Below are positions 1 through 64,000 of a DNA stretch of 64,000 nt, piece after piece (position 1 is the stretch's first letter; every line of letters starts with the position of its first letter). The stretch lies in the NCBI RefSeq assembly GCF_024345835.1, contig NZ_JAGQBW010000003.1, positions 1 to 64,000 on the forward strand. Direction: 5' to 3'. The DNA comes from Synechococcus sp. HJ21-Hayes. Lineage in GTDB: Bacteria; Cyanobacteriota; Cyanobacteriia; PCC-6307; Cyanobiaceae. The translations under genes were made by a program, and so were the position numbers. The notes below the pieces were generated by a model, which was given only the letters and a program-made list of their open reading frames with translations, was not told the DNA's origin and did no database searches.

Positions 1-1
1 G

Positions 2-109
2 AGGCTGGCTGGTTTTCGATCGATTCGAGCCGGAATGCAGGCGGTGATGCACGACATCACGGCACTGCTGGCGCTGGTACGGCGACAGCCGCAGCCCAAC
101 CTGTGTTGA
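2..109 (+). CDS. ISAs1-family transposase, C-terminal end (5' part outside window)
   Basis: The frame is open from the window edge to TGA at 107-109 and reads LAGFRSIRAGMQAVMHDIT followed by an Arg/Pro/Gln tail. Similar FRSIRAG...HDI endings close the ISAs1-type remnant at 41.2 kb, and an HDIKGML ending is seen in the one at 25.4 kb, so the family call is supported inside the window. Members are DDE transposases of IS elements. Whether this copy is intact cannot be seen because its start lies outside the window. Confidence 0.55.
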   Translation, partial: RLAGFRSIRAGMQAVMHDITALLALVRRQPQPNLC

Positions 110-207
110 AACTTTGAATCAGCCCTGGGTCAAGGGACTAGTCGCAATGGGCTCACTACTTCCTCGCGCTCCCGGCTTATACTGAATGAGCTTCTGGCTC
201 GTGTCAC

Positions 208-354
208 ATGGCTCAAGAAACTTGGAACGTCAAGCTCATTGACAAGGGTCGCACTATGACCGTTCAAGTTCAAGCTACTGGGCAGGCAGAGGCTCGGCGC
301 ATTGCTGAGCATCAATATCCCGGATACAAGGCTATGACCGCGCAGAGAGCTTGA
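208..354 (+). CDS. Small conserved-looking hypothetical protein (48 aa)
   Basis: An ATG-initiated 48-codon frame begins MAQETWNVKLIDKGRTM and contains EARRIAEHQYPGYKAM before TGA. The pattern of a short beta-strand N-terminus followed by an A-R-x-I-A-E-x-Q-Y-P-G-Y helix/turn resembles small bacterial proteins of unknown function, but I cannot name a family with certainty. No clear Shine-Dalgarno sequence precedes the ATG. It lies alone between the transposase tail and a hypothetical gene on the other strand. Confidence 0.5.
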   Translation: MAQETWNVKLIDKGRTMTVQVQATGQAEARRIAEHQYPGYKAMTAQRA

Positions 355-402
355 TGGTCCGGCTCGGCTAGCTCAGCCCATACGGAAACATGATTCATGG
401 CG

Positions 403-954
403 TCAAGTGAGCAGCTCCGCGGCGAGATCTAGATCAGGCCATGTTTCCTTGCCATTGAAGCTGCTATAACAAAAAACTGTATTGCCATATCGCGCTGCAA
501 CGAAAATAATATGTCCTTCCATTCCGCGAGTGATGAAATTCTCGTGATCATTGAACTCTTCAATCTCTATGCCATCATAAGAATATCCGGTTGTCACTCT
601 GTAGCAGGGGTGACCGCGCTTCCCATGGCTTATCGCCTCCGGGACCAAAACGGTGATGGAAGTTTCTTCAAGTAAGGCTGGGTCATAGATGCTTCCTGGG
701 TCGAGCTGAAATGAGATAGAGCACTTCGAGGGTTGCGTGTTGACAACGAAGACTCCGTCTTGAAACGACCCGTCTGCGTTCTGAGGAGCGCCAATAATGG
801 GAGTCTCCGAATCTGCGATGACTCCCTCGTTTCCAGTGTCTCCAACAGAGCCGCTCACAAGCAAGGCCTCGCATTCCTCTAGGTTGCCGTCAGTATTTTC
901 AAGAATCTCGAGCAATATCTTGCTGATTTGCTGCTCCCTGCAGGACGCATTCAA
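403..954 (-). CDS. Hypothetical protein (183 aa or slightly longer)
   Basis: I do not recognise this protein. The N-terminal third is acidic and helical (EILENTDGNLEE), followed by a low-complexity linker and a C-terminal region containing HENFITRGMEGHIIFVAAR that looks like a beta-rich domain. The first usable start is TTG at 954. The frame stays open upstream to about 1044 (reading ...ELAGYLAFGQLSEEQVR) without an ATG, and an ATG-started stretch in another frame lies just beyond it. The true N-terminus may therefore have been lost by a frameshift. No signal peptide is visible. Confidence 0.5.
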   Translation of the reverse strand: MNASCREQQISKILLEILENTDGNLEECEALLVSGSVGDTGNEGVIADSETPIIGAPQNADGSFQDGVFVVNTQPSKCSISFQLDPGSIYDPALLEETSITVLVPEAISHGKRGHPCYRVTTGYSYDGIEIEEFNDHENFITRGMEGHIIFVAARYGNTVFCYSSFNGKETWPDLDLAAELLT

Positions 955-1270
955 TAGCCTGACTTGCTCCTCCGACAGCTGCCCGAAGGCAAGATAGCCT
1001 GCTAGCTCTGTCTTGATGTAGATCGTCTTCGTCGCACGAGCTTGGCATCATCCATCATCTCCTGGCATCTCTCATACGACCCTAAAGCTGCGATGCTCTC
1101 CTTGGAGTGTTATGCATCCCGTGAATAGTTGAAGAGAGCTTCGGCTTTGGTTGCACGTGGGAAGCCAGGCGTTATTCGCACGAGCCATATGCCTCCACGG
1201 GCTCCCGGGCATACTTTGAGTTCATGGCCGCTGGCACCCTGTGGTCCCCAAGTCTTCGTTCTCCTCTCGC
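955..1270. other. Intergenic stretch with possible lost 5' end of the upstream gene
   Basis: No convincing gene is seen on either strand. On the minus strand the frame of the 403-954 gene continues without a stop to about 1044, and a short ATG-started frame (MMDDAKLVRRRR) begins just upstream in another phase, which may be the displaced original start. On the plus strand the region leads into the SIMPL gene. Confidence 0.35.
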
Positions 1271-2053
1271 ATGGCTCGGTTTGTTCCTTCCCGTCAGCTC
1301 GCGTCTTCAGCTCTTGGCGCAACATGGGGTTTTCTTAGACGTACTCCACCACTTGTCTTCGCCATGGCCGTTCTCGGCCTCGGTCTAACCACGGCTAGCG
1401 GAGTCCTTGTGAGGGGTATCCGCAATGCGAATGACACGATCACGGTGACAGGTGCCAGTACCGAACGCATCACCTCTGACTATGTTGATTGGTCTGTTGA
1501 AGTCACCCAGAGCGGTCCCACTCAGCAGGCTTCGTACCAGGGTCTTCAACCTGCTGTTGAGAAGACTGTTGCCTTCTTGAAGGCTCAAGGAATTCAGCCT
1601 GATGAACTGGAGCTGGACTCTGTGAAGTCAGAAAAGGAGATCGTTCGCGACCCCCGTACAGGTGAGCTTCGCTCCACCGTATGGACGACAAAACAGGCCG
1701 TTCTGATCGGTAGCTGGGACGTCGACAGGATTTACAAAATCTCTGGTCGAATTGGGCAGTTGATCGGTCAAGGCGTCCCTCTCACCATCAACGAACCGGC
1801 TTACACCTACACGAAGCTTGCCGAAAAGCGAGTGGACATGCTCGCCAAAGCAACGCGTGATGCCCGCAACCGCGCCCGAGCTATCGCCCGCCAGGCTGGT
1901 TCGAGCATTGGTGCGATCACCAATGCCGATACGGGCACCTTCCAGATCACGGTTCCCAATTCCACGGAGACGGCTGATTTCGGGTCCTACGACACCAGTA
2001 CCGTTGATAAGGACATCACAGCTGTGATGGCCGTCACGTTCAGGGTGGATTGA
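1271..2053 (+). CDS. SIMPL (DUF541) domain protein, membrane anchored
   Basis: This 260-residue protein has a basic N-terminus, a hydrophobic segment at about residues 26-47 and then a typical SIMPL domain to the end, with the family hallmark ITVTGASTERITSD after the anchor, a helical middle (AEKRVDMLAKATRDAR) and the closing AVMAVTFRVD strand. SIMPL proteins are envelope proteins of poorly defined role, one known member being a stress-linked periplasmic protein. I chose ATG 1271 over an upstream GTG at 1241 because it gives a normal short charged n-region. The next gene starts 2 bases after its stop, implying co-transcription and probable translational coupling. Confidence 0.85.
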   Translation: MARFVPSRQLASSALGATWGFLRRTPPLVFAMAVLGLGLTTASGVLVRGIRNANDTITVTGASTERITSDYVDWSVEVTQSGPTQQASYQGLQPAVEKTVAFLKAQGIQPDELELDSVKSEKEIVRDPRTGELRSTVWTTKQAVLIGSWDVDRIYKISGRIGQLIGQGVPLTINEPAYTYTKLAEKRVDMLAKATRDARNRARAIARQAGSSIGAITNADTGTFQITVPNSTETADFGSYDTSTVDKDITAVMAVTFRVD

Positions 2054-2055
2054 GC

Positions 2056-2379
2056 ATGAGGCCTGAAACACCCTTGGCGGCTCTTTTGCTGCTCATACCT
2101 ATTCAGTCCCTGGCCCAACAGCCCGTGCAACCCCTCCCAAAAGTGGGAGGGTGCCCGCTGGGGTATTACGCCTCTGGGAGCTACTGCGCTCCGTCCAAGA
2201 CCGGCAACACCCGTGGTGCCCTTGAGAAGATTGGCGGTAGCTGCCCGATCGGCTTCTACACCTCTGGCGCGTACTGCGTGAGCAGCCCCAGCAACCAGCG
2301 GCAAGCCATTCAAAAAACGGGAAGCAGCTGTCCACTGGGCTGGTACAGCTCCGGGAGCTACTGCGTGAAGAGCCGCTGA
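2056..2379 (+). CDS. Secreted protein with three Cys-Pro-x-Gly-x-Tyr repeats
   Basis: The 107-residue product starts with a Sec signal peptide (MRPETPLAALLLLIPIQSLA, then Q). The mature part holds three copies of a roughly 33-residue unit, each built on CPxGxYxSGxYC: CPLGYYASGSYC, CPIGFYTSGAYC and CPLGWYSSGSYC. The six cysteines probably form one disulfide per repeat in the periplasm or outside. Function is unknown. A TTG two codons upstream is in frame, but ATG 2056 is the better start. A second small exported protein with related motifs is encoded at 40630-40881. It lies immediately downstream of the SIMPL gene, so the two are likely one transcript. Confidence 0.75.
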   Translation: MRPETPLAALLLLIPIQSLAQQPVQPLPKVGGCPLGYYASGSYCAPSKTGNTRGALEKIGGSCPIGFYTSGAYCVSSPSNQRQAIQKTGSSCPLGWYSSGSYCVKSR

Positions 2380-2407
2380 TTGACAGCGGCTCCGTCTGGG
2401 TCAGACG
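2370..2407. terminator. Tandem hairpins between convergent genes
   Basis: Two perfect stem-loops lie back to back. The first has a 9-bp stem (2370-2378 with 2384-2392) and overlaps the stop codon of the Cys-repeat gene. The second has a 6-bp stem (2393-2398 with 2402-2407). They sit exactly between two genes that end towards each other. No strong T-run follows, so termination is inferred from position and symmetry. Confidence 0.5.
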
Positions 2408-2409
2408 AC

Positions 2410-2772
2410 TCAGTCCTCTTCTACGGCGCCTGAGGGAATCAGCTTGATCTGTTTACGGCCCAGCTTGATCTCAAACTCATCACCCGGCTTGAGATCGAGC
2501 ATGGCGGTGTAGGCCTTGCCCACCAGCAGGTTGCCGTTGCCTTGCACGGTGGCGGTGTAGCTGAGCTTGCGCCCACCCTTGCCCCGGCCAGCGCCGTCGT
2601 TACCGAGGCTCAGGCCTTTGGCCTCCAGCAGGGCTTCGTAGAAGGCGGTGAAGTTCAGGCGCTCGCTGCCATCTTTCTTGGTGCTCACGTAGCCGCAGCT
2701 GCGCACCAGATCGGATTTCGAGGCATCGCCCAGTTCCTTGACTTTGGCGAGCAATTCAGAGCCGGCGAGCAT
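2410..2772 (-). CDS. cyAbrB-type transcriptional regulator
   Basis: The 120-residue protein matches the cyanobacterial AbrB-like family. An N-terminal helical part contains LLAKVKELGDASKSDLVR and GYVSTKKDGSERLNF; a Lys/Gly-rich linker (GRGKGGRKLSY) follows; and a C-terminal AbrB/SpoVT-type DNA-binding domain has VQGNGNLLVGKAYTAML, LKPGDEFEI and LGRKQIKLIP. Length is normal. In other cyanobacteria these regulators control nitrogen, carbon and redox genes. The gene is alone on its strand and converges on the SIMPL operon across a double hairpin. The start at ATG 2772 gives the usual family N-terminus. Confidence 0.93.
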   Translation of the reverse strand: MLAGSELLAKVKELGDASKSDLVRSCGYVSTKKDGSERLNFTAFYEALLEAKGLSLGNDGAGRGKGGRKLSYTATVQGNGNLLVGKAYTAMLDLKPGDEFEIKLGRKQIKLIPSGAVEED

Positions 2773-2850
2773 GGAAGCTGAGATTGAATCGACCTGACCG
2801 TAACGCGCTTCAGTGCCTGTCGCGAGGCTGATTCACCCCATTGTTCCCAT

Positions 2851-2877
2851 AAAAAAGGGAGGCCTTGATGGACCTCC
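2851..2877 (-). terminator. Rho-independent terminator (minus strand)
   Basis: Read on the minus strand, a GGAGG...CCTCC stem (2873-2877 with 2858-2862) is followed by a C and then six T (2851-2856). This would end transcription coming from the decayed genes at 2945-4209. Confidence 0.55.
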
Positions 2878-2944
2878 GCTGGATTGCAGGTTGTCATCCT
2901 CTGAAGTGGTTCGAGTGTAACACGCTGAACACCAGATCTGCCAC

Positions 2945-3105
2945 TCAAAGGCTCTGCAGCAAACGCTCCAAGCGCACCAGTTGATAGCGATTGGCTTCTG
3001 TGGGCAGGGCGTTGTACATCGCCCAGCACGCTGCGCTTCCAGGCCAACTCGTACGTGGTGATCGTTGTGCAGGGGGATGGGTGTCATGGCTGGGTTGTAG
3101 TTCAT
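2945..3105 (-). pseudogene. Broken small gene (about 52 codons, two +1 shifts)
   Basis: Reading from ATG 3105, the first frame gives MNYNPAMTPIPLHNDHH. A +1 shift gives YELAWKRSVLG and a second +1 shift gives MYNALPTEANRYQLVRLERLLQSL (shown here as MYNALPTEANRYQLV and RLERLLQSL) before TGA at 2945. Removing the two extra bases leaves 159 nt, an exact codon number. I do not recognise the family. It lies just downstream of the broken lysozyme gene and upstream of a minus-strand terminator, consistent with decay of the whole element. Confidence 0.4.
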
Positions 3106-3148
3106 GGAACTCGGAGCAACTGAAGAAAGTGTTCCCCGCTTGGGCGCC

Positions 3149-4209
3149 TCAGGCCCCTTGGTTGATCTCGATCCACCAACCCGTTCCGGTTCCTTCCACC
3201 ATCCAGCGGCGACCCCAGTTGCGCTCGGAGTAGCGCAGGCCCTGGCCACTGCCGATGGCGGTGCTCACATAGCCGCCATTCACCAGATCGGCTTCTCCAT
3301 TGGGGTCGTGGATCAGGAGCTGGCGCTGGGCTGGATCCCACCCGATCACCAGGCTCCAGTGGCCGCCTCCGGAAGGGGATGAGACAGGGCCCTTGTGCAG
3401 CCAACCCACCGGGGAAGGCATACCCCGCTTGAGCTGCTCATTAGCTGTTCAATGCAGCCATCCGTGCGGAAGCGCGCCTGCAACCCGAGGCTCTGCAAGG
3501 CCTTCACTTGGGCATTGGCATCGGTGGTGTCGCCATGGCGCTGCACCAACGCCAGATATTGATCGTCCCTTTGGCCGGGGCCTTTCAGGGCGCTCGGTTT
3601 CAGGAAAACAGCGGCCATGGCGCAGCTGGAGGAGAAGCACATGCGCGGGCCTTGGCTGGTGGCGCTGTCGTTCTGGCTCAGGTAGGGAACTGCCAGCTGA
3701 ATCAGGGCAGAGGGGCTGACTTGCTTGGCCTGAGCGGCAGGTAAGGGCAGTGTGGTTTGTCCATTCCCTTGAGTGTGTTGCAGCTCTGCAGCCCTCCGCC
3801 GCTTGAGCCCTTCCACCGGCCCGTTTGGTCCTTTGCACCAGCGCGGCAACTCCTGCGCGATCACCACCGAAGGCGATTCGCCAGCCAAGCAGCGGCGCCG
3901 CAGGGTGGAACGCTCAAGGGCTCCCGCGCCGACGTTGAAGCAGAAGCTGATCAGGGCATCGCGCTGATGCGGCGTGAGGGTGACGCCGGAGAAGAGTCGA
4001 TCCACTGCGCCGGCAGCCTCGGCCACGTCTTGCTTGAGCCAGGCCTCCGCTTCCTCCTGCGTGATCGTTAGCCCCGGCACCACCTCCGCACCGGTGTGGC
4101 CGTAGCCGATGGTCCAGGGAGCACCGCCACTGGCGGGGTCGGGGTAGGCGCTCAGGCGGCAGCCCTCCCAGGTTTTGAGCAGGGTCCAGCCCTCAGGGGT
4201 GAGTGGCAT
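3149..4209 (-). pseudogene. GH24 lysozyme fused to C39-like peptidase domain, frameshifted
   Basis: The first frame (4209 downwards) starts as a phage-type lysozyme, with the catalytic region TWEGCRLSAYPDPASGG and TIGYGHTG and the helix LTPHQRDALISFCFNVGAG over about residues 1-115. A linker follows, then the start of a papain-like C39_2 domain with PYLSQNDSA and MCFSSSCAMAAVF (candidate catalytic Cys). The frame breaks at about 3432-3447. There an 11-bp insertion bounded by a repeated AGCTG shifts to the frame that continues GMPSPVGWLHKGPVSSPSG and GGHWSLVIGWD (candidate catalytic His), ending at 3149. Without the insertion the protein would be about 350 residues. It is probably an endolysin or cell-wall hydrolase from a mobile element. 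Confidence 0.8.
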
Positions 4210-4586
4210 TGAGGAATCGCAGAGAACCCTTGAGGGTTCCGGCGCCCTCGGAACCCTTTCAAGCAGTTCGAACGCACTCCATGGATTCCCGCCGCCTGGT
4301 GGTTTGGATCTCCACCGGGATCCTCGGGTTCCAGGGAGCCACGCTGGCCTTTGACCTGCTCAACTGCACCGCCCTGAGCTGGCTCTACGTGCGAGCCCAT
4401 GGGCTGGCGGCGCTGGAGCGACAGCCACAGCGACCCTCCGCCAGACCAATAACCGAGCACCCTGTAGCTCTGTTCTGCACTCGCCCCCAGGGCCGCATTG
4501 ATGAGGCGGTGAACCAAGGGCTGAGCCTCCTGGCTGGACTCGCTTTGGGCGGTTCGGTCAGCGGTAAAGATCAGGGTCAGCCCTGA
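4119..4586. repeat. Left arm of an inverted duplication
   Basis: This block carries the lysozyme start (minus strand), a 71-bp spacer and a small membrane-protein gene (plus strand). The same two gene starts, in opposite orientation, reappear at 7434-7302 and 6789-6505. Similarity includes the noncoding spacer, where both arms have GGAACCC-based sequence before each start codon. Confidence 0.75.
4281..4586 (+). CDS. Small membrane protein, copy 1
   Basis: The 101-residue product begins MDSRRLVVWISTGILGFQGATL (shown as MDSRRLVVWISTGILGF plus QGATL), giving one likely N-terminal membrane segment, and has a second weak hydrophobic stretch near the C-terminus (GLSLLAGLALGG). A near copy is encoded on the other strand at 6505-6789. 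Each copy is transcribed away from a lysozyme start, which would fit a holin or lysis accessory protein, but that is inference and no holin signature is certain. The start was chosen at the ATG shared by both copies. Confidence 0.55.
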   Translation: MDSRRLVVWISTGILGFQGATLAFDLLNCTALSWLYVRAHGLAALERQPQRPSARPITEHPVALFCTRPQGRIDEAVNQGLSLLAGLALGGSVSGKDQGQP

Positions 4587-4589
4587 GGC

Positions 4590-5828
4590 TCAGCCCTTGA
4601 TTGGCACAGCCTGGGCCCGGGCTCGTTTGAACGCGGCCACGACGCCGGCCTCAGAGGCCCACGGGTAAGAGCGGCAATGCACCTCGTAGGAATGTCCCAT
4701 CGCCGCTGCCGCTGAGCCGCCGTCAATACCCCGCTGGTGGCACCGCAGGCTGTAGCTGTGACGGAAGCTGTAGGGAACCAGTCGCTCACCTGCGGTAGCC
4801 ATCACCGCCTTGAGCTGGGTCCAGGCTGTCTGGCGGTTGAGGTAGGTCTTGAGACATTCGGCCGCACCATTGCCGCTCTCCAATGGGGGCAGCGTGATGT
4901 CACCAGTCAACCAACGGTTGAGCAGATCCCAGTTCTGCACAACACCGTCCTGGTCAATCAAAGGAAGCGGTTCCAGGCGTCGCGGCTCTGTGGCACCGCC
5001 GCCGCTGCGCTTGCTATAGCCGCACCACCAGTGGAATTCACGGGTGCTCGGATCACGCCGGATCGAGAGGTACAACAACTCGATGGGCCGTAGGCCCAGC
5101 TCACTGCAAAGCCGAATGGCATCGCTCCAGCGCCGGCCGGCCTCGTCATCCGGCAAAGCAGCAAGCAAATCGATGAGCTGCTGATCGGTGAGTGGATCCC
5201 CTTTGCGACTTGGCGATCCGTTGGCATGTTTCACGCCCACATGGGAACGCAGATCAGCTGGCGGGCTCCACAAGTCAGGAAAGGATTCACGCTCAACGCA
5301 GTAGCGCAGGAACTGACTAAGGCTCTGAGCACGGATCTGCCGCGCCCGACTGCCAGGCTCCCACTCGCGGATGCACTGATCCAGAAGATCATCGGGCCGA
5401 CCAGGCGCCCTGTGACTGCTCAGCAGCTCAACTGCCATGGCAATCACCGGCTCGTAGTTCTTCTCCCAGGTGCTCGGCTTGATGGCATTGCCGTGCAGGA
5501 TCTTCTGCTCTCGAAACCGCTCAGCGGCCTCCCGCCAGGGTTTCAGGGTCACCGGCGCCTTTCCCTCAAGCAGGTCTGCCGCTGAGCGGATCGAATGCCC
5601 CTCATCCACCAAGGCGTAGATGTTTCGAATCCGCACCAGGGCATCGCCGGTGGAGCGACGCGCCCAATCAAATGGCAGGGAGACGGTCTGCATCGAGCCG
5701 GCGGCATGCCGCACCTGGAGTCGCATCCCACCGCGATGCTCACGCACACTCCAGCCCTCGGCTGTCGAGGTGCGCACCGCGCTGCGGAACCCGGGAACCC
5801 AGGACTCTTCGAAACGGACAGACGGCAT
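4590..5828 (-). CDS. Tyrosine-type site-specific integrase
   Basis: The 412-residue protein has an N-terminal arm-binding-like part, a core-binding region at about 100-200 and a C-terminal catalytic domain. Visible catalytic elements are the first Arg in ELGLRPIELLYLS, the HxxR-like box in SFRHSYSLRCH, and the MGHS...SYPW box supplying the late His and a candidate nucleophilic Tyr. It belongs to the phage/island integrase group. The 3' end of a tRNA-like sequence lies about 160 bp from its start, the usual position of such an attachment site, and three 11-bp repeats sit between them. The gene appears intact. Confidence 0.9.
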   Translation of the reverse strand: MPSVRFEESWVPGFRSAVRTSTAEGWSVREHRGGMRLQVRHAAGSMQTVSLPFDWARRSTGDALVRIRNIYALVDEGHSIRSAADLLEGKAPVTLKPWREAAERFREQKILHGNAIKPSTWEKNYEPVIAMAVELLSSHRAPGRPDDLLDQCIREWEPGSRARQIRAQSLSQFLRYCVERESFPDLWSPPADLRSHVGVKHANGSPSRKGDPLTDQQLIDLLAALPDDEAGRRWSDAIRLCSELGLRPIELLYLSIRRDPSTREFHWWCGYSKRSGGGATEPRRLEPLPLIDQDGVVQNWDLLNRWLTGDITLPPLESGNGAAECLKTYLNRQTAWTQLKAVMATAGERLVPYSFRHSYSLRCHQRGIDGGSAAAAMGHSYEVHCRSYPWASEAGVVAAFKRARAQAVPIKG

Positions 5829-5863
5829 GGGTCACCGGAGCAGCCAAGACCAGCATGGGCCAA

Positions 5864-5896
5864 ATGTGCGCAAGATGTGCGCAAGATGTGCGCAAA
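5864..5896. repeat. Three tandem 11-bp repeats upstream of the integrase
   Basis: ATGTGCGCAAG occurs three times head to tail (5864-5874, 5875-5885, and 5886-5896 with a final A). One repeat per helical turn between an integrase start and its probable att site suggests arm-type binding sites for the integrase or an accessory factor. Confidence 0.6.
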
Positions 5897-5990
5897 CAGG
5901 CAGGACAAGGCAGGTCAGCGTCGCCGAGATCCCTTGCTATCACTAGAAATGCTAAATACGGCCAACCCCCTATCAGCTCTTTGGGAGCAC

Positions 5991-6021
5991 TAGGTCGCAG
6001 GTTCGAATCCTGTCGCCCCGA
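5991..6021 (+). other. tRNA 3'-end remnant, probable attachment site
   Basis: The sequence holds a complete T-arm (GCAGG TTCGAAT CCTGT, 5997-6013) followed by an acceptor-type CGCCCCG and discriminator A, but no matching 5' acceptor strand (GGGGCG-like) is found upstream and the anticodon region does not fold into a 5-bp stem. It is therefore a tRNA 3' fragment rather than a gene. Such fragments are the att junctions left when an integrase of the neighbouring type inserts into a tRNA gene. Confidence 0.65.
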
Positions 6022-6281
6022 TTGATTTCTCAGGGATTGGGCTTTGATCTTCCGCTCAAATCCCGCTCAAAAACACGTTCGGATTGCGCTGGCTAACCCA
6101 GTCAGGGACTGCCCGGAGTTGGCATGGCCAGCCCCAGTAGCCTCCCGTGCGACCAAGCCTCAACGGCTGCGATCCCGTGTTGCGTCATCCCTAAACGCAC
6201 CCATTTCCGTTCGCTGCTCCGCTGACGGATCGATCGCAGATCTCCTGCCCCCAGGAGCTCCTGTTCTTCGCATCCACACCG

Positions 6282-6518
6282 ATGACCCACACCCCGCACT
6301 GGTCCGTGCAGCGTCAGGCAGGGACCCTGCATCGCTGGCGCTCCGCCGGCCTGCTCAAGCCAGGCGAGCACTTCCGCCGCAAGTTCCCGTCTCCCAATAG
6401 CCCGCTGCTGTATTACCTGGAACGGTGCGAGGAGGCCATGAACCACGCCTGCGCCCGCCCCTGGCAGCAGCTTGAGCGCGCACCCCAGTGCTCGCGTGAA
6501 AACCTCAGGCGGCGTTGA
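6282..6518 (+). CDS. Excisionase-like/HTH small DNA-binding protein
   Basis: The 78-residue product carries a winged-helix-like recognition motif, LHRWRSAGLLKPGEHFRRKF, preceded by a short helix and followed by a helical tail (YYLERCEEAMNHA). This pattern fits MerR-like excisionases and regulators of integrated elements. It is encoded on the plus strand, away from the integrase, with the att-like sequence between them, which is where excisionase or element control genes are often found. The C-terminal 14 bp overlap the end of the opposite-strand membrane-protein copy. Confidence 0.6.
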   Translation: MTHTPHWSVQRQAGTLHRWRSAGLLKPGEHFRRKFPSPNSPLLYYLERCEEAMNHACARPWQQLERAPQCSRENLRRR

Positions 6519-6789
6519 GCCTCAGGGCCAGCCTGGCAAGGAGGCTCAGCCCCTGGCTCACCGCCTCATCAATGCGGCCCTGGGGCCGAGTGCAGAACAG
6601 CGCCACAGGCTGCTCGGCTGTTGATCCGGCGGAGGGCTGCTCTGGCTGTCGCTCCACCACCGGCAACCCATGCGTCCGCACGTACAGCCAGCTCAGGGCG
6701 GTGCAGTTGAGCACATCAAACGCCAACGTGGCGCCCTGGAATCCCAGGATCCCGGTGGAGATCCAGACCACCAGCCGGCGGGACTCCAT
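6505..6789 (-). CDS. Small membrane protein, copy 2
   Basis: The 94-residue product starts MESRRLVVWISTGILGF and matches the plus-strand protein at 4281-4586 through most of its length, including CTALSWLYVR and VALFCTRPQGRIDEAV, differing mainly at the C-terminus. An ATG four codons upstream is possible, but the chosen start is the one shared with copy 1. It forms the inner part of the right arm of the inverted duplication. Confidence 0.5.
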   Translation of the reverse strand: MESRRLVVWISTGILGFQGATLAFDVLNCTALSWLYVRTHGLPVVERQPEQPSAGSTAEQPVALFCTRPQGRIDEAVSQGLSLLARLALRLNAA

Positions 6790-6832
6790 GGCCTGCGTCA
6801 ACGAACAGCGCCATAGGGTTCCGGGGCCGAGC

Positions 6833-7045
6833 TCAGATCAGCTCGCGGAATTGCTGAGGCGTCAGGCCTGCATCGCGGGCGATCGCGCCCATCGTGATGG
6901 CATTGATCGGGTCATGGCGAGGGATGACCAGGCGGCGCTCGCCATTGCTCATGATCATGTGGCCGGATTCACGAACAACGCGGAAGCCGAGCTTCTGAAA
7001 GACCCGAACCGCTTCCTTCTGGCTGACCCCTGGCAGGCGCGGCAT
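6833..7045 (-). CDS. hicA: HicA-type mRNA interferase toxin
   Basis: The 70-residue protein has the HicA dsRBD-like fold signature: PGVSQKEAVRVFQKLGF, the catalytic-region RESGHMIM with its conserved His, then RLVIPRHDPI and GAIARDAGLTPQQF. HicA cleaves mRNA when not bound by HicB. Its ATG overlaps the stop of the upstream antitoxin gene by one base, typical of translational coupling in this pair. Confidence 0.88.
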   Translation of the reverse strand: MPRLPGVSQKEAVRVFQKLGFRVVRESGHMIMSNGERRLVIPRHDPINAITMGAIARDAGLTPQQFRELI

Positions 7046-7242
7046 CAGACCGCTAGCTCCAGCGTCTCCACTGTCTTCACGCCGGCCTCCTCTGCCTCGA
7101 CCTCCAGCCAGAGCTGGATGGCCTCGCGAATGTTCGCCAGAGCTTCATCGCGGGTGTCGCCCTGGGAGTGACAGCCGGGCAGATCAAGGCAACTCACTGA
7201 CCAACCCTCGTCGGTTTCGAGCAGGCGTATGCGGTACGACAT
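7045..7242 (-). CDS. hicB: HicB-type antitoxin
   Basis: The 65-residue protein shows the partial RNase H-like HicB fold with ETDEGWSVSCLDLPGCHSQG and the helix TRDEALANIREAIQLWLE. It is of the short type without an obvious C-terminal DNA-binding domain. HicB binds and neutralises HicA. Here the antitoxin precedes the toxin, the less common order. The pair has been placed between two duplicated phage-like gene starts. Confidence 0.87.
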   Translation of the reverse strand: MSYRIRLLETDEGWSVSCLDLPGCHSQGDTRDEALANIREAIQLWLEVEAEEAGVKTVETLELAV

Positions 7243-7343
7243 CCATGGCTCGGCAGTCTCTTCACCCTATCGGCGCCCACTGATAAGAAGCAGCCACTCG
7301 TGTGACCCCGCCGGAACCCTCAAGGGTTCTCTGCCTCGCCTCA

Positions 7344-7487
7344 ATGCCACTCACCCCTGAGGGCTGGACCCTGCCCAAAACCTGGGAGGGCTGCCGCCTG
7401 AGCGCCTATCCCGACCCTGCCAGTGGTGGTGCCGCCGGTCGAGGCGCAAACGTCAATGGTGGCGTCAATCGGGTTGGTCGCCGTTAA
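7344..7487 (+). pseudogene. Truncated second copy of the GH24 lysozyme start
   Basis: From ATG 7344 the protein reads MPLTPEGWTLPKTWEGCRLS and AYPDPASGG, nearly identical to the start of the minus-strand lysozyme at 4209, then leaves the family after about 31 residues and ends at 7487. The 40 bp before the ATG also match. It is a broken duplicate lacking most of the catalytic domain. Confidence 0.75.
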
Positions 7488-7544
7488 CCGGCTGAGCCAG
7501 GCCGGAGGCTGCTCAAAAGACTCGAGCCGCCAACCCGTGAGTGC

Positions 7545-7785
7545 TCAAGCCACGCCATGCCTGCTGCTGACCAGTTCACCGGTGCAGGCCACCGGCAGCA
7601 GGCTTGAGCGACCGCCCTCGTACCAGGCATCCACCAACGCCGTGGAGCACCTGGGTCTGATCCGGTGTGCCCACGTACCAAGGCGCCTCGGGATCGACCG
7701 ACAGCTCCTCATGGAGCTGGAGCAGCCCCTCAAGGACGCAATCGGTGAGCTCGCTCTTCTCTGGCCAGTTGGCAGGCAAGGTCAA
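7545..7785 (-). pseudogene. Probable frameshifted small gene of unknown function
   Basis: From TTG 7785 the frame reads LPANWPEKSELTDCVLEG and DPEAPWYVGTPDQTQVLH. One extra base near 7645 would connect it to ALVDAWYEGGRSSLLPVACT and a stop at 7545. The joined product of about 79 residues is acidic and soluble-looking. I do not recognise it. It lies between the lysozyme fragment and yjbQ. Confidence 0.35.
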
Positions 7786-7845
7786 TCATCCACCGATTTA
7801 GGCGCATCCAGGCTCGCCGGGTGAAGGCTCGGCCGCCCGTGCTGC

Positions 7846-8295
7846 CTACTCGCCGATGATGTGGCAGGCAATTCGCCGCCGTTGCGGTTTCGCCCTGTGT
7901 TCCCAGAGGTAAACCCCCTGCCAAATGCCTAGGAGCAGTTCTCCGCCATCAAGACTCAGCGTCAGGGTCTGGGCGGTGAGTGCCGTACGGATGTGGGCCG
8001 GCATGTCGTCGTCACCCTCGTCATCGTGCAGATAGGGGGTGCGCTTGCCGTTGCCGTCCAGGGGACCGCGGCCATCCTGCGGAACCACCGCATCCATCCA
8101 GGCCTGGAGATCCTTGAGCACCCGGGGATCGGCATTCTCATTGATGGTCAGGCTGCAGCTTGTGTGCAAGCAGCTCAGGTGCAGCACGCCCCGCTGCATG
8201 CCAGTGGAACGAATCCAGCGGTTGAGCTCCCCGTTGAGACGGGTGAAGCCTGGGCCTTTGGTCGAAACCTCGATCTGGTGGAGATGCTGTTGCAT
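7846..8295 (-). CDS. YjbQ/UPF0047 family protein
   Basis: The 149-residue protein is a full-length YjbQ-family member: GVLHLSCLHTSCSLTINENADP, the loop TPYLHDDEGDDDMPAHIR (conserved His/Asp cluster) and LGIWQGVYLWEHR near the C-terminus. I give these as family landmarks in pieces of the protein. The family is annotated as secondary thiamine-phosphate synthase on the basis of complementation, but its physiological role is unsettled. It is transcribed divergently from the following exported protein, 33 bp between starts. Confidence 0.9.
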   Translation of the reverse strand: MQQHLHQIEVSTKGPGFTRLNGELNRWIRSTGMQRGVLHLSCLHTSCSLTINENADPRVLKDLQAWMDAVVPQDGRGPLDGNGKRTPYLHDDEGDDDMPAHIRTALTAQTLTLSLDGGELLLGIWQGVYLWEHRAKPQRRRIACHIIGE

Positions 8296-8328
8296 GGTCC
8301 AGGATTAGCAGGTCTGGACATCAAGCCC

Positions 8329-8808
8329 ATGACCTCACTGCAACCCCACCTGAACAGGATGCTGGCTGGCTGTGTTGCGGTCTTGTTGCCGTTGCTGATT
8401 GGGCCTGTCATCGCCGCTGAGCACCAACTGCTGTTGCGACCGACCCAGGAGCGCTTTTCCAGTGGTGATCGGATCTGGTGGCTTGAATGGCGCCAGGGCA
8501 AGCAGGTGTTGCAACGCTGGGCTGCAGCCAGCGGCGCCGGCCAGAGCCAGGGATTGGACCGTCGCTGGAGCCCAGGCAATGGGGCGCCGCTGCCGGCTGG
8601 AACCTATGCCCTGGGTCGGCCAGAGCCATGGGGCCGCGATGTATGGATTGGGCTGGAGCCGCGGTTCTCAACGCGCCGCAGTGGGCTCGGCATCCACCAC
8701 TGCTTCCCGGGAGTGGGGTGCATCTGCTTGCCGCAACGCCGTGAGCTCGATCAACTGGCTTCCTTGATCAGACGGCACGACATCCGCCGTCTGGTCGTAG
8801 TGCAGTGA
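8329..8808 (+). CDS. Exported L,D-transpeptidase-like protein
   Basis: The 159-residue protein has a signal peptide or anchor (MLAGCVAVLLPLLIGPVIAA) and a compact C-terminal domain with PLPAGTYALG and LGIHHCFPGVGCICLP. The PxGxY turn followed by G-IHH...GC resembles the YkuD (L,D-transpeptidase) core, in which the last Cys is the nucleophile and the first His its partner. Match quality is moderate because the usual S/T-x-G-C-x-R motif is altered. If correct it would act on peptidoglycan in the periplasm. Start ATG 8329 gives a normal signal peptide. Confidence 0.6.
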   Translation: MTSLQPHLNRMLAGCVAVLLPLLIGPVIAAEHQLLLRPTQERFSSGDRIWWLEWRQGKQVLQRWAAASGAGQSQGLDRRWSPGNGAPLPAGTYALGRPEPWGRDVWIGLEPRFSTRRSGLGIHHCFPGVGCICLPQRRELDQLASLIRRHDIRRLVVVQ

Positions 8809-9244
8809 TACATGAAAGGATGGACTACGACAACTATTGCGGAGAAAAGAACTTAAGCCCGTTGCAAGCGAAGCAAATGACTCTGATGCTGCTTCAAAGG
8901 GTAGGGCCAGTATCTTCTATGGTTCCGGGCAAATTCTGTTTGAAGAATCTGTTAATCTACTTGTTCTTGGTGTATAGCAGGAATGGCCAGCGTCATGGCT
9001 GCGTTTCACGCTGCAGTGATCAGAGCATCGACTGATCCATTCTCCAGTAGACACCTTAGACGTGCTCTGCCCATTGACAATTAGAGTGTCTTCGTCATAG
9101 CATTGAGGCCACTTTAGTATAAAGATCCAATCTCGCCACCATGAAGCCTAAAGCTTTGCAGATCCCAAAGCGATTTCAAAAAAGGGAGCATGCTCCCGCT
9201 AAATCGTTTTAAGAAAAAACTTCTTGTCTGCATTGAATTCAATC
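8809..9244. other. AT-rich noncoding stretch with a 14-bp palindrome
   Basis: No supported gene is seen. Base composition is clearly more AT-rich than the flanks. At 9184-9197 there is a perfect palindrome GGGAGCATGCTCCC, 48 bp before the next start codon, which could be an operator. Confidence 0.45.
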
Positions 9245-9742
9245 ATGCCGATGCCTGATGACAGCTTTCATGGGCCAATTGATGGGATTGACTTAAAGGA
9301 TGCACTAGCCCTTGCGGCACACATAGAGCAGCTGCTCATGGCTGAGCAGCAATGGATACTGAATCGTTTGTCTTGGCTTTTCACCTCTCAATCCTTTCTG
9401 GTAACCGCTTTTGTTGTCCTTTTGGGCTCAGGTGATCATTCCTCCAGTGCCCATCTCTTGCGAATTGCACTACCTCTTTTGGGTCTATTCTGTTGTGTAA
9501 CTGTAGCAATAGCCATTAGGGCTGCCGAGCGCGTGCGCAGGCCACTTGGAAACAGGCGCGCGTTCTTGTCAATGCTGATTAACGACATCGTTAAAAGCCC
9601 AATGCTGGTTCCCATGCTTGGATCAAGTAAGGCCCTTCGTGATCATCCATCGACGTTGCATCATGGTTCATTGCCGCACATTGTTTTGCCTTGGGCATTT
9701 GCCGTTCTATGGCTTCTGTTGTTAATGTCCCTGGGACTGTGA
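9245..9742 (+). CDS. Small multi-pass membrane protein
   Basis: The 165-residue product has a polar N-terminal helix (LAAHIEQLLMAEQQWILNR) leading into three predicted membrane segments at about 47-65, 73-92 and 146-164. The layout of a charged helix with RLSWLFTSQSFLVTAF entering the first membrane segment is seen in small SLATT/RipA-like bacterial membrane proteins, but I cannot assign a family. The TTG at 9224 is a longer alternative; ATG 9245 or 9251 is more likely. It stands alone, with AT-rich upstream DNA suggesting recent acquisition. Confidence 0.55.
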   Translation: MPMPDDSFHGPIDGIDLKDALALAAHIEQLLMAEQQWILNRLSWLFTSQSFLVTAFVVLLGSGDHSSSAHLLRIALPLLGLFCCVTVAIAIRAAERVRRPLGNRRAFLSMLINDIVKSPMLVPMLGSSKALRDHPSTLHHGSLPHIVLPWAFAVLWLLLLMSLGL

Positions 9743-9770
9743 ACTCAGGCAGTCTTTCTGCCACTCTCCT

Positions 9771-12518
9771 TCAATCGACGCCATAGCGCTGAATAGGCAT
9801 GAGTCCCGTATTGCCGCCACTCGCCAACCGACTCTCCTGGGTGTTGGCGGCGAAGTAGTGAATCAAATTAAACACCAGACCACTCCATCCCGTCTGGTGG
9901 CTGGCACCAATGCCGGCTCCATTATCACCATGGAAGTACTCATAAAACAGCAGATGGTCCTTCCAGTGGGGGTCGCCCTGAAAGGTCTGCTGGCTGCCAA
10001 AGACTGGTCTAAGGCCTTCAGCATTGCGTGTAAAAATGGAGATGAGTCTGTGCGCGAGATGCTCGGCGATCTCATAGAGATTCGCCATCTGGCCGCTGCC
10101 TGTTGGGAATTCAACCTTGAAGTCCTTGCCGTAATACGTGTAGTAGACAGTCAAGGAGCGAATGATCGCGAAGTTGACTGGCATCCAGATCGGCCCGCGC
10201 CAGTTGCTGTTGCCGCCGAATAGGCCTGAATCGGACTCGGCCGGCAGGTATTGGACAACGTACTCCTGTTGATTGTGGACAAAGCGATAGGGGTCCCGTT
10301 CATGCCGTTTCGAGATCGAGCGAATGCCATGGTCACTGAGAAACTCATCAGGATCGAGCATGATCTTGAGCACGCGGCGAAGATTGGTTTCATCGAGGGC
10401 TGACATCATTTGTCGGTTGGCATAGCCCTTGAGCCTGATGTCGTGAAAAGAGCTTTGTTGGTCTGGGTATTTATCCCGCATCTGTTGCAAGATATCGCCA
10501 ATTTCTGGAAATTGTTCCACGACATCCTGCTCGAACACCTGTACGGCGCACAATGGAATCAGCCCGACCATCGACCTGACTTTCAGCCGAGTTGAGCTGC
10601 CGTCGCTTTTGCGGAGGACATCATAAAAGAATCCATCCTGTTCATCCCACATGCTCTCGCTCGCATTGCGATTGACCATCGCGTGGGCGATTCTTAAATA
10701 GTGCCTGATGAATTTGGCTATGTATTCGCGATACATTTCATCGCTTCGAGCCAACTCAACGGCGATATTGACCATGGTCTGGGCGTAGAAGGCCATCCAT
10801 GCCGTGCCATCGGCCTGCTCGAGCCGGCCGCCCATCTCTGTCGATTCAGTGCGGTCAAAAATGCCAATATTATCGAGACCAAGGAAGCCACCTTGGAACA
10901 CACTATTATCATCGGCATCTTTGCGATTCACCCACCAGGTAAAGTTAATCAGAAGCTTGTGGAAGCTTTGTTTCAGCCACTGATGATCAGGTTGTCCGTG
11001 AAGTCCTGCATCGGTTAAGTAGACGAGATAGGTTGCCCAGGCATGCACGGGTGGGTTGACATCGCCGAAGTTCCACTCATAGGCTGGAATTTGCCCGTTG
11101 GGGTGCAGGTACCGGCTGCTCAGCATCAAGCTGAGCTGTTGCTTGGCGAAGCTCGGATCCACGAGTGAAAACGTCATGGCGTGGAAAGCAAGATCCCAGG
11201 CCGCGTACCAGGGGTATTCCCATTTGTCTGGCATGGAGATGACATCACAGTTGTTCATGTGATGCCACTGCTGATTTCTGAATCCCTGGCCGTTCATGGC
11301 ACCCAGTGGGTCAATCCCACGTTGCTGGAGCCAGGGCGCAATGTCGTAGTTGTAGAACTGTTTGGACCACAGCATCCCTGCCACGGCCTGCCTGAGCACC
11401 AGCTGTTGCTCGGTGCTTAATCCAGCTGGCATCACCCTGGCGTAGTAGTCATCGCAGTCCTGTTTTCTGCGATGGAAGATCTGATCAAAGTCGTGATAGG
11501 CAGAATCGTTATTTGAGTCAGGCGTTGACTTGGTCAGTCGTAAGCGGATTGTGCTCGAGGCATGGGCACCAATCGAGAGGTGATGCACTGCGGATGCCTT
11601 AGTGCCGCGCTGGGATGGGTTGACAGCTGCCGTTTCGCCATGAACCAAGTAGCGGTTAATGCCACATTTGGTGTAGGGAGATTGATTGGGTTGTTGGAAT
11701 ACAACTTCTGTATTGGTTTCGTTGTCCGTGAACACCAGTTCATCAGCCCCCTGGCAGTGCAGCACGAAATCGCCAAGGTCGGGGTGGCTCGCATAGAGGC
11801 TGGTTGCACCTGATTCACCCGGCTGCGCCTGGATCAAGGGTCTCGCATTGCCGCCTTGCGTCCAAGTATTGCGACACCAGAGGGTGGGTAAAACAGCGAG
11901 GCTGGCCGGTTGATCGGAGCGATTGTGGACCGTGATCTGGATCAGTAGGTCTTCCGGATCAGCCTTGGCATACTCCACTTCAATATCGCAGTATTCATTG
12001 TTATCAAAAATTCCCGTGTCGATTAGTTCGTATTCTGGCTCATGGCGCGACCTTGCCTTATTTACGGTGACAAGATCATCGTAGGGAAAGGTGTTGAGCG
12101 GATACTTATAGAGGAAACGCATGTAGGAATGCGTTGGCGTTGAGTCGAGGTAGTAATAATATTCTTTGACATCTTCGCCATGGTTCCCTTCGCTGTTGGT
12201 CAGACCAAAGAGGCGTTCCTTGATGATCGGATCGTTGCCATTCCAGAGCGCTAAGGCGAAGCAAAGAAGCTGGCGGTCATCGCTGATGCCTGCCAGGCCG
12301 TCTTCTCCCCATTGGTAGGAGCGGGATCGTGCCTGATCGTGACTGAAGGATTCCCAGGCATTGCCATCGGGGCTGTCGTCTTCGCGTACGGTGCCCCACT
12401 GCCTTTCGCTCAGGTAGGGCCCCCATGTTCTCCATGGCTTGTGCCCCTGGTCGGCCTCCACCAGGCGCTGGTGTTCAGGCGACAGGGATTCTGAGGATTG
12501 GGTCTGGGACACCACCAT
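9771..12518 (-). CDS. GH63/MGH1-like glucosidase family protein
   Basis: This large cytoplasmic protein (915 aa from ATG 12518, 926 from GTG 12551) opens with RTWGPYLSERQWGTVRED, has a beta-sandwich N-terminal region and then an (alpha/alpha)6 barrel, with landmark segments WEYPWYAAWDLAFHAM, GQIPAYEWNFGDVNPP and NWRGPIWMPVNFAI. These match GH63-type glucosidases that act on glucosyl or mannosyl linkages, such as glucosylglycerate-type substrates. The exact substrate cannot be read from sequence. No signal peptide is present. A role in compatible-solute or oligosaccharide turnover is inferred. It converges on the small membrane-protein gene and appears intact. Confidence 0.85.
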   Translation of the reverse strand: MVVSQTQSSESLSPEHQRLVEADQGHKPWRTWGPYLSERQWGTVREDDSPDGNAWESFSHDQARSRSYQWGEDGLAGISDDRQLLCFALALWNGNDPIIKERLFGLTNSEGNHGEDVKEYYYYLDSTPTHSYMRFLYKYPLNTFPYDDLVTVNKARSRHEPEYELIDTGIFDNNEYCDIEVEYAKADPEDLLIQITVHNRSDQPASLAVLPTLWCRNTWTQGGNARPLIQAQPGESGATSLYASHPDLGDFVLHCQGADELVFTDNETNTEVVFQQPNQSPYTKCGINRYLVHGETAAVNPSQRGTKASAVHHLSIGAHASSTIRLRLTKSTPDSNNDSAYHDFDQIFHRRKQDCDDYYARVMPAGLSTEQQLVLRQAVAGMLWSKQFYNYDIAPWLQQRGIDPLGAMNGQGFRNQQWHHMNNCDVISMPDKWEYPWYAAWDLAFHAMTFSLVDPSFAKQQLSLMLSSRYLHPNGQIPAYEWNFGDVNPPVHAWATYLVYLTDAGLHGQPDHQWLKQSFHKLLINFTWWVNRKDADDNSVFQGGFLGLDNIGIFDRTESTEMGGRLEQADGTAWMAFYAQTMVNIAVELARSDEMYREYIAKFIRHYLRIAHAMVNRNASESMWDEQDGFFYDVLRKSDGSSTRLKVRSMVGLIPLCAVQVFEQDVVEQFPEIGDILQQMRDKYPDQQSSFHDIRLKGYANRQMMSALDETNLRRVLKIMLDPDEFLSDHGIRSISKRHERDPYRFVHNQQEYVVQYLPAESDSGLFGGNSNWRGPIWMPVNFAIIRSLTVYYTYYGKDFKVEFPTGSGQMANLYEIAEHLAHRLISIFTRNAEGLRPVFGSQQTFQGDPHWKDHLLFYEYFHGDNGAGIGASHQTGWSGLVFNLIHYFAANTQESRLASGGNTGLMPIQRYGVD

Positions 12519-12745
12519 GGTCGATGAACGTTTGAAATCAGGTCCAATCACCCTAAGAGTGGGTTGTTAAGTCTGATCCTGCTATCGGCTATTCGGTTGA
12601 TGGCCCCCTGACTGACGGACACAAGCCCAAGAGCGTTTGCGCCGGAATGGGTCTCAAGTCATTGGGTGGGCAGGGAGCCATGAAAGGTTGGGGTTGCGAC
12701 ACCAAACCAATCTCTCGTGGATTCCCACGCCCGGCTCCATGCTGA

Positions 12746-13456
12746 GCTCACCGGCTTCGCCCCGTCTGCGACGAGCGTCACCTGGTGCTGTTGGGTTGGC
12801 TGGTCACCAGCCTGCTCCTCAACCAGACCGTCTGTTTTGACCAGGAGAAGCGATTCATCCCGCTGAACCGTTGCCTACCCGCCAGCTAGCAGCGCCGTTG
12901 CCGCCGTTGGTTCGCCAACGGTCAGATCGGTCCCGACGGGCTCTACGGCCCGCTGGTGCTCTGGGCAATTCAGCAGTGGCAAAAGCCAGGCCAGACCTTG
13001 CATCTGGCCCTTGACACCACGATGCTCTGGAACCTCTTCTGCGTCGTGGTGCTCTCCGTGGTCTGCCACGGCAGGGCGATTCCGCTGCTCTGGCAGACGC
13101 TGGAGCATCCCAGTGGCGAGCTGCTCGGTTGGTTGAGTCAGCAGTCGCGCTGGCGCTGTGAGGTGCGGCGTTTACGCCTGCCCCGCGGCCATTGCCGTGG
13201 GTTTCGGGATGTGCGGCTCTGGGATGGCGGCCACCGGGCCAATCTGGTTCTGGCCAGACCCGTTGGCATCACAGCCGCTGAGCCCTGATCGCTGGTCAGC
13301 AACCTGGAATCCAGCCTGGATCTGGTCTGGGCCGATGGCCAACGCTTCTGCACCGAGCAGCTCTTCCGCGACCAGACATCGGCAATCATCCAGTTGGAGC
13401 GCAGTGGCCTGCGAGATCCTGCTCGCATCCATCGGCTGCTGCTGGCGATCGCATGA
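12746..13456 (+). pseudogene. IS4-type transposase remnant
   Basis: One frame runs through HLVLLGWLVTSLLLNQTVCF, RRCRRWFANGQIG, LHLALDTTMLWN, CHGRAIPLLWQTLEHP and finally LVWADGQRFCTEQLFRDQ, the last being the region around the acidic residue near the end of IS4-type transposases. Two in-frame stops interrupt it, TAG at 12887 and TGA at 13286. DTTMLWN carries the expected catalytic Asp. No clear terminal inverted repeats are visible. Confidence 0.75.
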
Positions 13457-13946
13457 CCGTCTCTGATGAGATGTGTCCGTCAGTCAGGGGCTGGGCATCG
13501 GGCACCTGGAAGGCCGAGCGGAAGCCCCCTGGAGAAGGCCTCGAGGTGAGCAGGGGCCAAGGCCTTGACCGCTCCTGCAAAGCGGGGATAGCAGGCTGCC
13601 AGGCGGTTGAAGCAGCCCCAACAGAGCCGTGCCACCGCAGCCGCGGGAGGGGGGCTGTGCGTGATGAACCAACGCCACACGTCCCGGCGGCGGCAAGGAA
13701 ACAACAGATCACGCGAAGCACCTGCGCCGTGTGACAACCTGAATTCCCTGCCGCCTAGTGGCGATCAGGGGCTTGCGGCTAATCCGTCTGCGCTAAACAG
13801 CAACTCAGGGCTGTGGGTGCCCCGGCTCAGAGGTTAACGATGGGGGCTGTCCAGAAAATCCAGTCCAGCTCAGGTTGTGGCAGCCACAGTCCATATTCTG
13901 CAGAGTTTAATCGCACAACTCCTGCAATTTACGCCGGCACAGCGAT
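13457..13946. other. Intergenic region between IS remnants
   Basis: No supported gene is seen. A minus-strand frame at 13480-13737 (containing WGCFNRLAACYPRFAG) is open but has no recognisable family and may be another decayed mobile-element piece. The rest, towards 13946, is noncoding and becomes more AT-rich. Confidence 0.35.
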
Positions 13947-14118
13947 TTAGCATCGAACCCTATAGATATTGGCCAAGGCGAACAGTGTCTTTGGTTTGTG
14001 GTTATTCTTCTTGATGCCCCGGTGGCAGAAGTTCTGGAGTCCGAGTTGTCATTGGGTCACGCGAAATGGATGTTCCAGATTGTCGCGCACAGATTTGCGC
14101 CAACCGGCGGGACGCAAG
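13947..14118 (-). pseudogene. IS5-family transposase C-terminal remnant
   Basis: On the minus strand the frame reads GWRKSVRDNLEHPFRVTQ, a TGA stop, then QLGLQNFCHRGIKKNNH and TLFALANIYRVR before TAA at 13947. R-x-x-x-EHPFRVxxxxxG and TLFAL-N are the closing motifs of IS5-type transposases, and the Glu before HPF is the catalytic one. Only the last 55 codons remain. It abuts the stop codon of the autotransporter gene. Confidence 0.6.
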
Positions 14119-15999
14119 CTAGAACTTCACGCTCAGTCCAGCCCATCCACCAGCAGCATAATTGATACCGTTGCCAACGGCTGCATCACCCCTGATCTTC
14201 AGAGCAACCGCACTTGAAAGATCAATCGTCACACCGGCCGTTACAGCAACAGAATGACGGCTAACAACTTCTGTGGGTAGTGCCAGCGACTGGCCAATCA
14301 TGGTGACACCTACCGTATTGGCACCAACGCTTCCACGATACAGGTAGCCCACCTGCCCTTCTAGGACCATCTTGGTGTCTTTGCCCAAGGTTGTTTTCAG
14401 CATTCTCCGGGTGCCGATGCCAACGAAGCTTTGTCCGATGGCGACGTTTCGTCCGTTCACAGTGGCATTGGCAGAGCCACCACCAGATTCTGTGTAGGCA
14501 CCCATCCATTGCTGGGCGTAGCGCAGCCGAGCTGTGGGCAGCAAGCTCCAGCCATTGAGTTCGCCTGCCTTGTATGTAATACCTGCCTCGGGTGCCAGCC
14601 ACCAGCCACGAAACGATGCTTGGGTGCTGGAGTTACCGAGGTATGCCAGGTTGTCATTGACATAGCGTTGTTGCCTAAAGCTTTGAACGCCTCCGTAGAG
14701 TGCGAAGTCGAGGCTCAGATCTTTCCACCGCTTTTGTCCGTAAAGCCCCAAGAAGCCATCGTCACTCGAGTTGTTGTATGACTGCATCGCGCTGCCGTCT
14801 GTTGTTAGGCTTGTCTGTCCATATCCACCTAGTGCGCCCAGCATCAAGCTTTTGGAGCGCATGAAATCGTAGCCCATTGCGACGCCAGAGTAGATGTATT
14901 TTCTACTCAGGGTTGCGTCCGATCCTGAGTAGCTCGATGTCATTCCAAAGCCTCTTGCCCACAACGGATAGTCTTTATTGGTTCCGTTGAAGCGCCCAGG
15001 CGTGAGTGAGGATATGGTGCTTGTCATATCCCCCAAGGCATCAGTTGAGGCGGCAAAGAATGTTGGCTCGTAAGTTGCAAGCTGCTTTGTTGATGTATTG
15101 ATAAAGACTGGAACAGGGCCATTCGCGCTGATGCCGCTAAGTGTGCCGGAGTAGTTGATGAGCTTTGAGTGGTTGGCGCCGGTCGTGATGCTGACCTGAG
15201 TGCCTGACCCAAGTTCAATTCCCCCGCCCAGGAATGAGCCATTAAGGAGGTTTAATGTGTTGCCGCTTCTTGAAAAGTGTATTGAGTTTCCGTGATAGCT
15301 AACAATTGTTCCCGAGTTGGTGACTGAGTTCGATCCGCCGCCTGCTCCGGCGCCAGCATTGATGCCTGCTGCTTCTCCGGGAGAAGTAGATGCACCTGTT
15401 GTGATGATAACCCCTGTGTTGGTAATCGTATTTAGGCTTCCGTTGGCGCGTATCCCTTCGGCATCATCGCCAGTCGTCCTGATTGTGCCATTGTTGATGA
15501 TCCGGTTTGAATTGCTGCCCGTTGCGGCTGATATGCCGGTTGACAATACGGTTTCGATTAAGCCATTGTTGATGATCGCATTGCTATTGCCACTTACGCC
15601 TATCCCCCGAGCTGAATCCTTGAATGTCCGAATGGTTCCATTGTTGATGATGACACTAGATCCGCCAGTGGCGCTTATCCCATCTGCGTTACCTACGGCG
15701 CCGCTTCCAGTCGTCTGAATGCTTCCATTGTTGATGATTTGATTCGATCCTCCTGTTGCGCTAATGCCCTTGGCATCGTCGTCAGTGACGCTTATGCTTC
15801 CATTTGTTGTGACTGTTAGTGAATCGCTGCCGTTTAGCTCTGGCACCATGGGGCCCTGAGTCGTCGTCTGAGCACCGTTAATCGTTGTGTCAGCCGCGAG
15901 GCAATTGGGGTATGCGCTAAGGATCGCAAAATAGGCCAGTGCTTTTAATGGGTTGTTGTTTGAGGAACTTTTCATCTTTGCCGCATGAATAATCTGCAT
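14119..15999 (-). CDS. Type V autotransporter with beta-helical passenger
   Basis: The 626-residue product has a signal peptide ending near YPNCLA-AD, then a passenger (about 40-290) built from repeated units of the form IINNGTIRTxG...GI, as expected for a right-handed beta-helix. After a linker, a C-terminal autotransporter barrel spans about 345-626, with alternating strands such as YPLWARGFGM, GYDFMRSKSLMLGALGGY and the terminal LSVKF, ending in Phe as outer-membrane barrels do. It should insert in the outer membrane and expose the passenger. A start at ATG 15975 (MKSSSNNN) is also possible. Base use is less GC-rich than the neighbours and IS remnants flank it on both sides, suggesting transfer. 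Confidence 0.85.
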   Translation of the reverse strand: MQIIHAAKMKSSSNNNPLKALAYFAILSAYPNCLAADTTINGAQTTTQGPMVPELNGSDSLTVTTNGSISVTDDDAKGISATGGSNQIINNGSIQTTGSGAVGNADGISATGGSSVIINNGTIRTFKDSARGIGVSGNSNAIINNGLIETVLSTGISAATGSNSNRIINNGTIRTTGDDAEGIRANGSLNTITNTGVIITTGASTSPGEAAGINAGAGAGGGSNSVTNSGTIVSYHGNSIHFSRSGNTLNLLNGSFLGGGIELGSGTQVSITTGANHSKLINYSGTLSGISANGPVPVFINTSTKQLATYEPTFFAASTDALGDMTSTISSLTPGRFNGTNKDYPLWARGFGMTSSYSGSDATLSRKYIYSGVAMGYDFMRSKSLMLGALGGYGQTSLTTDGSAMQSYNNSSDDGFLGLYGQKRWKDLSLDFALYGGVQSFRQQRYVNDNLAYLGNSSTQASFRGWWLAPEAGITYKAGELNGWSLLPTARLRYAQQWMGAYTESGGGSANATVNGRNVAIGQSFVGIGTRRMLKTTLGKDTKMVLEGQVGYLYRGSVGANTVGVTMIGQSLALPTEVVSRHSVAVTAGVTIDLSSAVALKIRGDAAVGNGINYAAGGWAGLSVKF

Positions 16000-16258
16000 T
16001 AAAGCGCACCGCTCACCGGTTTTGTCTTTAAGCTTCTACTTTTTCATCTAAAACTTCGCTAAAGAAGCCGCCCGTCTCGACGATAATGGGTCAACTGCCT
16101 ACCCTTTGCTGCGAGGTGAACAGGAGCGCGCCGGTTCCCTGTTCTCCGACGTCCCGATCGAGGATCGGAGTCCGGCCAGTCATCCGCTGTGGCCCCCGAT
16201 TTCAGGACAGTTATCACCCCTCTGATCAGTACACCAGGGGGCTTGATGGAGCAGACCA

Positions 16259-16732
16259 ATGCGTCGCTACAGCGAGGCCGCCAACGCTGATGTGAGAAGG
16301 CGGATGAGTCCGCCGCACCGCCAGACCGTCGCTCAGATCTCAGCAGACCTGGGTATTCACGTGGTCACCCTCTACAACTGGAGGAAGGCCTGGCGGTTGC
16401 AAGGAGCGCCAGGGAACGTTCACAGTGGTGCTGGAGACCGCAGGGCTCAATGCCACCGAGCTCAGCGCCTACAGCGGTGATTGGGGTTGGTACCTGGAGC
16501 AGGTTGAACGGTGGCGCCAGGCGTCCCAGGATGCCAACGAAAAGCCAGTGCTCGCCTTGTAGACGCTGTCCGGCGAGTTCGCCGAGCCGTAAGAGCAGAA
16601 GGAGCTCGAGAAGCTCCGTGCCCAGGATCAGAAGGCAATCAAGCGACTCCATCAGGAGCTCAGGCGCAAGGAGAAGGCCTTGCTGATCATGGATAAAGGC
16701 ATGGCTGACTCCTATGGGTTGAATCAACGATG
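16259..16732 (+). pseudogene. IS3-type transposase OrfA remnant
   Basis: The first frame has the N-terminal HTH of an IS3-like OrfA (QISADLGIHVVTLYNWRKAW). A shift near 16415 leads to FTVVLETAGLNATELSAYSG and YLEQVERWRQASQDAN, then two in-frame stops (at about 16559 and 16590) and the coiled-coil end RLHQELRRKEKALLIMDKGM. The order of motifs follows the family, so this is a decayed copy rather than a chance match. Confidence 0.7.
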
Positions 16733-16740
16733 ATTGAGCC

Positions 16741-17958
16741 ATGATCCTCAGCTCCCCCGAGCGCCTCGCGTTCCAACAAGATCCTTGCCTGCCCGGGCAT
16801 CCCGATCCCTATCCCATCTACGCAACCCTGCGGGAAGAAAATCCTGTGCAGTGGTGTGAGGGTCCCGGCCTCTGGGTCGTGCTCGGTCATCCGGAGTGCC
16901 AAGCCCACATGCGGGATGACCGCTGCAGCCGCCAGGACCACCTGGACAAGCTGATCCAGCGATTTGGAGACGAGCGCATTTTCCAGCGTCAGAAGGGAGA
17001 TCTTCCCTTTATGGATGACAAGGTCCATGGGCGGGTCCGGCACCACGTGATGGCGGCCTTCCGCTCGATCGACCTGGAAGCGCTTGATCAGTTCTGTATT
17101 GAGTTCCTCCGCCAGCGGCTTGAGGGGGTACAGACGGGTGAATGGATCGACCTGATGCCTCTGCTGGCAAACCCCCTACCCGTTGTGGTTACAGGCCATC
17201 TCATGGGAGTGCCAGGCGAGCAACAAGGCCAGGTGCTTGAGCACGTTGGCGGCTTTGTGCGTGCCCGTGGTCTCACCCAAACGGAAGCGACGGCCAGCGG
17301 AGGTGATGCCGCGATGGACGTTTACCGCCGCTTCTTTGTTCCTCTGCTGCAAGAACGCCGCCGCCAGCCCGGGGACGATGTCCTCAGTCGACTGATCGGT
17401 ACCCCCCAAGATGCCATCGAGCTCAGTGATGAGCAGCTGCTGCTGATCGTGTCCAGCAACTTCTATTCAGCTAGCATCTACACCGTGCCCCTACTGATCA
17501 GCAACGCCGCTTTGCAGTTGGCCCGGGAACCTGCACTCCTGCAACGTTTAAAGCAGGAGCCGTCTCTCCTGAACAGCTGCGTGGAAGAACTGCTCCGCTT
17601 TGATCCGCCAGCCCAGGCACTCAATGTGAGCGCGGTGCGCGAAACGATCGAGCTAGGCAGTTGCCGCATCCCTGCCGGCGATTCGGTCACGGCCTTGGTG
17701 GGAGCTGCCAACCGCGATCCGCGTGTGTTCGTTGAACCCAATCGCTTCCTCTTGGATCGCCAGCCCAATCCCCATCTCAGCTTTGCCCCTGGCGTGCACC
17801 AGTGCCTCGGCCTTCACCTGGCCCGGTTGGAGCTGCGGGCGGTGCTGCGAGCCTGGGTTGAACGATTCGAACGCCTGGAGGTGGATGAAGCGCGCAGCAA
17901 GCGTCTGGTGGGCGATCGCTTCCGTGGCTTTGAGCGGTTGATGATTCGCTTCTCCTAG
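16741..17958 (+). CDS. Cytochrome P450
   Basis: The 405-residue soluble protein has the usual P450 landmarks: the K-helix ExxR in CVEELLRFDPPAQ, a PxRF-like segment (PNRFLLDRQPNPHLSFAPG) and the haem loop FAPGVHQCLGLHLARLE with the proximal Cys. The I-helix is unusual: where most have AG-x-(D/E)-T, this one reads ASIYT, keeping Thr but replacing Gly with Ser and the acid with Tyr, so the normal proton-relay pair is missing. No redox partner is encoded nearby. An EF-hand gene follows 11 bp after its stop, and an MFS gene after that, suggesting one transcript for making or modifying and exporting a small molecule. Confidence 0.93.
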   Translation: MILSSPERLAFQQDPCLPGHPDPYPIYATLREENPVQWCEGPGLWVVLGHPECQAHMRDDRCSRQDHLDKLIQRFGDERIFQRQKGDLPFMDDKVHGRVRHHVMAAFRSIDLEALDQFCIEFLRQRLEGVQTGEWIDLMPLLANPLPVVVTGHLMGVPGEQQGQVLEHVGGFVRARGLTQTEATASGGDAAMDVYRRFFVPLLQERRRQPGDDVLSRLIGTPQDAIELSDEQLLLIVSSNFYSASIYTVPLLISNAALQLAREPALLQRLKQEPSLLNSCVEELLRFDPPAQALNVSAVRETIELGSCRIPAGDSVTALVGAANRDPRVFVEPNRFLLDRQPNPHLSFAPGVHQCLGLHLARLELRAVLRAWVERFERLEVDEARSKRLVGDRFRGFERLMIRFS

Positions 17959-17969
17959 GGACCGCCACT

Positions 17970-18551
17970 ATGCCGATTCCTCAAGCACTGGTCGAGCGCT
18001 ACCGGCGCCTTTTCCGCTTCTACGACCGCGATCGCGACGGTAGCCATTCCCTGTCAGGTGACTTCCAACCTGTTGCGGAGGAGCTTCATGGCCGCTGGGG
18101 TGATCGCCCGACGCCTTTCCCCGATTTGCTCGCCCTGCTGCTGTCCACCTACAGCCATGAAGTCGAAAGGCGCGATCTCGATGGCAATGGAGTCGTGGAT
18201 GAGGAGGAATTTGTGGCCTCCCATGCCGTGGTGATCGAGGCTTTTGGCCGCTTGCCTCTGCAGGCGCGTGCCTTTATCGCCCAATCAGCGGGTCGATTTT
18301 TTGATTGCCTCGACCTCGATGGTGATGGCTGCTTGGATCTGGCTGATCTTGAGGCCTATGCCAGTGCCTTCGGCCAGCCAACTGGGGGTATTCAGTCCAA
18401 TCTGGCGCGGATGCTGGCGGCGTTTGATTTGCCCCCCGATCGCCTGCCCAAGGCGGTGTTTTTGGAATTGGTGGCCCAGTATTGGTTTGATCCTTCAGGA
18501 GAAGCCCCCGGCCGCTGGCTGTTTGATTTGGGGGTGGAGTGTCACCCCTGA
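17970..18551 (+). CDS. EF-hand calcium-binding protein
   Basis: The 193-residue soluble protein has three readable EF-hand loops: DRDRDGSHSLSG (about 19-30, with Gly instead of an acid at position 12), DLDGNGVVDEEE (about 73-84) and DLDGDGCLDLAD (about 114-125). The last two have all calcium ligands. Spacing resembles calexcitin or sarcoplasmic-type proteins with four helix-loop-helix units, the fourth degenerate. No signal peptide is seen, so it should act in the cytoplasm. It sits between a P450 and an MFS transporter in a tight cluster, hinting at calcium control or binding of that pathway. The role is inference. Confidence 0.85.
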   Translation: MPIPQALVERYRRLFRFYDRDRDGSHSLSGDFQPVAEELHGRWGDRPTPFPDLLALLLSTYSHEVERRDLDGNGVVDEEEFVASHAVVIEAFGRLPLQARAFIAQSAGRFFDCLDLDGDGCLDLADLEAYASAFGQPTGGIQSNLARMLAAFDLPPDRLPKAVFLELVAQYWFDPSGEAPGRWLFDLGVECHP

Positions 18552-18577
18552 TGGCCCCCCTGAGCTAACGCCCCGCT

Positions 18578-19801
18578 ATGCGCAACGTCTCCAATCTGTT
18601 GGCGCCGCAGGAGCCAGAACTGCCTCCATCCTCTTCCCCATCCAGTTCTCCGCTGCCATCCCTTGGTCTGATGGCCATGGCGGTGGGAATCAGCGTGGCC
18701 AATCCTTACTACGCCCAGTCGTTATTGCCTTCCGTGGAGGTGGCCTTTGGCCTGCCAGCCGGCAGTGTGTTGTTGGGGCCGACGGCCACCCAACTCGGCA
18801 TGGCCTTGGGCTTTTTGTTGCTGCTGCCGCTGGGCGATGGCACCGAGCGGCGGCGCATGCTCGCCCTCCTGGCCGCAGGTATGGCCCTGGCCTGTGGTGC
18901 TGTGGTGCTCTCGCCAACCTTTCCGCTGCTGGTGGTGAGCTGGTTTGCCCTGGGCCTGATGGCCCTGATTCCTTCGCTGTTGCCTCCGTTCCTCGCCGCC
19001 TTCACCCCCGAGCACCAGCGGGGCCGCATGCTCGGCATCGTGCTCAGCGGCCAGTTCAGCGGGATTTTGTTGTCGCGCAGCATCAGCGGTGTGGTGGCCC
19101 AGCTGTGGGGTTGGCGCGCGATTTATGCCATCTCTGCTGTGGCCATGGTGGCGCTGGCGCTGCTGTTTCGCCGCCTGCTGCCATCCTTGCCCCCTGCGGA
19201 TACCCGGGGTTATTGGGCCCTGCAGCGCTCCTTGTTGCAGCTCTGGCGCGCCCATGCCCGGCTGCGGCGTTCCTGCTTCACCCAGGCCCTGCTGTTTGGC
19301 AGCTTCATGGCCCTCTGGAGTGCGGTGGCCCTGCATTTGAGCGCAGGCCCTTGGCATCTGGGCCCAGCCCTGATCGGTAGCTTTGGCCTCGTAGGCCTGA
19401 CCAGCATCCTGGCGGCGCCAGGGGTGGGGCGCTTGGTGGATCGCCATGGCCCGGATCGGATTGTGGTCTGGGGTGTGGCCTGCGCCGGCTTGGGCGTGGT
19501 GGTGCTAGGGGTTTGGCCCAGCTCGCTGGCTGCCTTGGCCCTGGGCCTGATGGCGGTGGATTTGGGTGTGCAGGGCAGTTTTGTGGCCAACCAAGCCCGC
19601 ATCTACGCCCTTGATCCGGCGGCCCGCAGCCGCATGAGCGGCCAGCTGTTTCTCACGGCTTACCTCGGAGCGGCAGCCTGTTCGGTTGCGATTTCTGTGT
19701 TCTGGAGCCATTGGCAGTGGCCAGGCACCACGGCCTTTGCCTTGGTTCTGGTCACCCTGGCATTGGTGTTGGAGTGCCAAGGGGCGGCTACGCCCCAATA
19801 G
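18578..19801 (+). CDS. MFS transporter, drug-efflux type
   Basis: The 407-residue protein has twelve hydrophobic segments, an MFS motif A-like loop in LLPLGDGTERRRMLALLAAG after segment 2 and a second, weaker copy in VGRLVDRHGPDRIVVWG after segment 8. These place it with proton-driven efflux carriers of the major facilitator superfamily in the inner membrane. It begins 26 bp after the EF-hand gene and is probably co-transcribed with it and the P450. The substrate is unknown. The last 142 bp are overlapped by an opposite-strand frame, which is probably an artefact of that gene losing its stop. Confidence 0.88.
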   Translation: MRNVSNLLAPQEPELPPSSSPSSSPLPSLGLMAMAVGISVANPYYAQSLLPSVEVAFGLPAGSVLLGPTATQLGMALGFLLLLPLGDGTERRRMLALLAAGMALACGAVVLSPTFPLLVVSWFALGLMALIPSLLPPFLAAFTPEHQRGRMLGIVLSGQFSGILLSRSISGVVAQLWGWRAIYAISAVAMVALALLFRRLLPSLPPADTRGYWALQRSLLQLWRAHARLRRSCFTQALLFGSFMALWSAVALHLSAGPWHLGPALIGSFGLVGLTSILAAPGVGRLVDRHGPDRIVVWGVACAGLGVVVLGVWPSSLAALALGLMAVDLGVQGSFVANQARIYALDPAARSRMSGQLFLTAYLGAAACSVAISVFWSHWQWPGTTAFALVLVTLALVLECQGAATPQ

Positions 19802-20214
19802 TAGGGAGGTAATAGGGAGGTAAAAGGTATGGGTTGGATGTTGTGCAGATTCTCTTCTCTCAGGGCTGGTCTTGATTCGCTGCGTAACCCCCCGGCTTCA
19901 GCACAGTTGTTGCCCTCCTGATTCTTGCATTCGATGGCTTGAGGACAAGATCTAACCTTAGGAATAGCTGAGCTCGTGAACAGGGCCAGCGCATAGACCT
20001 TGTGATTTGACAATGAGCTTCTGCTTTGAAGCGGAGGCCCAACGCCCACAGGGCTGACTTTCGGCCGGCCCTGCTGGGAGCCCTGGCCGCTGCGGCTCAC
20101 CGGGATGTTGAACGAGCTGCCATCTCCGCCGACGTAGAGGGCGCTCAGTCCGCCCTTGGCAACGTTGAAGCGCAGTGGGCCCAGGCCGGCAGAGCGGCGG
20201 AAGTGGAAGCCCAT
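19660..20214 (-). CDS. DUF4236-type protein, tail probably not native
   Basis: From ATG 20214 the protein begins MGFHFRRSAGLGPLRFN then VAKGGLSALYVGG, a clear DUF4236 start (short beta-rich domain of unknown function). After about residue 55 the sequence loses family character. The frame then runs on through an intergenic area and 142 bp antisense to the MFS gene before stopping at 19660. The original stop was probably lost by mutation, so the true gene may have ended near 20000. Confidence 0.45.
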   Translation of the reverse strand: MGFHFRRSAGLGPLRFNVAKGGLSALYVGGDGSSFNIPVSRSGQGSQQGRPKVSPVGVGPPLQSRSSLSNHKVYALALFTSSAIPKVRSCPQAIECKNQEGNNCAEAGGLRSESRPALREENLHNIQPIPFTSLLPPYYWGVAAPWHSNTNARVTRTKAKAVVPGHCQWLQNTEIATEQAAAPR

Positions 20215-20530
20215 GGCGATCAAAGGCTTGAGTGAACCCGCCGTTGCCGGATCGGCCCGCCAGCATGGGGATACCCGTGATCACCCCGTGCTTCTGAACC
20301 CCTTCTGCCCGCTCAGTACGGCAAAGGTGCTCGCCCTGAAGGCCACCGTGCTGTTGCTGCTCACCCTGCTGATCAAGGCCAGGGTGCAGATCGCGGCCGG
20401 CTCGGCCTTGGGCATCTTCCTCCTGTTGCTGCAGACCCTGGTGTTCCTGGCCATCAGCGGTGGCTTGGTGCTGGCGGCTGGTGGAGCTGCGGTCTACGCC
20501 ACGCAGCGGCGCCGGTCGGCAGCAGCCTGA
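20213..20530 (+). CDS. Small two-helix membrane protein
   Basis: The C-terminal 65 residues contain two strongly hydrophobic segments (KATVLLLLTLLIKARV and LLLLQTLVFLAISGGLVLAA) and a basic end (TQRRRSAAA). The N-terminal part overlaps the opposite DUF4236 start, so the true start may be GTG 20288, giving 80 residues. I do not recognise a family. It is followed 9 bp later by a Nudix gene. Confidence 0.45.
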   Translation: MAIKGLSEPAVAGSARQHGDTRDHPVLLNPFCPLSTAKVLALKATVLLLLTLLIKARVQIAAGSALGIFLLLLQTLVFLAISGGLVLAAGGAAVYATQRRRSAAA

Positions 20531-20539
20531 GCCTGCGCC

Positions 20540-20962
20540 ATGGCCATTGAAGTCGCCCTCGCCATGCTGCAGCGGGATGGCCGCTGGCTGATGCAGCTCC
20601 GCGACGAGATCCCCACGATCGTTGCGCCCGGCTGCTGGGGACTCTTTGGCGGGCATCTTGATCCGGGCGAAACGCCGGAGCAGGCGCTGCGGCGTGAGTT
20701 GCTGGAGGAAATCAGCTGGCAGCCCCCAGCCCTGGAGCTGGTGATGGTGCATCACATCCATCGGCGCACGGCCCATGTGTTCCGAGGTGAGCTGTCCGTG
20801 CCGCTGGAGCAGCTGCAGCTGCTGGAGGGCCAGGACCTGGGCCTGGTGAGCCCGGAGGACCTCCTGTCGGGATCGATCTGGAGCACCAAGCTCGCCGCGC
20901 ATCGCCCCCTGGCCGATGGACTGCTGGAGGTGATGCAGCATGTGCTCCAAGCAGAGGTCTGA
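20540..20962 (+). CDS. Nudix hydrolase
   Basis: The 140-residue protein contains a complete Nudix box, GGHLDPGETPEQALRRELLEEI, at about 33-54 (given here for its key residues G, E, REL and EE), preceded by APGCWGLF. Nudix enzymes hydrolyse nucleoside diphosphates linked to another moiety using Mg bound by the REx2EE glutamates. The substrate cannot be predicted. Length is typical for a single-domain enzyme. Confidence 0.88.
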   Translation: MAIEVALAMLQRDGRWLMQLRDEIPTIVAPGCWGLFGGHLDPGETPEQALRRELLEEISWQPPALELVMVHHIHRRTAHVFRGELSVPLEQLQLLEGQDLGLVSPEDLLSGSIWSTKLAAHRPLADGLLEVMQHVLQAEV

Positions 20963-21328
20963 ACAAGACAAAGCCCGGAGCGTTGGACCTGTCCTGGCCA
21001 GGTCAGGAGCGCCTGCCCCTGGGCTGGCGTCAGGGCGACCTGCTGGTGGTCGAGCGCGACCATGGACACCAAGCTGAGTCACCACTGCAAGGGAAAGGCC
21101 GCGAAACCCTATGGGGTTGTTCGTTGCTGACTCCCTAATGCTGTGAGCCCAGCCCTCCGCGGTATGCCTTGATCTAGGGCCTCGGCCCTGCCGGTGGCCC
21201 CATCTCGGCTTTCTTCTCCTGTTGGACCCTTCGTTCTGGGTCAGCCGTGGTGCACCGCAGGGGAGAGCAGGTTCCCGGTGGTTTGCCTATGGGTCAATGT
21301 GCTGGATCGCACCGGAGCTGATCCTGGC
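20963..21328. other. Intergenic region without a recognised gene
   Basis: Short open frames exist on both strands (for example ALDLSWPGQERLPLGWRQ on the plus strand just after the Nudix gene), but none has a plausible start and family. Nothing structural stands out. Confidence 0.35.
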
Positions 21329-21655
21329 TCAGCCCTTTCCGGCCTTGTCCTTGACGTCTTCGACGGCATTGCGGACATTGGCCTCGGCCTGCTTCGCCTT
21401 GCCGGCAAGACGATCTCCCTGGTTGCCAGTGACGTTACCAATCGATTCCTGAGTTTTGCCTTCAAATTCCTTCGCTTCAGCCTTGACGCGGCCTGCGGTG
21501 ATGGCAAAGGGCATGGTAGATGCTCTGAAGATGAAGGCACTTGAGGCTTGGGCGGGAGAGCTGAAGAGCGGCATGGTCGTTAAGACCAGAAAGCTGAAGG
21601 CCATGCCCAAGCAAGTGGCGGCAAGCTGGCGCAGAGTACGCAGTTGGTTATTCAT
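21329..21655 (-). CDS. Membrane-anchored or exported CsbD-like protein
   Basis: From ATG 21655 (MNNQLRTLRQLAATCLG) the product is 108 residues with a hydrophobic N-terminal segment (about 13-33) and a C-terminal CsbD-like domain with GRVKAEAKEFEGKTQESIG and GDRLAGKAKQAEANVRNA. CsbD proteins are small stress-induced proteins of unknown mechanism; an exported form with a signal segment is a common cyanobacterial variant. It is the first of several stress-type genes on this strand. Confidence 0.8.
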   Translation of the reverse strand: MNNQLRTLRQLAATCLGMAFSFLVLTTMPLFSSPAQASSAFIFRASTMPFAITAGRVKAEAKEFEGKTQESIGNVTGNQGDRLAGKAKQAEANVRNAVEDVKDKAGKG

Positions 21656-21809
21656 GGCGAGGATGGCGAAGGGTACAGGATGTTTGACGATAGGCAAAGA
21701 CTGTGGCCGCCCATTCATCAGTACCAAGAATGGTCAAGATGCGGCCAATCATCGCTACTGTGTTCTGATCTTGACTATCTGACAAGAGAGTCGTGCTTCA
21801 TGCCGCTAT

Positions 21810-21974
21810 TCACAGCACGCTGCCCCGGCCTGCGACGAAGGAGATCAAGGCAAGCACGAGAAACACAACAAACAGAATCTTGGCGATGCTCATAGCAGAT
21901 CCGGCGATGCCACCAAAGCCAAGGACTGCTGCGACGATTGCAATGACAAGAAAGGCTATGGCGTAATTGAGCAT
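21810..21974 (-). CDS. DUF1328/YtjA-type small membrane protein (54 aa)
   Basis: This short gene begins [20 protein letters not shown] and continues [18 protein letters not shown], followed by [13 protein letters not shown]. That is the whole DUF1328 pattern: two membrane helices linked by GG(I)AG-A-S-AKILF. A good AAGGAG ribosome-binding site sits about 10 bases before the ATG. Members are linked to general and envelope stress. It lies between two CsbD genes and may be co-transcribed with them. Confidence 0.88.
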
Positions 21975-21985
21975 TAAAGAGCTCC

Positions 21986-22171
21986 TTAAAGGGTGTTGAG
22001 CATTTCGGAGATCTCTTGCTGGCTCTTGCCGAGCCTCTTCTGTAGATGGCCTAGGAATTCCTCTTCCTGGCCCTCTGCGTAGTTCACGTCGTTATCGGTG
22101 AGATCGGCAAACCTCTGCCTGAGTTTTCCTTTCAACTCGTGCCATTTACCCTTGAATTGGAGCTTGTTCAT
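21986..22171 (-). CDS. CsbD/YjbJ family stress protein (61 aa)
   Basis: The protein starts [19 protein letters not shown] and contains [19 protein letters not shown] and a helical end. This is the complete cytoplasmic CsbD/YjbJ fold with the KGKWxxLKGK opening motif. Its stop lies 11 bp upstream of the DUF1328 start, so the two are very probably one operon. Confidence 0.9.
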
Positions 22172-22783
22172 GATCAGGTCCGCAAGGTTCGTGGATCGAT
22201 GTCAGAGCCTATGGAGCGACTGGATCACTGCCAAAGCAGAGACCGGATACCAGTGGCCTGTCACGCCATCGCTACTCTGATCTCACGATGGGTCTAGACT
22301 GGTTCTCTGAGTGCTGCAGATGTGCAGGAGATTTACGGCAATATCAGGTCCTTGTCGGGCTTGGCTGTTTCCAAGTGACCTCGGTCTCCGGTTGTCGTGC
22401 CTGCATCATTGTGATGGCCTACATGGCAGCAGCTATGGCTCATCGTTGCGCTATTGTCACCCGGCTGCAAAGAAGATCTTTGGCTTTAAAGTGCATGAGA
22501 CAATTTGAATCATGCGAAGAGATGCGCAACTTTGGATTGCAGGCATCTGCGGTTGCAATGGGCAAAAAGACGCCTCGGAGAAGGTAAAGCCCGATGTGGC
22601 GGGATAGGGCATTTCCCTGTACACCCGGGACAGCAAAAAGAGGCCTCTTGTTCGGAGGTTATGTATGCATCTAACTTTACACGTCTGCTTCTGTTCGCAG
22701 GCAAGAAGATCCTGAGTGCACGTCAACCAGGAGGGGTGGCTAGGGGCTTGGCCGGCACCCAGGATGAAAATGCCTGGATATCC
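22172..22783. other. 612-bp stretch without a supported gene
   Basis: Open frames on either strand are rich in Cys and Arg in a way typical of noncoding readings and none has a family resemblance. No terminators, repeats or RNA structure stand out. It may be a decayed intergenic region or contain an unrecognised small RNA. Confidence 0.35.
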
Positions 22784-23053
22784 CTAAATGAAGATCGTCG
22801 AGGAGCCGTTAAGCGCGTTGCTGTTTCCAACAAAGTTAAATGAGTTGGTCGAAGATGTGAGCAATGGGACCACAATGATGGTTGGGCTCACTGAGATGCT
22901 TGGGCTAATCGAAACGGAAGGCGGCTGTGTGCTTGTAACCGGGGACGAGGTTGGGCGCTTTCTGCCGCCAAGAATCTGACTGCATTCGGCATCTCCAATT
23001 GCAGACAGGCCTTGATCTTGATGTTGCATGGATGCAGTAGATTTTGAGAGCAT
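22784..23053 (-). CDS. Double-glycine leader peptide precursor, copy A
   Basis: The 89-residue (81 from the second ATG at 23029) product has a leader ending GLSAIGDAECSQILGG and a Ser/Pro/Asn-rich core that ends TNSFNFVGNSNALNGSS plus a hydrophobic TIFI. The leader fits the GG-type signal cut by C39 peptidase-transporters: hydrophobic residues at regular spacing before Gly-Gly. The neighbouring gene encodes a second precursor with the same leader pattern and core ending. No modifying enzyme or C39 exporter is seen in the window. Function as a bacteriocin-like or signalling peptide is inference. Confidence 0.55.
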   Translation of the reverse strand: MLSKSTASMQHQDQGLSAIGDAECSQILGGRKRPTSSPVTSTQPPSVSISPSISVSPTIIVVPLLTSSTNSFNFVGNSNALNGSSTIFI

Positions 23054-23099
23054 TTCTAAATCCGTATTTAGCGAAAGAAGATGAGGGGCGGACGAGAAA

Positions 23100-23125
23100 G
23101 GCTCGTGGGGGTCAACCCACGAGCC
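23100..23125. terminator. Perfect 10-bp stem-loop between the two GG-leader genes
   Basis: GGCTCGTGGG (23100-23109) pairs perfectly with CCCACGAGCC (23116-23125) across a 6-base loop. On the minus strand the stem is followed by TTTCTCG. It lies 55 bp after the copy-B stop and 47 bp before the copy-A start, so it likely terminates or attenuates transcription between them. Confidence 0.6.
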
Positions 23126-23179
23126 AAGGAGGCAAGCAGGTGCTTACTCCACAACAGCGAGCATCGCTAAAAAGCGATC

Positions 23180-23476
23180 TCAGCTCAGGGTGGAACCAAT
23201 CGCATAGATGCCACTGCCGTTGAGGCTGTTGTAGTTGCTGTTGAAGTTGTAGCTATTGTTGGTGTTGTAGGAGTCCCTGATTCTGGTTACATAGCGATCT
23301 GCACGCGAGCTTCCACCGGAAAGCACTTCGCACTGCTTGTCTTCAAGAATGGCAAGGTTGGTCTTGGTGTTGTCTTGCGTAGGACTGGACCAATTGGTCC
23401 ACCTCTCGTCTACAGGGCTTCGTTGGCTGAAGATGGTCGCCGCCACATCTGCTGCAGGTGAGAGGCAGGCGGTCAT
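23180..23476 (-). CDS. Double-glycine leader peptide precursor, copy B
   Basis: The 98-residue product has a leader ending NLAILEDKQCEVLSGG and a core with SYNTNNSYNFNSNYNSLNGSG then IYAIGS. The leader shares I-x-D-x-x-C-x-x-(I/V)-L-x-GG with copy A, and the core shares N-S-(F/Y)-N-F...LNGS. The first part of the frame (MTACLSPAADVAATIF) is unusually long for a leader and the real start may be internal or non-ATG. A perfect stem-loop follows downstream. Confidence 0.55.
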   Translation of the reverse strand: MTACLSPAADVAATIFSQRSPVDERWTNWSSPTQDNTKTNLAILEDKQCEVLSGGSSRADRYVTRIRDSYNTNNSYNFNSNYNSLNGSGIYAIGSTLS

Positions 23477-23648
23477 TCGATGTGCAGGCTTGTTCAGCGA
23501 CTGTCATCACCCCTCCACTGGACGATCCAGTCACCCGTGCCGAGGTGCCGCTCCTCCGCCAGCTCCAGCGGACCAGCATCCGCGAGCACGATTCCCAAGG
23601 CACCAGCGCGGGCGATCTTCACGCTGCCGACTACAGGCACAGTGCCTG

Positions 23649-23750
23649 CCCCACCACCGCATGGGCGTGATGATGGCTTCCCATGCCCAGTGGAGCACCG
23701 TCCCTCCCGAAGCTGCGGGAGCTGGTGTTAGCAGTGGTTCGGCACAGTGA
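23649..23750 (+). pseudogene. Fragment of a DUF305 gene
   Basis: The frame reads PHHRMGVMMASHAQWSTVPP, almost identical to residues near the C-terminus of the intact DUF305 protein at 28355-28987, then changes frame character and stops. The upstream 170 bp are noncoding or antisense debris. It shows that a third DUF305 gene once stood here. Confidence 0.7.
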
Positions 23751-23809
23751 ACCGCTGAAGCTGCCAGGGCTTTCCCCAGGCCGCCCCAGTCAGGTGGCGA
23801 ACGCCCTGC

Positions 23810-24238
23810 TCAGCGCTCGGCGGTGACCAGCACCGGAGTGGGAGGAGCCGGCGTGCGGCCTCCACAGGTTTCCCAGCTGTTGAGTAGGGCAAAAAGTTCG
23901 GCCTCCAGGTTCTGCATCGCTGTGATCTTCTCGCTGATCTCACCGGCCTTGCGGCGGATCCGCGCCTTCAGGTCACGGCAGGTGCAGGCGCCCGAGCGCC
24001 GCGCCTCGAGGATCTGCCGCACATCCGCCAGAGGAAGCTCCATGGCCCGCAGGGTGCGAACCAGGCCCAGTTCCACGACTACCGCTTCATCGAAGAGCCG
24101 GTAGCCGCCCTCGCTGCGGCTGCTCGGCTGGATCAGGCCCTCGTCGCAGTAGAAGCGGATGGTCTTGACGGTGAGGCCGGAGCGGCTGGCCACCACACCG
24201 ATCTGGAGGGACCGAGCAAGCACCACTTGACTCTCCAC
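23810..24238 (-). CDS. MerR-family regulator, heavy-metal type
   Basis: The 142-residue protein has a MerR winged helix (LQIGVVASRSGLTVKTIRFY then CDEGLIQPSSRSEGGYR), a dimerisation helix and a metal-site region with ACTCRDLKAR and a late Cys in SWETCGG. Such regulators twist promoters with long spacers when metal is bound. It is divergent from a DUF305 gene, and a MerR-type dyad lies in the 48-bp gap. The listed start is GTG 24238; a second GTG four codons later is equally possible and would leave the operator free of coding sequence. Confidence 0.88.
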   Translation of the reverse strand: MESQVVLARSLQIGVVASRSGLTVKTIRFYCDEGLIQPSSRSEGGYRLFDEAVVVELGLVRTLRAMELPLADVRQILEARRSGACTCRDLKARIRRKAGEISEKITAMQNLEAELFALLNSWETCGGRTPAPPTPVLVTAER

Positions 24239-24257
24239 CTAGGGGAGACTGCATGGT
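24227..24257 (+). promoter_or_regulatory. MerR-type promoter and operator for the DUF305 gene
   Basis: TTGACT (24227-24232) forms a -35 element, and a -10-like CATGGT/ATGGTA begins 19-20 bp later, the long spacing typical of MerR-controlled promoters. Between them TCTCC (24232-24236) and GGAGA (24244-24248) form a dyad with a 7-bp centre. The same arrangement of NCTCC-N7-GGAGN is found before the second merR gene. Confidence 0.65.
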
Positions 24258-24286
24258 AAGGCTGACCTCTTGTCCGTGTTCTGGCG

Positions 24287-24979
24287 ATGCGCCCTGCTCT
24301 CTTCTCCCTGGCGCTGTTCGGCTTGCTGGCGGCCTTAGTCCCCGCCCGGGCCCAGTTGGATCCCCATCACGGCCACCAGCAGATGGTTGCTCCTGCCCCC
24401 GCATCAACGCCGCCCGCCGCCCATCACCATGAGCTCGGTCCGGCCGGCAGCACCTACGACCTGCGTTGGCTCGACGGCATGGTGCAGCACCACACAGGCG
24501 CCCTGCGCATGAGCGAGTTTGTGTTCGACATCGGCCAGCCCGGTGTGGGCGCACTGGCCAAGTCGATCTGGCGTGAGCAGGCCCAGGAGATCAAGGCGAT
24601 GGGGCAATGGCGCAAAGCCTGGTATCCCGAAGCGCCGCTGTATCCCGTAGCCCTGAAGACCGGTGGCGATCCCAACAGCATCGAGAGCCTGGAGCGCATG
24701 AGCGCCGCCCACATCCAGGCGATGCAGATGATGGGCTCTACGCCCACACGGCAGAACCGCGTCATCTGGTTTCTCGAGGGAATGATCGCCCACCATGGCG
24801 GTGCGCTGGTGATGGCCCATGATGCCCTCAAGAAGAGCACCAACCCCACCATCTCGCGACTTGCCCGCGACATCATCGTGGCCCAGCGGCGCGAGATTCT
24901 CGAATTGCGCCGCATGCTCAAGCACGACGGTCTCGACAAACCCGAGTACTACCAATTCGATGCCCTCTTCTCGTTCTGA
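24287..24979 (+). CDS. Exported DUF305 protein, CopM-like
   Basis: The 230-residue protein has a signal peptide (MRPALFSLALFGLLAALVPARA) and two DUF305 half-domains with paired His motifs: WLDGMVQHHTGALRM and FLEGMIAHHGGALVM. A His-rich N-terminal stretch (LDPHHGHQQM, AAHHHE) adds possible metal ligands. Cyanobacterial CopM is a DUF305 protein that binds copper in the periplasm; the adjacent divergent metal-type MerR and its operator support metal-dependent expression here. Copper specificity is inference. Confidence 0.85.
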   Translation: MRPALFSLALFGLLAALVPARAQLDPHHGHQQMVAPAPASTPPAAHHHELGPAGSTYDLRWLDGMVQHHTGALRMSEFVFDIGQPGVGALAKSIWREQAQEIKAMGQWRKAWYPEAPLYPVALKTGGDPNSIESLERMSAAHIQAMQMMGSTPTRQNRVIWFLEGMIAHHGGALVMAHDALKKSTNPTISRLARDIIVAQRREILELRRMLKHDGLDKPEYYQFDALFSF

Positions 24980-25050
24980 TCAGCTTCCTCAAGGCCATGC
25001 CCGATGGCCAGCTGCCACATCCCCGGTGTCAACGACGTGGGGCAGTAGGT

Positions 25051-25497
25051 TTGGAGCAGCTGCTCAGCATCCTTGAGCTTGAGAGCACCTTGATCCAGGC
25101 GGATGCTCTTCACACCACGCAAGCGTTTTTCGCTGGTGCCTCGCCAAGGGGCCCGACGTGCCCCTGACGGTCATAGACGCAGTCTTCTCCGAAGGAGTAG
25201 GCAACCAGACAACCCTGCGGCGCCAGTTCCAAGGCACAACAACATGGCCGGGACACCTTCGTGACCCGCAGAGGCCATCAAGGGCCAAGAGCCCACGACC
25301 TCCTCACGAGCCTGCGGACCAAGCCAGAATCCTTAGTACGGCTGATCCGCCAGCGCTGGAGCATTGAAAACGGGTGGCACTGGCCGCGGGATACGCAGCT
25401 GCAAGAGGACGCGTACCGCTATGTGCACGCGGGCCAGCAGCAACGAAGCCACGACATCAAAGGAATGCTCGCCCTGGGAGGTGATACCTCTCGTGAT
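25051..25497 (+). pseudogene. ISAs1-family transposase remnant
   Basis: Pieces in changing frames follow the family order: LESTLIQADALHTTQAFFAG, then LTVIDAVF...TTLRRQFQG, then RDTFVTRRGHQGPRAHDLL, LIRQRWSIENGWHWPRDTQL and YRYVHAG, and after an internal deletion HDIKGMLALGG. WSIE-WHW-RDTQL is the hallmark around the catalytic Glu. At least two frameshifts and one deletion are present. Confidence 0.75.
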
Positions 25498-25617
25498 GAC
25501 TACCAGCCTGATCACCCCGATCCATGGGGACGAGAAAACAGCAGATTGATCTTGTCCCCATTCCCGGCGTGCAAGTCGAGTCAACAGGACACATCGATTC
25601 TGATGGCAGGCTGCCAT

Positions 25618-25809
25618 TCAGCGCCCGACCCGAACTCCACGGATCGAGTTCATGAGGCCAAGCACATTGAGCAGCCAAACGACCACGGCTACCACAACCA
25701 CCATGTTGAGGATCTGCTTGATCTTGCTATCCATTGGGATGTAGGTGTTGATCAGCCATAGCAGTACGCCAACGACAACAAGTACAACAATGAGCGAAAT
25801 GAGATCCAA
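25618..25809 (-). CDS. Thivi_2564-type small membrane protein (63 aa)
   Basis: The product reads MDLISLIVVLVVVGVLLWL then INTYIPMDSKIKQILN and VVVVAVVVWLLNVLGL. Two membrane helices separated by a P-M-D-x-K-I-K-x-I-L-N loop are the signature of this small, widely distributed family of unknown function. It is commonly seen with other small membrane stress genes, as here. Confidence 0.88.
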   Translation of the reverse strand: MDLISLIVVLVVVGVLLWLINTYIPMDSKIKQILNMVVVVAVVVWLLNVLGLMNSIRGVRVGR

Positions 25810-25858
25810 TGGTGAGAGCCCTCAATTGATGGTGAACTGAGATACAGCAGAATGCCGC

Positions 25859-26242
25859 ATGGGTATCGACGCACATAGGCGTGCTCACCGTGTCATCTTG
25901 ACGAGCAAAGCTGCTCCAGAAGGTGCCATAAGCAGGGCCAATCCGCAGAGGCTGTGCACCATCCAGTTGATCGCAGCAGGTGCTGGCTTCAGCAATCTGC
26001 TCAGATCAGGCACAACCATGCTGAAACGCTCCGCCGCCCTTATGCTTGCGCAACAGGGTGGGGCTGCCAGCTGCCTGGTGTCGAACACGGCCGAGGGTGA
26101 TCGGTTTCGCTTCCTTGGCGGAGCTCCTGGCTGGTCTGCCCGCCGTCAACCAGCAACGCTTGAAACCGTGATCCTGATGTCCCCAAACGGCACGATCTCA
26201 ACGGTGGAATACAACGGACCTATTCGTGTTCGTCCAAATTAA
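25859..26242 (+). CDS. Hypothetical protein related to the 52697-53080 product
   Basis: The C-terminal 55 residues (GAASCLVSNTAEGDRFRF, LGGAPGWSARR, ILMSPNGTISTVEYNG) match the exported protein encoded at 52697-53080 (SCLV...FRFRGGAPGW...ISPDGRT). The N-terminal half lacks a signal peptide and looks degenerate compared with that paralogue, so this may be a decaying copy or start further in. The function of both is unknown. Confidence 0.5.
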   Translation: MGIDAHRRAHRVILTSKAAPEGAISRANPQRLCTIQLIAAGAGFSNLLRSGTTMLKRSAALMLAQQGGAASCLVSNTAEGDRFRFLGGAPGWSARRQPATLETVILMSPNGTISTVEYNGPIRVRPN

Positions 26243-26273
26243 TCAGCCTGACGATTCCAAAGCCTAGGAAGGA

Positions 26274-26360
26274 ATGATGGCTGGCCTCAAGCTCAAGGGT
26301 GACTAGAACAAAGTCAAGGGCAAAACCAAGCCAGTCGATGACGTCATCGAGGGTCTTTAG
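26274..26360 (+). pseudogene. CsbD remnant with nonsense codon
   Basis: From ATG 26274 the frame reads MMAGLKLKGD, TAG, then NKVKGKTKPVDDVIEGL and TAG. CsbD proteins have KGDWNKxKGK, so the Trp codon has become a stop. Only the first half of the family length is left. Confidence 0.6.
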
Positions 26361-26391
26361 CTAGGCCGAGTCTGTGATCCGAGTTTTCTTG

Positions 26392-26871
26392 CTAGATCAT
26401 CCCCGAATCCATGGTGTTTGACGGCTTGCTCAAGGAGCGAGGCTGGATTGGGGAGCAAGCTTGCTTCGGAGGTCGTGGAAGCTTGTCGCGTGTGGCATCC
26501 TTTGCGGATTCTCTGTTTTGGTTCGGTTCTAACGTTATTGAATTCAACATCATGGCAACGTTGAGATCATCGCGGGTTAGATGGCCATGGATATGATTGA
26601 TAATGTCAGTTTCGATCCTGCCGCTGCCGACATGACCCAGGAAAAAATAGCAATCTTTTCCATGGCGCTCGGTGATCTCTTGGGCCAATGCATACCAGCG
26701 CATGGCTTGTTGGCACGTTGCAAACTGCCAACTCTTGTGCATATGGTGGCCTTCGAAGAAGGTCCATTCTTGGAGCTCCTGCTGGAAATGCTGGAATTCC
26801 CACGGGTCAAGCCCAGGCAAATGATCCACAAGTGTTGTCCTGATGTCAGGTCTTGATTTGCATTTGGGCAT
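26392..26871 (-). CDS. Divergent pterin-carbinolamine-dehydratase-like protein
   Basis: The 159-residue protein has W-x-FFEGHHMHKSWQFATC, QQAMRWYALAQEITERHG and DIINHIHGHLTRDDLNVAMM. The spacing of a Trp, a beta-strand with an aromatic, a helix, a His-rich strand and L-T-x-x-D-x-x-x-A follows the PCD fold seen in the normal copy at 49643. The catalytic HHP motif is altered to HGKD, so ordinary PCD activity is doubtful. The C-terminal 40 residues are an unrelated polar tail. The assignment is tentative. Confidence 0.5.
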   Translation of the reverse strand: MPKCKSRPDIRTTLVDHLPGLDPWEFQHFQQELQEWTFFEGHHMHKSWQFATCQQAMRWYALAQEITERHGKDCYFFLGHVGSGRIETDIINHIHGHLTRDDLNVAMMLNSITLEPNQNRESAKDATRDKLPRPPKQACSPIQPRSLSKPSNTMDSGMI

Positions 26872-26891
26872 TAGGGTTGGTTGGTGCCCAC

Positions 26892-27296
26892 TCAGAGCGC
26901 CGTAGATGAAGCCGCTGCATGGATGATGGCCTTGGTCGAATCCTCTACTTGCTGTGCAATATCCATGAGATCTGGATCGTGTGAGAGGGTGCTTAGCATG
27001 TCTACTGGTCGAATCATGCCAATCCGAGTCTGGCCGTCTTCTGTGTAGACAGAGATTCTGCAGGGAAGTGCCATATTCAGCGCCATGTCAGCGTTTAGCA
27101 CTCTGGCTGCCTGGTGAGGATTGCAGACCTCGAACACACGGCAGTTTTCGTGGAACTCGATGCCCTTGATGCGTAGGGTATCGCCGAGATCATGCACAGC
27201 TAGTACTCCAAATCCATGGGATGCAACTGACTGCTTCAGGTCAGCACATGCCTGTTCGAATGATTTAATCGTTTTGCAGATGAAGAAAGGATTCAT
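26892..27296 (-). CDS. DUF302 domain protein
   Basis: From ATG 27296 the 134-residue product reads KTIKSFEQACADLKQSVASHGFGVLAVHDLG, with KGIEFHENCRVFEVCNPHQA and MALPCRISVYTEDGQTRIGM following (quoted in parts). This is the complete DUF302 fold, a TBP-like domain that often accompanies sulfur and metal stress genes. Two further in-frame ATGs lie upstream (27314 and 27305). No signal peptide is seen. Function is unknown. Confidence 0.85.
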   Translation of the reverse strand: MNPFFICKTIKSFEQACADLKQSVASHGFGVLAVHDLGDTLRIKGIEFHENCRVFEVCNPHQAARVLNADMALNMALPCRISVYTEDGQTRIGMIRPVDMLSTLSHDPDLMDIAQQVEDSTKAIIHAAASSTAL

Positions 27297-27330
27297 GTTG
27301 CTCATGCTTGTCAATGCAAGGTGTCTGTGT

Positions 27331-27513
27331 TCAGTGGCCGCCGATCAACCGTAGCAAGATGGTAACTATGGCAATCACTAGTAGCACATGAATCAGTCCT
27401 CCTAGCGTGAATGAGGTGACGACTCCAAGCAGCCAAAGGATGACCAAGATGATTGCAATTGACTCAAGTATGATTGTTGGATTTTGTCGTGAAAGTGTCT
27501 GGTCGGTAGGCAT
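27331..27513 (-). CDS. lmo0937-type small membrane protein (60 aa)
   Basis: From ATG 27513 the product contains ILESIAIILVILWLLGVVTS and FTLGGLIHVLLVIAIVTIL, then LRLIGGH. Two membrane helices with LWLLG-V-T-FTLGGLIH between them define this family of tiny envelope proteins. A longer start at 27546 is less likely. It follows the pattern of small stress-membrane genes in this stretch. Confidence 0.87.
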   Translation of the reverse strand: MPTDQTLSRQNPTIILESIAIILVILWLLGVVTSFTLGGLIHVLLVIAIVTILLRLIGGH

Positions 27514-27552
27514 GGGTCTGATCGAGGATGGCAATGGCCAGTTCACCCGAAG

Positions 27553-27789
27553 CTATGCACCAATTTGCTTGGCTTTGCCTTTGAGTTGGTGCTCAGCATC
27601 ACTTGGGAGTTCGCCATGGGACGATTTCAGGTGTCCTTCTTCTCCCTTGGCGGCTGCCCTGGCTTGGCTCGGCCATGCCATCGCGGGCAGGGACGTCAGC
27701 ATGGCTAATGGGAAAACGGCGATGGATGTGAGCAGGGAAGCTGCAAATCTGCGGAGACTGCCAGCACATCTCCTTGAAGGATTCTGCAT
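27553..27789 (-). CDS. Small exported protein with CsbD-like tail
   Basis: The 78-residue product has a twin-Arg-containing basic start and a signal peptide (SLLTSIAVFPLAMLTSLPAMA, then W). The mature 40 residues are polar and end DAEHQLKGKAKQIGA, which resembles the KGK-AKQ core of CsbD proteins. It may be an exported CsbD-related protein cut short. The family assignment is weak. Confidence 0.5.
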   Translation of the reverse strand: MQNPSRRCAGSLRRFAASLLTSIAVFPLAMLTSLPAMAWPSQARAAAKGEEGHLKSSHGELPSDAEHQLKGKAKQIGA

Positions 27790-28035
27790 GGACCTATGGA
27801 CCAGTTTATTCCTTTACAGTCCTAGTCACTCCAGGATCTAGCGAGTCGACATTCACCTCGATACCCCTACCTCGGAGAGTGCTTGCCCATCACAACGGAG
27901 TAGTCAAGCGCCCCTTCGAGGAGATCACAAGATATCAACGACTGCCCCCCATCTGCAGCGGTGTTATGCCTTCCGTGAAGGCATGATCGACTTCGCCAGT
28001 GCGCCGATCCCCGGCCAAGGTGTATGGATACGATG

Positions 28036-28056
28036 CAGCCTCCTGTAAGTGGAGGG
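28036..28056 (+). promoter_or_regulatory. MerR-type dyad at the second merR start
   Basis: CCTCC (28039-28043) and GGAGG (28051-28055) form a dyad with a 7-bp centre, and the GTG start codon lies inside it. The first merR gene has the same layout (TCTCC-N7-GGAGA, with its GTG start inside), so both were probably copied together with their operator. Confidence 0.5.
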
Positions 28057-28366
28057 TCCAGTGGCGGCTGAGCCCCTGAGAGTCGGCGAGATGGCGCAGC
28101 GCTTCGAACTCACCGTTCAGACGATCCACGTCTCAGGCGATGGTGGGTTGATCCAGCCCATCAGCCGCCGTGAGAGTGGTGACCGGTTGTGTCGCGGCGA
28201 GGTGTTCGCGCCGCTGACTCTGATCCGCACCCTCAAGGTGACGGACATCCCGCTCCAGGATCTGATCCGAATCCGGGACTCGTGGCTCGGACATCTGCAC
28301 CAGGAGCTCAATGCGCTACCCAGTAGCTGGGAAGACTGCGGCGGACGCAACCCCTCAGCGGCCTGA
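28049..28366 (+). pseudogene. Decayed MerR regulator lacking its metal-site helix
   Basis: The 105-residue reading starts like the intact MerR at 23.8 kb (LRVGEMAQRFELTVQTIH; LIQPISRRESGDRLCRGE) but the recognition helix is altered (HVSGDGG for FYCDEG). About 25 residues including the Cys-x-Cys metal motif are missing before LNALPSSWEDCGG. It is probably nonfunctional or has lost metal sensing. It ends tail to tail with the DUF305 gene, overlapping by 12 bp. Confidence 0.6.
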
Positions 28367-28987
28367 AGTGCCATACCACTGGCGATACCACCTCGCCATC
28401 TGCTCAATCTCCTGGCTCTGTACGCGCACCATGGCGGCCTCCAGCTCCCGCAGCTTGGGGTGTTGGGTCTTCCACTGGGCATGGGAGGCCATCATTACCC
28501 CCATGCGGTGATGGGGAATCATCTGCTCGATGAAGGCGCGATCGAAATCGGGGGCCAGCTTCAGTGCCTCAAGGCTGGTGGCCATTCCAGGCATCCCCAT
28601 CCCTGTTCCCATGCCCGGATGCCCTGTCCCCATGCCACCGGCTGTCCATGCCGGCACGTCGGTGCCGTACCACTCCCGGTACCAGCGGCGCATTTGGGCA
28701 TTCTCTGCCGTCTGACTGGCCTTGATCTTCTGCGCGAGGGCCTTGAGTTGCGGACGCTTGGCGCGGGTGAGCGCCAGCTCAGCCATCGCGATCGCCCCAT
28801 CGTGATGGGGAATCATCATCACCATGAAGTGTTGATCTGCGGACTGCTGGCCCATCGGCCCATGTCTTGGAGCCGGTGGATGGGCTGGTGTGATTGGTGC
28901 TGCACAAGCGGCAACGCCATGGCTGAACAGCAGGGCCGATACAAAGCCCGCACCCATGGACCATTGACGTGCATGTCCCCTGGTCAT
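28355..28987 (-). CDS. Exported DUF305 protein, Met/His-rich
   Basis: From ATG 28987 (MTRGHARQWSMGAGFVSALL) the protein is 210 residues with a signal peptide and two DUF305 units, HFMVMMIPHHDGAIAMAELA and FIEQMIPHHRMGVMMASHAQ. A Met/Gly-rich linker (GMGTGHPGMGTGMGMPGMAT) between them offers thioether ligands typical of copper-binding periplasmic proteins. Length and arrangement fit the CopM-like group. The upstream start at 29104 would give an unnaturally long leader. A decayed merR overlaps its 3' end. Confidence 0.83.
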   Translation of the reverse strand: MTRGHARQWSMGAGFVSALLFSHGVAACAAPITPAHPPAPRHGPMGQQSADQHFMVMMIPHHDGAIAMAELALTRAKRPQLKALAQKIKASQTAENAQMRRWYREWYGTDVPAWTAGGMGTGHPGMGTGMGMPGMATSLEALKLAPDFDRAFIEQMIPHHRMGVMMASHAQWKTQHPKLRELEAAMVRVQSQEIEQMARWYRQWYGTSGR

Positions 28988-29116
28988 GCTGATTCCCCCC
29001 TGAGAACTGATGTCAGCTTGATCAGGTTTTGCTCGGTGCAAGACGGATCCGCCCCTGCCGGTTACGCACCACGTTGGAACCACCGTGTCCACTGTGATGG
29101 CCAAGGCCCGGGATGG

Positions 29117-29554
29117 TCATGGCTGTGCCGCTCGAACACAACCATGGAGCGTGCCAACGCCACTCGCCCACTGGGTGTTCTGAATCAGGCAGAACAGGCA
29201 TCGCCCTGCCAGGCAGGCCGTCTTGGTGAACAGGAACAGAGCGTCGGGTCTAGCCCCCTCCAGGGCGGCACTGATGGCGAGCAGCAGTGGTAGTGGCATG
29301 GCGCAGAACTGATCCAGCAGTTCCTTCATCCCCAGCCCCAGAAGGGCTCCGGCGGCCAGCAAATCCAGGCCGGTGCGGTGGCTGCTGCCCTTGTCCATGT
29401 TGAGCAACAGCAGCAGGCCTATGTGCAGCGGCGAGAAGCCGATTGCCAGGCGAAAAGCGGCCAGCTCACCAACATCCCCCACCCCTATGACGCATGAGGG
29501 ATTCTTGGTGCTCCTGTTGCTCTCCTCAGTTGCGGGATGCCGCGAGGTCTTCAA
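29117..29554 (-). CDS. Possible membrane protein, perhaps decayed
   Basis: The frame has hydrophobic stretches FRLAIGFSPLHIGLLLLLNM and GLDLLAAGALLGLGMKELLD, and LPLLLAISAALEGARP, which would make two or three membrane segments; the ends look random. The beginning resembles small cyanobacterial integral membrane proteins but no family is certain, and a lipoprotein-like frame overlaps on the other strand. It may be a truncated gene. Confidence 0.3.
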   Translation of the reverse strand: MKTSRHPATEESNRSTKNPSCVIGVGDVGELAAFRLAIGFSPLHIGLLLLLNMDKGSSHRTGLDLLAAGALLGLGMKELLDQFCAMPLPLLLAISAALEGARPDALFLFTKTACLAGRCLFCLIQNTQWASGVGTLHGCVRAAQP

Positions 29555-29675
29555 GCAACAGACGCACGCCGTGGCTCTGGCCTCGCAACGTTGTCCGGAT
29601 CACCGTGTTGTGATCACCCGAGTTCACGGACTGAGGCTGGGAGTGCTTTGTGCTGCCGAGTTTGATCAAAAGTAA
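29487..29675 (+). CDS. Possible small lipoprotein (62 aa)
   Basis: The frame starts MTHEGFLVLLLLSSVAGC, a plausible lipoprotein signal with the lipobox S-V-A-G-C, followed by a 45-residue polar part with two more Cys. It overlaps the weak minus-strand frame by 68 bp and ends 10 bp into the 3' end of the desaturase gene. I do not recognise the mature part. Confidence 0.4.
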   Translation: MTHEGFLVLLLLSSVAGCREVFKQQTHAVALASQRCPDHRVVITRVHGLRLGVLCAAEFDQK

Positions 29676-30844
29676 AAGGCGCCGTCTGTGGGATTCCGGC
29701 TCACGGCTCCGCAGCGGCTGGCGATTCGCCACAACGCTTGATGAATAGGAGTGGAGTCGTAGCGCACCAGATCCGGATAGCGCCTTCTCAGCAAATCCGT
29801 GCCCCGCCAGGCGTTGTAGTGGGGAATTCGGGAATTAACGTGATGACACACATGGGTTGAACCAATGCCGTGATGCAAGAAGTTGAGCACTGGCCCGTAG
29901 GGGCGGTCAACGGTTTGCAGGGCACCTTTGGTCCACGACCATTGCTCATTGGAGAAATGTGGAATCGTGATATCTGTGTGTTGGAGCCACGTGTAGGTAG
30001 CCAGCCAGAAGTTAATCACCAAGTAGGGAAGGCCATACACGCAGATCACGCGCACCGCTGAGGTCTGCATTGCCGCGAAGACCAATGCCAGCAGCATCAC
30101 CAGCAAACCGAGATTTGAACGGATCATCAAGCCCCGGAATGATTTGGGGAAGAGCGCGCGTTGGCCATTGGCAAAGGGTTCCCCATTCCAGAAGTGGGAG
30201 GTGGGAGAGCCATAATCCTCGCCGCCAGTGGCTCCCAGGAATAGATACAGAGGCCAACCCAGGAGCAAATGGTTGATTAATGACAAGCTGCCAAAAAGCT
30301 TTGGTCCCAGCTGGGCTTTCAGTTTCTCAGTGATGCGCCCTGAGGTGGAGCTGTCCCTCGGTGGAACGTGGGTTTCACCGCCTTCCAAATGGTTGCAATG
30401 GGCATGGTGAACAGCGTGGCTGCGAACCCAACTGAAATAGGGAACCAGCAGCACGCTGTGCAACAGAAAGCCAACGCACGTTTCCAGCCGCCGATTGGGA
30501 TGGAAGGCGTTGTGGCCACATTCATGGGCAATCACCCAGCAGCCCATCGCCACGGTGCCTGTGACAACGGCATAGACGATCCAAAGCAGGCTGGCGTTCA
30601 GCGTTAATGGAATTTGTGTGCCAACGCCATAGGCCAGCAGCGACAGGCCCACCGACATCGCCAGGCTTCCCCAGGCCTTAAGCGGGTGGAACTTGGTTAA
30701 ATCCGATGGCAGGCAGCCCAGCAGCTCTGCCTTGCTGGGGTACGGATCGGCGGAGATGGGCTCCCCAGAGCCGCTTTGGCGCGAGAGAAGGGTGATGGGA
30801 GGCGTCAAGCGGGTTGCTGCATATCTGGGGGTCTTGGGCTGCAA
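29666..30844 (-). CDS. desA: Delta-12-type membrane fatty acid desaturase
   Basis: The 392-residue integral membrane protein has the three His boxes of acyl-lipid desaturases: HECGH (after VIAHECGHNAFHPNRR), HAVHH (RSHAVHHAHCNH) and HVCHH (GSTHVCHHVNSRIPHYNA), with four hydrophobic stretches between them. Box spacing and LQTVDRPYG match the DesA (omega-6/delta-12) group, which adds a double bond to oleoyl lipids in thylakoid and plasma membranes, using ferredoxin. Length is slightly above usual for the family. A paralogue of different regiospecificity cannot be excluded. Confidence 0.9.
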   Translation of the reverse strand: MQPKTPRYAATRLTPPITLLSRQSGSGEPISADPYPSKAELLGCLPSDLTKFHPLKAWGSLAMSVGLSLLAYGVGTQIPLTLNASLLWIVYAVVTGTVAMGCWVIAHECGHNAFHPNRRLETCVGFLLHSVLLVPYFSWVRSHAVHHAHCNHLEGGETHVPPRDSSTSGRITEKLKAQLGPKLFGSLSLINHLLLGWPLYLFLGATGGEDYGSPTSHFWNGEPFANGQRALFPKSFRGLMIRSNLGLLVMLLALVFAAMQTSAVRVICVYGLPYLVINFWLATYTWLQHTDITIPHFSNEQWSWTKGALQTVDRPYGPVLNFLHHGIGSTHVCHHVNSRIPHYNAWRGTDLLRRRYPDLVRYDSTPIHQALWRIASRCGAVSRNPTDGAFYF

Positions 30845-30978
30845 GCTTGGATTTCCTTAACATTTTAAATCAGTGCGCACCCCGTCCGCGTGGGCCCGGG
30901 CGTTGCCCCTCAATCAAGGGCGTCGGGGTCACGTTTCACATTTCTTGACACTAGGCTGAGCTCCGTGCTGGCCGGCCC

Positions 30979-31206
30979 ATGAACGACCTTTTGGCTGTTG
31001 TTTATCTCATTGGCTTTGCGGCGATCGGCGGTGGTGCCTTTGCGTTGATGACGCAATCTCTTCGCAGGCCACGCGGCCGGGGTCCGATCTCATCGACTCA
31101 GCAACCCCGAATGCTTCACCCTGAGGCCCCCGAACCTGGCCAGGAGGTGCTCTACGTGGATTTCAGCCGTGAACGGCTTGAGCTTCTGTATCAACAGAAC
31201 CCTTGA
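30979..31206 (+). CDS. Small cyanobacterial membrane protein (75 aa)
   Basis: The product has an N-terminal membrane helix (LLAVVYLIGFAAIGGGAFAL) and a polar C-terminal part with MLHPEAPEPGQEVLYVDFSRE. The layout of one N-terminal helix followed by HPE and a short conserved strand resembles DUF2973-type cyanobacterial proteins; the assignment is moderate. It is transcribed away from the desaturase gene. Confidence 0.75.
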   Translation: MNDLLAVVYLIGFAAIGGGAFALMTQSLRRPRGRGPISSTQQPRMLHPEAPEPGQEVLYVDFSRERLELLYQQNP

Positions 31207-31529
31207 CTCTTCCGTTCAAGGAGCTCTGAAGAGCGCGATCCATCCAAGCAGCCTTGAAGGGGATGGCACCACCCATCTCTCCCTGCACGCAAGCGCCCTT
31301 CTGCTCACCCGCCTGTTGCGTTCCACACGGCTGTCGTGGGGCCATGCCTCCCAAACCGCTTGGCCCTCAGGGTCTGGGCCGCAGGACCAGCCAGGCAATC
31401 AGCAGGATGCTGCCGGTGCTCACCACCGTGAAGATCCAGTCGGCGTAGGGCGTCCAGGGCATCCAGCCAGCTTGCCGCAGCGATCGGCTGGTCTTCCTCT
31501 TCGCCAGCCTGATGGCCAGCGCTAACCCT
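31207..31529. other. Intergenic region, possibly with a microprotein
   Basis: No full gene is seen. The only candidate is the 31-residue frame described separately at 31367-31462 on the minus strand, downstream of cysW. The rest has no recognisable feature. Confidence 0.4.
31367..31462 (-). CDS. Possible one-helix microprotein (31 aa)
   Basis: The frame reads MPWTPYADWIFTVVSTGS then ILLIAWLVLRPRP and stops. It is an amphipathic start, one membrane helix and a basic tail. The same frame is open upstream for another 20 codons without an ATG. It follows cysW on the same strand after 67 bp. No family is recognised. Confidence 0.3.
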   Translation of the reverse strand: MPWTPYADWIFTVVSTGSILLIAWLVLRPRP

Positions 31530-32390
31530 TCAGTTCATCGGCTCCGTCTCCCGGGCTCTGCCGAGCAGCTGCTCTACCACCAGCTTGAGCAGCAGCGACA
31601 CCAAGCCCACGCCGCCCAGCACAAGGGCAGCGCCGTAGGCCAGTTCGGTGTCGTACTGCTTGTAGGCGTCTTCCACAAACAGTGGAAGGGTTTGGGTCTG
31701 ACCGGCGATGTTGCCGCTCACGACGGCCACGGCGCCGAATTCACCCAGGGCGCGGGCGGTGGTGAGGATCAGGCCGTACACCACAGCCCAGCGCACCGAG
31801 GGCAGGGTGACTTTCCAGAACACCTGCCAGTTGCTGGCTCCAAGAGTGCGGGCGGCCTCCTCCTGATCCCAGCCCTCCTCTTCCAACAGGGGGATCACCT
31901 CCCGGGCCATGAAGGGAAAGGTCACCACGATGGTGGCCAAGGCCATGCCTGGCCAGGAGAAGATGATCTTCCAGCCCAGGGTGCTCACCACGCCGCCCAG
32001 CAGGCCGTTGGTGGGGCTGTAAAGCAGCACCAGCATCAGGCCTACAACCACCGGCGATATCGAGAAAGGCAGGTCGATCACGCTGAGCAGTAGAGCTTTA
32101 CCAGGGAACTGGCGACGGGCAATGGCGGTGGCGGCCGCTAATCCAAAGATCGTGTTGGCGGGTACGGCGATCAGGGTGCAGCGCAGCGTGAGCAGTACGG
32201 CGGAGCGCAGGTCTTCCGATTGGAAATTTTCCAGAAAGGGCGTCAGCCCCTTGGCAAAGGCTCCAGCCACCACTTCCAGGGCCGGTAGCAGGATGATCAT
32301 GCCCACGTAGAGGCACGCGATCAGGGGGATCAGGAAGGAGGGTGAAGGTTTGGGAAAGGCTTGTGGCAGAGAGCGCAAGAACGCACGCAT
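31530..32390 (-). CDS. cysW: Sulfate ABC transporter permease CysW
   Basis: The 286-residue protein has six hydrophobic segments and the permease EAA loop EEAARTLGASNWQVFWKVTLP. Late motifs ALGEFGAVAVVSG and GQTQTLPLFVEDAYKQYD are those of CysW rather than CysT. It forms the inner-membrane channel for sulfate/thiosulfate with CysT. cysW follows cysT on the same strand, 51 bp apart, and both are divergent from cysA. Confidence 0.93.
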   Translation of the reverse strand: MRAFLRSLPQAFPKPSPSFLIPLIACLYVGMIILLPALEVVAGAFAKGLTPFLENFQSEDLRSAVLLTLRCTLIAVPANTIFGLAAATAIARRQFPGKALLLSVIDLPFSISPVVVGLMLVLLYSPTNGLLGGVVSTLGWKIIFSWPGMALATIVVTFPFMAREVIPLLEEEGWDQEEAARTLGASNWQVFWKVTLPSVRWAVVYGLILTTARALGEFGAVAVVSGNIAGQTQTLPLFVEDAYKQYDTELAYGAALVLGGVGLVSLLLKLVVEQLLGRARETEPMN

Positions 32391-32441
32391 GGGAGCTCAG
32401 CGAAAGACAGGGTTCAGGCGGATGAGTGGATCGCAGTCGCC

Positions 32442-33317
32442 TTAGACGTTATGGGCGGGGTTGGCTTCCCAGTTACGCCCCCACACCTGCAATCCGTTGA
32501 TCAGCAGCAGGCTGACTAGCGAGAACAGCAGCATCACCATGCCGATCACCGTGGCGGAGGCGAAGTCGTATTCCTCCAGCTTCTGGATGATCAAGGTGGG
32601 AGTGATCAGGTCTTTGAATGGAACGTTGGAGGAGATCATCACCACTGAGCCGTATTCACCCACGGCACGGCTGTAGCCCTGGGCTACACCAGAGAGGATG
32701 GCCGGCATCAGCTGGGGCAGCACCACCTTCAGTAGCGTTTGGCGAGGGCTAGCTCCGAGGCACCAGGCGGCCTCCTCCTGATCACGCTCCAGGGCTTCCA
32801 GCACCGGCTCCACGCTGCGCACCACGAATGGCAGTGAAATGAACACCATGGCAATCGCCACCCCCAGCCAGGTGAACGACACTTTGAGGCCAAAGAGCGC
32901 ATTCAGCGGAGCTCCGAGCCAGCCGTTGGTGCTGTAGATCGCTGCCAGTGCCAGGCCCGCCACCGCTGTGGGTAAGGCAAAGGGCAGGTCGATGAGGGAA
33001 TCCAACAAGCGCCGGCCCGGAAATGAACACCGCACAAGCGCCCAGGCGATCACGAGCCCGAAGATTCCGTTGAGCAGCGCTGCCAGCAGCGCCAAGCCGA
33101 AGCTGATTCGGTAGGTGGCCAAGGCCTCCGGCGTGGTAGCCAGCTCCCAGAACTGGCTAGGTCCTACGGCGGCGGCTTTCAGGGCCATGGTCCCCAGGGG
33201 CAGGAACAGCACCAGGGCCAGATAGAGCCACGTGATCCGCCATGACCAGCTCATCTGCAGCCAGCCCGGCCAGGTGAAGCCCCGGCGGCGAGCCGGGATT
33301 GCAGGTGCCATGAGCAT
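32442..33317 (-). CDS. cysT: Sulfate ABC transporter permease CysT
   Basis: The 291-residue protein has six membrane segments and the EAA loop EEAAWCLGASPRQTLLKVVLP. GYSRAVGEYGSVVMISSNVP and PTLIIQKLEEYDFASATVIG are CysT-type motifs. It pairs with CysW. ATG 33317 is used; a second ATG two codons later is possible. The start lies 19 bp from a shared putative sulfur-regulon motif in the divergent region with cysA. Confidence 0.93.
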   Translation of the reverse strand: MLMAPAIPARRRGFTWPGWLQMSWSWRITWLYLALVLFLPLGTMALKAAAVGPSQFWELATTPEALATYRISFGLALLAALLNGIFGLVIAWALVRCSFPGRRLLDSLIDLPFALPTAVAGLALAAIYSTNGWLGAPLNALFGLKVSFTWLGVAIAMVFISLPFVVRSVEPVLEALERDQEEAAWCLGASPRQTLLKVVLPQLMPAILSGVAQGYSRAVGEYGSVVMISSNVPFKDLITPTLIIQKLEEYDFASATVIGMVMLLFSLVSLLLINGLQVWGRNWEANPAHNV

Positions 33318-33335
33318 GGTCGGCGAGATGGGCGG

Positions 33336-33355
33336 ACCGTATCACCGCTTGCGGT
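33336..33355. promoter_or_regulatory. Putative control site between cysT and cysA
   Basis: The divergent region contains ACCGTATCACCG (33336-33347) overlapping a perfect dyad ACCGC-TT-GCGGT (33344-33355). A related ACCGT-N3-ACCG sequence precedes the second sulfate-binding-protein gene at 36471 and a variant lies at 35311 before the first. A Crp/Fnr-type regulator gene is in the same cluster. Binding is inference. Confidence 0.4.
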
Positions 33356-33428
33356 CTCATTCAACGGTAGGCCGGTGGGGAAAGGGACAATGCTTTAGGC
33401 TTTCGGTGTTGCTTCCTTGGCTGTCGTC

Positions 33429-34436
33429 ATGGGTATCCGGGTTGCCGGTGTGAGCAAGGAGTTCGGCTCCTTCAAGGCCGTTGACGAAGTCAGCCTTGAT
33501 GTGGAGACGGGCTCCCTGGTGGCGTTGCTGGGGCCTTCCGGTTCTGGCAAAAGCACCCTGTTGCGCCTGATTGCTGGCCTTGAGGAGGCCGATGCGGGCC
33601 GCATTTGGATTACTGGTGAAGAGGCCACCTCCCGCTCGGTTCAGGAGCGCCAGGTGGGTTTTGTGTTCCAGCATTTCGCCCTGTTCAAGCACCGCACCGT
33701 GCGCCAGAACGTGGGCTTTGGGTTGGAGCTGCGTGGCTGGAAGCATGAGGCCATTCGCCGGCGCGTTGATGAACTCTTGGAGCTGGTGCAATTGCAGGGC
33801 TTCGGCAACCGCTATCCCTCCCAGCTCTCTGGCGGGCAGCGCCAGCGTGTGGCCCTAGCCCGGGCATTGGCCGTGCAGCCGAGGGTGTTGTTGCTGGATG
33901 AACCGTTTAGCGCCCTCGATGCCAAGGTCCGCAAAGAATTGCGTGCTTGGCTGCGCAACCTTCACGATGAGATGCACGTCACCACCGTGATCGTGACCCA
34001 TGATCAGGAGGAGGCCATGGAGGTGGCCGACCGAATTGTGGTGATGAACCACGGCAAGATCGAGCAGATCGGCACACCGGCTGAGATTTATGACCAGCCA
34101 GCGAGCCCTTTCGTGATGAGTTTTGTGGGGGCCGTGAATGTCCTGCCCTCCCATGTGCCCCTTGCGGCCAACAGTCAAACGCAGGGGGATGTGTTCATCA
34201 GACCCCACGATCTGGAACTGCATCGCCATCCCCAGGACGGCAGCGTACCTGCTGTGTTGCGTCGCCTCACCCACATGGGCCGCGACATTCAGGCCGAACT
34301 CATCCTCGCCAGCGGTGAGGTGCTGATGGCTCAGCTGCCTCGGGAACGGGTTGATTACCGAGCCCTGAAAGCTGGTGATGAGCTCCATATCACCAGCCGT
34401 GAGGCTCGTACTTTTGTGCCGGACTTTGTGATCTGA
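33429..34436 (+). CDS. cysA: Sulfate ABC transporter ATP-binding protein CysA
   Basis: The 335-residue protein has Walker [11 protein letters not shown]-loop [11 protein letters not shown], signature [15 protein letters not shown], Walker [13 protein letters not shown] and H-loop VIVTHDQEE, then a C-terminal regulatory domain with [11 protein letters not shown]. It energises CysTW. ATG 33429 is preferred over an in-frame TTG at 33417 because it gives the standard [13 protein letters not shown] start. It is divergent from cysT, so the transporter is expressed from two promoters in one intergenic region. Confidence 0.95.
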
Positions 34437-34511
34437 GGCAGGACAGCCCACCCACATTGGGGCCATCGATGCAGGTGCACCGATGGCTTCTGCTTGATCG
34501 AGAGTGGGTGG

Positions 34512-35066
34512 TCAGGGCTGACTTGGAATCAGCAGATCGCTATCGCTCACACTGATCAAACGCCCTTCCAGGCGAAACCGGCTGAGTAGCTTCGTCACCG
34601 TCACGCGGGTGAGCCCGCAGAGATCGGCCAAGGCGCGGTGGGTGAGGTTCAGTTCACTCAGCGATAGCCGGCATCCATGGCTGTTCACCTGTCCGAAGGA
34701 ACGGCCAATCCAGCTCAGTAGCGCCAGGAGCCGCTGTTCACCGGAGCGAATGCGGTGAATGGTATGAAGTTCCGCAAGCATCTGCCGCTCCCTGCGCAGG
34801 TAGCGGCGTTCATCCTCTCCCGATAACACAAGGTGCTCCACCACAACAGTGGTGAGGCATTGCAATTCAACAGGTTCCAGAGCTGGATGTTCCGAGCTGA
34901 TTACATCACCGGGGCCCCAGAGCCCAAGGGTGATGCTCTCGCCGTCGAGGTCCCAGGTGGTTGTGCGGACATAGCCCTCATGTAGACGCCAGCTCATGCC
35001 CTCTGGGAGGGCGTCCTGGGGGTGAAGCGTCAGGCGCAAGGGTCGTTTCAGCAGAGAAGCGGTCAT
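34512..35066 (-). CDS. Crp/Fnr-family regulator, CysR-like
   Basis: From ATG 35066 (MTASLLKRPLRLTLHPQ) the 184-residue protein has a short, reduced cyclic-nucleotide-like beta domain (WGPGDVISSEHPALE) without a clear ligand-binding loop, a long helix (LRRERQMLAELHTIHRIRS) and a winged-helix domain with NLTHRALADLCGLTRVTVTKL. Synechococcus CysR is a Crp-family activator of sulfate-uptake genes located within its cys cluster; the position here between cysA and sbp genes fits. It is divergent from the first sulfate-binding protein. Identity as CysR is inference. Confidence 0.8.
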   Translation of the reverse strand: MTASLLKRPLRLTLHPQDALPEGMSWRLHEGYVRTTTWDLDGESITLGLWGPGDVISSEHPALEPVELQCLTTVVVEHLVLSGEDERRYLRRERQMLAELHTIHRIRSGEQRLLALLSWIGRSFGQVNSHGCRLSLSELNLTHRALADLCGLTRVTVTKLLSRFRLEGRLISVSDSDLLIPSQP

Positions 35067-35321
35067 GGCGTCGCAGGGTGAAGGGGCGGTGCGTTCGTGG
35101 CAGATGGAACGTGGAACCACGGCATTCGCAGGCAACAGGCCATGGGGGGCGAGCAACGGCCTTTAGTATGCGATATCCCAATGGGCTTACCGGTATTTCT
35201 GGGCACATCCAGGTCCGTGCAGCGTCGTCACGCGGACGTTGATCGGCTGCCCTTGTGTTTTGAGGCACGTCGTCCAGGCGAGGGTGCCCGATACCTTCCT
35301 TTCGTTCCCGATCGTAAAACC

Positions 35322-36383
35322 GTGGATAGCTTCTCCTCGCGGCGGCGCGCGCTCCGTCGCCAGTTACTGCTCACCGGTTTGGCCGCGTTGCCCCTGGCTG
35401 CAACGGTCTCGGTCACCCTGGGCTCGTCGTTGGTTCAAGCTCAGCAACCGGCCAAGCCCCAGACGCTCACTGTGGTGTCTTATGCCGTGACCAAAACCGC
35501 TTACGACCAGATCTTCAAGCTTTTTGCCGCGGATTGGAAGAAGAAGACCGGTCAGGTGGTGAGCTTCAAGGGTAGCTACGGCGGCTCAGGCTCCCAGACA
35601 CGAGCTGTGATTGACGGTTTGGAGGCTGACGTGGTCAGCCTGGCGATGGCTGCAGACGTGAGCAAGATTCAGCAGGCTGGTCTCATCAATCCTGGCTGGG
35701 AGCGCGAGAACCCCTATGGCTCCACGCCGATCAACTCCACCGTGGCGGTGTTCGTGCGGCCGGGCAATCCCAAGAAGATCAATGGTTGGAAAGACCTCGA
35801 CAACAAAGATGTCGATGTGGTGCTCGCCAATCCGAAAACTTCAGGGGGTGCCCGTTGGAACTTCCTGGCCCTCTGGGGTGCCATCACCCGCACAGGCGGT
35901 ACGGAGGCCCAGGCCCGCAGCTTCATCACCGGTGTCTACAAGAACGCAGACGTGCTACCGAAGGATGCCCGGGAAGCCACCGATGCCTTCGTCAAACGCC
36001 GCCAGGGAGATGTGCTTTTGAACTGGGAAACAGAGGCAATTCTGGCGAGGCGCAAAGGGGAATGGACGACGCCCTACCAGTTGTTCAGCCCCAACGTGCT
36101 CACAGAGCAGCCTGTCGCCGTGGTGGACAAGGTGGTGGATCGCAGGGGCAGCCGCAAGGTGGCGGAAGCCTTCGTGCGCTTCCTCTACACGCCTGCCGCG
36201 CAGAAGGTGTTTGCTGACAACGGTTTCCGGCCCACCACGCCGGAGGGCAAGGCCTATGCGAAGGGGAAATTCCAGGACGTGAGTTTCTTCAAGGTGGGCG
36301 ACTTCGGTGGTTGGGCTGGAGTGGAGCGGAAGTTCTTCGGCAAGGGTGGGGTCTGGGATCAAATCTTTGCCAAGACCCGCTGA
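35322..36383 (+). CDS. sbpA: Sulfate-binding periplasmic protein, copy 1
   Basis: The 353-residue protein has a basic start (SSRRRALRRQLLL), a signal peptide ending near LVQA-QQ and a type 2 periplasmic-binding domain with LTVVSYAVTKTAYDQIF, FKGSYGGSGSQTRAVIDG, NPKTSGGARWNFLALWG and DVLLNWETEAIL, the segments that bind sulfate. I place the start at GTG 35322; upstream in-frame ATGs would give an unlikely leader. The product delivers sulfate to CysTWA. A strong terminator separates it from a second copy. Confidence 0.9.
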   Translation: MDSFSSRRRALRRQLLLTGLAALPLAATVSVTLGSSLVQAQQPAKPQTLTVVSYAVTKTAYDQIFKLFAADWKKKTGQVVSFKGSYGGSGSQTRAVIDGLEADVVSLAMAADVSKIQQAGLINPGWERENPYGSTPINSTVAVFVRPGNPKKINGWKDLDNKDVDVVLANPKTSGGARWNFLALWGAITRTGGTEAQARSFITGVYKNADVLPKDAREATDAFVKRRQGDVLLNWETEAILARRKGEWTTPYQLFSPNVLTEQPVAVVDKVVDRRGSRKVAEAFVRFLYTPAAQKVFADNGFRPTTPEGKAYAKGKFQDVSFFKVGDFGGWAGVERKFFGKGGVWDQIFAKTR

Positions 36384-36416
36384 TCCAAGAGCCTGACAGC
36401 GCGGCCTGCACCCATT

Positions 36417-36441
36417 GCCCCGGCGTCCAGCCGGGGCTTTT
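36417..36441 (+). terminator. Rho-independent terminator after the first sulfate-binding gene
   Basis: A perfect 8-bp GC-rich stem (36417-36424 with 36430-36437, loop GTCCA) is followed by TTTT. It separates the two tandem binding-protein genes, so the second needs its own promoter. Confidence 0.85.
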
Positions 36442-36470
36442 CCCCTGGAGTCAAACGCTGCAATTTGCCG

Positions 36471-36491
36471 ACCGTCTAACCGTGGTAATTT
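36471..36491 (+). promoter_or_regulatory. Putative promoter/operator of the second sulfate-binding gene
   Basis: ACCGTCTAACCGTGG (36471-36485) is followed directly by a -10-like TAATTT (36486-36491), 26 bp before the GTG start. The ACCGT-N3-ACCG motif resembles those at 33336 and 35311 in the same cluster. Confidence 0.45.
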
Positions 36492-36517
36492 TGAGGTCTT
36501 GTTGTCGATCGGTTTAC

Positions 36518-37561
36518 GTGGCAATCACCTCGTCTCGGTTGCGCCCACTTCTGTTGGCCCTGGGCGGCTCGCTCCTGTTGGTGTCCTGCGGTTACTCCAA
36601 GGCCCCCTCCGCTAAGGATGGTGCCGGTGGGCAGCAGGAATTGCTGGTCGTCAGCTACGCCGTGACCAAGGGGGCTTACGACCGCCTTCTCCCTAAGTTC
36701 GTGGCCGACTGGAAAGCCAAGACCGGGCAGGAGCTCAAGATCCGCACGAGCTACGGCGGATCGGGCACCCAGACCCGCGCCATCATTGATGGCCTGGATG
36801 CTGATGTGGCCACCCTGGCACTCTCGGCAGATGTGCTCAAGCTGCAGAAGGCCGGTCTGATTCAGCCCGGTTGGGAGAAGGAGCTGCCTAGCGAAAGCAT
36901 CATCACCAACTCAGCGGTGGCCTTCCTGACCCGGCCTGGCAACCCCAAGGGAATTCGCACCTGGAACGATCTGGTCAAGCCCGGCGTCACGGTGGTGACG
37001 GCCAACCCCAAGACCTCTGGCGGCGCTCGTTGGAACTTCCTGGGGCTCTGGGGCTCGGTCAGCCAGGCTGGTGGCAGCCAGCAGCAGGCTGAGGATTACG
37101 TCACCAAGGTGTACCAAAACGTCGAGAACCTGCCCAAGGATGCCCGTGAGGCCTCCGATGTCTTCCTGAAGCGGGATCAGGGTGACGTGTTGCTGAACTA
37201 CGAAAATGAAGCCATCCTGGCCACCAAAACCGGTGATCTCAAGGCGCCCTTTGTGGTGCCGGAGGTGAACATCCGCATCGAAGGCCCCGTTGCCGTGGTG
37301 GATAAGGTGGTGGATCGCAAGGGCACCCGCAAGGCTGCTGAGGCCCTTGCTGCTTATCTCTTCACCGATGAGGCCCAGCAGATTTTCGCCGATGAGGGTT
37401 TCCGCCCCACCAATCCCACCGTGTGGGAACGGGTAAAGACGCGATTTGCGCCTGTGAAGCAGTTTTTCTCCGTGAATGATTTCGGCGGCTGGACCCAAGT
37501 GAATAAGGAGTTCTTCGACAACGGCGGCCTCTGGGACCGCTTGTTTGCCAAGTCGCGCTGA
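36518..37561 (+). CDS. Sulfate-binding lipoprotein, copy 2
   Basis: The 347-residue protein is a paralogue of the upstream gene (SYAVTKGAYDRLLPKF, TSYGGSGTQTRAIIDG, NPKTSGGARWNFLGLWG, VFLKRDQGDVLLNYENEAIL), but its leader ends LLLVSC-GYS, a lipobox, so it is membrane-tethered rather than free. The GTG at 36518 gives a short basic n-region. It probably also serves CysTWA, perhaps with different affinity for sulfate or thiosulfate. The next gene starts 5 bp after its stop. Confidence 0.9.
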   Translation: MAITSSRLRPLLLALGGSLLLVSCGYSKAPSAKDGAGGQQELLVVSYAVTKGAYDRLLPKFVADWKAKTGQELKIRTSYGGSGTQTRAIIDGLDADVATLALSADVLKLQKAGLIQPGWEKELPSESIITNSAVAFLTRPGNPKGIRTWNDLVKPGVTVVTANPKTSGGARWNFLGLWGSVSQAGGSQQQAEDYVTKVYQNVENLPKDAREASDVFLKRDQGDVLLNYENEAILATKTGDLKAPFVVPEVNIRIEGPVAVVDKVVDRKGTRKAAEALAAYLFTDEAQQIFADEGFRPTNPTVWERVKTRFAPVKQFFSVNDFGGWTQVNKEFFDNGGLWDRLFAKSR

Positions 37562-37566
37562 TCCGG

Positions 37567-38391
37567 ATGTGTGAACTGCTGGCCCTCAATGCCAACACTC
37601 CCACCGACATGGGGTTCTCCTTTCGCGGGCTGAGCCGTCGCGGCGGTGCCAGCGGCGAACATGCCGATGGCTGGGGGTTGGCCAGTTTCACTCCCGATGG
37701 CTCCGGGCTCAATTTGATTCGGGAGGACGCTCCTGCCGCCTTTTCTGGCCTCGCCGATCAGTTGGCGGACCGTTCGCCCAAGTCGCTGGTGAGCATCGCC
37801 CACATCCGCAAGGCCACCCAGGGATCGGTGGCTCTGGAGAACTGCCACCCCTTTGCCCGCAGCTGGCAGGGGCAAACCTGGGTGTTCGCCCACAACGGCA
37901 ACCTCAGTGGAGATATCCCCGTGGGGGATCTCTACCGCCCGTTCGGCTCTACCGACAGCGAGGCTGCCTTTTGCTGGCTCCTCGAGCAGCTCGATCAATC
38001 CGGTGTGGATCCTCTCGATGGGCTGTTGCTGTTTGAGCAGCTGCACCGCTGCGCTGCCGAGCTGGCCGAACGGGGCACCTTCAATGCCTTGATCAGCAAT
38101 GGCCAATGGCTCTTTGCCACCGCCACCAGCCGCTTGCACTGGCTGACGCGCCGGGCCCCCTTTCACAGCGCCACCCTGGTGGATCCCCCGCTGCAGGTGG
38201 ATTTCTCTGTGCTCACCACGGCCAACGATGTGGTGACTATCCTCAGCACCGAGCCCCTCACCACCGACGAGTACTGGCAGCCCTTTCTCGCCGGTGAATC
38301 CCTGTTCTTCTGCGCCGGTGCGCTGCAGCAGCGCCGTCGCCATGGTGTGCGCCCGGCTCCCATGGAAGCGGTGGCCGTGCCCGGCGAATGA
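37567..38391 (+). CDS. Class II glutamine amidotransferase family protein (YafJ-like)
   Basis: The 274-residue protein begins MCELLALNANTPTDMGFSF; Cys2, after Met removal, is the N-terminal nucleophile of class II amidotransferases. Other family landmarks are HADGWGLASF, SIAHIRKATQGS, NCHPFARSWQG and FAHNGNLSG. It is a stand-alone glutaminase-type domain like YafJ/EgtC-related proteins; the acceptor is unknown. It is tightly packed between the sbp gene and chrA, overlapping the latter by 4 bp. Confidence 0.9.
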   Translation: MCELLALNANTPTDMGFSFRGLSRRGGASGEHADGWGLASFTPDGSGLNLIREDAPAAFSGLADQLADRSPKSLVSIAHIRKATQGSVALENCHPFARSWQGQTWVFAHNGNLSGDIPVGDLYRPFGSTDSEAAFCWLLEQLDQSGVDPLDGLLLFEQLHRCAAELAERGTFNALISNGQWLFATATSRLHWLTRRAPFHSATLVDPPLQVDFSVLTTANDVVTILSTEPLTTDEYWQPFLAGESLFFCAGALQQRRRHGVRPAPMEAVAVPGE

Positions 38392-39722
38392 TGGAGCCTG
38401 TCAGCCTCGCCGATGCCTCCCGTTTTTGGCTTCAGCTGGGGCTGGTGAGCTTCGGTGGGCCTGCAGGCCAGATCGCCCTGCTCCACCGTGAGCTCGTGGA
38501 GCGGCGGCGCTGGCTCTCGGAGCAGCGCTACCTACATGCCCTCAATTACTGCATGTTGCTGCCGGGTCCTGAGGCCATGCAGCTAGCCACCTATCTCGGC
38601 TGGCTGATGCACGGTGTGCCCGGAGGGCTGATCGCCGGTGCTCTTTTTGTGCTGCCCTCGGTGTTCGTGCTCACCGCACTGGCCTTCATCTATGCCCTCT
38701 GGGGGCAGCTGCCGCTCCTTGTCTCCGTGTTTGCGGTGCTGAAGCCCGCGGTTTTGGCCATTGTGGTGATGGCGGCATGGCGAATCGGCAGTCGCACCCT
38801 TCGCACTCCCCTGCTGGTGGGGCTGGCGATCACGGGGTTCCTATCCCTCACCCTGCTCAAGCTGCCCTATCCGCTGCTGGTGCTCACCGCTGGTTTGATC
38901 GGCGTGTTAGCCGCCCGTTGGCGACCCTCCTTGCTGCTGGCGATCAAGTCCCACGGAACCGGATCGAACACCGCTCGGCAGGATCAGCCTCGCCCCCTTC
39001 ATGACGACGACTCCGAAACCCCGAACCATGCCCGCTTCTCAAAACGGCGGCTGGCGGTGACGCTGCTGGTCTGGGCCTTGGCGACGCTCTTGCCCCTGGC
39101 CGCACTGGCGAGTTTTGGCGGTTGGAACGGCATCCTGGCGGTGATGGGCCGCTTTTTCACGCGCGTCGCGCTGCTCAGCTTTGGTGGGGCTTACGCGGTG
39201 CTGCCCTACGTGGCCCAAGGGGCGGTGGAGCAGTTCCAATGGCTCTCGGCCTCCCAGATGCTCGATGGCCTGGCCCTGGGAGAAACCACTCCTGGCCCGC
39301 TGATCATGGTGGTGGCCTTTGTGGGCTTCATGGGCGGCTGGAACCAGGGCCTCGGCGCTGGCGTCGGCAACTGGCCCCTAGCCATTGCAGCGACACTGGT
39401 GACGGTCTGGTTCACGTTCCTACCGTCGTTCGGGTTCATCCTGGCCGGGGCTCCGCTGGTGGAAGCCAGTCGCGGCGATCTGCGCTTTGGCGCACCGCTG
39501 AGTGCCATCACCGCTGTGGTGGTGGGTGTGATCGCCAGCCTGGCGGTGTTCTTCGCTGGGCCGGTGCTCTGGCCCTCCGGTGTCTTCAATCCCGCCGCAG
39601 CCCTGGTGGTGGCCCTGGCGCTCTGGGCCCAGCTGCGGCTGGGCTGGAGCGTGCTCCAGGTGATCGGCGGCGCTGCTGCCGTTGGTGCGCTCCTGGCCCT
39701 GCTCACTCCGCTGCTGGGCTAA
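38388..39722 (+). CDS. chrA: Chromate transporter ChrA family protein
   Basis: The 444-residue membrane protein has two homologous halves, each starting with a CHR motif: FWLQLGLVSFGGPAGQIALL with LLPGPEAMQLATYLGWL in the first, and ALLSFGGAYAVLPYV with GLALGETTPGPLIMVVAFVG in the second. ChrA proteins export chromate and resemble sulfate carriers in substrate. The start overlaps the amidotransferase stop (ATGA), so they are translationally coupled, and the position next to sulfate uptake genes is consistent with oxyanion handling. Confidence 0.93.
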   Translation: MMEPVSLADASRFWLQLGLVSFGGPAGQIALLHRELVERRRWLSEQRYLHALNYCMLLPGPEAMQLATYLGWLMHGVPGGLIAGALFVLPSVFVLTALAFIYALWGQLPLLVSVFAVLKPAVLAIVVMAAWRIGSRTLRTPLLVGLAITGFLSLTLLKLPYPLLVLTAGLIGVLAARWRPSLLLAIKSHGTGSNTARQDQPRPLHDDDSETPNHARFSKRRLAVTLLVWALATLLPLAALASFGGWNGILAVMGRFFTRVALLSFGGAYAVLPYVAQGAVEQFQWLSASQMLDGLALGETTPGPLIMVVAFVGFMGGWNQGLGAGVGNWPLAIAATLVTVWFTFLPSFGFILAGAPLVEASRGDLRFGAPLSAITAVVVGVIASLAVFFAGPVLWPSGVFNPAAALVVALALWAQLRLGWSVLQVIGGAAAVGALLALLTPLLG

Positions 39723-39757
39723 CCCGCGGCTGGCGGCCCCCGGTGTGCCTCGCTTGA

Positions 39758-40234
39758 GTGGGTGGGCCAAGGCAGGTGCCTGCTGTGTTCGATCTCCCCC
39801 TGGCTGTGATCGCTGAGCCCCGGGATGGCTCGCCCGTGCTGGGTTTGGCCCGGGCGATTCAGCTGTCGGTGGCGCCGGTGTTCCTGCTCACTGGCATTTC
39901 CGCCCTTTTGGGGGTGTTGAGCACCCGGCTCACCCGCGTGCTCGACCGCGCCCGCCACCTCCAGAGCCAAACCCTGCCGACCAAGGGCGACGACCTCCAG
40001 GTGTTGAAACGCAGGATGCGGCTGCTCACCCGGGCGATCGAGAGTGTCACCGTGACCGGCGTGCTGGTGGCGGCCGTGGTGGCGGTCACCTTCGTGAGCG
40101 CTGTGGCGGTGGTGGACCTTGCCGCGATTGTGGTGCCCCTGTTTGTGCTGGCGATGCTCAGCCTGATCGGCGCCTTGCTGTTGCTGCTGCGCGATACCCA
40201 GATCGCCTCAGTGTTGATTGAGCGGCGGTTCTGA
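39758..40234 (+). CDS. DUF2721 membrane protein
   Basis: The 158-residue protein has a membrane segment with IQLSVAPVFLLTGISALLGV, then the charged stretch STRLTRVLDRARHLQ and two further segments near 100-145. This order is the DUF2721 pattern, function unknown, common in cyanobacteria. A GTG at 39776 may be the true start. It converges on the DCC gene with a 27-bp overlap. Confidence 0.85.
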   Translation: MGGPRQVPAVFDLPLAVIAEPRDGSPVLGLARAIQLSVAPVFLLTGISALLGVLSTRLTRVLDRARHLQSQTLPTKGDDLQVLKRRMRLLTRAIESVTVTGVLVAAVVAVTFVSAVAVVDLAAIVVPLFVLAMLSLIGALLLLLRDTQIASVLIERRF

Positions 40235-40627
40235 ACGGCAGGCGCAGAGCGTGTCGAGGTCCGGGCGGCGGGTGAGGGCCAGGCGCCAGTGGGCCCAGAG
40301 GCCGTAGAGCCAGCCCGCCAGGGTCCCCACCAGGGGCCAGGTGGTGGGCGCATAGAGCCAGCCCAGGCCGATCAGCTCATAGGCAGCCCGGAACACGGCC
40401 AGGTCCTGGAGCACCGTGCCATCGGCACCCAGGGCATGGATTCGTCCCATGGCCTCGCGGTAGCTCACCCCGCCATGGTCCGATGGGTTGTAGGAGGCTG
40501 CATCAATGTCCACGAAGGCGAGTCTGGGGGCCTCGGGGTGCAGCGCCAGGTCGCGCCGCTGCAGGAATTTCACCTCGCGCAGGCAGAGCGGACAGCCCCC
40601 GTCGTAAAGCAGGGTGAGAGCGGCCAC
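40208..40627 (-). CDS. DCC-family (DUF393) thiol-disulfide oxidoreductase-like protein
   Basis: From GTG 40627 the 139-residue protein starts VAALTLLYDGGCPLCLREV; D-G-x-C-x-x-C is the DCC-family motif. RLAFVDIDAASYNPSDHG and YREAMGRIHALGADG follow, then a membrane-like region (TTWPLVGTLAGWLYGLW). Members have a thioredoxin-like fold and probable redox function. Its start is 3 bp from the stop of the upstream small exported protein, so the pair is one operon. The longer frame upstream is the shadow of that gene. Confidence 0.88.
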   Translation of the reverse strand: MAALTLLYDGGCPLCLREVKFLQRRDLALHPEAPRLAFVDIDAASYNPSDHGGVSYREAMGRIHALGADGTVLQDLAVFRAAYELIGLGWLYAPTTWPLVGTLAGWLYGLWAHWRLALTRRPDLDTLCACRSEPPLNQH

Positions 40628-40629
40628 GG

Positions 40630-40881
40630 TTATTTCTTCCGGCAGTATTCGCCGCCCACGTTCATCCAGCCGGAGGGGCAGGCCTGGCCATTGGTGGGTT
40701 GCACCGTGTACTGCATCAACCCGAAGGTGCTGCATTTGCCGTTCAAGGTGTCCACATAACCCATGGGGCAAATGTTTCCCAGCTTTGGCACCACCCGTTG
40801 GGCTTGGACAGGGGCGATCGAACCCGCCAGCACCAGCAAAGCGCTGAGGCTGAGCAGGGCCTTGGTGCGCAGAGGGGTCAT
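40630..40881 (-). CDS. Small exported protein with Cys-Pro motifs
   Basis: From ATG 40881 the 83-residue product has a signal peptide (MTPLRTKALLSLSALLVLAG and SIAPVQA-QR) and two short Cys units, ICPMGYVDTLNGKC and ACPSGWMNVGGEYC. The CPxG-(Y/W)...(Y/K)C pattern is the same as in the three-repeat protein at 2056-2379, so these are members of one small secreted family. It is followed by the DCC oxidoreductase gene, which suggests disulfide handling. Function is unknown. Confidence 0.7.
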   Translation of the reverse strand: MTPLRTKALLSLSALLVLAGSIAPVQAQRVVPKLGNICPMGYVDTLNGKCSTFGLMQYTVQPTNGQACPSGWMNVGGEYCRKK

Positions 40882-41165
40882 GGCGCTGTGGACTTCTGCC
40901 TGCAAGCCTAATGTCCCGTCCCGGAGACTTGCGTGCAAACTCGCTGGAGCTTCTCCAGGATTGAATCCGCCGTGGCGGACCAGTTGAACGGCGCCTTCGC
41001 CTTGTTGTAGGCGGCTACGAACTACTCGTGGCTTCCTGAAATAGTGCAGGCCAACTGCGCTGCAGTGGATCCGAGTAACTTTTGGCGGTAAAATATTCTT
41101 AAACGGGCGCAATTGCGCCCAAAAGCCGCCCAGAGTTTTCCACGTGTATCAGGGCTGACTGAATG

Positions 41166-41655
41166 TCATCTCATCGAGTTCCTGCAGTGCTGGGCGCCGA
41201 CCCAGCCGAGCGTCCGGCCGATGTCATGCGCCACTGCCATCAGACCAGCCCGGATTGAGCGAAAGCCGTTGCAGCGCAACAGGTTGAGGGCCAAGGTGCG
41301 CAGCAGGGCCAGCACCTGAACACCATTCCGTTGGCTGTAGCGGTGGGCGTCCTCACCGAGTTGGGTGTCGCGGGGCCAATGCCACTGACGCCATCCGCGA
41401 GCGCTGGGTGGGTGCCAGCTGGATCGTTGAGCTGGTCAGCACCGGGGAAGTGCCTGTGGCCGCGGAACTGGGAGAGGATCTGCTGATACAGCCGGCGCTG
41501 GTTGTTTTTGACCGTCAGGAGCAAGTCGGCGCCCTGCTCTGTGGCGAGCTGAACAACGCGGCCGAGGTGTGCAGGGCATCTGTCTGGATCAGCACCCCCT
41601 CGAGTTCCATCGTGCTCAACAGGGCTTTCAGAGCCGCGCGCTCGTGGGAGTCGCC
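41166..41655 (-). pseudogene. ISAs1-family transposase remnant
   Basis: Frames read in order ELEGVLIQTDALHTSAALF, LLTVKNNQRRLYQQILSQF, then WHWPRDTQLGEDAHRYSQRN, LALLRTLALNLLRCNGFRS and IRAGLMAVAHDIGRTLGWV before TGA at 41166. WHW-RDTQLGEDAHRY and the FRSIRAG ending are family hallmarks. The N-terminal third is absent and there is at least one frameshift. It abuts the broken BrxE-like gene, which it may have interrupted. Confidence 0.78.
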
Positions 41656-41659
41656 GGTG

Positions 41660-41977
41660 TCATTCGATCGCCGCTGGCAGGCTCCATAGGGTTATGCAGC
41701 CTGGCGGGTCGAACAGCTCGTGGCAGCGGCTGCGGGCCACCTCGAACACAATCCGTGCTTGGGCAAAGCAATGGGTCTTCGGGAAGCCTCGCTTCAGCAC
41801 CGAGACGCCGCGAGGTCCCAGCACCCCCTGGGTGTTCCACCAACGCGCTGCGTCCATCTCGCCATGGTGGGCCACCACCAGGCGGAGCTTGAACAGGCGC
41901 TTGAAGTCAATCGTGGGGGACGAGCGGCGCATGGGTGGATTGTGCCCGTGCCGGGTGCTGACCAGTGGCCCTGCCAT
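41660..41977 (-). pseudogene. BrxE-like fragment (truncated)
   Basis: The product contains KLRLVVAHHGEMDAARWW, NTQGVLGPRGVSVLKRGFP, KTHCFAQARIVFEVA and CITLWSLPAAIE. GEMD-ARWWNT...RGFP-TH-FAQAR-VF is the pattern I associate with BrxE, a protein of type 6 BREX phage-defence systems. The reading stops at 41660 where an ISAs1 remnant begins, so the C-terminal part is missing. Its ATG overlaps the hipA stop (TGATG), though Met16 at 41932 is also possible. The BrxE name is from memory of the motif and should be checked. Confidence 0.5.
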
Positions 41978-43266
41978 CAGTCCACCACCTCCGGATCCAG
42001 CTCCAGCCCCGGGTAGAGGAAGGCGCGGCTGAGCCGCTGGCAGTCGCCGGGGCTCACCGAGGCTTCACGCAGGGTGGCCTCCCAGCTGCTGGCCACGGCG
42101 TCGAAGATCCGTGTGGCGATCGCTTCGGCTTCCGCCGGCTTGAGCAGAAAGCGACCGGCCCCGGCCAGAATTGCCCGGCGATTGGCCCAGCGGCTGGGGC
42201 TGCGGTCCACCAGGCCGCAGGCCATGGCCAGGTCGCGGCGGGTCTCGGCTTGCAACGGTGCGGGCGTGAGGTCGTAGGCGGGGCTGAGCTGCCAGCTTGT
42301 TGACCTGGCCAGCAGCGCATGGTTGCGGGGGTGGTCGTCGATGTTCGAGACCGCGGCGTTGAAGCAGATCCGGCCGAACAGCTCCCGCAGATCCACCGTC
42401 GGCTGAGCACTGACGCGGCGCAGCTCATCGGCGAGCAGCAGATACGACCACCTGCCGCGATCGGTGGCGCTGTCATCAGCCTGCAGCAGGGTGATGGCGC
42501 TGACCATGCGATGGCGCCGGTATCCGTTCACGCTCCAGTCGCGGTCAAAGCGCTTGACCAGCAGCACATCGGCGTTTCCCACTCTGGTGAGGAGGCTTTC
42601 GGCCACCTGCAGCCCGCAGCGGCGGGCCAGCAACAGCAGGCCGTGCTCCACCCGTGGCTGGTTCCAGGTGTCAGAAGGCGCCGGGAACTTGGCCAGCCAG
42701 AGGGCGTTATCGGCCTCCACGGTGGTCTTGGGGCGGGCGCCGCCCATCGACGTGCCGGCCTGGCCAATCAGTTCCTCCACCTGCTCCAGGGCCGAGCCTG
42801 CGCGTAGGGGTTCCTCGCGGAGGATCGCATCAGCCGCCTGCTTGATGCGCTCCAGATCGAGGGTGCGGTGGAAGCGGCGCTGTGGCGCCGGTGGATCAAC
42901 GCCGCGGCCAAAGCCCACCGCACCGCAGCGATCGTCCGGTCCGAGCAGCAGCAGATCGAAATCGCTGGGCTCCCCCAGGCCGCCATGGCGAGCGATCACC
43001 CGGCGTCCCCAGTGATCCGGCAGGGCATCGCGCAGCGCCCCGAAGAAGCCCCCCAGGCGGGCCCTCTCGAAGGGGCCCTGTCGCAGCCTCAGCTGCACCG
43101 GATCGAGCTCCACCGCGTCCGGCCGCTCCCGGTAGCGGCGGCCATAAACGAACGTGCCCACCGGCTGCCCCTGCCGATCGCGGCTCTGCGAAAACCGGCC
43201 CGCCGTGACGAACGCCGTGCTGCCCGGCAGGACCACATAGACGTAGCACTCGAGATCCGATGGCAT
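41977..43266 (-). CDS. hipA: HipA-type serine/threonine kinase toxin
   Basis: The 429-residue protein has an N-terminal HipA domain (GGFFGALRDALPDHWGRRVI) and a C-terminal kinase-like domain with the ATP-loop region SMGGARPKTTVE, LLVKRFDRD and the catalytic SNIDDHPRNHALL plus LSPAYDLTP. HipA kinases phosphorylate a tRNA synthetase or similar target and cause growth arrest. hipB lies 32 bp upstream on the same strand. The gene seems intact, with all key residues present. Confidence 0.93.
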   Translation of the reverse strand: MPSDLECYVYVVLPGSTAFVTAGRFSQSRDRQGQPVGTFVYGRRYRERPDAVELDPVQLRLRQGPFERARLGGFFGALRDALPDHWGRRVIARHGGLGEPSDFDLLLLGPDDRCGAVGFGRGVDPPAPQRRFHRTLDLERIKQAADAILREEPLRAGSALEQVEELIGQAGTSMGGARPKTTVEADNALWLAKFPAPSDTWNQPRVEHGLLLLARRCGLQVAESLLTRVGNADVLLVKRFDRDWSVNGYRRHRMVSAITLLQADDSATDRGRWSYLLLADELRRVSAQPTVDLRELFGRICFNAAVSNIDDHPRNHALLARSTSWQLSPAYDLTPAPLQAETRRDLAMACGLVDRSPSRWANRRAILAGAGRFLLKPAEAEAIATRIFDAVASSWEATLREASVSPGDCQRLSRAFLYPGLELDPEVVD

Positions 43267-43298
43267 GAGAGGAGAGCGCTAGAGCTGGGCGAGGAGGA

Positions 43299-43640
43299 TC
43301 AGAAGTCGTCGTCGAAGCGTTGACGGCGAGGGGCCTGGCCGGGCTGGCGAGCGGCCTCCAGGGCCTTGCCTTCCGCATCCCGGTCGGGATCGGCCACTTC
43401 GGCCAGCTGATCGAGCAGCCCCAGCACCCAGAGGGCACCGAGGTAGGCGGCTATCGAGGTGCCGGGCTTGCCGCGCTCCACATCGGCCACGGTGAAGCGG
43501 CTCACGCCCATCCGCTCGGCCACATCCTCCAGGCGCCAGCGGCGCCGCAGCCGGGCGGTGCGGATGTTGCGGCCCAGCCTCTGCAGGGCCTGCTCCAGGG
43601 CCGCCGGCGGGTGCTGAACGAGGGGACTGAGCTGGGGCAA
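43299..43640 (-). CDS. hipB: HipB-type XRE antitoxin
   Basis: The 113-residue protein has a helix-turn-helix of the XRE type at about 20-80: RLGRNIRTARLRRRWRLEDV, AERMGVSRFTVADVERGKPG, then a helix and a disordered basic tail. HipB binds HipA and represses the hipBA promoter. The gene order hipB-hipA and short spacing are standard. The 128-bp divergent region to the DUF6880/MoxR genes would hold the regulated promoter. Confidence 0.9.
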   Translation of the reverse strand: MPQLSPLVQHPPAALEQALQRLGRNIRTARLRRRWRLEDVAERMGVSRFTVADVERGKPGTSIAAYLGALWVLGLLDQLAEVADPDRDAEGKALEAARQPGQAPRRQRFDDDF

Positions 43641-43768
43641 GCCGTCGAACCGAGCACGAAGGTGGGTTATGACAGCTTAAACGGCTTATAGGTTGCCTGA
43701 TGGCACCATGAGCTACCACGGCAGAATCGGGGCCCTCTCCTGGGGCGTCGTTCCGTGGCTCCCTGCCG

Positions 43769-44437
43769 GTGCCCCGTTCCCCCGCCCTGACCAGCCAGAC
43801 CCTGATTGCCCTGGGGCCCGAGCGACTGGCGGAGCTGCTGCTGGAGCTGGGCCGGCTCACCGAGGCGGCACCGCTTGACCCCGCCACGTTGGCGGAGCAG
43901 GTGTTCGAGGCCTTCTGTGACAACGGCTATGGGGTCTTCGACGGGGTGATTGGGCAGCTGAAGCAGGCGCTTGGGCCGGAGGGTCTGGCGCTGCTCAAGT
44001 CCCGGTTCGAGCAGCTGGCCGAGCAGCCGGTTCCAGTGCCGCCGCGCCAGGAGTGGCAACAGGTGGGCTGGGGCTCCGGCGGCCCCACCTACGCCCATGA
44101 GCGCGAGGAAAGCTCGCGGCAGTGGACCGTGAAGCTCGGCCTTCAGGACGTGACCACGGCGATGGGCGACATCGATGCCTACATCGCCCAGTACACGCCA
44201 GAACAGCAGGGCTATCCCCGTATTGCCGCTGGCCTTCCTCAGCGGCAGGACGAGGCCCAGGCCACCCGCTGGAACTTGTTTGCGCGCTGCTTCCGCAGTG
44301 ACGTGCTGCGGGACTACCTCGATCGCCTGCCGGCCTTCGAGGATGCGCCGGCGGAGCTCATGCTGAACCGCCGCAACCAGCTCGATGGCGACCACTACAC
44401 CCTGACGTCATCACCACCGCAAGCACCCGCAGCTGAT
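43769..44437 (+). pseudogene. DUF6880 remnant read through into the MoxR gene
   Basis: From GTG 43769 the frame shows LIALGPERLAELLLELGRL, FDGVIGQLKQALGPEGLALL, KLGLQDVTTAMGDIDAYIAQ and CFRSDVLRDYLDRLPAFED, the helical-repeat landmarks of DUF6880. A middle section is missing and after about residue 205 the family sequence ends abruptly. No stop follows; the frame continues through 40 bp of spacer-like sequence into the MoxR start at 44477. I treat it as a truncated gene rather than a true fusion. Confidence 0.6.
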
Positions 44438-44476
44438 GGCTGCACATCAACGCTGACCCATCCGCCTCGGACCTCC

Positions 44477-45507
44477 ATGACGCTCAAGCCCGCCGACCTG
44501 ATGGCCTACCTAAGGCGGCTGGTCGACCATCAGATGCTTCTCAGCCCAATGATCTGGGGCCCGCCGGGAATTGGTAAATCCAGCATCGTCGCCCAGGTAG
44601 CCGAGGCCTCGAACCTGGCCTTCATTGATGTGCGCCTCAGCCAGCTGGCACCCACGGACTTGCGTGGGCTGCCCGTAGCCATTCCCGCCAGCAAGACCAA
44701 CCCCCAGAGCGGCATATCCGCCTGGTACCCGCCGGAATTTTTGCCGCGGGAAGGGCGTGGCATTCTCTTCCTCGATGAGTTGAACATGGCTCCCCCAGCG
44801 ATGCAGGGAGTGGCCCAGCAGCTGATCCTCGACCGGCGTGTCGGCAGCTACGAGGTCCCGATGGCTGGTTCATCTGGGCGGCCGGAAATCGCAAGGAGGA
44901 CCGGGCCTCAGTGTTCGAAATGCCGGCGCCCCTGGCCAACCGCTTCCTGCACCTCAGTGTCGGAGCGGACTTCGACAGCTTCAAGGCCTATGCCCTCAAT
45001 CGGGGGCTGGCGGAGCCAGTGCTGGCCTTTCTCTCCTTCCGGTCAGGGCTCCTGCACCAGATCAGTCTCAAGGAACCAGCCTGGCCCTCGCCGCGCAGCT
45101 GGGAGATGGCCAGCCGACTGCATCTGGCGGGACTGGACGTCGACTCGGCGGTTGGCGAAGCTGCGGCCTCCGAGTTCCGGGCTTATCTCAGGATCTATGA
45201 CCATCTCCCGAATCTGGAGCGGATTCTGGGAGGTAAAGGTGCGGGCATCCCCTTCCCCGAGGAACCCTCGAGCCGCTACGCCACCACCCTGGGGCTGACG
45301 CTGCGGGCCTCGGACGCCGATCAGGGACTCCGCGCCTTCGAGTGGCTGGTTGAGGCTGCGCCAGCTGAGTGGGTCCAGCTGTTCGCCAGTGACCTGATCG
45401 GCCAGATGCGGCGCAAGGGTCAGCTGGGGGCGCTGGCCCAACGCGTGGCAAAGGAGCCTCAGCTCCAGCAGTTTTTACGGGATTACCGGGAGCTCCTCCG
45501 TCAATGA
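44477..45507 (+). pseudogene. MoxR-family AAA+ ATPase, single-base frameshift
   Basis: The N-terminal frame (ATG 44477) has Walker A GPPGIGKSS, LSQLAPTDLRGLP and Walker B GILFLDELNMAPP. Just after VGSYEVP at about 44867 one base is missing. The other frame then carries on DGWFIWAAGNRKEDRASVFE, MPAPLANRFLHL (arginine finger region) and SPRSWEMASRLHL to the stop at 45507. With one base restored the protein is about 343 residues, normal for this subfamily that works with VWA partners. The rest of the operon looks intact, so the shift may be a recent mutation or a sequencing error. Confidence 0.82.
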
Positions 45508-46706
45508 CAGGAGGACATGGCGGGTTCGATGCGCTGATCAGTGCCACGCGGCTGCGCTTGCGGATCCATGCCCCGTTCTTTGCTGCGCTGGCCCTCTTCG
45601 CCGAGATCCGGTTTACCGAGGCGGTGGCGATCGCAGCCACCGATGGCCGCACCCTCTACTTCAATCCGGATGCCTTTCAGGCTCTGACGCCCGCCGAGCG
45701 GGATGGCCTGTTCCTGCACGAACTGCTGCATGCTGCGCTGATGCACCCCATCCGTCGGGGGACTCGCGAGCTTGAACGCTTCAACATCGCGGCCGATATC
45801 GTGGTGAACGGCATGATCGTTGCCGACGGCAACACCCAGGTGCCAGCTGGAGCGGTTCATCGGCCCGACTTGGAGCATCTGAGCGCCGAAGAAATTTACG
45901 AGCTTCTGCACCAGCGGGGCGAGACAATCACGCTGCCCTTGTCAGATCTGCTTGCCGGGGGACCCGCCGAGACGAGTGGCCAGGGAGATGTCGATGCTCT
46001 TGCAGGCAGAGGAGCCCAGGCAGCCGGTAGCGGTGATGAGCTGATGGGGCTGCATGCGCGCCAGGCTTTGGAGGCTCACTGGAAGCAGGCGATTCAGCAG
46101 GCCCACGTTATGGCCCGCAGCCAGTCCCGCGGCGATTTGCCGATCGGCATCAGTCGTCATCTGCTGGCTGTGGCTGAGCCGGAACTGGATTGGCGAAACC
46201 AGCTCTGGCGCTACCTAGTCCATACTCCCAACAATTATTGTGGCTTCGACCGGCGCTTCTTCTACAAGGGTCTTTACCTCGACTGGCTGGAAGGTGAAAG
46301 CGTTGAGGTGTTTTGCTGCATCGATACAAGTGGCTCGGTGGGTACAGAAGAACTTGGACTATTCATGGGCGAATTGCTCGGCATTCTCTCGGCCTACCCG
46401 ATGCTGCGCTGTCAGCTTTGGTATGCAGATGCCGACTGCTACGGTCCCTACTCGCTGGATGTCGATTCGGAGATTCCCATGCCGGAAGGGGGTGGCGGAA
46501 CCAATTTCTGTCCCTTCTTCCGCGCTGTGGTTGATACCTGGAGTCGCCATCAGGAGGCAGTATGCATTTACCTCACCGATGGCTATGGCTCTTTCCCCGA
46601 AACCGAGCCAGAACTTCCGGTGCTCTGGGTTGTGATCCCCGGCGGTTTGGATTCCTCAGAATTCCCGTTTGGTGAGGTGGTGCGACTGCGGGGCCATCCC
46701 CCCTGA
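45504..46706 (+). CDS. DUF2201-type metallopeptidase/VWA protein
   Basis: The 400-residue protein has an N-terminal metallopeptidase-like domain with the zinc motif HELLHAALMH (H-E-x-x-H) and a C-terminal VWA-like domain with the MIDAS residues in CCIDTSGSVGTEE and YLTDGYGSF. It overlaps the MoxR stop by 4 bp. MoxR ATPases and VWA proteins usually act as a chaperone pair that remodels a target; here a peptidase-like module is added. Length and motifs are complete. Confidence 0.9.
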   Translation: MTGGHGGFDALISATRLRLRIHAPFFAALALFAEIRFTEAVAIAATDGRTLYFNPDAFQALTPAERDGLFLHELLHAALMHPIRRGTRELERFNIAADIVVNGMIVADGNTQVPAGAVHRPDLEHLSAEEIYELLHQRGETITLPLSDLLAGGPAETSGQGDVDALAGRGAQAAGSGDELMGLHARQALEAHWKQAIQQAHVMARSQSRGDLPIGISRHLLAVAEPELDWRNQLWRYLVHTPNNYCGFDRRFFYKGLYLDWLEGESVEVFCCIDTSGSVGTEELGLFMGELLGILSAYPMLRCQLWYADADCYGPYSLDVDSEIPMPEGGGGTNFCPFFRAVVDTWSRHQEAVCIYLTDGYGSFPETEPELPVLWVVIPGGLDSSEFPFGEVVRLRGHPP

Positions 46707-46763
46707 ACTGCCTCCAGCTTTATCCGCCCCGTTTGTTGTTCACCTTTTCTTGAGATCTGAGTC

Positions 46764-48341
46764 ATGTCATCTGATGCAACCACACCCGATCTCCGCGCAC
46801 AGGCGCTGAACCCAGAGACGCCCCTAGAGGAACTCCTGACGCTGGCGGAGGACTACCCGAATGAGGTGCTCCGCAACCCAGTATTCGATCTCCTGCTGGT
46901 GGAGGACCCCGGCTTCCTCAGTCGGATGAGCGGTGCCGCTCAGCTGGCCATTCTCAAGGCCGATGGCTGTCCTGAATTCGTACGATCGCTGTTCGCAATC
47001 GGTAAGATCACCGTCTGGGCTCTTGAAGGCTACGAGGGGGAGTCGCATTTTTACGATTACACGCTTGATGACAAGGTGGTGCGACTCAAGGGAGTTGCGG
47101 GGGGCTGCGAGTGGTCCGAACTCATCCTGTCCCCTACCCTGGTGCCCTACTTCGTCGGCACTCTTCAGGATGAAGTGGAGAACGGCTATGGGGAACACCC
47201 AGCCACGACTTCTTTCCTGAGTGCGGTGCATCACCATTCCGAACAGACCGAAATTGGTGATTCGGGTAAAGACAAGCGTTACTTCATTCCTCCCACAGGT
47301 GCAGACGAAGGGACTGTCTTTCTGGATGGCAAGGAATACACCATTTATCGGGACCCCAAAGACCGGGACTGGAAGCGCCAAGATGCCAGCAAGATCAAGG
47401 ATCTCAAGGCCATCGCCGAGCATTTCTTCCCGGCCTACGACGAGGGTGAACTGGATTACCAGGATGAATACGATGACAACGTGCGTCGTCCTTGGGAATA
47501 TGACCACGTTGAGGGTTTCGAACTGTGCTGTAAGGCGGGACAGGGTTCTGTTGAGTTTGTTGAAGCTTCTGAAGATGAACTGCTGGAATTGACCTGGCAA
47601 TTACCAGTCGCTGCACCCGAAGCGATTGGGGTGCTGGTGCATACCCCTCTGGGGGTCTGCGGAGACTACGGTCTGTTTGAGGAGATCGAGCAGCCTGAAG
47701 ACATCGATGAGGTCGCCGACTTGGACGAACTGCGCTCACGCATCGAGGAGGAAGAGACTTGGGCCGAAGAGGTGGTCGAAACGTTCAGTCGTTTCGGCCA
47801 GCAGCTCCTGGCGAATATCTGCATTCTCGGTGTGGAGGATCCCGGACTGGTGAAGGTTCTGGTGCGCCCCTCAGATTCACCAGAACTCTTCGCTTCCCTT
47901 CATTACTGTGGTGGGCAGTCCTTCGCCTCGGGAAGTGTAGAGGAGGAGGATGTCCGCTTCCGTCTGGATGGGAATGAGTGGATAGCTCTGACTACTCTCT
48001 TGGAGGCGATTAGCGAGACAGGAGTATGGCGTGATCGTCTACTGTTCTCCGTTGCCACAGCAGATATCGAATTCAACTTCTGCGCTCCGGCCCAGACAAC
48101 CTATATTAAGGGAAGTCTGGGCTGCGAGTTCAGTGCAGCCGTTGATCTGGATCTGGAACTGATCCAATGTCTGCCGCTGATGGATAATGAGCACGTCTGT
48201 ATCCTCCAAGGCTATGACCATGGTGAATTCGAGACGGGCATCATGAACTGCGGCTTCTCTGGCGGTGGCTACACCTACACCCACCGTTCCCTGGAAGGTA
48301 CCGTCTGGGAAGGGCTCGGGCTTGAACCGGCAAAGCCCTGA
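46764..48341 (+). CDS. Large acidic protein of unknown function in the MoxR-VWA operon
   Basis: I do not recognise this 525-residue, strongly acidic soluble protein. The N-terminal 50 residues (ALNPETPLEELLTLAEDYP, EVLRNPVFDLLLVEDP) resemble leucine-rich-variant helical repeats. The middle contains two charged linkers and no membrane segment. The C-terminal part is beta-rich and ends with GGGYTYTHRSLEGTVWEG. It begins 57 bp after the VWA gene and overlaps the kinase gene, so it belongs to the operon and may be the client or effector of the MoxR-VWA pair. Confidence 0.8.
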   Translation: MSSDATTPDLRAQALNPETPLEELLTLAEDYPNEVLRNPVFDLLLVEDPGFLSRMSGAAQLAILKADGCPEFVRSLFAIGKITVWALEGYEGESHFYDYTLDDKVVRLKGVAGGCEWSELILSPTLVPYFVGTLQDEVENGYGEHPATTSFLSAVHHHSEQTEIGDSGKDKRYFIPPTGADEGTVFLDGKEYTIYRDPKDRDWKRQDASKIKDLKAIAEHFFPAYDEGELDYQDEYDDNVRRPWEYDHVEGFELCCKAGQGSVEFVEASEDELLELTWQLPVAAPEAIGVLVHTPLGVCGDYGLFEEIEQPEDIDEVADLDELRSRIEEEETWAEEVVETFSRFGQQLLANICILGVEDPGLVKVLVRPSDSPELFASLHYCGGQSFASGSVEEEDVRFRLDGNEWIALTTLLEAISETGVWRDRLLFSVATADIEFNFCAPAQTTYIKGSLGCEFSAAVDLDLELIQCLPLMDNEHVCILQGYDHGEFETGIMNCGFSGGGYTYTHRSLEGTVWEGLGLEPAKP

Positions 48342-48966
48342 GTCGCCCCAGTCCCCTCGACTGCTGCAGGAGGCCATTCAGGTCTCTCTGCAGCGGCAGG
48401 GCCAACGGATTCTGAAGCGATACCACTACCCCCATGCCCGGGAAAGAGAGACTGCCCTGGATCGTCTTTCGCGCTGGGTGGATTTTAGTCGTGACTCCCC
48501 AGTGGTTCCTCGCCTCGAGGTCGGAGCGGTGCAGCTGTCCTCATCGGGGCTGACCGTTGAGGTTATTCAGGAATGCTGTCGTCGTTTGCCCCATCGCACT
48601 GGTACGGCAATGCTGCCTTATCTGGAACAATTGCAGGATGCTCTCGAGCAAGCCTGGGCTTCCGGGCTTGTTCACGGGGATCTCAACCGGAAGAACATTT
48701 TGTTGACGGCCTCGGGGTACCAACTTGTAGATATCGAGCCTTTGGTCTGTGTTCCACTTGCCTCAGGCAGTGTGTATCTACGGACAACACGACCCTATCT
48801 CGCCCGTGCCGATCGCGAGAAGGGTTCCGTCACCGTGATGTCCGACCGTTTGGGTTGGAACTGCTTCTCCGCCTGGATCAGAGAGGCTATTTCCCGTCCG
48901 GCTCTCGCCGCTAGTCAATTTGAGCCACAACGCCAATGGTCAGCCGACTGTTGTGCCTCTCGCTGA
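48322..48966 (+). CDS. Minimal protein-kinase-like protein
   Basis: The protein (214 residues from TTG 48322; 233 from ATG 48265) has a catalytic loop HGDLNRKNILL and a metal-binding VDIEP in the place of DFG, as in small atypical kinases of the Kdo/RIO/aminoglycoside-kinase type. An early Lys in ILKRYHYPHARERE could be the ATP-binding one. The glycine-rich loop is weak. The ATG start would overlap the upstream gene by 77 bp, so the TTG (20-bp overlap) is favoured. It closes the four-gene operon. The substrate is unknown. Confidence 0.65.
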   Translation: MNRQSPESPQSPRLLQEAIQVSLQRQGQRILKRYHYPHARERETALDRLSRWVDFSRDSPVVPRLEVGAVQLSSSGLTVEVIQECCRRLPHRTGTAMLPYLEQLQDALEQAWASGLVHGDLNRKNILLTASGYQLVDIEPLVCVPLASGSVYLRTTRPYLARADREKGSVTVMSDRLGWNCFSAWIREAISRPALAASQFEPQRQWSADCCASR

Positions 48967-49025
48967 TCGCTTGTACGGGTGGCATGCAAGGGAGACGTCA
49001 TCCACTTGCAGTGATCGATCGTCAA

Positions 49026-49250
49026 TCAAGTGATTGAGCACAAGTGCCAATCAGGAGCGTTGTCGGTGTGGACCATGGCGGACTTGGCGCCAGGACGGTA
49101 CATCACGGCCACCAGTTTCAGCTCCTGGGCATCTGGCAGGCGATTGATTTCTGGGAGCTTCGCACTGCTGGTAGCACCAGGATGTTGACGCTCCACCTGC
49201 TTGGTGATGGAGGTGATGGTCGGCCCTGGCGCTTGGGTCCTTGTTTCCAT
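49026..49250 (-). CDS. Small hypothetical protein (74 aa)
   Basis: From ATG 49250 the product begins METRTQAPGPTITSITKQVE and has KLPEINRLPDAQELKLVAVM, YRPGAKSAMVHTDNAPDWHL near the end. The composition and regular pattern suggest a real folded small protein, probably with one beta-strand pair, but I cannot name a family. It is divergent from the next coiled-coil gene, 43 bp between starts. Confidence 0.6.
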   Translation of the reverse strand: METRTQAPGPTITSITKQVERQHPGATSSAKLPEINRLPDAQELKLVAVMYRPGAKSAMVHTDNAPDWHLCSIT

Positions 49251-49293
49251 GGGGCATCCCCGTGGTGAGATGGGGGCGCTAGCCGATTCCACC

Positions 49294-49629
49294 ATGTCTC
49301 CCACTGCCGACCCTGTGGCCGCTCTGCAGGCGGATCTGACGGCGCTCCGCCGGGAATTGCGGGAGCTGCGGGGCATCGTCCTGGAGCTGCGGGATGGGGT
49401 GTTGGCTGGGCAGTCACCCGCTCGGCAGGCCCCCTCCGCGGTCGGGGGGGCGGCCGCCCTGTTAGCGCGGCGCAATGCTGAGCGTCTGGCTGGAGAGGTC
49501 CAGCGGCGCCACGCCCTTGGTCATGAAGATGAGGCCGATACGGAGATGGATCTCCTGATTGATCGGCTGCACGATCTAGCCCTCGACACTCGCGATGGAG
49601 CGCTGCGCCAGCATGACCACTTCGGTTGA
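49294..49629 (+). CDS. Coiled-coil hypothetical protein (111 aa)
   Basis: From ATG 49294 ([20 protein letters not shown]) the protein has an N-terminal coiled coil with heptads of Leu (about 8-38), an Ala/Pro linker, and a helical C-terminus with [20 protein letters not shown]. No family is recognised. It lies 13 bp before the PCD gene and is probably co-transcribed with it. Confidence 0.65.
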
Positions 49630-49642
49630 CGTTCCCCTCGCC

Positions 49643-49927
49643 ATGACCGCCGTTCCCCTGAACGCCGCACAGATCACGTCTCTGTCCAGTGAGCTGCCGT
49701 TCTGGAGCTTGGTGAACGGCAAGCTGCAGCGGGAGCTCCGTTTTGTTGACTTCGTTGAGGCCTTCGGCTTCATGGCCAGGGTGGCCCTTGTGGCCGAGTC
49801 CATGGGTCACCACCCGGAGTGGAGCAACGTCTGGAATCGGGTGGTGATTGCACTCACCACCCACGACACCGGCGGACTTTCAAACCTGGATGTGGAGCTT
49901 GCCCGCCGGATTGATCGGCTGCTCTAA
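49643..49927 (+). CDS. phhB: Pterin-4a-carbinolamine dehydratase
   Basis: The 94-residue protein is a full [37 protein letters not shown], the catalytic [12 protein letters not shown] and [18 protein letters not shown]. The HHPE-Y/W...TH motif is intact. PCDs recycle the pterin cofactor of aromatic hydroxylases and in bacteria may have other roles. ATG 49643 is the best start. It converges with clpB across a hairpin. Confidence 0.92.
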
Positions 49928-49932
49928 CCAGC

Positions 49933-49950
49933 TGTTGGTTTAGACCAACA
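49933..49950. terminator. Hairpin between convergent PCD and clpB genes
   Basis: A perfect 7-bp stem TGTTGGT/ACCAACA with loop TTAG (49933-49950) lies 6 bp after the PCD stop and overlaps the clpB stop. It could end both transcripts, although no T-run is present. Confidence 0.5.
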
Positions 49951-52570
49951 CCGGCAGCTTGGCTGGTTCGCACTGCTGGAACCGTAGGTTGGGCTTCTCG
50001 CCAGCGCTGTCCACATCCACGCTGATGGTGTGGCCCGCGGTGAACGTCCCAGCCAGGATGCCTTTGGCGATCGGGGTTTCCAGTTCACGCTGGATGGCCC
50101 GCTTGAGCGGCCGGGCGCCATACACCGGGTCGTAGCCCACACCGGCTAACCAATCCAGGGCATCGGCATTGAGCTGTAGTTCCAGCTTCTTGTCCGCCAA
50201 GCGCTTGGCCAGCCGCTGCACCTGCAGTTCCACGATCTCGCGCAGTTCCTCCTGCTTGAGGCTGTGGAAGATGATCGTTTCATCCAGGCGGTTCAGGAAC
50301 TCGGGGCGGAAGTGGCCCCGCAGGGCCTCGTTCACCCGCGCTTCCATCTCGCCGTGGCGAGCCGGATCGCCGGCCAGATCGAGGATGGAGGCGCTGCCGA
50401 TGTTGCTGGTGAGGATCAGTACGGTGTTGGTGAAGTCCACCGTGCGGCCCTGGCCATCCGTCACGCGGCCGTCATCGAGGATCTGCAGCATCACGTTGAA
50501 CACATCGGGGTGGGCCTTTTCCACCTCGTCGAACAAGATCACCGCATAGGGCCGGCGCCGCACCGCTTCGGTGAGTTGGCCGCCTTCCTCGTAGCCCACG
50601 TAGCCCGGAGGGGCGCCGATCAGGCGGCTCACGGCGTGCTTCTCCATGTATTCGCTCATGTCGATGCGCACCATCGATTCCTCGGCATCGAACAGCTGGC
50701 TGGCCAGGGCCTTGGAGAGCTCGGTTTTGCCCACGCCGGTGGGGCCGAGGAACAGGAAGCTGGCGATGGGTCGGTTGGGATCGCTCAGGCCGGCGCGGGA
50801 GCGCTGGATGGCATCGGCCACCGCCGTGACGGCTTGGGCCTGGCCGATCACCCGGGTGTGCAGTTCATCCTCGAGGTGGAGGAGTTTGTCCATCTCGCTC
50901 TGTACCAGCTTGGCCACCGGGATGCCGGTCCACTTGGCGATCACCTCGGCGATGTCGTCTTCGGTGACTTCCTCACGCAGCAAGGTCTTCTCGCTACCGC
51001 TGGCATTGAGTGCCTCTTCTTTGGCCGCTAGTTTTTTGTGCAACTCAGCCAGGGTGCCGTATTCGAGTTCGGCGGCCTTGTTGAGGTCGTAGTTGCGCTT
51101 GGCCTGCTCCACCTGCAGCTGCACCTGTTCGATCTCCTCCTTGATCGCGCCGAGCTCATCAATCGAGCCCTTCTCCTGTTGCCATTGGGCGTTGAGGGTG
51201 CTTTGCTGCTCGCTCAGGTCGGCCAGTTCCTTCTCCAGGCGCTCGAGGCGATCCCGGCTGGCGGCATCGGATTCGCGCCCCAGGGACAGCTTCTCCATCT
51301 CCAGCTGCAGGATGCGCCGATCGAGCTCGTCGATCTGCTCAGGTTTGGAGGTGATCTCCATCTTCAGGCGTGCCGCTGATTCATCCACCAGGTCAATGGC
51401 CTTGTCGGGCAAGAAGCGATCGGCGATGTAGCGGCTGCTCAGCACCGCCGCCGCTACCAGGGCGTTGTCGGCGATGCGCACGCCGTGGTGCACCTCGTAG
51501 CGCTCCTTGAGGCCCCGCAGGATTGAGATGGTGTCCTCCACCGAGGGTTGATCCACGAACACCTGCTGGAAGCGACGCTCCAGGGCCGGATCCTTCTCGA
51601 TGTGCTGGCGGTGCTCATCGAGGGTGGTGGCGCCGATGCAGCGCAGTTCGCCTCTGGCCAACATCGGCTTGAGCAGGTTGCTGGCATCCATGGCGCCGCC
51701 GCTGGCGCCGGCCCCCACCACGGTGTGGATTTCATCGATGAACAGCACGATCTGCCCCTCGGAGGAGGTCACCTCCTTGAGCACGGCCTTGAGCCGCTCC
51801 TCGAACTCGCCGCGGTACTTCGCACCGGCGATCAGGGCGCCCATGTCGAGCGACACCAGCTGACGGTTCTGCAACGCCTGGGGCACATCGCCATTCACGA
51901 TGCGCTGGGCCAGACCCTCCACGATGGCGGTTTTGCCCACGCCGGGCTCGCCGATCAGCACCGGGTTGTTTTTGGTGCGGCGGCTGAGGATCTGGATTGT
52001 GCGGCGGATCTCCTCATCGCGGCCGATCACCGGATCGAGCTTGCCCTCCCGGGCTGCGGCCGTGAGGTCGCGGCCGTACTTCTCCAGGGATTCGTAGGTG
52101 CCTTCGGGGTTTTGGTCGGTCACGGTTTGGCTGCCTCGCACAGCTTCGATCGCCTGCCGCAGTTTCGCGGCGTCCACGCCGCACTGCGAGAGCAGTTGTT
52201 TGCCGCAGCGGCCGTCGCTGGCCAGGGCCAGCAACAGATGCTCAATGGAGATGTAGCTGTCGCCGAACTCGCCCTTGAGGGTGTTGGCCTGATCCAGGCA
52301 GGCATTGAGGTCTTTGCCGAGGTACACGTTCTCGGGCGTACTGCTCAGGCTCGGCTGCGCGGCGGTGTAGGCCTCCACCTTCTGCAGCAGAGTGCCGACA
52401 TCCACCCCTGCCTTCTCGAGAATCCGACCCGCCAGCCCCTGCTGGCTCAGTAGGGCCGCGACGAGATGGTTGGTGTCCATGTGCTGCTGGCGCTTCTGTT
52501 GCGCCAACTGCTGGGCCGCCACGATGGCGCCCCAGGCCTTCTCGGTGAACAGCTCAGCTGTGGGATGCAT
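49940..52570 (-). CDS. clpB: ATP-dependent disaggregase ClpB
   Basis: The 876-residue protein has two N-terminal Clp repeats (about 1-145), NBD1 with GEPGVGKT and [14 protein letters not shown], the long coiled-coil middle domain (about 400-530, with many KEL/EQ heptads), and NBD2 with [15 protein letters not shown] and [14 protein letters not shown]. No ClpP-binding loop is seen, so it is ClpB rather than ClpC. It works with DnaK to dissolve heat-induced aggregates in the cytoplasm. Length is normal for the cyanobacterial enzyme. Confidence 0.97.
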
Positions 52571-52696
52571 GGCGTGGTAACTGGGTGCAGAAACCGTATG
52601 GGGGCTGGTTGGGATGAGCGGTCAGGAGAACCGAACGGCCCGATTCGGTCCTCTCTCCTGAAGTGAGGAACACCGCCAGAGTTCGCCGGATTGCCG

Positions 52697-53080
52697 TCAG
52701 CGTGGCCTGCCGTTGTAAGAGACATTCACGACGGTGCGTCCATCGGGCGAGATCTGAACATCGGTTTCTCGCGTGGCCGCTGTGCCCAGTTGCTGCCAGC
52801 CGGGGGCTCCTCCCCGGAATCGGAAGAAAAAGCCCTGGCTATTGCTTTGCACGAGGCACGAGCCACCGCCATCGGCGGTTTTAAACATGCAGCTTGCTGG
52901 CACGTACACCGACAAGCCCCCGTTCGTGGTGATCGCCCAGTTCCGAGCCAGATTCACAGCGCGGACGTTGGCGTCACTCACCTGGGCCAGCATGGGCAGG
53001 CCGCTGAACAGCGCGGTCGCTGTGGCAACGCCCGCGGCCAAGCCGCACGCGCCGCGTAAGCCGTGATGCGGTTGCTTCAT
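52697..53080 (-). CDS. Exported protein of unknown function (127 aa)
   Basis: A signal peptide (CGLAAGVATATALFSGLPMLA-Q region) is followed by a small beta-rich domain with NLARNWAITTNGGLSVYVPA, GGGSCLVQSNSQGFFFRFRG, GAPGWQQLG and ISPDGRTVVNV. Two Cys (in SCMF and SCLV) could form a disulfide. A partial relative is encoded at 25859-26242. It is upstream of clpB on the same strand but 126 bp away. Confidence 0.7.
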   Translation of the reverse strand: MKQPHHGLRGACGLAAGVATATALFSGLPMLAQVSDANVRAVNLARNWAITTNGGLSVYVPASCMFKTADGGGSCLVQSNSQGFFFRFRGGAPGWQQLGTAATRETDVQISPDGRTVVNVSYNGRPR

Positions 53081-53180
53081 GACTTGGCCGATGAGGGAGG
53101 TAGCCCCTTCAGTGTGGCGAGGTTTCGGCTAATGGGCGCTTGTCGGCGGGTTGATCGCTGCTCAGCAGGTCTGAGTCGGC

Positions 53181-53558
53181 CTAGGGAGCCGGGAGCTGGG
53201 GAGATCCCTGCGGGAGAGTGCTGTCACGCCGAGGCAGGGGGATCACGCCTTGTTCTCCACCACACAACCGCAGGGGGCAACCATCAGGTCCGTAGATCGC
53301 ATCCCCTGCCGACAGACAGCCCGACTTGTTCTTGGCCGCCACCTCCGAGGGCTTGATCCGCAACGGTTGAAAGGCCGTTGCCGACGGTTTCACAATCAAG
53401 GGGCATCTGGCTCCGAGACTGCGTTGTTGCCAATTGATCGCGTCAGGTGTAGGACCCAGCTGAGCCCATGCACGGCTTGGTGCCAGCCCCAGCCCCAGCG
53501 CCAGCAGCAGCCCGCCAGTCCAGGCGGTGCGCACGCGGAAGCTGGCAGGGGTCGGCAT
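53181..53558 (-). CDS. Exported Cys-containing protein (125 aa)
   Basis: From ATG 53558 (MPTPASFRVRTAWTGGLLLA) the product has a signal peptide ending near SRAWA-Q and a polar mature part with GARCPLIVKPSATAFQ, NKSGCLSAGDAIYGPDGC and RLCGGEQG. Four or five cysteines suggest disulfides in the periplasm. No family is recognised. Its start is 35 bp from the divergent gene at 53593. Confidence 0.6.
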   Translation of the reverse strand: MPTPASFRVRTAWTGGLLLALGLGLAPSRAWAQLGPTPDAINWQQRSLGARCPLIVKPSATAFQPLRIKPSEVAAKNKSGCLSAGDAIYGPDGCPLRLCGGEQGVIPLPRRDSTLPQGSPQLPAP

Positions 53559-53592
53559 GATGGCCCACATCGTGATGGGCCCAGTGTGGCGG

Positions 53593-53799
53593 ATGACTGA
53601 CGAGACGGCCACGGCGCTGGTGAACCAACTGGCCGAAGAGTCGTTTGGCTTCGATGCCACCAGCCGGGATGCCGAGCGCAACTGCTGGTTGGTCGTGCAT
53701 CGCCATGCCCACGGGGTGCTGCCCAGTGAGTACGACATCCGCGAGGTGCCGGAGGAGCTCTACCTGGCGGTGTTGGCGCGGCGACGCGAACTCAGCTGA
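53593..53799 (+). CDS. Small hypothetical protein (68 aa)
   Basis: From ATG 53593 the product reads MTDETATALVNQLAEESFGF, NCWLVVHRHAHGVLPSEYD and IREVPEELYLAVLARRREL. It is an acidic soluble alpha/beta protein without a recognised family. Upstream in-frame ATGs at 53557 and 53572 are possible. It overlaps the end of the Nif11-type gene by 8 bp, tail to tail. Confidence 0.6.
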   Translation: MTDETATALVNQLAEESFGFDATSRDAERNCWLVVHRHAHGVLPSEYDIREVPEELYLAVLARRRELS

Positions 53800-54013
53800 G
53801 CCTTGCGATCGGGCGCAGCCGGGCTTCGCGCAGAAAGTCTGCGGCCTTGGATTGCTGCTCAACGGTGCTGAGATCCTCCGCTGAGATTCCATAGCCCAGT
53901 TGTTGGGCCGTGCGGCCCAACTCCTGCCAGCTGGCACAGCGATGCAGTTGGCGGCTCAGGCCATCAAGCTGCTTGGCATCCTTGATCAAGCGCAGGAGCT
54001 CGTGGCGGCTCAT
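53792..54013 (-). CDS. Nif11-domain protein
   Basis: From ATG 54013 the 73-residue protein starts MSRHELLRLIKDAKQLDGLS and has LHRCASWQELGRTAQQLGYG and ISAEDLS. This is the Nif11 helical fold with its closing LGYxISxEDL motif. In picocyanobacteria Nif11 domains occur alone and as leaders of lanthipeptide-type precursors; this one lacks a GG site and a Cys/Ser core, so it is probably not a precursor. Function is unknown. Confidence 0.75.
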   Translation of the reverse strand: MSRHELLRLIKDAKQLDGLSRQLHRCASWQELGRTAQQLGYGISAEDLSTVEQQSKAADFLREARLRPIARLS

Positions 54014-54088
54014 GGACTCTCCGCGGGGAGCCCCACCATGACGCCGACCCCTGCCTTTGGGCAGCTCCAGCCCATCAATCATCAGGAC

Positions 54089-54114
54089 AAAAAAAACCGC
54101 CCCTGTTGGGGCGG
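54089..54114 (-). terminator. Rho-independent terminator of petJ
   Basis: On the minus strand CCGCCCC-AACA-GGGGCGG (54114-54097) is followed by eight T (54096-54089). The perfect 7-bp GC stem and T-run, 40 bp after the petJ stop, make this a strong terminator. Confidence 0.9.
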
Positions 54115-54154
54115 CAAGAGTGTGGGCTGGGTGAAGGCCAACCGCAGCTGGGAT

Positions 54155-54496
54155 TCAGGCCCAGCCCTTCTGAGACATGGACTCCACGTAAGCCGCCACG
54201 TCGGCAATGTCGCCGGCGCTCAGCTTGCCGCCGAAGGCGGGCATGGCGTTCTTGCCGTTGGTGACTTGGTACTGGATGGCCTCTTCATGGCCAGTGCTGT
54301 AGTTGGCCAGATAGGCCTCGAGGGCATCTTTCTTGAGGGTGCGCTCGGCGTTCACCACGTTGCCGCCACCCATGTGGCAGGCCGCGCAGTTGGCGCTGAA
54401 AATTTGGGCGCCGTGGTCGGCATCAGCGGCGAAGCTGGGGGAAGCGCCCAGCACCAGCGTCAGACAAAGAGCGATCAGGGAAAGAAGACGGCGCAT
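54155..54496 (-). CDS. petJ: Cytochrome c6
   Basis: From ATG 54496 the 113-residue precursor has a signal peptide ([25 protein letters not shown]) and a class I c-type cytochrome: haem site CAACH in [13 protein letters not shown], axial Met in [13 protein letters not shown], and the closing [13 protein letters not shown]. It is a lumenal electron carrier from cytochrome b6f to photosystem I. The gene stands alone with its own terminator. Confidence 0.96.
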
Positions 54497-54572
54497 GGGT
54501 GCTCGTTCAACCCGATCAAGGTAAGGGGCCGCACCCACCTGCGTCGTGGTTGCTGAAGAGGTTCGCAACAAT

Positions 54573-55577
54573 TCAGAGCCTGCCTCGCTGGGGCAGGCCT
54601 GCATCTTCAAACACGGCCTCCAGGGTTGGGGCATGGCTCACCAGGCCGAACCGTTCCGGCGGGCTCACGGGCTGGTGCACGAAGTGGCGCTGGCGGATCG
54701 AGAAGCGATCCCAGGCATTCACCTCGATGCGCAGCAGCTTGATCAGGCCCTCGATCAGCCAGCCCTGGAGATCCACCCCCATGGGGGGGTACCAACTGCG
54801 CCGCCAACGGCAGAGGCGCTGCACCGTGTGATTCACACTCACCGGCGGTTGCCCTAGCACCAGCCGACGCACGGCACCCTGGCCCGGCTCAGGGTTGGCC
54901 TGGTGGGGCTGGGTGGCCAAGTGCACGCACACCCGCGCAATATCGGCGGCGTGGATGTAGTGGAACGTGGCCTCGGCCCGCAGCCACTTGGCCAGCCACA
55001 GCCAGCGGGCCCCTTCCTTGAGGCCGGCGGTGAGGTAGCTGGTGGGGAAGGGGCCGCTGCCATTCACATTCCCGCCAAAGACCAGGGTGGGAAACACGGC
55101 AACGATTCGCTCCGCCAGGGGGTGTTGCTCCAGTTGCTGCAGGCACTGGGCCTTGGTCTGGATGTATTCGGTGCCGTAAGCCATGGCCTCCGGCAGGATC
55201 TCCAAATCGCGGCTGAGGATGCTGGCGGTGGAGAAATAGATCACTTGCTCGAGCACCGCCGGGTCGGCGGCGGCGAGCATCTCCTTCACGGCCACCACGT
55301 TCACCTGGCGGGCTCGCTCCGGATCTCCCCAGGCCGTGGCGGTGTGGATGATCCGGCTGGCGGAGGCGATCAGGTCCTGCTGTGGGGCCACATCCCGAAG
55401 GTCGCCCACCAGCAGCGTGATGCGCGGATCGTTGGCAGGAACGGCCGTGAGCTTGCCGGGATCCCGCAGCCAGAGGAGCAGTTCCGCATCGGTTTCCCGA
55501 TACAGCTGCTCCGCGATGTGCTGGCCAACGCAGCCCGAGGCCCCCGTGATCAGGATGCGGGCAGGAGCGCTGCTCAA
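54573..55577 (-). CDS. NAD-dependent epimerase/dehydratase family protein
   Basis: The 334-residue protein has a Rossmann start [19 protein letters not shown] (G-x-x-G-x-x-G), an early D-region VGDLRDV, and a YxxxK-type active site in [12 protein letters not shown], with Tyr and Lys in the right spacing. It belongs to the extended short-chain dehydrogenases. The substrate is unknown. It overlaps the end of hemE by 4 bp, so it is probably translated from the hemE transcript. Confidence 0.87.
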
Positions 55578-56632
55578 GCGGCCGCTCCGATGCGCTCCAT
55601 CACACTCTTGCCGGCTTCAAAGAAGGCGCGGCCGTTCTCCTCAGGGGTGCCGGGCAGGATGCCGTGGCCGAGGTTGAGGATGTGCTTGCGGCCGCGGGCC
55701 TTGCGCACGGTGTCGTCGATGCGGGCCTGGATCGCTTCGGGGGTGCCGAACAGCAGGCCGGGGTCCACGTTGCCCTGCACACCCACATGCTCGGGCAGGC
55801 GGGCCAGGCCCTCGGCCATGTCAACAGTCCAGTCGAGCGACACGATGTCGACACCGGTGCGGGCCATCCGCTCAATCACCCCGGCGCTACCCGAGATGTA
55901 GAGGATGAAGGGCGTATCGGGGTGGGTCTGCTTTACGAGATCCACCACCTTCTTCTGGTACGGCGCCGCGAAGGTGTCGTAGTCGGCGGGGCTGAGTTGA
56001 CCGGCCCAGGAATCGAACATTTGAACCACCTGGGCACCGGAGTCGATCTGGTAACGCAGGTAGGTGGCGATCGATTCAGCGAAGTGATCCAGCAGCCGGT
56101 GCAGAAGCGCGGGCTCCTGGAAGGCCATCGCCTTGATCACGGCGTAGTTCTTGGAGCTCTTGCCTTCCACCACGTAGGCGGCCAGGGTCCAGGGGGCGCC
56201 CACGAAACCCAGCACGGCGGCCTCATTGCCCACGGCGCTGCGCAGGCGGGTGAGCACCTCGCCCACGAACGGCATGGTCTCGGCCGGTTGCAGGGGCCGC
56301 AGCGCCTCCACCTGGGCCAGGTTGCGGATCGGGTCCTGGATGATCGGGCCCTTGCTTTCGATGATGTCGAAGTTGATCCCCATGCCCGGCAGGGGCGTGA
56401 GGATGTCGGAGAACAGGATCACGCCATCGGGCTTGAAGGCGTGGAAGGGCTGCATCGAGATCTCGTAAGAGAGATCGGGGTTCTCCGAGCGTTCCCGGAA
56501 GCCGGGGTGGCGATCGCGCAGGTCGCGATACACCTTCATGTAGCGGCCGGCCTGACGCATCATCCACACCGGGGGCCGCTCCACCTGCTCACCTCGGGCG
56601 GCGCGCAGCAGCAGGGGGGCGGTTCCGGTCAT
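55574..56632 (-). CDS. hemE: Uroporphyrinogen decarboxylase
   Basis: The 352-residue enzyme has the N-terminal signature [14 protein letters not shown], the substrate-binding segment [14 protein letters not shown] with the catalytic Asp, [16 protein letters not shown] and the closing [12 protein letters not shown]. It converts uroporphyrinogen III to coproporphyrinogen III in tetrapyrrole synthesis for haem and chlorophyll. It lies 27 bp after glgB on the same strand and overlaps the epimerase gene downstream. Confidence 0.97.
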
Positions 56633-56659
56633 GGGGTGAGTTCGGCGCGAGCCGCGAAC

Positions 56660-59002
<2,343 letters not shown>

Positions 59003-59078
59003 AGGTTTGAGCGCAAAAGCGTGGCTGGGAGCTTAGGCCGCTTTTCCCTTGGAGCTCAGGTCCGGCTGCCGCTGAACC

Positions 59079-59852
59079 TCAGCGAACCGGTTGCGGTTGC
59101 GCAGGCTCTTCGGGGAAGTCAACACCGGTGATCTGATTGGAACCGTTGAGGATCACGAACAGGTTGTCTGTGAGGCGGTTGAATTCCACGTTCACCAGCA
59201 CCAGGCGGGTGTCTGGGGTGCTTTCGCCTGATTCGACTGCCCGTCCGACGCGGACGAAGTTGCCAGTGATCCGCTGTAGTCCCAGCCATTTGCGCTGGAG
59301 GGCTTCCGGGGGGATCTCCTTTTGAAAATCAGGGCTCAGGAAGCTGTTGGCGGTGATGAAGTTCCCGGTGCTCACGGCTTCTACGAACTGCCGAGCCACC
59401 TTGCTGGTGTCGTCGTCGGTGCGGTCGATGTAGTAGCGGGTGATCTTCCCTTGAGGGTTCAGAACCATAAACACAACGCGATCGCCGGCGGCCGTTCGGA
59501 TCTCGGCCTCCACCGTGCTGCTGTTCAAGCCGCTGCGCACGCTCAGCAGCTCATAGCTCAGCAGCTTGGGCTGGCTGCGCATCGTGGCCGCGATCATCGA
59601 GGGGCTGGTGATCGCTTGGCGCTCTGGCGCGAACTGAGCGAAGCGGGCATTGGCGTCGCCGCGTTTGATGGTTTCCAGGATGCGCGTCGCCGCGGCCCGG
59701 GCCTGCTCGACGCTCAGGGCAGGCGCAGCAGGTGTGCCGTTGGCACTTTGGGCGGCGGCAGGGGGCGTGAGATGAAGGATGGGAGCCAGGGATGCCATGC
59801 CTGCCACCAGCGATAGGGCAGCGAGGGTGGGGCTCAGGGAGCGCAGCATCAC
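59079..59852 (-). CDS. Exported DUF3887-like protein
   Basis: The 257-residue product has a signal peptide ending near PPAAA-QS and two related alpha+beta units: about 55-145 (RILETIKRGDANARFAQFAP, ELLSVRSGLNSSTVEAEIRT) and about 150-250 (RQFVEAVSTGNFITANSFLS, LQRITGNFVRVGRAVESGE). Each resembles the NTF2-like DUF3887 fold. Periplasmic, function unknown. It lies between the hydrolase gene and glgB on the same strand. Confidence 0.7.
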   Translation of the reverse strand: MMLRSLSPTLAALSLVAGMASLAPILHLTPPAAAQSANGTPAAPALSVEQARAAATRILETIKRGDANARFAQFAPERQAITSPSMIAATMRSQPKLLSYELLSVRSGLNSSTVEAEIRTAAGDRVVFMVLNPQGKITRYYIDRTDDDTSKVARQFVEAVSTGNFITANSFLSPDFQKEIPPEALQRKWLGLQRITGNFVRVGRAVESGESTPDTRLVLVNVEFNRLTDNLFVILNGSNQITGVDFPEEPAQPQPVR

Positions 59853-59873
59853 TGGAGCTCGTTGGAAGTCGGC

Positions 59874-61469
59874 TCAGTTTGCCGTAACCATTGGGTGGAT
59901 GCCGAGCTGCGCGCCCGCCAGATGCAGTTCTAGGCCGATCACGCGATGGTCCATACCGCTGGGGCCCTGGGGCATCGCTCCGGTGCCAGGGTTCACCGCG
60001 ATCTGGGGCCAGGCGGCAGCTCCTACGGAGAGACGCAGCCGTTCGCCGGGTTGCACGGTGAGCAGCAGTGGTTGTAAGGCCACCCGCCTGGTCTGCAGGG
60101 TTAGGCAGCTGGCCCCGAGGAAGCGGGCCACTCCCGTACTTACCTGCCGAACCTCCCCCCGGCTGTTGAGCACGGAGAGGGCCACACAGAGATCAAAGCC
60201 CGGTTGATCGGCGCAGACCGGCAGCTCCAACAGTGGCCGGCCCAACACTTCAGTGGCCTTGCCGAACGGGGCTGAGCTGAAGCAGGCCACATCGGCGCGG
60301 TTGTCCAGGTCGGCCCGGTCCACCACGCCGGCATCGAGGCCTAGGTGGCCGCCTCTGCCGGGTAGGGGTCTCCAGGGGTCGTGCACCAGCACCACTGTGC
60401 CGCGGCTGGGTCCGGTCCCTAGCACCCCTTCGCTGGCATCGATGGCGGCCAGGCCGTCGCTCACCAGGCCCCAGTGCTGGCCGCTGCTCACCCGGGGGGA
60501 GCGGGCGCACCACTGGCCTGTGCCCAGGTCGGCCATCAGTTCACCTGGGGGTTTGGCCTTGTCATGCCGGGGCGTCTCGCAGCCCTTGAGGTGGCGATCG
60601 AAGAAGGCCAGCTGCAGCCTGTCAATGCCGCCCTGCCAGTTCAGGTGGGTCCAGGCGCCGATGCGCAGGCGCTGGTCGCTGTTGCCCTGGTGGGCTCGGT
60701 GCCAGAGCTCCAGCACTCCATCCAGGTAGGGGTCGTGCCAGCCGCCGATCTGCAGCATGGGCCGGCTCCAGATCGCACCCAGGGGCTCGTGTTGGGTCCA
60801 GCCCACTGGATCGGCGGGATCCCGCTGCAGCCAGGCCAGGCCCATGCCACGGGGATCGTGTTGCCGCAGCAGGCTTAGCCCATCCGTCAGAAAAGCCCCG
60901 CTGGCCAGGCTGGAACGGATCGCCTGCCAACCATTGGTGTTGGCTTGCCGCCGGCAGCTTTCCGCCGCCAGTTGCAGGGCCCAGCCCAGGCCGAGGGCCC
61001 ACCAGTGGGCGTCGCCGCTACTGGCCCAGTGGCGCCGTTCATCCAAGCCGGCCATGGCGGGTGCCAGGGCATCGGGCAGCTGGCTTGGATCGTTGCTGAG
61101 CAGTTGGCTCAGGCCCTGATAGGAAAATCCGTAGGTGCCGACTCGGCCATTGCACCAGCTCTGGCTGCGCAACCAGCCCAGGGTTTCAGCACCATCGGTA
61201 CCCTCCTGGGCGAAGCCCCCGAACTGGCCTTCCGAGCAGCCCCGGCCTCGCACGTCCTGAACCACCACGGCGTAGCCATGGCTCGCGTACCAGTGGGGAT
61301 GGGCATAGGTCACCGTGGAAGCAATCGCCCGGCCGTAGGGCTGACGCATCAGCAGGGTGGGCCAGGCCCCGGGGCCGCTGGGGCGCCACACCCGACTCAC
61401 CAAGGTCGTGCCGTCGCGGGTGGTGAACCGCGCGTCGCTCACGCCAATGTTGGCGATGCCCTGCGGCAC
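59874..61469 (-). CDS. CocE/NonD family hydrolase (X-Pro dipeptidyl-peptidase-like)
   Basis: The 531-residue protein has an alpha/beta hydrolase core with TRDGTTLVSRVWRPSGPG, VVVQDVRGRGCSEGQFG and the nucleophile elbow YGFSYQGLSQ (Ser in G-x-S-x-x-G), plus a later Asp/His region (IGGWHDPYLDGVL; AWTHLNWQG) and a C-terminal jelly-roll domain (about 330-525). Such enzymes hydrolyse esters, amides or X-Pro peptides; the substrate is unknown. No signal peptide is seen. Its start codon is next to the stop of the upstream small exported gene. Confidence 0.88.
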   Translation of the reverse strand: MPQGIANIGVSDARFTTRDGTTLVSRVWRPSGPGAWPTLLMRQPYGRAIASTVTYAHPHWYASHGYAVVVQDVRGRGCSEGQFGGFAQEGTDGAETLGWLRSQSWCNGRVGTYGFSYQGLSQLLSNDPSQLPDALAPAMAGLDERRHWASSGDAHWWALGLGWALQLAAESCRRQANTNGWQAIRSSLASGAFLTDGLSLLRQHDPRGMGLAWLQRDPADPVGWTQHEPLGAIWSRPMLQIGGWHDPYLDGVLELWHRAHQGNSDQRLRIGAWTHLNWQGGIDRLQLAFFDRHLKGCETPRHDKAKPPGELMADLGTGQWCARSPRVSSGQHWGLVSDGLAAIDASEGVLGTGPSRGTVVLVHDPWRPLPGRGGHLGLDAGVVDRADLDNRADVACFSSAPFGKATEVLGRPLLELPVCADQPGFDLCVALSVLNSRGEVRQVSTGVARFLGASCLTLQTRRVALQPLLLTVQPGERLRLSVGAAAWPQIAVNPGTGAMPQGPSGMDHRVIGLELHLAGAQLGIHPMVTAN

Positions 61470-61470
61470 C

Positions 61471-61755
61471 TCAGCGCACGTCCGGGCAGTGCAGACCCAC
61501 CACGTAGGTGCTGAGGATCTCCGCGTCCGTGGTGCTCAGGCCCTGGCGAGCAGCCAGCTGGGCCACAGCCTGGGGCGAGGTGTAGGAGAGGCCCTGGGCA
61601 TTCAGGGCGCGCAGCTCGGTGCACAGGGCCTTAGCCCGCTGGGGGTTCTGCTTCACGGACTCCAGCAGCGAGGAGTTGGCCAGAGCGGGAGCAGCCGCCA
61701 GGCTGGCCAGCAGAGCCGCTGCCATGGGCAGGCTGCGGGACAGGCGATGGGTCAC
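61471..61755 (-). CDS. Small exported hypothetical protein (94 aa)
   Basis: From GTG 61755 the product has a signal peptide (SRSLPMAAALLASLAAAPAL-AN) and a helical mature part with QNPQRAKALCTELRALNAQG and STTDAEILSTYVVGLHCPDV. Two Cys could pair. It is a compact cyanobacterial-type periplasmic protein without a recognised family. It ends 1 bp before the hydrolase start, so the two are coupled. Confidence 0.7.
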   Translation of the reverse strand: MTHRLSRSLPMAAALLASLAAAPALANSSLLESVKQNPQRAKALCTELRALNAQGLSYTSPQAVAQLAARQGLSTTDAEILSTYVVGLHCPDVR

Positions 61756-61836
61756 GGCGGGGCGGGCCGGGTGGCCTGCCGGGAGGGAGTGATTCCATTT
61801 CAGTGGTGGCGGCATGCCGCCCACGGCGGGTGTGGG

Positions 61837-62244
61837 TCAGTTCCCGGAGCGACTGGACGCCGCCTGGGCCTGCCCAATCCAGCGCCTGAGGGTGGCGGCT
61901 GTCACCCGCGCGGGCGCCATGCCCAATAGGGAGCGTTCCAGGCGTCCCAGCTGGGTGAGCAGTTGCTGGGGTGAGGCCTCCGCCAGCCCCTTGCAGCTGG
62001 CGATGCCGGCGTAGAGCAGCAGGGCCGCCTCCTCAGGTTCCAGGCCCACCTGCACCACCAGCCGGGCCTGGCCCCGCAATTTGATCAGCTGCCGTTCCAG
62101 GGCACCGCCGCTGCGGCAGAGCAAGCGCAGTTGGGTATCCGTCTGCAGAGCCAACTGCTCCCAGCTGGTGATGCCGGCAGCCTCAAGCGCAGCCTGTTCC
62201 TTGCGGAAATGGCTCGGCAGCGGGTAGAGGCGAGCGGCGCTCAG
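61837..62244 (-). CDS. DUF4332-like helix-hairpin-helix protein
   Basis: The 135-residue frame contains LPSHFRKEQAALEAAGITSW, EQLALQTDTQLRLLCRSGG, LEPEEAALLLYAGIASCKGL and a helical end. Two HhH-like units of the L-x-x-AGI-x-x-xxQL type fit DUF4332. The upstream part is open only from a CTG at 62244 that overlaps the stop of the Ycf51 gene, so initiation there by coupling is likely; the first conventional alternative (TTG 62154) would cut off the first unit. Confidence 0.65.
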   Translation of the reverse strand: MSAARLYPLPSHFRKEQAALEAAGITSWEQLALQTDTQLRLLCRSGGALERQLIKLRGQARLVVQVGLEPEEAALLLYAGIASCKGLAEASPQQLLTQLGRLERSLLGMAPARVTAATLRRWIGQAQAASSRSGN

Positions 62245-62708
62245 GGCACCAGGGTGACGCTGCCGTCACGCAGATCGCGGATGGCCTCGGCCAGGATCAC
62301 GGGTCGATCGCTGCCGGCACCGGCGGGCTCCACCCGGCGGAGCCGCACATGCACCAGGTCGTCGTCGGTCTTGCGGCCGCTGCCCCGCAGGTTGAGAGCC
62401 ACCTGTTCCACACTGGGCTGGAAAGCCTCTGGCTCCATGTTGGCCGGTGCGGCAGCGATCACCAGATCGCTGCCGTTGTCGTACACCACCGGCACGCTCA
62501 CGGCTCCCACCACCTGGGCCCGGGGTGAGTAGCTGATGGCGAAGGCCAGGCAGGAGACCGACAGCAGCACCGTGAAACTTGTGACGCCCACCAGGCGGAA
62601 GCGGATGCCCCAGCGGGCCACAAAGCCCACCACCGTGAGCACGGCCAGCACCCCACCGGCGATGCCGAGCCATTGGCCAGCCGTCAGCAGCAGGGGATCG
62701 GCAAGCAT
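62241..62708 (-). CDS. ycf51: Ycf51-family membrane protein
   Basis: From ATG 62708 the 155-residue protein has an N-terminal membrane segment (GQWLGIAGGVLAVLTVVGFV), the family core ARWGIRFRLVGVTSF, a second membrane segment, then VPVVYDNGSDLVIAAAPANM and a soluble end. This matches Ycf51/DUF2518, conserved in cyanobacteria and some plastids, function unknown. It is divergent from the TamB-like gene and overlaps the DUF4332-like gene by 4 bp. Confidence 0.88.
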   Translation of the reverse strand: MLADPLLLTAGQWLGIAGGVLAVLTVVGFVARWGIRFRLVGVTSFTVLLSVSCLAFAISYSPRAQVVGAVSVPVVYDNGSDLVIAAAPANMEPEAFQPSVEQVALNLRGSGRKTDDDLVHVRLRRVEPAGAGSDRPVILAEAIRDLRDGSVTLVP

Positions 62709-62777
62709 GTCGGATCGGGGGGCAGGAAAGATCACCTTTATATTGCGGCCTCCTCAGCCGCTGACTGCCACGGGCCG

Positions 62778-64000
62778 ATGGGGCTGCAGCCTGAGGATTC
62801 CACCGCTTCTTCCCCCGGCACCTTGCGCCGTGTGGTTCCCGGCCTGGCGTTGTCCTTTGGCCTGCTGGGGGCCGCCTGGTTCGGCGCCGATGCGGCGGGT
62901 GCGGCCCTCTACCGCCAGCTCAAGCCGTGGCTGGAACGCCAGGTCGGGCGGGCCATGGGCCACCCCCTGGAGCTTGGCCCCTATCAGGGCCTGAGGCCCT
63001 GGGGGCTCAGTGCTGGGTCCAGCCGCTTTCAGCCGGGGCTCGATAACCCCTCTACCATCGCTGTGTCCGGGGTGTCTGTGGGGTTCGACCCCCTGCGCAG
63101 CCTGGTGCAGCGTGCCTGGGTGCTTCCGCTGCAGCTGCGTGACGCCCGGGTGCAGCTGCGCCGCAACAGCCAGGGCTCCTACTGGAGCCTGGGGGCGATG
63201 GCTCCCGGCCGCGAGCCGCCCCCGCTGTCCCTGCGCATCCACCTCCAAGGGCCAGCCGAGGTGACCCTGGCCCATGCTTCTGGTGCACCGCTGCGCTTCG
63301 GCCTGCAGGGAGAGAGTGAGCTCCAGTTGCGTCGCCGCCAGATCAGCCTCAGTGGTGCTGCGCGGCTGGCCCAGGGCGGCCAGTTGCGGTTTGCCGCCGC
63401 CGGCAACTGGCAGAGCCGTGCCTGGCGGGCGCAGCTGATGCCGCAGCAGCTGCGTCTGGCCCCACTTGTGCCTCTGCTGCCCAGTGGCCTGCAGCGCCAG
63501 CTGTCGGGCCGGCTCGACGGCCGCGTGCACGGCCGGATCCTGCTGCAGCAACCGGGGCAGTTGGCATCGCCGCAGGAGGCAGCCGCCCCCCGCTGCCAGG
63601 GCGCCCTCGCCATTGATGGGGTCCAATGGCGTTGGGGGGTCTTACCGGCACCGCTCCAGGCGGATCGCCTGGACCTGGGCTGTGAAGCCCAGCGCTTGCT
63701 GCTCAGGCGATCCAATCTGCGCATGGGGGCTTGGCAGGGCCAGTCCCAGGGCAGCTTGGCCCTGGGGGGAGCTCAGGCCGGCCGTGTGCAGCTGCGGCTC
63801 GATGCCCGCAACCGGGCAGCGGGCCACCGGTTCCGGGCGGATCTGTCGGGCCCGTGGCGGCACCCCGACCTGCGCCTCAGCGGCAGCCTGCAGGTGTCCA
63901 AGGTGAGGGGCCAGCCCCCCCGCCGGTTCGATCTGCTCGGGCTGGTGGTCCTGGAGAGCCGCCGGGGCTTGCGCCTGGACCTGCGCCAGCTCAGCCTGCG
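62778..64000 (+). CDS. TamB/Tic236-like translocation-assembly protein (3' end outside window)
   Basis: From ATG 62778 the frame is open to the window edge (over 400 codons). A short N-terminal membrane anchor (VVPGLALSFGLLGAAWFGAD) is followed by QVGRAMGHPLELGPYQGLRP and repeated beta-strands of the type seen in TamB/AsmA-like lipid-transfer or translocation proteins (VSVGFDPLRSLVQRAWVLPL, LRDARVQLRRNSQGSYWSL). Cyanobacterial homologues bridge inner and outer membranes. The diagnostic C-terminal TamB domain lies outside the window, so the call rests on N-terminal features. Confidence 0.8.
   Translation, partial: MGLQPEDSTASSPGTLRRVVPGLALSFGLLGAAWFGADAAGAALYRQLKPWLERQVGRAMGHPLELGPYQGLRPWGLSAGSSRFQPGLDNPSTIAVSGVSVGFDPLRSLVQRAWVLPLQLRDARVQLRRNSQGSYWSLGAMAPGREPPPLSLRIHLQGPAEVTLAHASGAPLRFGLQGESELQLRRRQISLSGAARLAQGGQLRFAAAGNWQSRAWRAQLMPQQLRLAPLVPLLPSGLQRQLSGRLDGRVHGRILLQQPGQLASPQEAAAPRCQGALAIDGVQWRWGVLPAPLQADRLDLGCEAQRLLLRRSNLRMGAWQGQSQGSLALGGAQAGRVQLRLDARNRAAGHRFRADLSGPWRHPDLRLSGSLQVSKVRGQPPRRFDLLGLVVLESRRGLRLDLRQLSL

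Follow-up and report, generated by a model that had tools for sequence, protein, structure and literature searches.

Two neighbouring frames, P2 and P1 (Table 1), lie on the minus strand of the window, by which we mean the whole 64,000-nucleotide stretch analysed here (C23:1-64000, from a 2.94-Mb genome in 39 contigs), and they correspond in sequence and order to the first two genes of a peptide-exporter operon in another genome of the same genus (G013). The best explanation we can offer, which we rate as an even call, is that they form an orphan P2-hairpin-P1 cargo module whose products leave the cell in trans through the exporter encoded on contig C4 of the same genome, and that these products are matrix-type peptides and not antibiotics. 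P1 and P2 would be small precursors with a double-glycine (GG) leader that is cut by a C39-peptidase ABC exporter, and cleavage after GG would release peptides of about 43 (P2) and 59 (P1) residues that lack Cys and are rich in Asn and Ser. The pair would be the counterpart, here standing alone, of the head of the G013 operon; the C4 exporter, with its own four GG peptides and HlyD, would also carry P1 and P2 out, and the exported peptides would most likely have a structural role at the surface or in the biofilm matrix, like EbfG1-4 of Synechococcus elongatus. The hairpin would probably end most transcripts past P2, leaving P1 less strongly expressed or dependent on a separate promoter, and partial termination after peptide genes could keep the peptides in excess over the exporter. 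Export in trans, cleavage at GG and attenuation are steps that we infer, while the matrix role is proposed by analogy with EbfG. The pair is unusual mainly by its separation from its exporter and otherwise fits known GG-peptide cargo.

Leaders, cores and coding signal of the two frames

An earlier note on this DNA had placed two minus-strand frames here, each with a GG, and both are present as described.

Table 1. Features of the P2-P1 region and its surroundings in the window (positions on C23)
Feature	Position	Strand	Remarks
P2	23180..23476	-	98-aa frame; transcribed first of the pair
P2 leader as annotated	23312..23476	-	ends ...AILEDKQCEVLSGG; likeness to known leaders confined to the last ~15 aa
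P2 predicted mature core	23183..23311	-	43 aa, ~4.8 kDa; 0 Cys, 8 Asn, 9 Ser, 5 Tyr
Terminator-like stem-loop	23100..23125	-	perfect 10-bp stem, 8 G-C, loop of 6, then TTTCTCGT; between P2 and P1
P1	22784..23053	-	89-aa frame; downstream of P2 in transcription order
P1 leader	22964..23053	-	ends LSAIGDAECSQILGG
P1 predicted mature core	22787..22963	-	59 aa, ~6.1 kDa; 0 Cys, Ser/Thr/Pro-rich, then NSFNFVGNSNALNGS
MerR gene	23810-24238	-	beside the HRMGVMMASHAQW stretch
DUF305 gene	24287-24979	+	pairs with MerR
Two CsbD-like genes and DUF1328 gene	21329-22171	-	downstream of the P1/P2 pair

Leaders were scored with a profile made from GG peptides that adjoin C39 exporters in other loci, P1 and P2 being excluded. 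Its source was a set of 37 peptides collected by hand, 33 of them encoded in operons of this genus or its relatives and four in G046, an S. elongatus-like genome; one G046 peptide, with GS in place of GG, was dropped, leaving 36, and one GGG-ending leader was moved by one residue to bring it into register. In leave-one-out scoring these 36 exporter-linked leaders reached 9.8-30.3. The P2 leader, at 19.9, falls inside this range and ranks first among the 551 GG sites that the six reading frames of the window contain, so that, as judged by the profile, it is a normal leader that clearly exceeds chance, of the kind expected in a C39 substrate. It was also aligned with class B2 peptides with an hhalign probability of 85.7% over 16 columns. 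The P1 leader, at 3.6, ranks second of the 551 sites, yet none of the 36 reference leaders scores as low (minimum 9.8), and four other stretches, with 560 GG sites between them, contain two of higher score, at 15.9 (leader-like) and 6.3 (probably chance). By its profile score alone the P1 leader is weak and at chance level, and the case for P1 rests instead on its G013 homologue, whose leader scored 12.5, and on the codon evidence. Compared as a profile with the remaining peptide classes, P1 gave no match (hhalign 0.4-6.5%). Of the GG leaders claimed for both products in the earlier note, that of P2 is borne out and that of P1 is a candidate. The consensus that had been proposed, I-x-D-x-x-C-x-x-(I/V)-L-x-GG, is an exact fit to neither product, its register being off; direct reading gives [I/L](-10) D(-8) [E/Q](-6) C(-5) [I/L](-2) GG as the GG-aligned pattern common to P1 and P2.

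The in-frame ATG, GTG or TTG codons that precede GG in P2 are an ATG at codon 1 and GTGs at codons 11 and 51, the latter three codons before GG, with no start codon between these two GTGs; read from the sequence, P2 has a leader of unusual length, or else its actual start is uncertain. In P1 a second ATG is found at codon 9, which would give a leader of 22 aa. The C-termini of the two cores are related over a stretch of 18 residues (NSFNFVGNSNALNGS in P1, NSYNFNSNYNSLNGS in P2), with a local score of 55 that was reached in 0 of 300 shuffles, as had been proposed for these Asn-rich ends; calling the two products paralogous holds for the leader pattern and these roughly 18 C-terminal residues and fails for the remainder of P1 and P2. 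Both cores are cationic, with net charges of +3 and +2. AlphaFold gave uninformative structures (mean pLDDT of 43.9 for class A, with 8 sequences, and 53.4 for P1 alone), and models of such low confidence made a fold search not worthwhile.

Codon choice in both frames is closer to host usage than that of random synonymous sets, the level of P1 being reached by 9 of 2000 sets and that of P2 by 0 of 2000, with ten hand-picked long frames as the host codon reference. This result bears on the main rival explanation, namely that the pair is a decaying remnant, either a second operon of the G013 type that has lost its exporter or a stranded copy, with expression or export gone. We regard this as unlikely, although it deserves serious weight: a P1 leader score under the reference range and a P2 frame without an ordinary start near its leader would agree with decay, whereas both frames are open, their codon usage is host-like and the stem of the hairpin between them is perfect.

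Homologues in relatives and exporter operons of the genus

Single-sequence searches with P1 and P2 covered 60 relatives, own genome included (59 others). P1 had one convincing homologue among these 59, in G013 (E 9.9e-7; local z 12.8), with 55% identity over 38 columns. Over 36 aligned codons, identity between P1 and this homologue was 0.67 at the first codon position, 0.78 at the second and 0.42 at the third; this last position is the least conserved, which is the pattern expected from selection on the protein. Since this constraint covers the entire time since the split from G013, a recent decay is still compatible with it. P2 showed a modest likeness to its G013 partner (z 5.2). When searched alone, P2 also pointed to G008 (E 0.11) and G014 (E 0.29), both within GG-peptide clusters, and these were rejected as homologues with E values at chance level.

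Two-row profiles (own genome, G000, plus G013) were then run over 300 family genomes from a larger group, G000 included. The P1 profile gave six matches at E <= 0.01, strong only in G000 and G013, both of them members of the profile. The weak matches in G254, G252, G100 and G110 were not counted as homologues; those in G254 and G100 contain internal stops, and no precursor of the P1 kind was present in three frames of the matched strand in G254 and G252. The four matches of the P2 profile at E <= 0.01 were G000, G013, G182 and G024, of which the last two were rejected, G182 being a GG peptide of class A and G024 matching in the leader only. Recognisable homologues are found in 1 of the 299 other family genomes sampled, that of G013. 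The earlier note had made conservation of the frames in relatives a check on its proposal, and they are indeed conserved, in this single relative, where they head an exporter operon; homologues in just one sampled relative would also be in line with decay of the pair. Searches of viral contigs, phages and plasmids with P1, used singly or as a two-row profile, gave no relative, which leaves a mobile origin unsupported for P1, and a search of a genome-contig collection with the P1 profile gave no match.

The G013 operon consists, in this order, of the P2-like gene, the P1-like gene, two further GG peptides, a 741-aa C39 exporter and HlyD, with an 11-bp hairpin separating the two genes at its head. 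The earlier note saw no exporter in the window, and in agreement with this a tblastn search of the 64 kb, using two HlyD proteins and two C39 exporters as queries, revealed neither a C39 exporter nor an HlyD protein; the sole match below E 0.1 was an ABC ATPase at 33.4-34.1 kb without a C39 domain. Precursor genes of C39 substrates usually adjoin their exporter, although this is not a strict part of the definition. No homologues of the other two G013 peptides were found beside the window pair either, and the lack of exporter, HlyD and both companion peptides next to P2 and P1 is a further point that a decaying remnant would account for.

A C39 transporter in the genome was the other check set beforehand. 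There is one PF03412 (C39) match in the own genome (E 4.9e-33), and it lies on another contig, C4. This exporter (locus L036 in G000; a protein of 748 aa, matched in a frame of 766 aa) has C39, ABC membrane and ATPase domains, and is flanked by four GG peptides of its own upstream and by HlyD downstream. It is 59% identical to the G013 exporter and 72-76% identical to those of five other loci, and in a quick tree the C4 and G013 exporters fell in separate groups. Being of different subfamilies, they imply that export of the pair in trans would cross types: the pair resembles cargo of the G013 type and the only C39 match of the genome is of the other type, so that cargo and exporter are mismatched. 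The genes near the C4 exporter include a family-2 glycosyltransferase, for which the match to cellulose synthase was only below the cut-off, a GH26 protein, a UDP-glucose/GDP-mannose dehydrogenase and an NAD-dependent epimerase. The presence of the exporter operon together with polysaccharide-type genes at positions 7290-17961 of L036 (G000 C4) suggests a joint polysaccharide/peptide surface locus.

Across the genus, C39 domains were found in 17 of 25 genomes, at 25 places, and the 15 strongest of these (E 1.3e-24 or better) were examined in longer stretches. In 11 of the 15, belonging to 11 genomes, two to four GG peptides lie directly upstream of the exporter, and exporter operons with GG peptides are therefore present in at least 11 of the 25 genus genomes. 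The remaining places (L076, L077, L082 and L083) have no GG-peptide set upstream of the exporter; leader-like GG sites occur elsewhere in the L077 and L082 stretches and fit other exporter types. The profile of class A4 peptides found matches in 11 of 300 family genomes, those in the own genome being only the two known C4 places. As a separate observation, L096 is a contig under a Betaproteobacteria label whose C39 exporter falls together with one from Cyanobium (support 100), and it was probably misbinned.

A broader generalisation, which we consider rather doubtful, is that freshwater picocyanobacteria share a modular, fast-evolving family of secreted matrix peptides, many of whose genes finish with a terminator-like hairpin of their own, and that such gene-plus-terminator cassettes move or become stranded, their products being exported in trans across exporter types. 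If that were true, P1 and P2 would be an instance of it, with one exporter serving cargo of another type. Likely cargo genes can sit far from an exporter, and exporter-centred mining would miss them. Together with the 11 operons of the genus, the window pair makes up a defined set for testing in freshwater-type picocyanobacteria, with which one could ask whether such peptides have a surface matrix role outside S. elongatus and whether hairpins between peptide genes set their ratios.

Intergenic hairpins and the genes around the pair

The perfect 10-bp stem-loop that the earlier note had described between the genes is confirmed. A terminator scan of the interval 22.4-23.9 kb gave one site against a shuffle average of 1.4, and the hairpin by itself is not statistically special in that interval; within the P2-P1 gap, a perfect 10-bp stem was obtained in 0 of 200 shuffles. 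The gap qualifies under the terminator criterion, as do 7 of 200 of its shuffles, and the equivalent G013 gap, with its 11-bp stem and too few T, fails it. A wider count was made over 28 peptide-peptide gaps in 12 operons, 11 of the genus and one of the family (L036-L039, L073-L075, L078-L081 and L084), with one 6-base gap in L084 left out and the P2-P1 gap of the window scored apart, outside the 28. Coding-strand hairpins of the terminator-like kind are present in 16 of these gaps, against a shuffle mean of 0.4 and a maximum of 2 in 200 sets, and on the opposite strand of the same gaps there is one. Hairpins are thus frequent in the gaps of related operons, and that of the window fits this architecture.

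On the other side of P2, a plus-strand stretch at about 23650-23750 (HRMGVMMASHAQW) resembles by eye part of the DUF305 protein encoded at 28355-29104, and is perhaps a broken DUF305 paralogue, judging by that resemblance; Pfam gave no match on the frame at 23337-23750. If it is indeed such a fragment, its position beside P2 would be one more point for decay of the pair, to be set against the open frames and intact stem mentioned above. The MerR-DUF305 pair that follows recurs in many genus genomes according to a conserved-neighbour test, done with flanks of 1.5 kb, which are too short to reveal an empty site. The CsbD/DUF1328 region at the opposite end is a stress-type neighbourhood with no evident tie to peptide export.

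Relation to known double-glycine peptide systems

The function of cyanobacterial GG peptides of this kind has been tested in one species among the papers found, S. elongatus, where biofilm formation is reported to need EbfG1-4 together with the C39 exporter PteB (PMC4997328, PMC9981879) and EbfG1-3 form amyloid (PMC9981879). This is the closest characterised system found. As described there, the precursors are small (9-10 kDa), carry GG leaders and are encoded as a set upstream of the C39 exporter. Four GG-type peptides are also encoded upstream of a C39 exporter in G046, and they are recognisable as EbfG by sequence, one having AQNIG, as given for EbfG4, and two resembling by eye the secreted fragments reported in PMC4997328. 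The C4 exporter is 52% identical to the G046 exporter. The cores of EbfG and of P1/P2 are alike in being Cys-free and rich in Ser/Thr/Gly. They differ in that there is no core homology (hhalign core probability of 0.26% for P1 and 0.15% for P2), in that the EbfG set adjoins its exporter and the window pair does not, and in that direct reading of P1 and P2 shows no EbfG amyloid hotspot A-Phi-N-I-(G/S), as defined in PMC9981879, P1 having ALNGS. Membership of the EbfG family was rejected on the core profile comparison (below 1%) and the missing hotspot; by analogy, P1 and P2 would most likely work like EbfG without belonging to its family.

The operons are also comparable to clusters that were described earlier under another name. 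Wang et al. (2011) define group III "bacteriocin" clusters by a short-type C39 exporter, HlyD and several precursors, assign them to the bacteriocin class by genome mining and list two of them in Cyanobium PCC 7001 (PMC3140520). The C4 and G013 loci agree with what is given there, with a short exporter (C39, ABC membrane and ATPase), HlyD and several double-glycine precursors, while the window pair departs from it in having no adjoining exporter. P1 and P2 might be antibacterial bacteriocins or microcins that leave through a C39 exporter and act on competitors, an explanation that we judge improbable. GG leaders are typical of bacteriocins, the cores are cationic, the classification just mentioned favours it, and likenesses below threshold exist for P1, with the bacteriocin-like family NF046113 (E 0.0045, 17 bits, cut-off 40), and for one C4 peptide, with LcnG-beta (E 0.023, 15.3 bits, cut-off 29.4). 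Against it, the cores have no Cys, the genome has no LANC_like match at E <= 0.01, and in the only cyanobacterial case found whose function has been studied, such a layout serves biofilm formation. Neither P1 and P2 nor the related peptides matched any curated family above its cut-off, and the bacteriocin or RiPP use mentioned in the earlier note is not favoured. Class II bacteriocin membership was rejected, the sub-cut-off NF046113 match of P1 being the only hit and Pfam being empty for both products. The precursors of RiPPs with NHLP/Nif11 leaders (prochlorosins) share with P1 and P2 a GG cleavage site and picocyanobacterial hosts, and this type, or a lanthipeptide, was discarded since no NHLP/Nif11 model and no LanC-like protein was matched and the cores are without Cys. 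A 2023 survey of RiPPs in marine Synechococcus deals with lanthipeptide-type clusters (PMC10783134). No description of the P1/P2 pair or of the related operons was found in the literature covered, which took in few subscription journals and no supplementary tables of precursors.

Short exported peptides often act as signals, and each operon encodes several different peptides, which would suit products sensed by neighbouring cells or cargo with another non-structural role. We consider this very improbable, given that Asn/Ser/Thr-rich cores of 43-59 aa seem better suited to a structural function, and a matrix-type role for the exported pair is preferred.

With respect to other structural peptides, curlin repeats of the CsgA kind were considered and rejected, there being no Pfam match for P1 and P2, and only LcnG-beta, in one peptide, among eight related ones; CsgA chains were absent from the PDB matches of the class A and P1 profiles. 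The cores of the class A peptides (L085-L088) show a G/N/Q pattern, VGQxN..NNLGLG..G.GNAxSxQ.N, and its GxGNAxSxQ part, with no curlin family match, recalls curli repeats in what we take to be a resemblance only.
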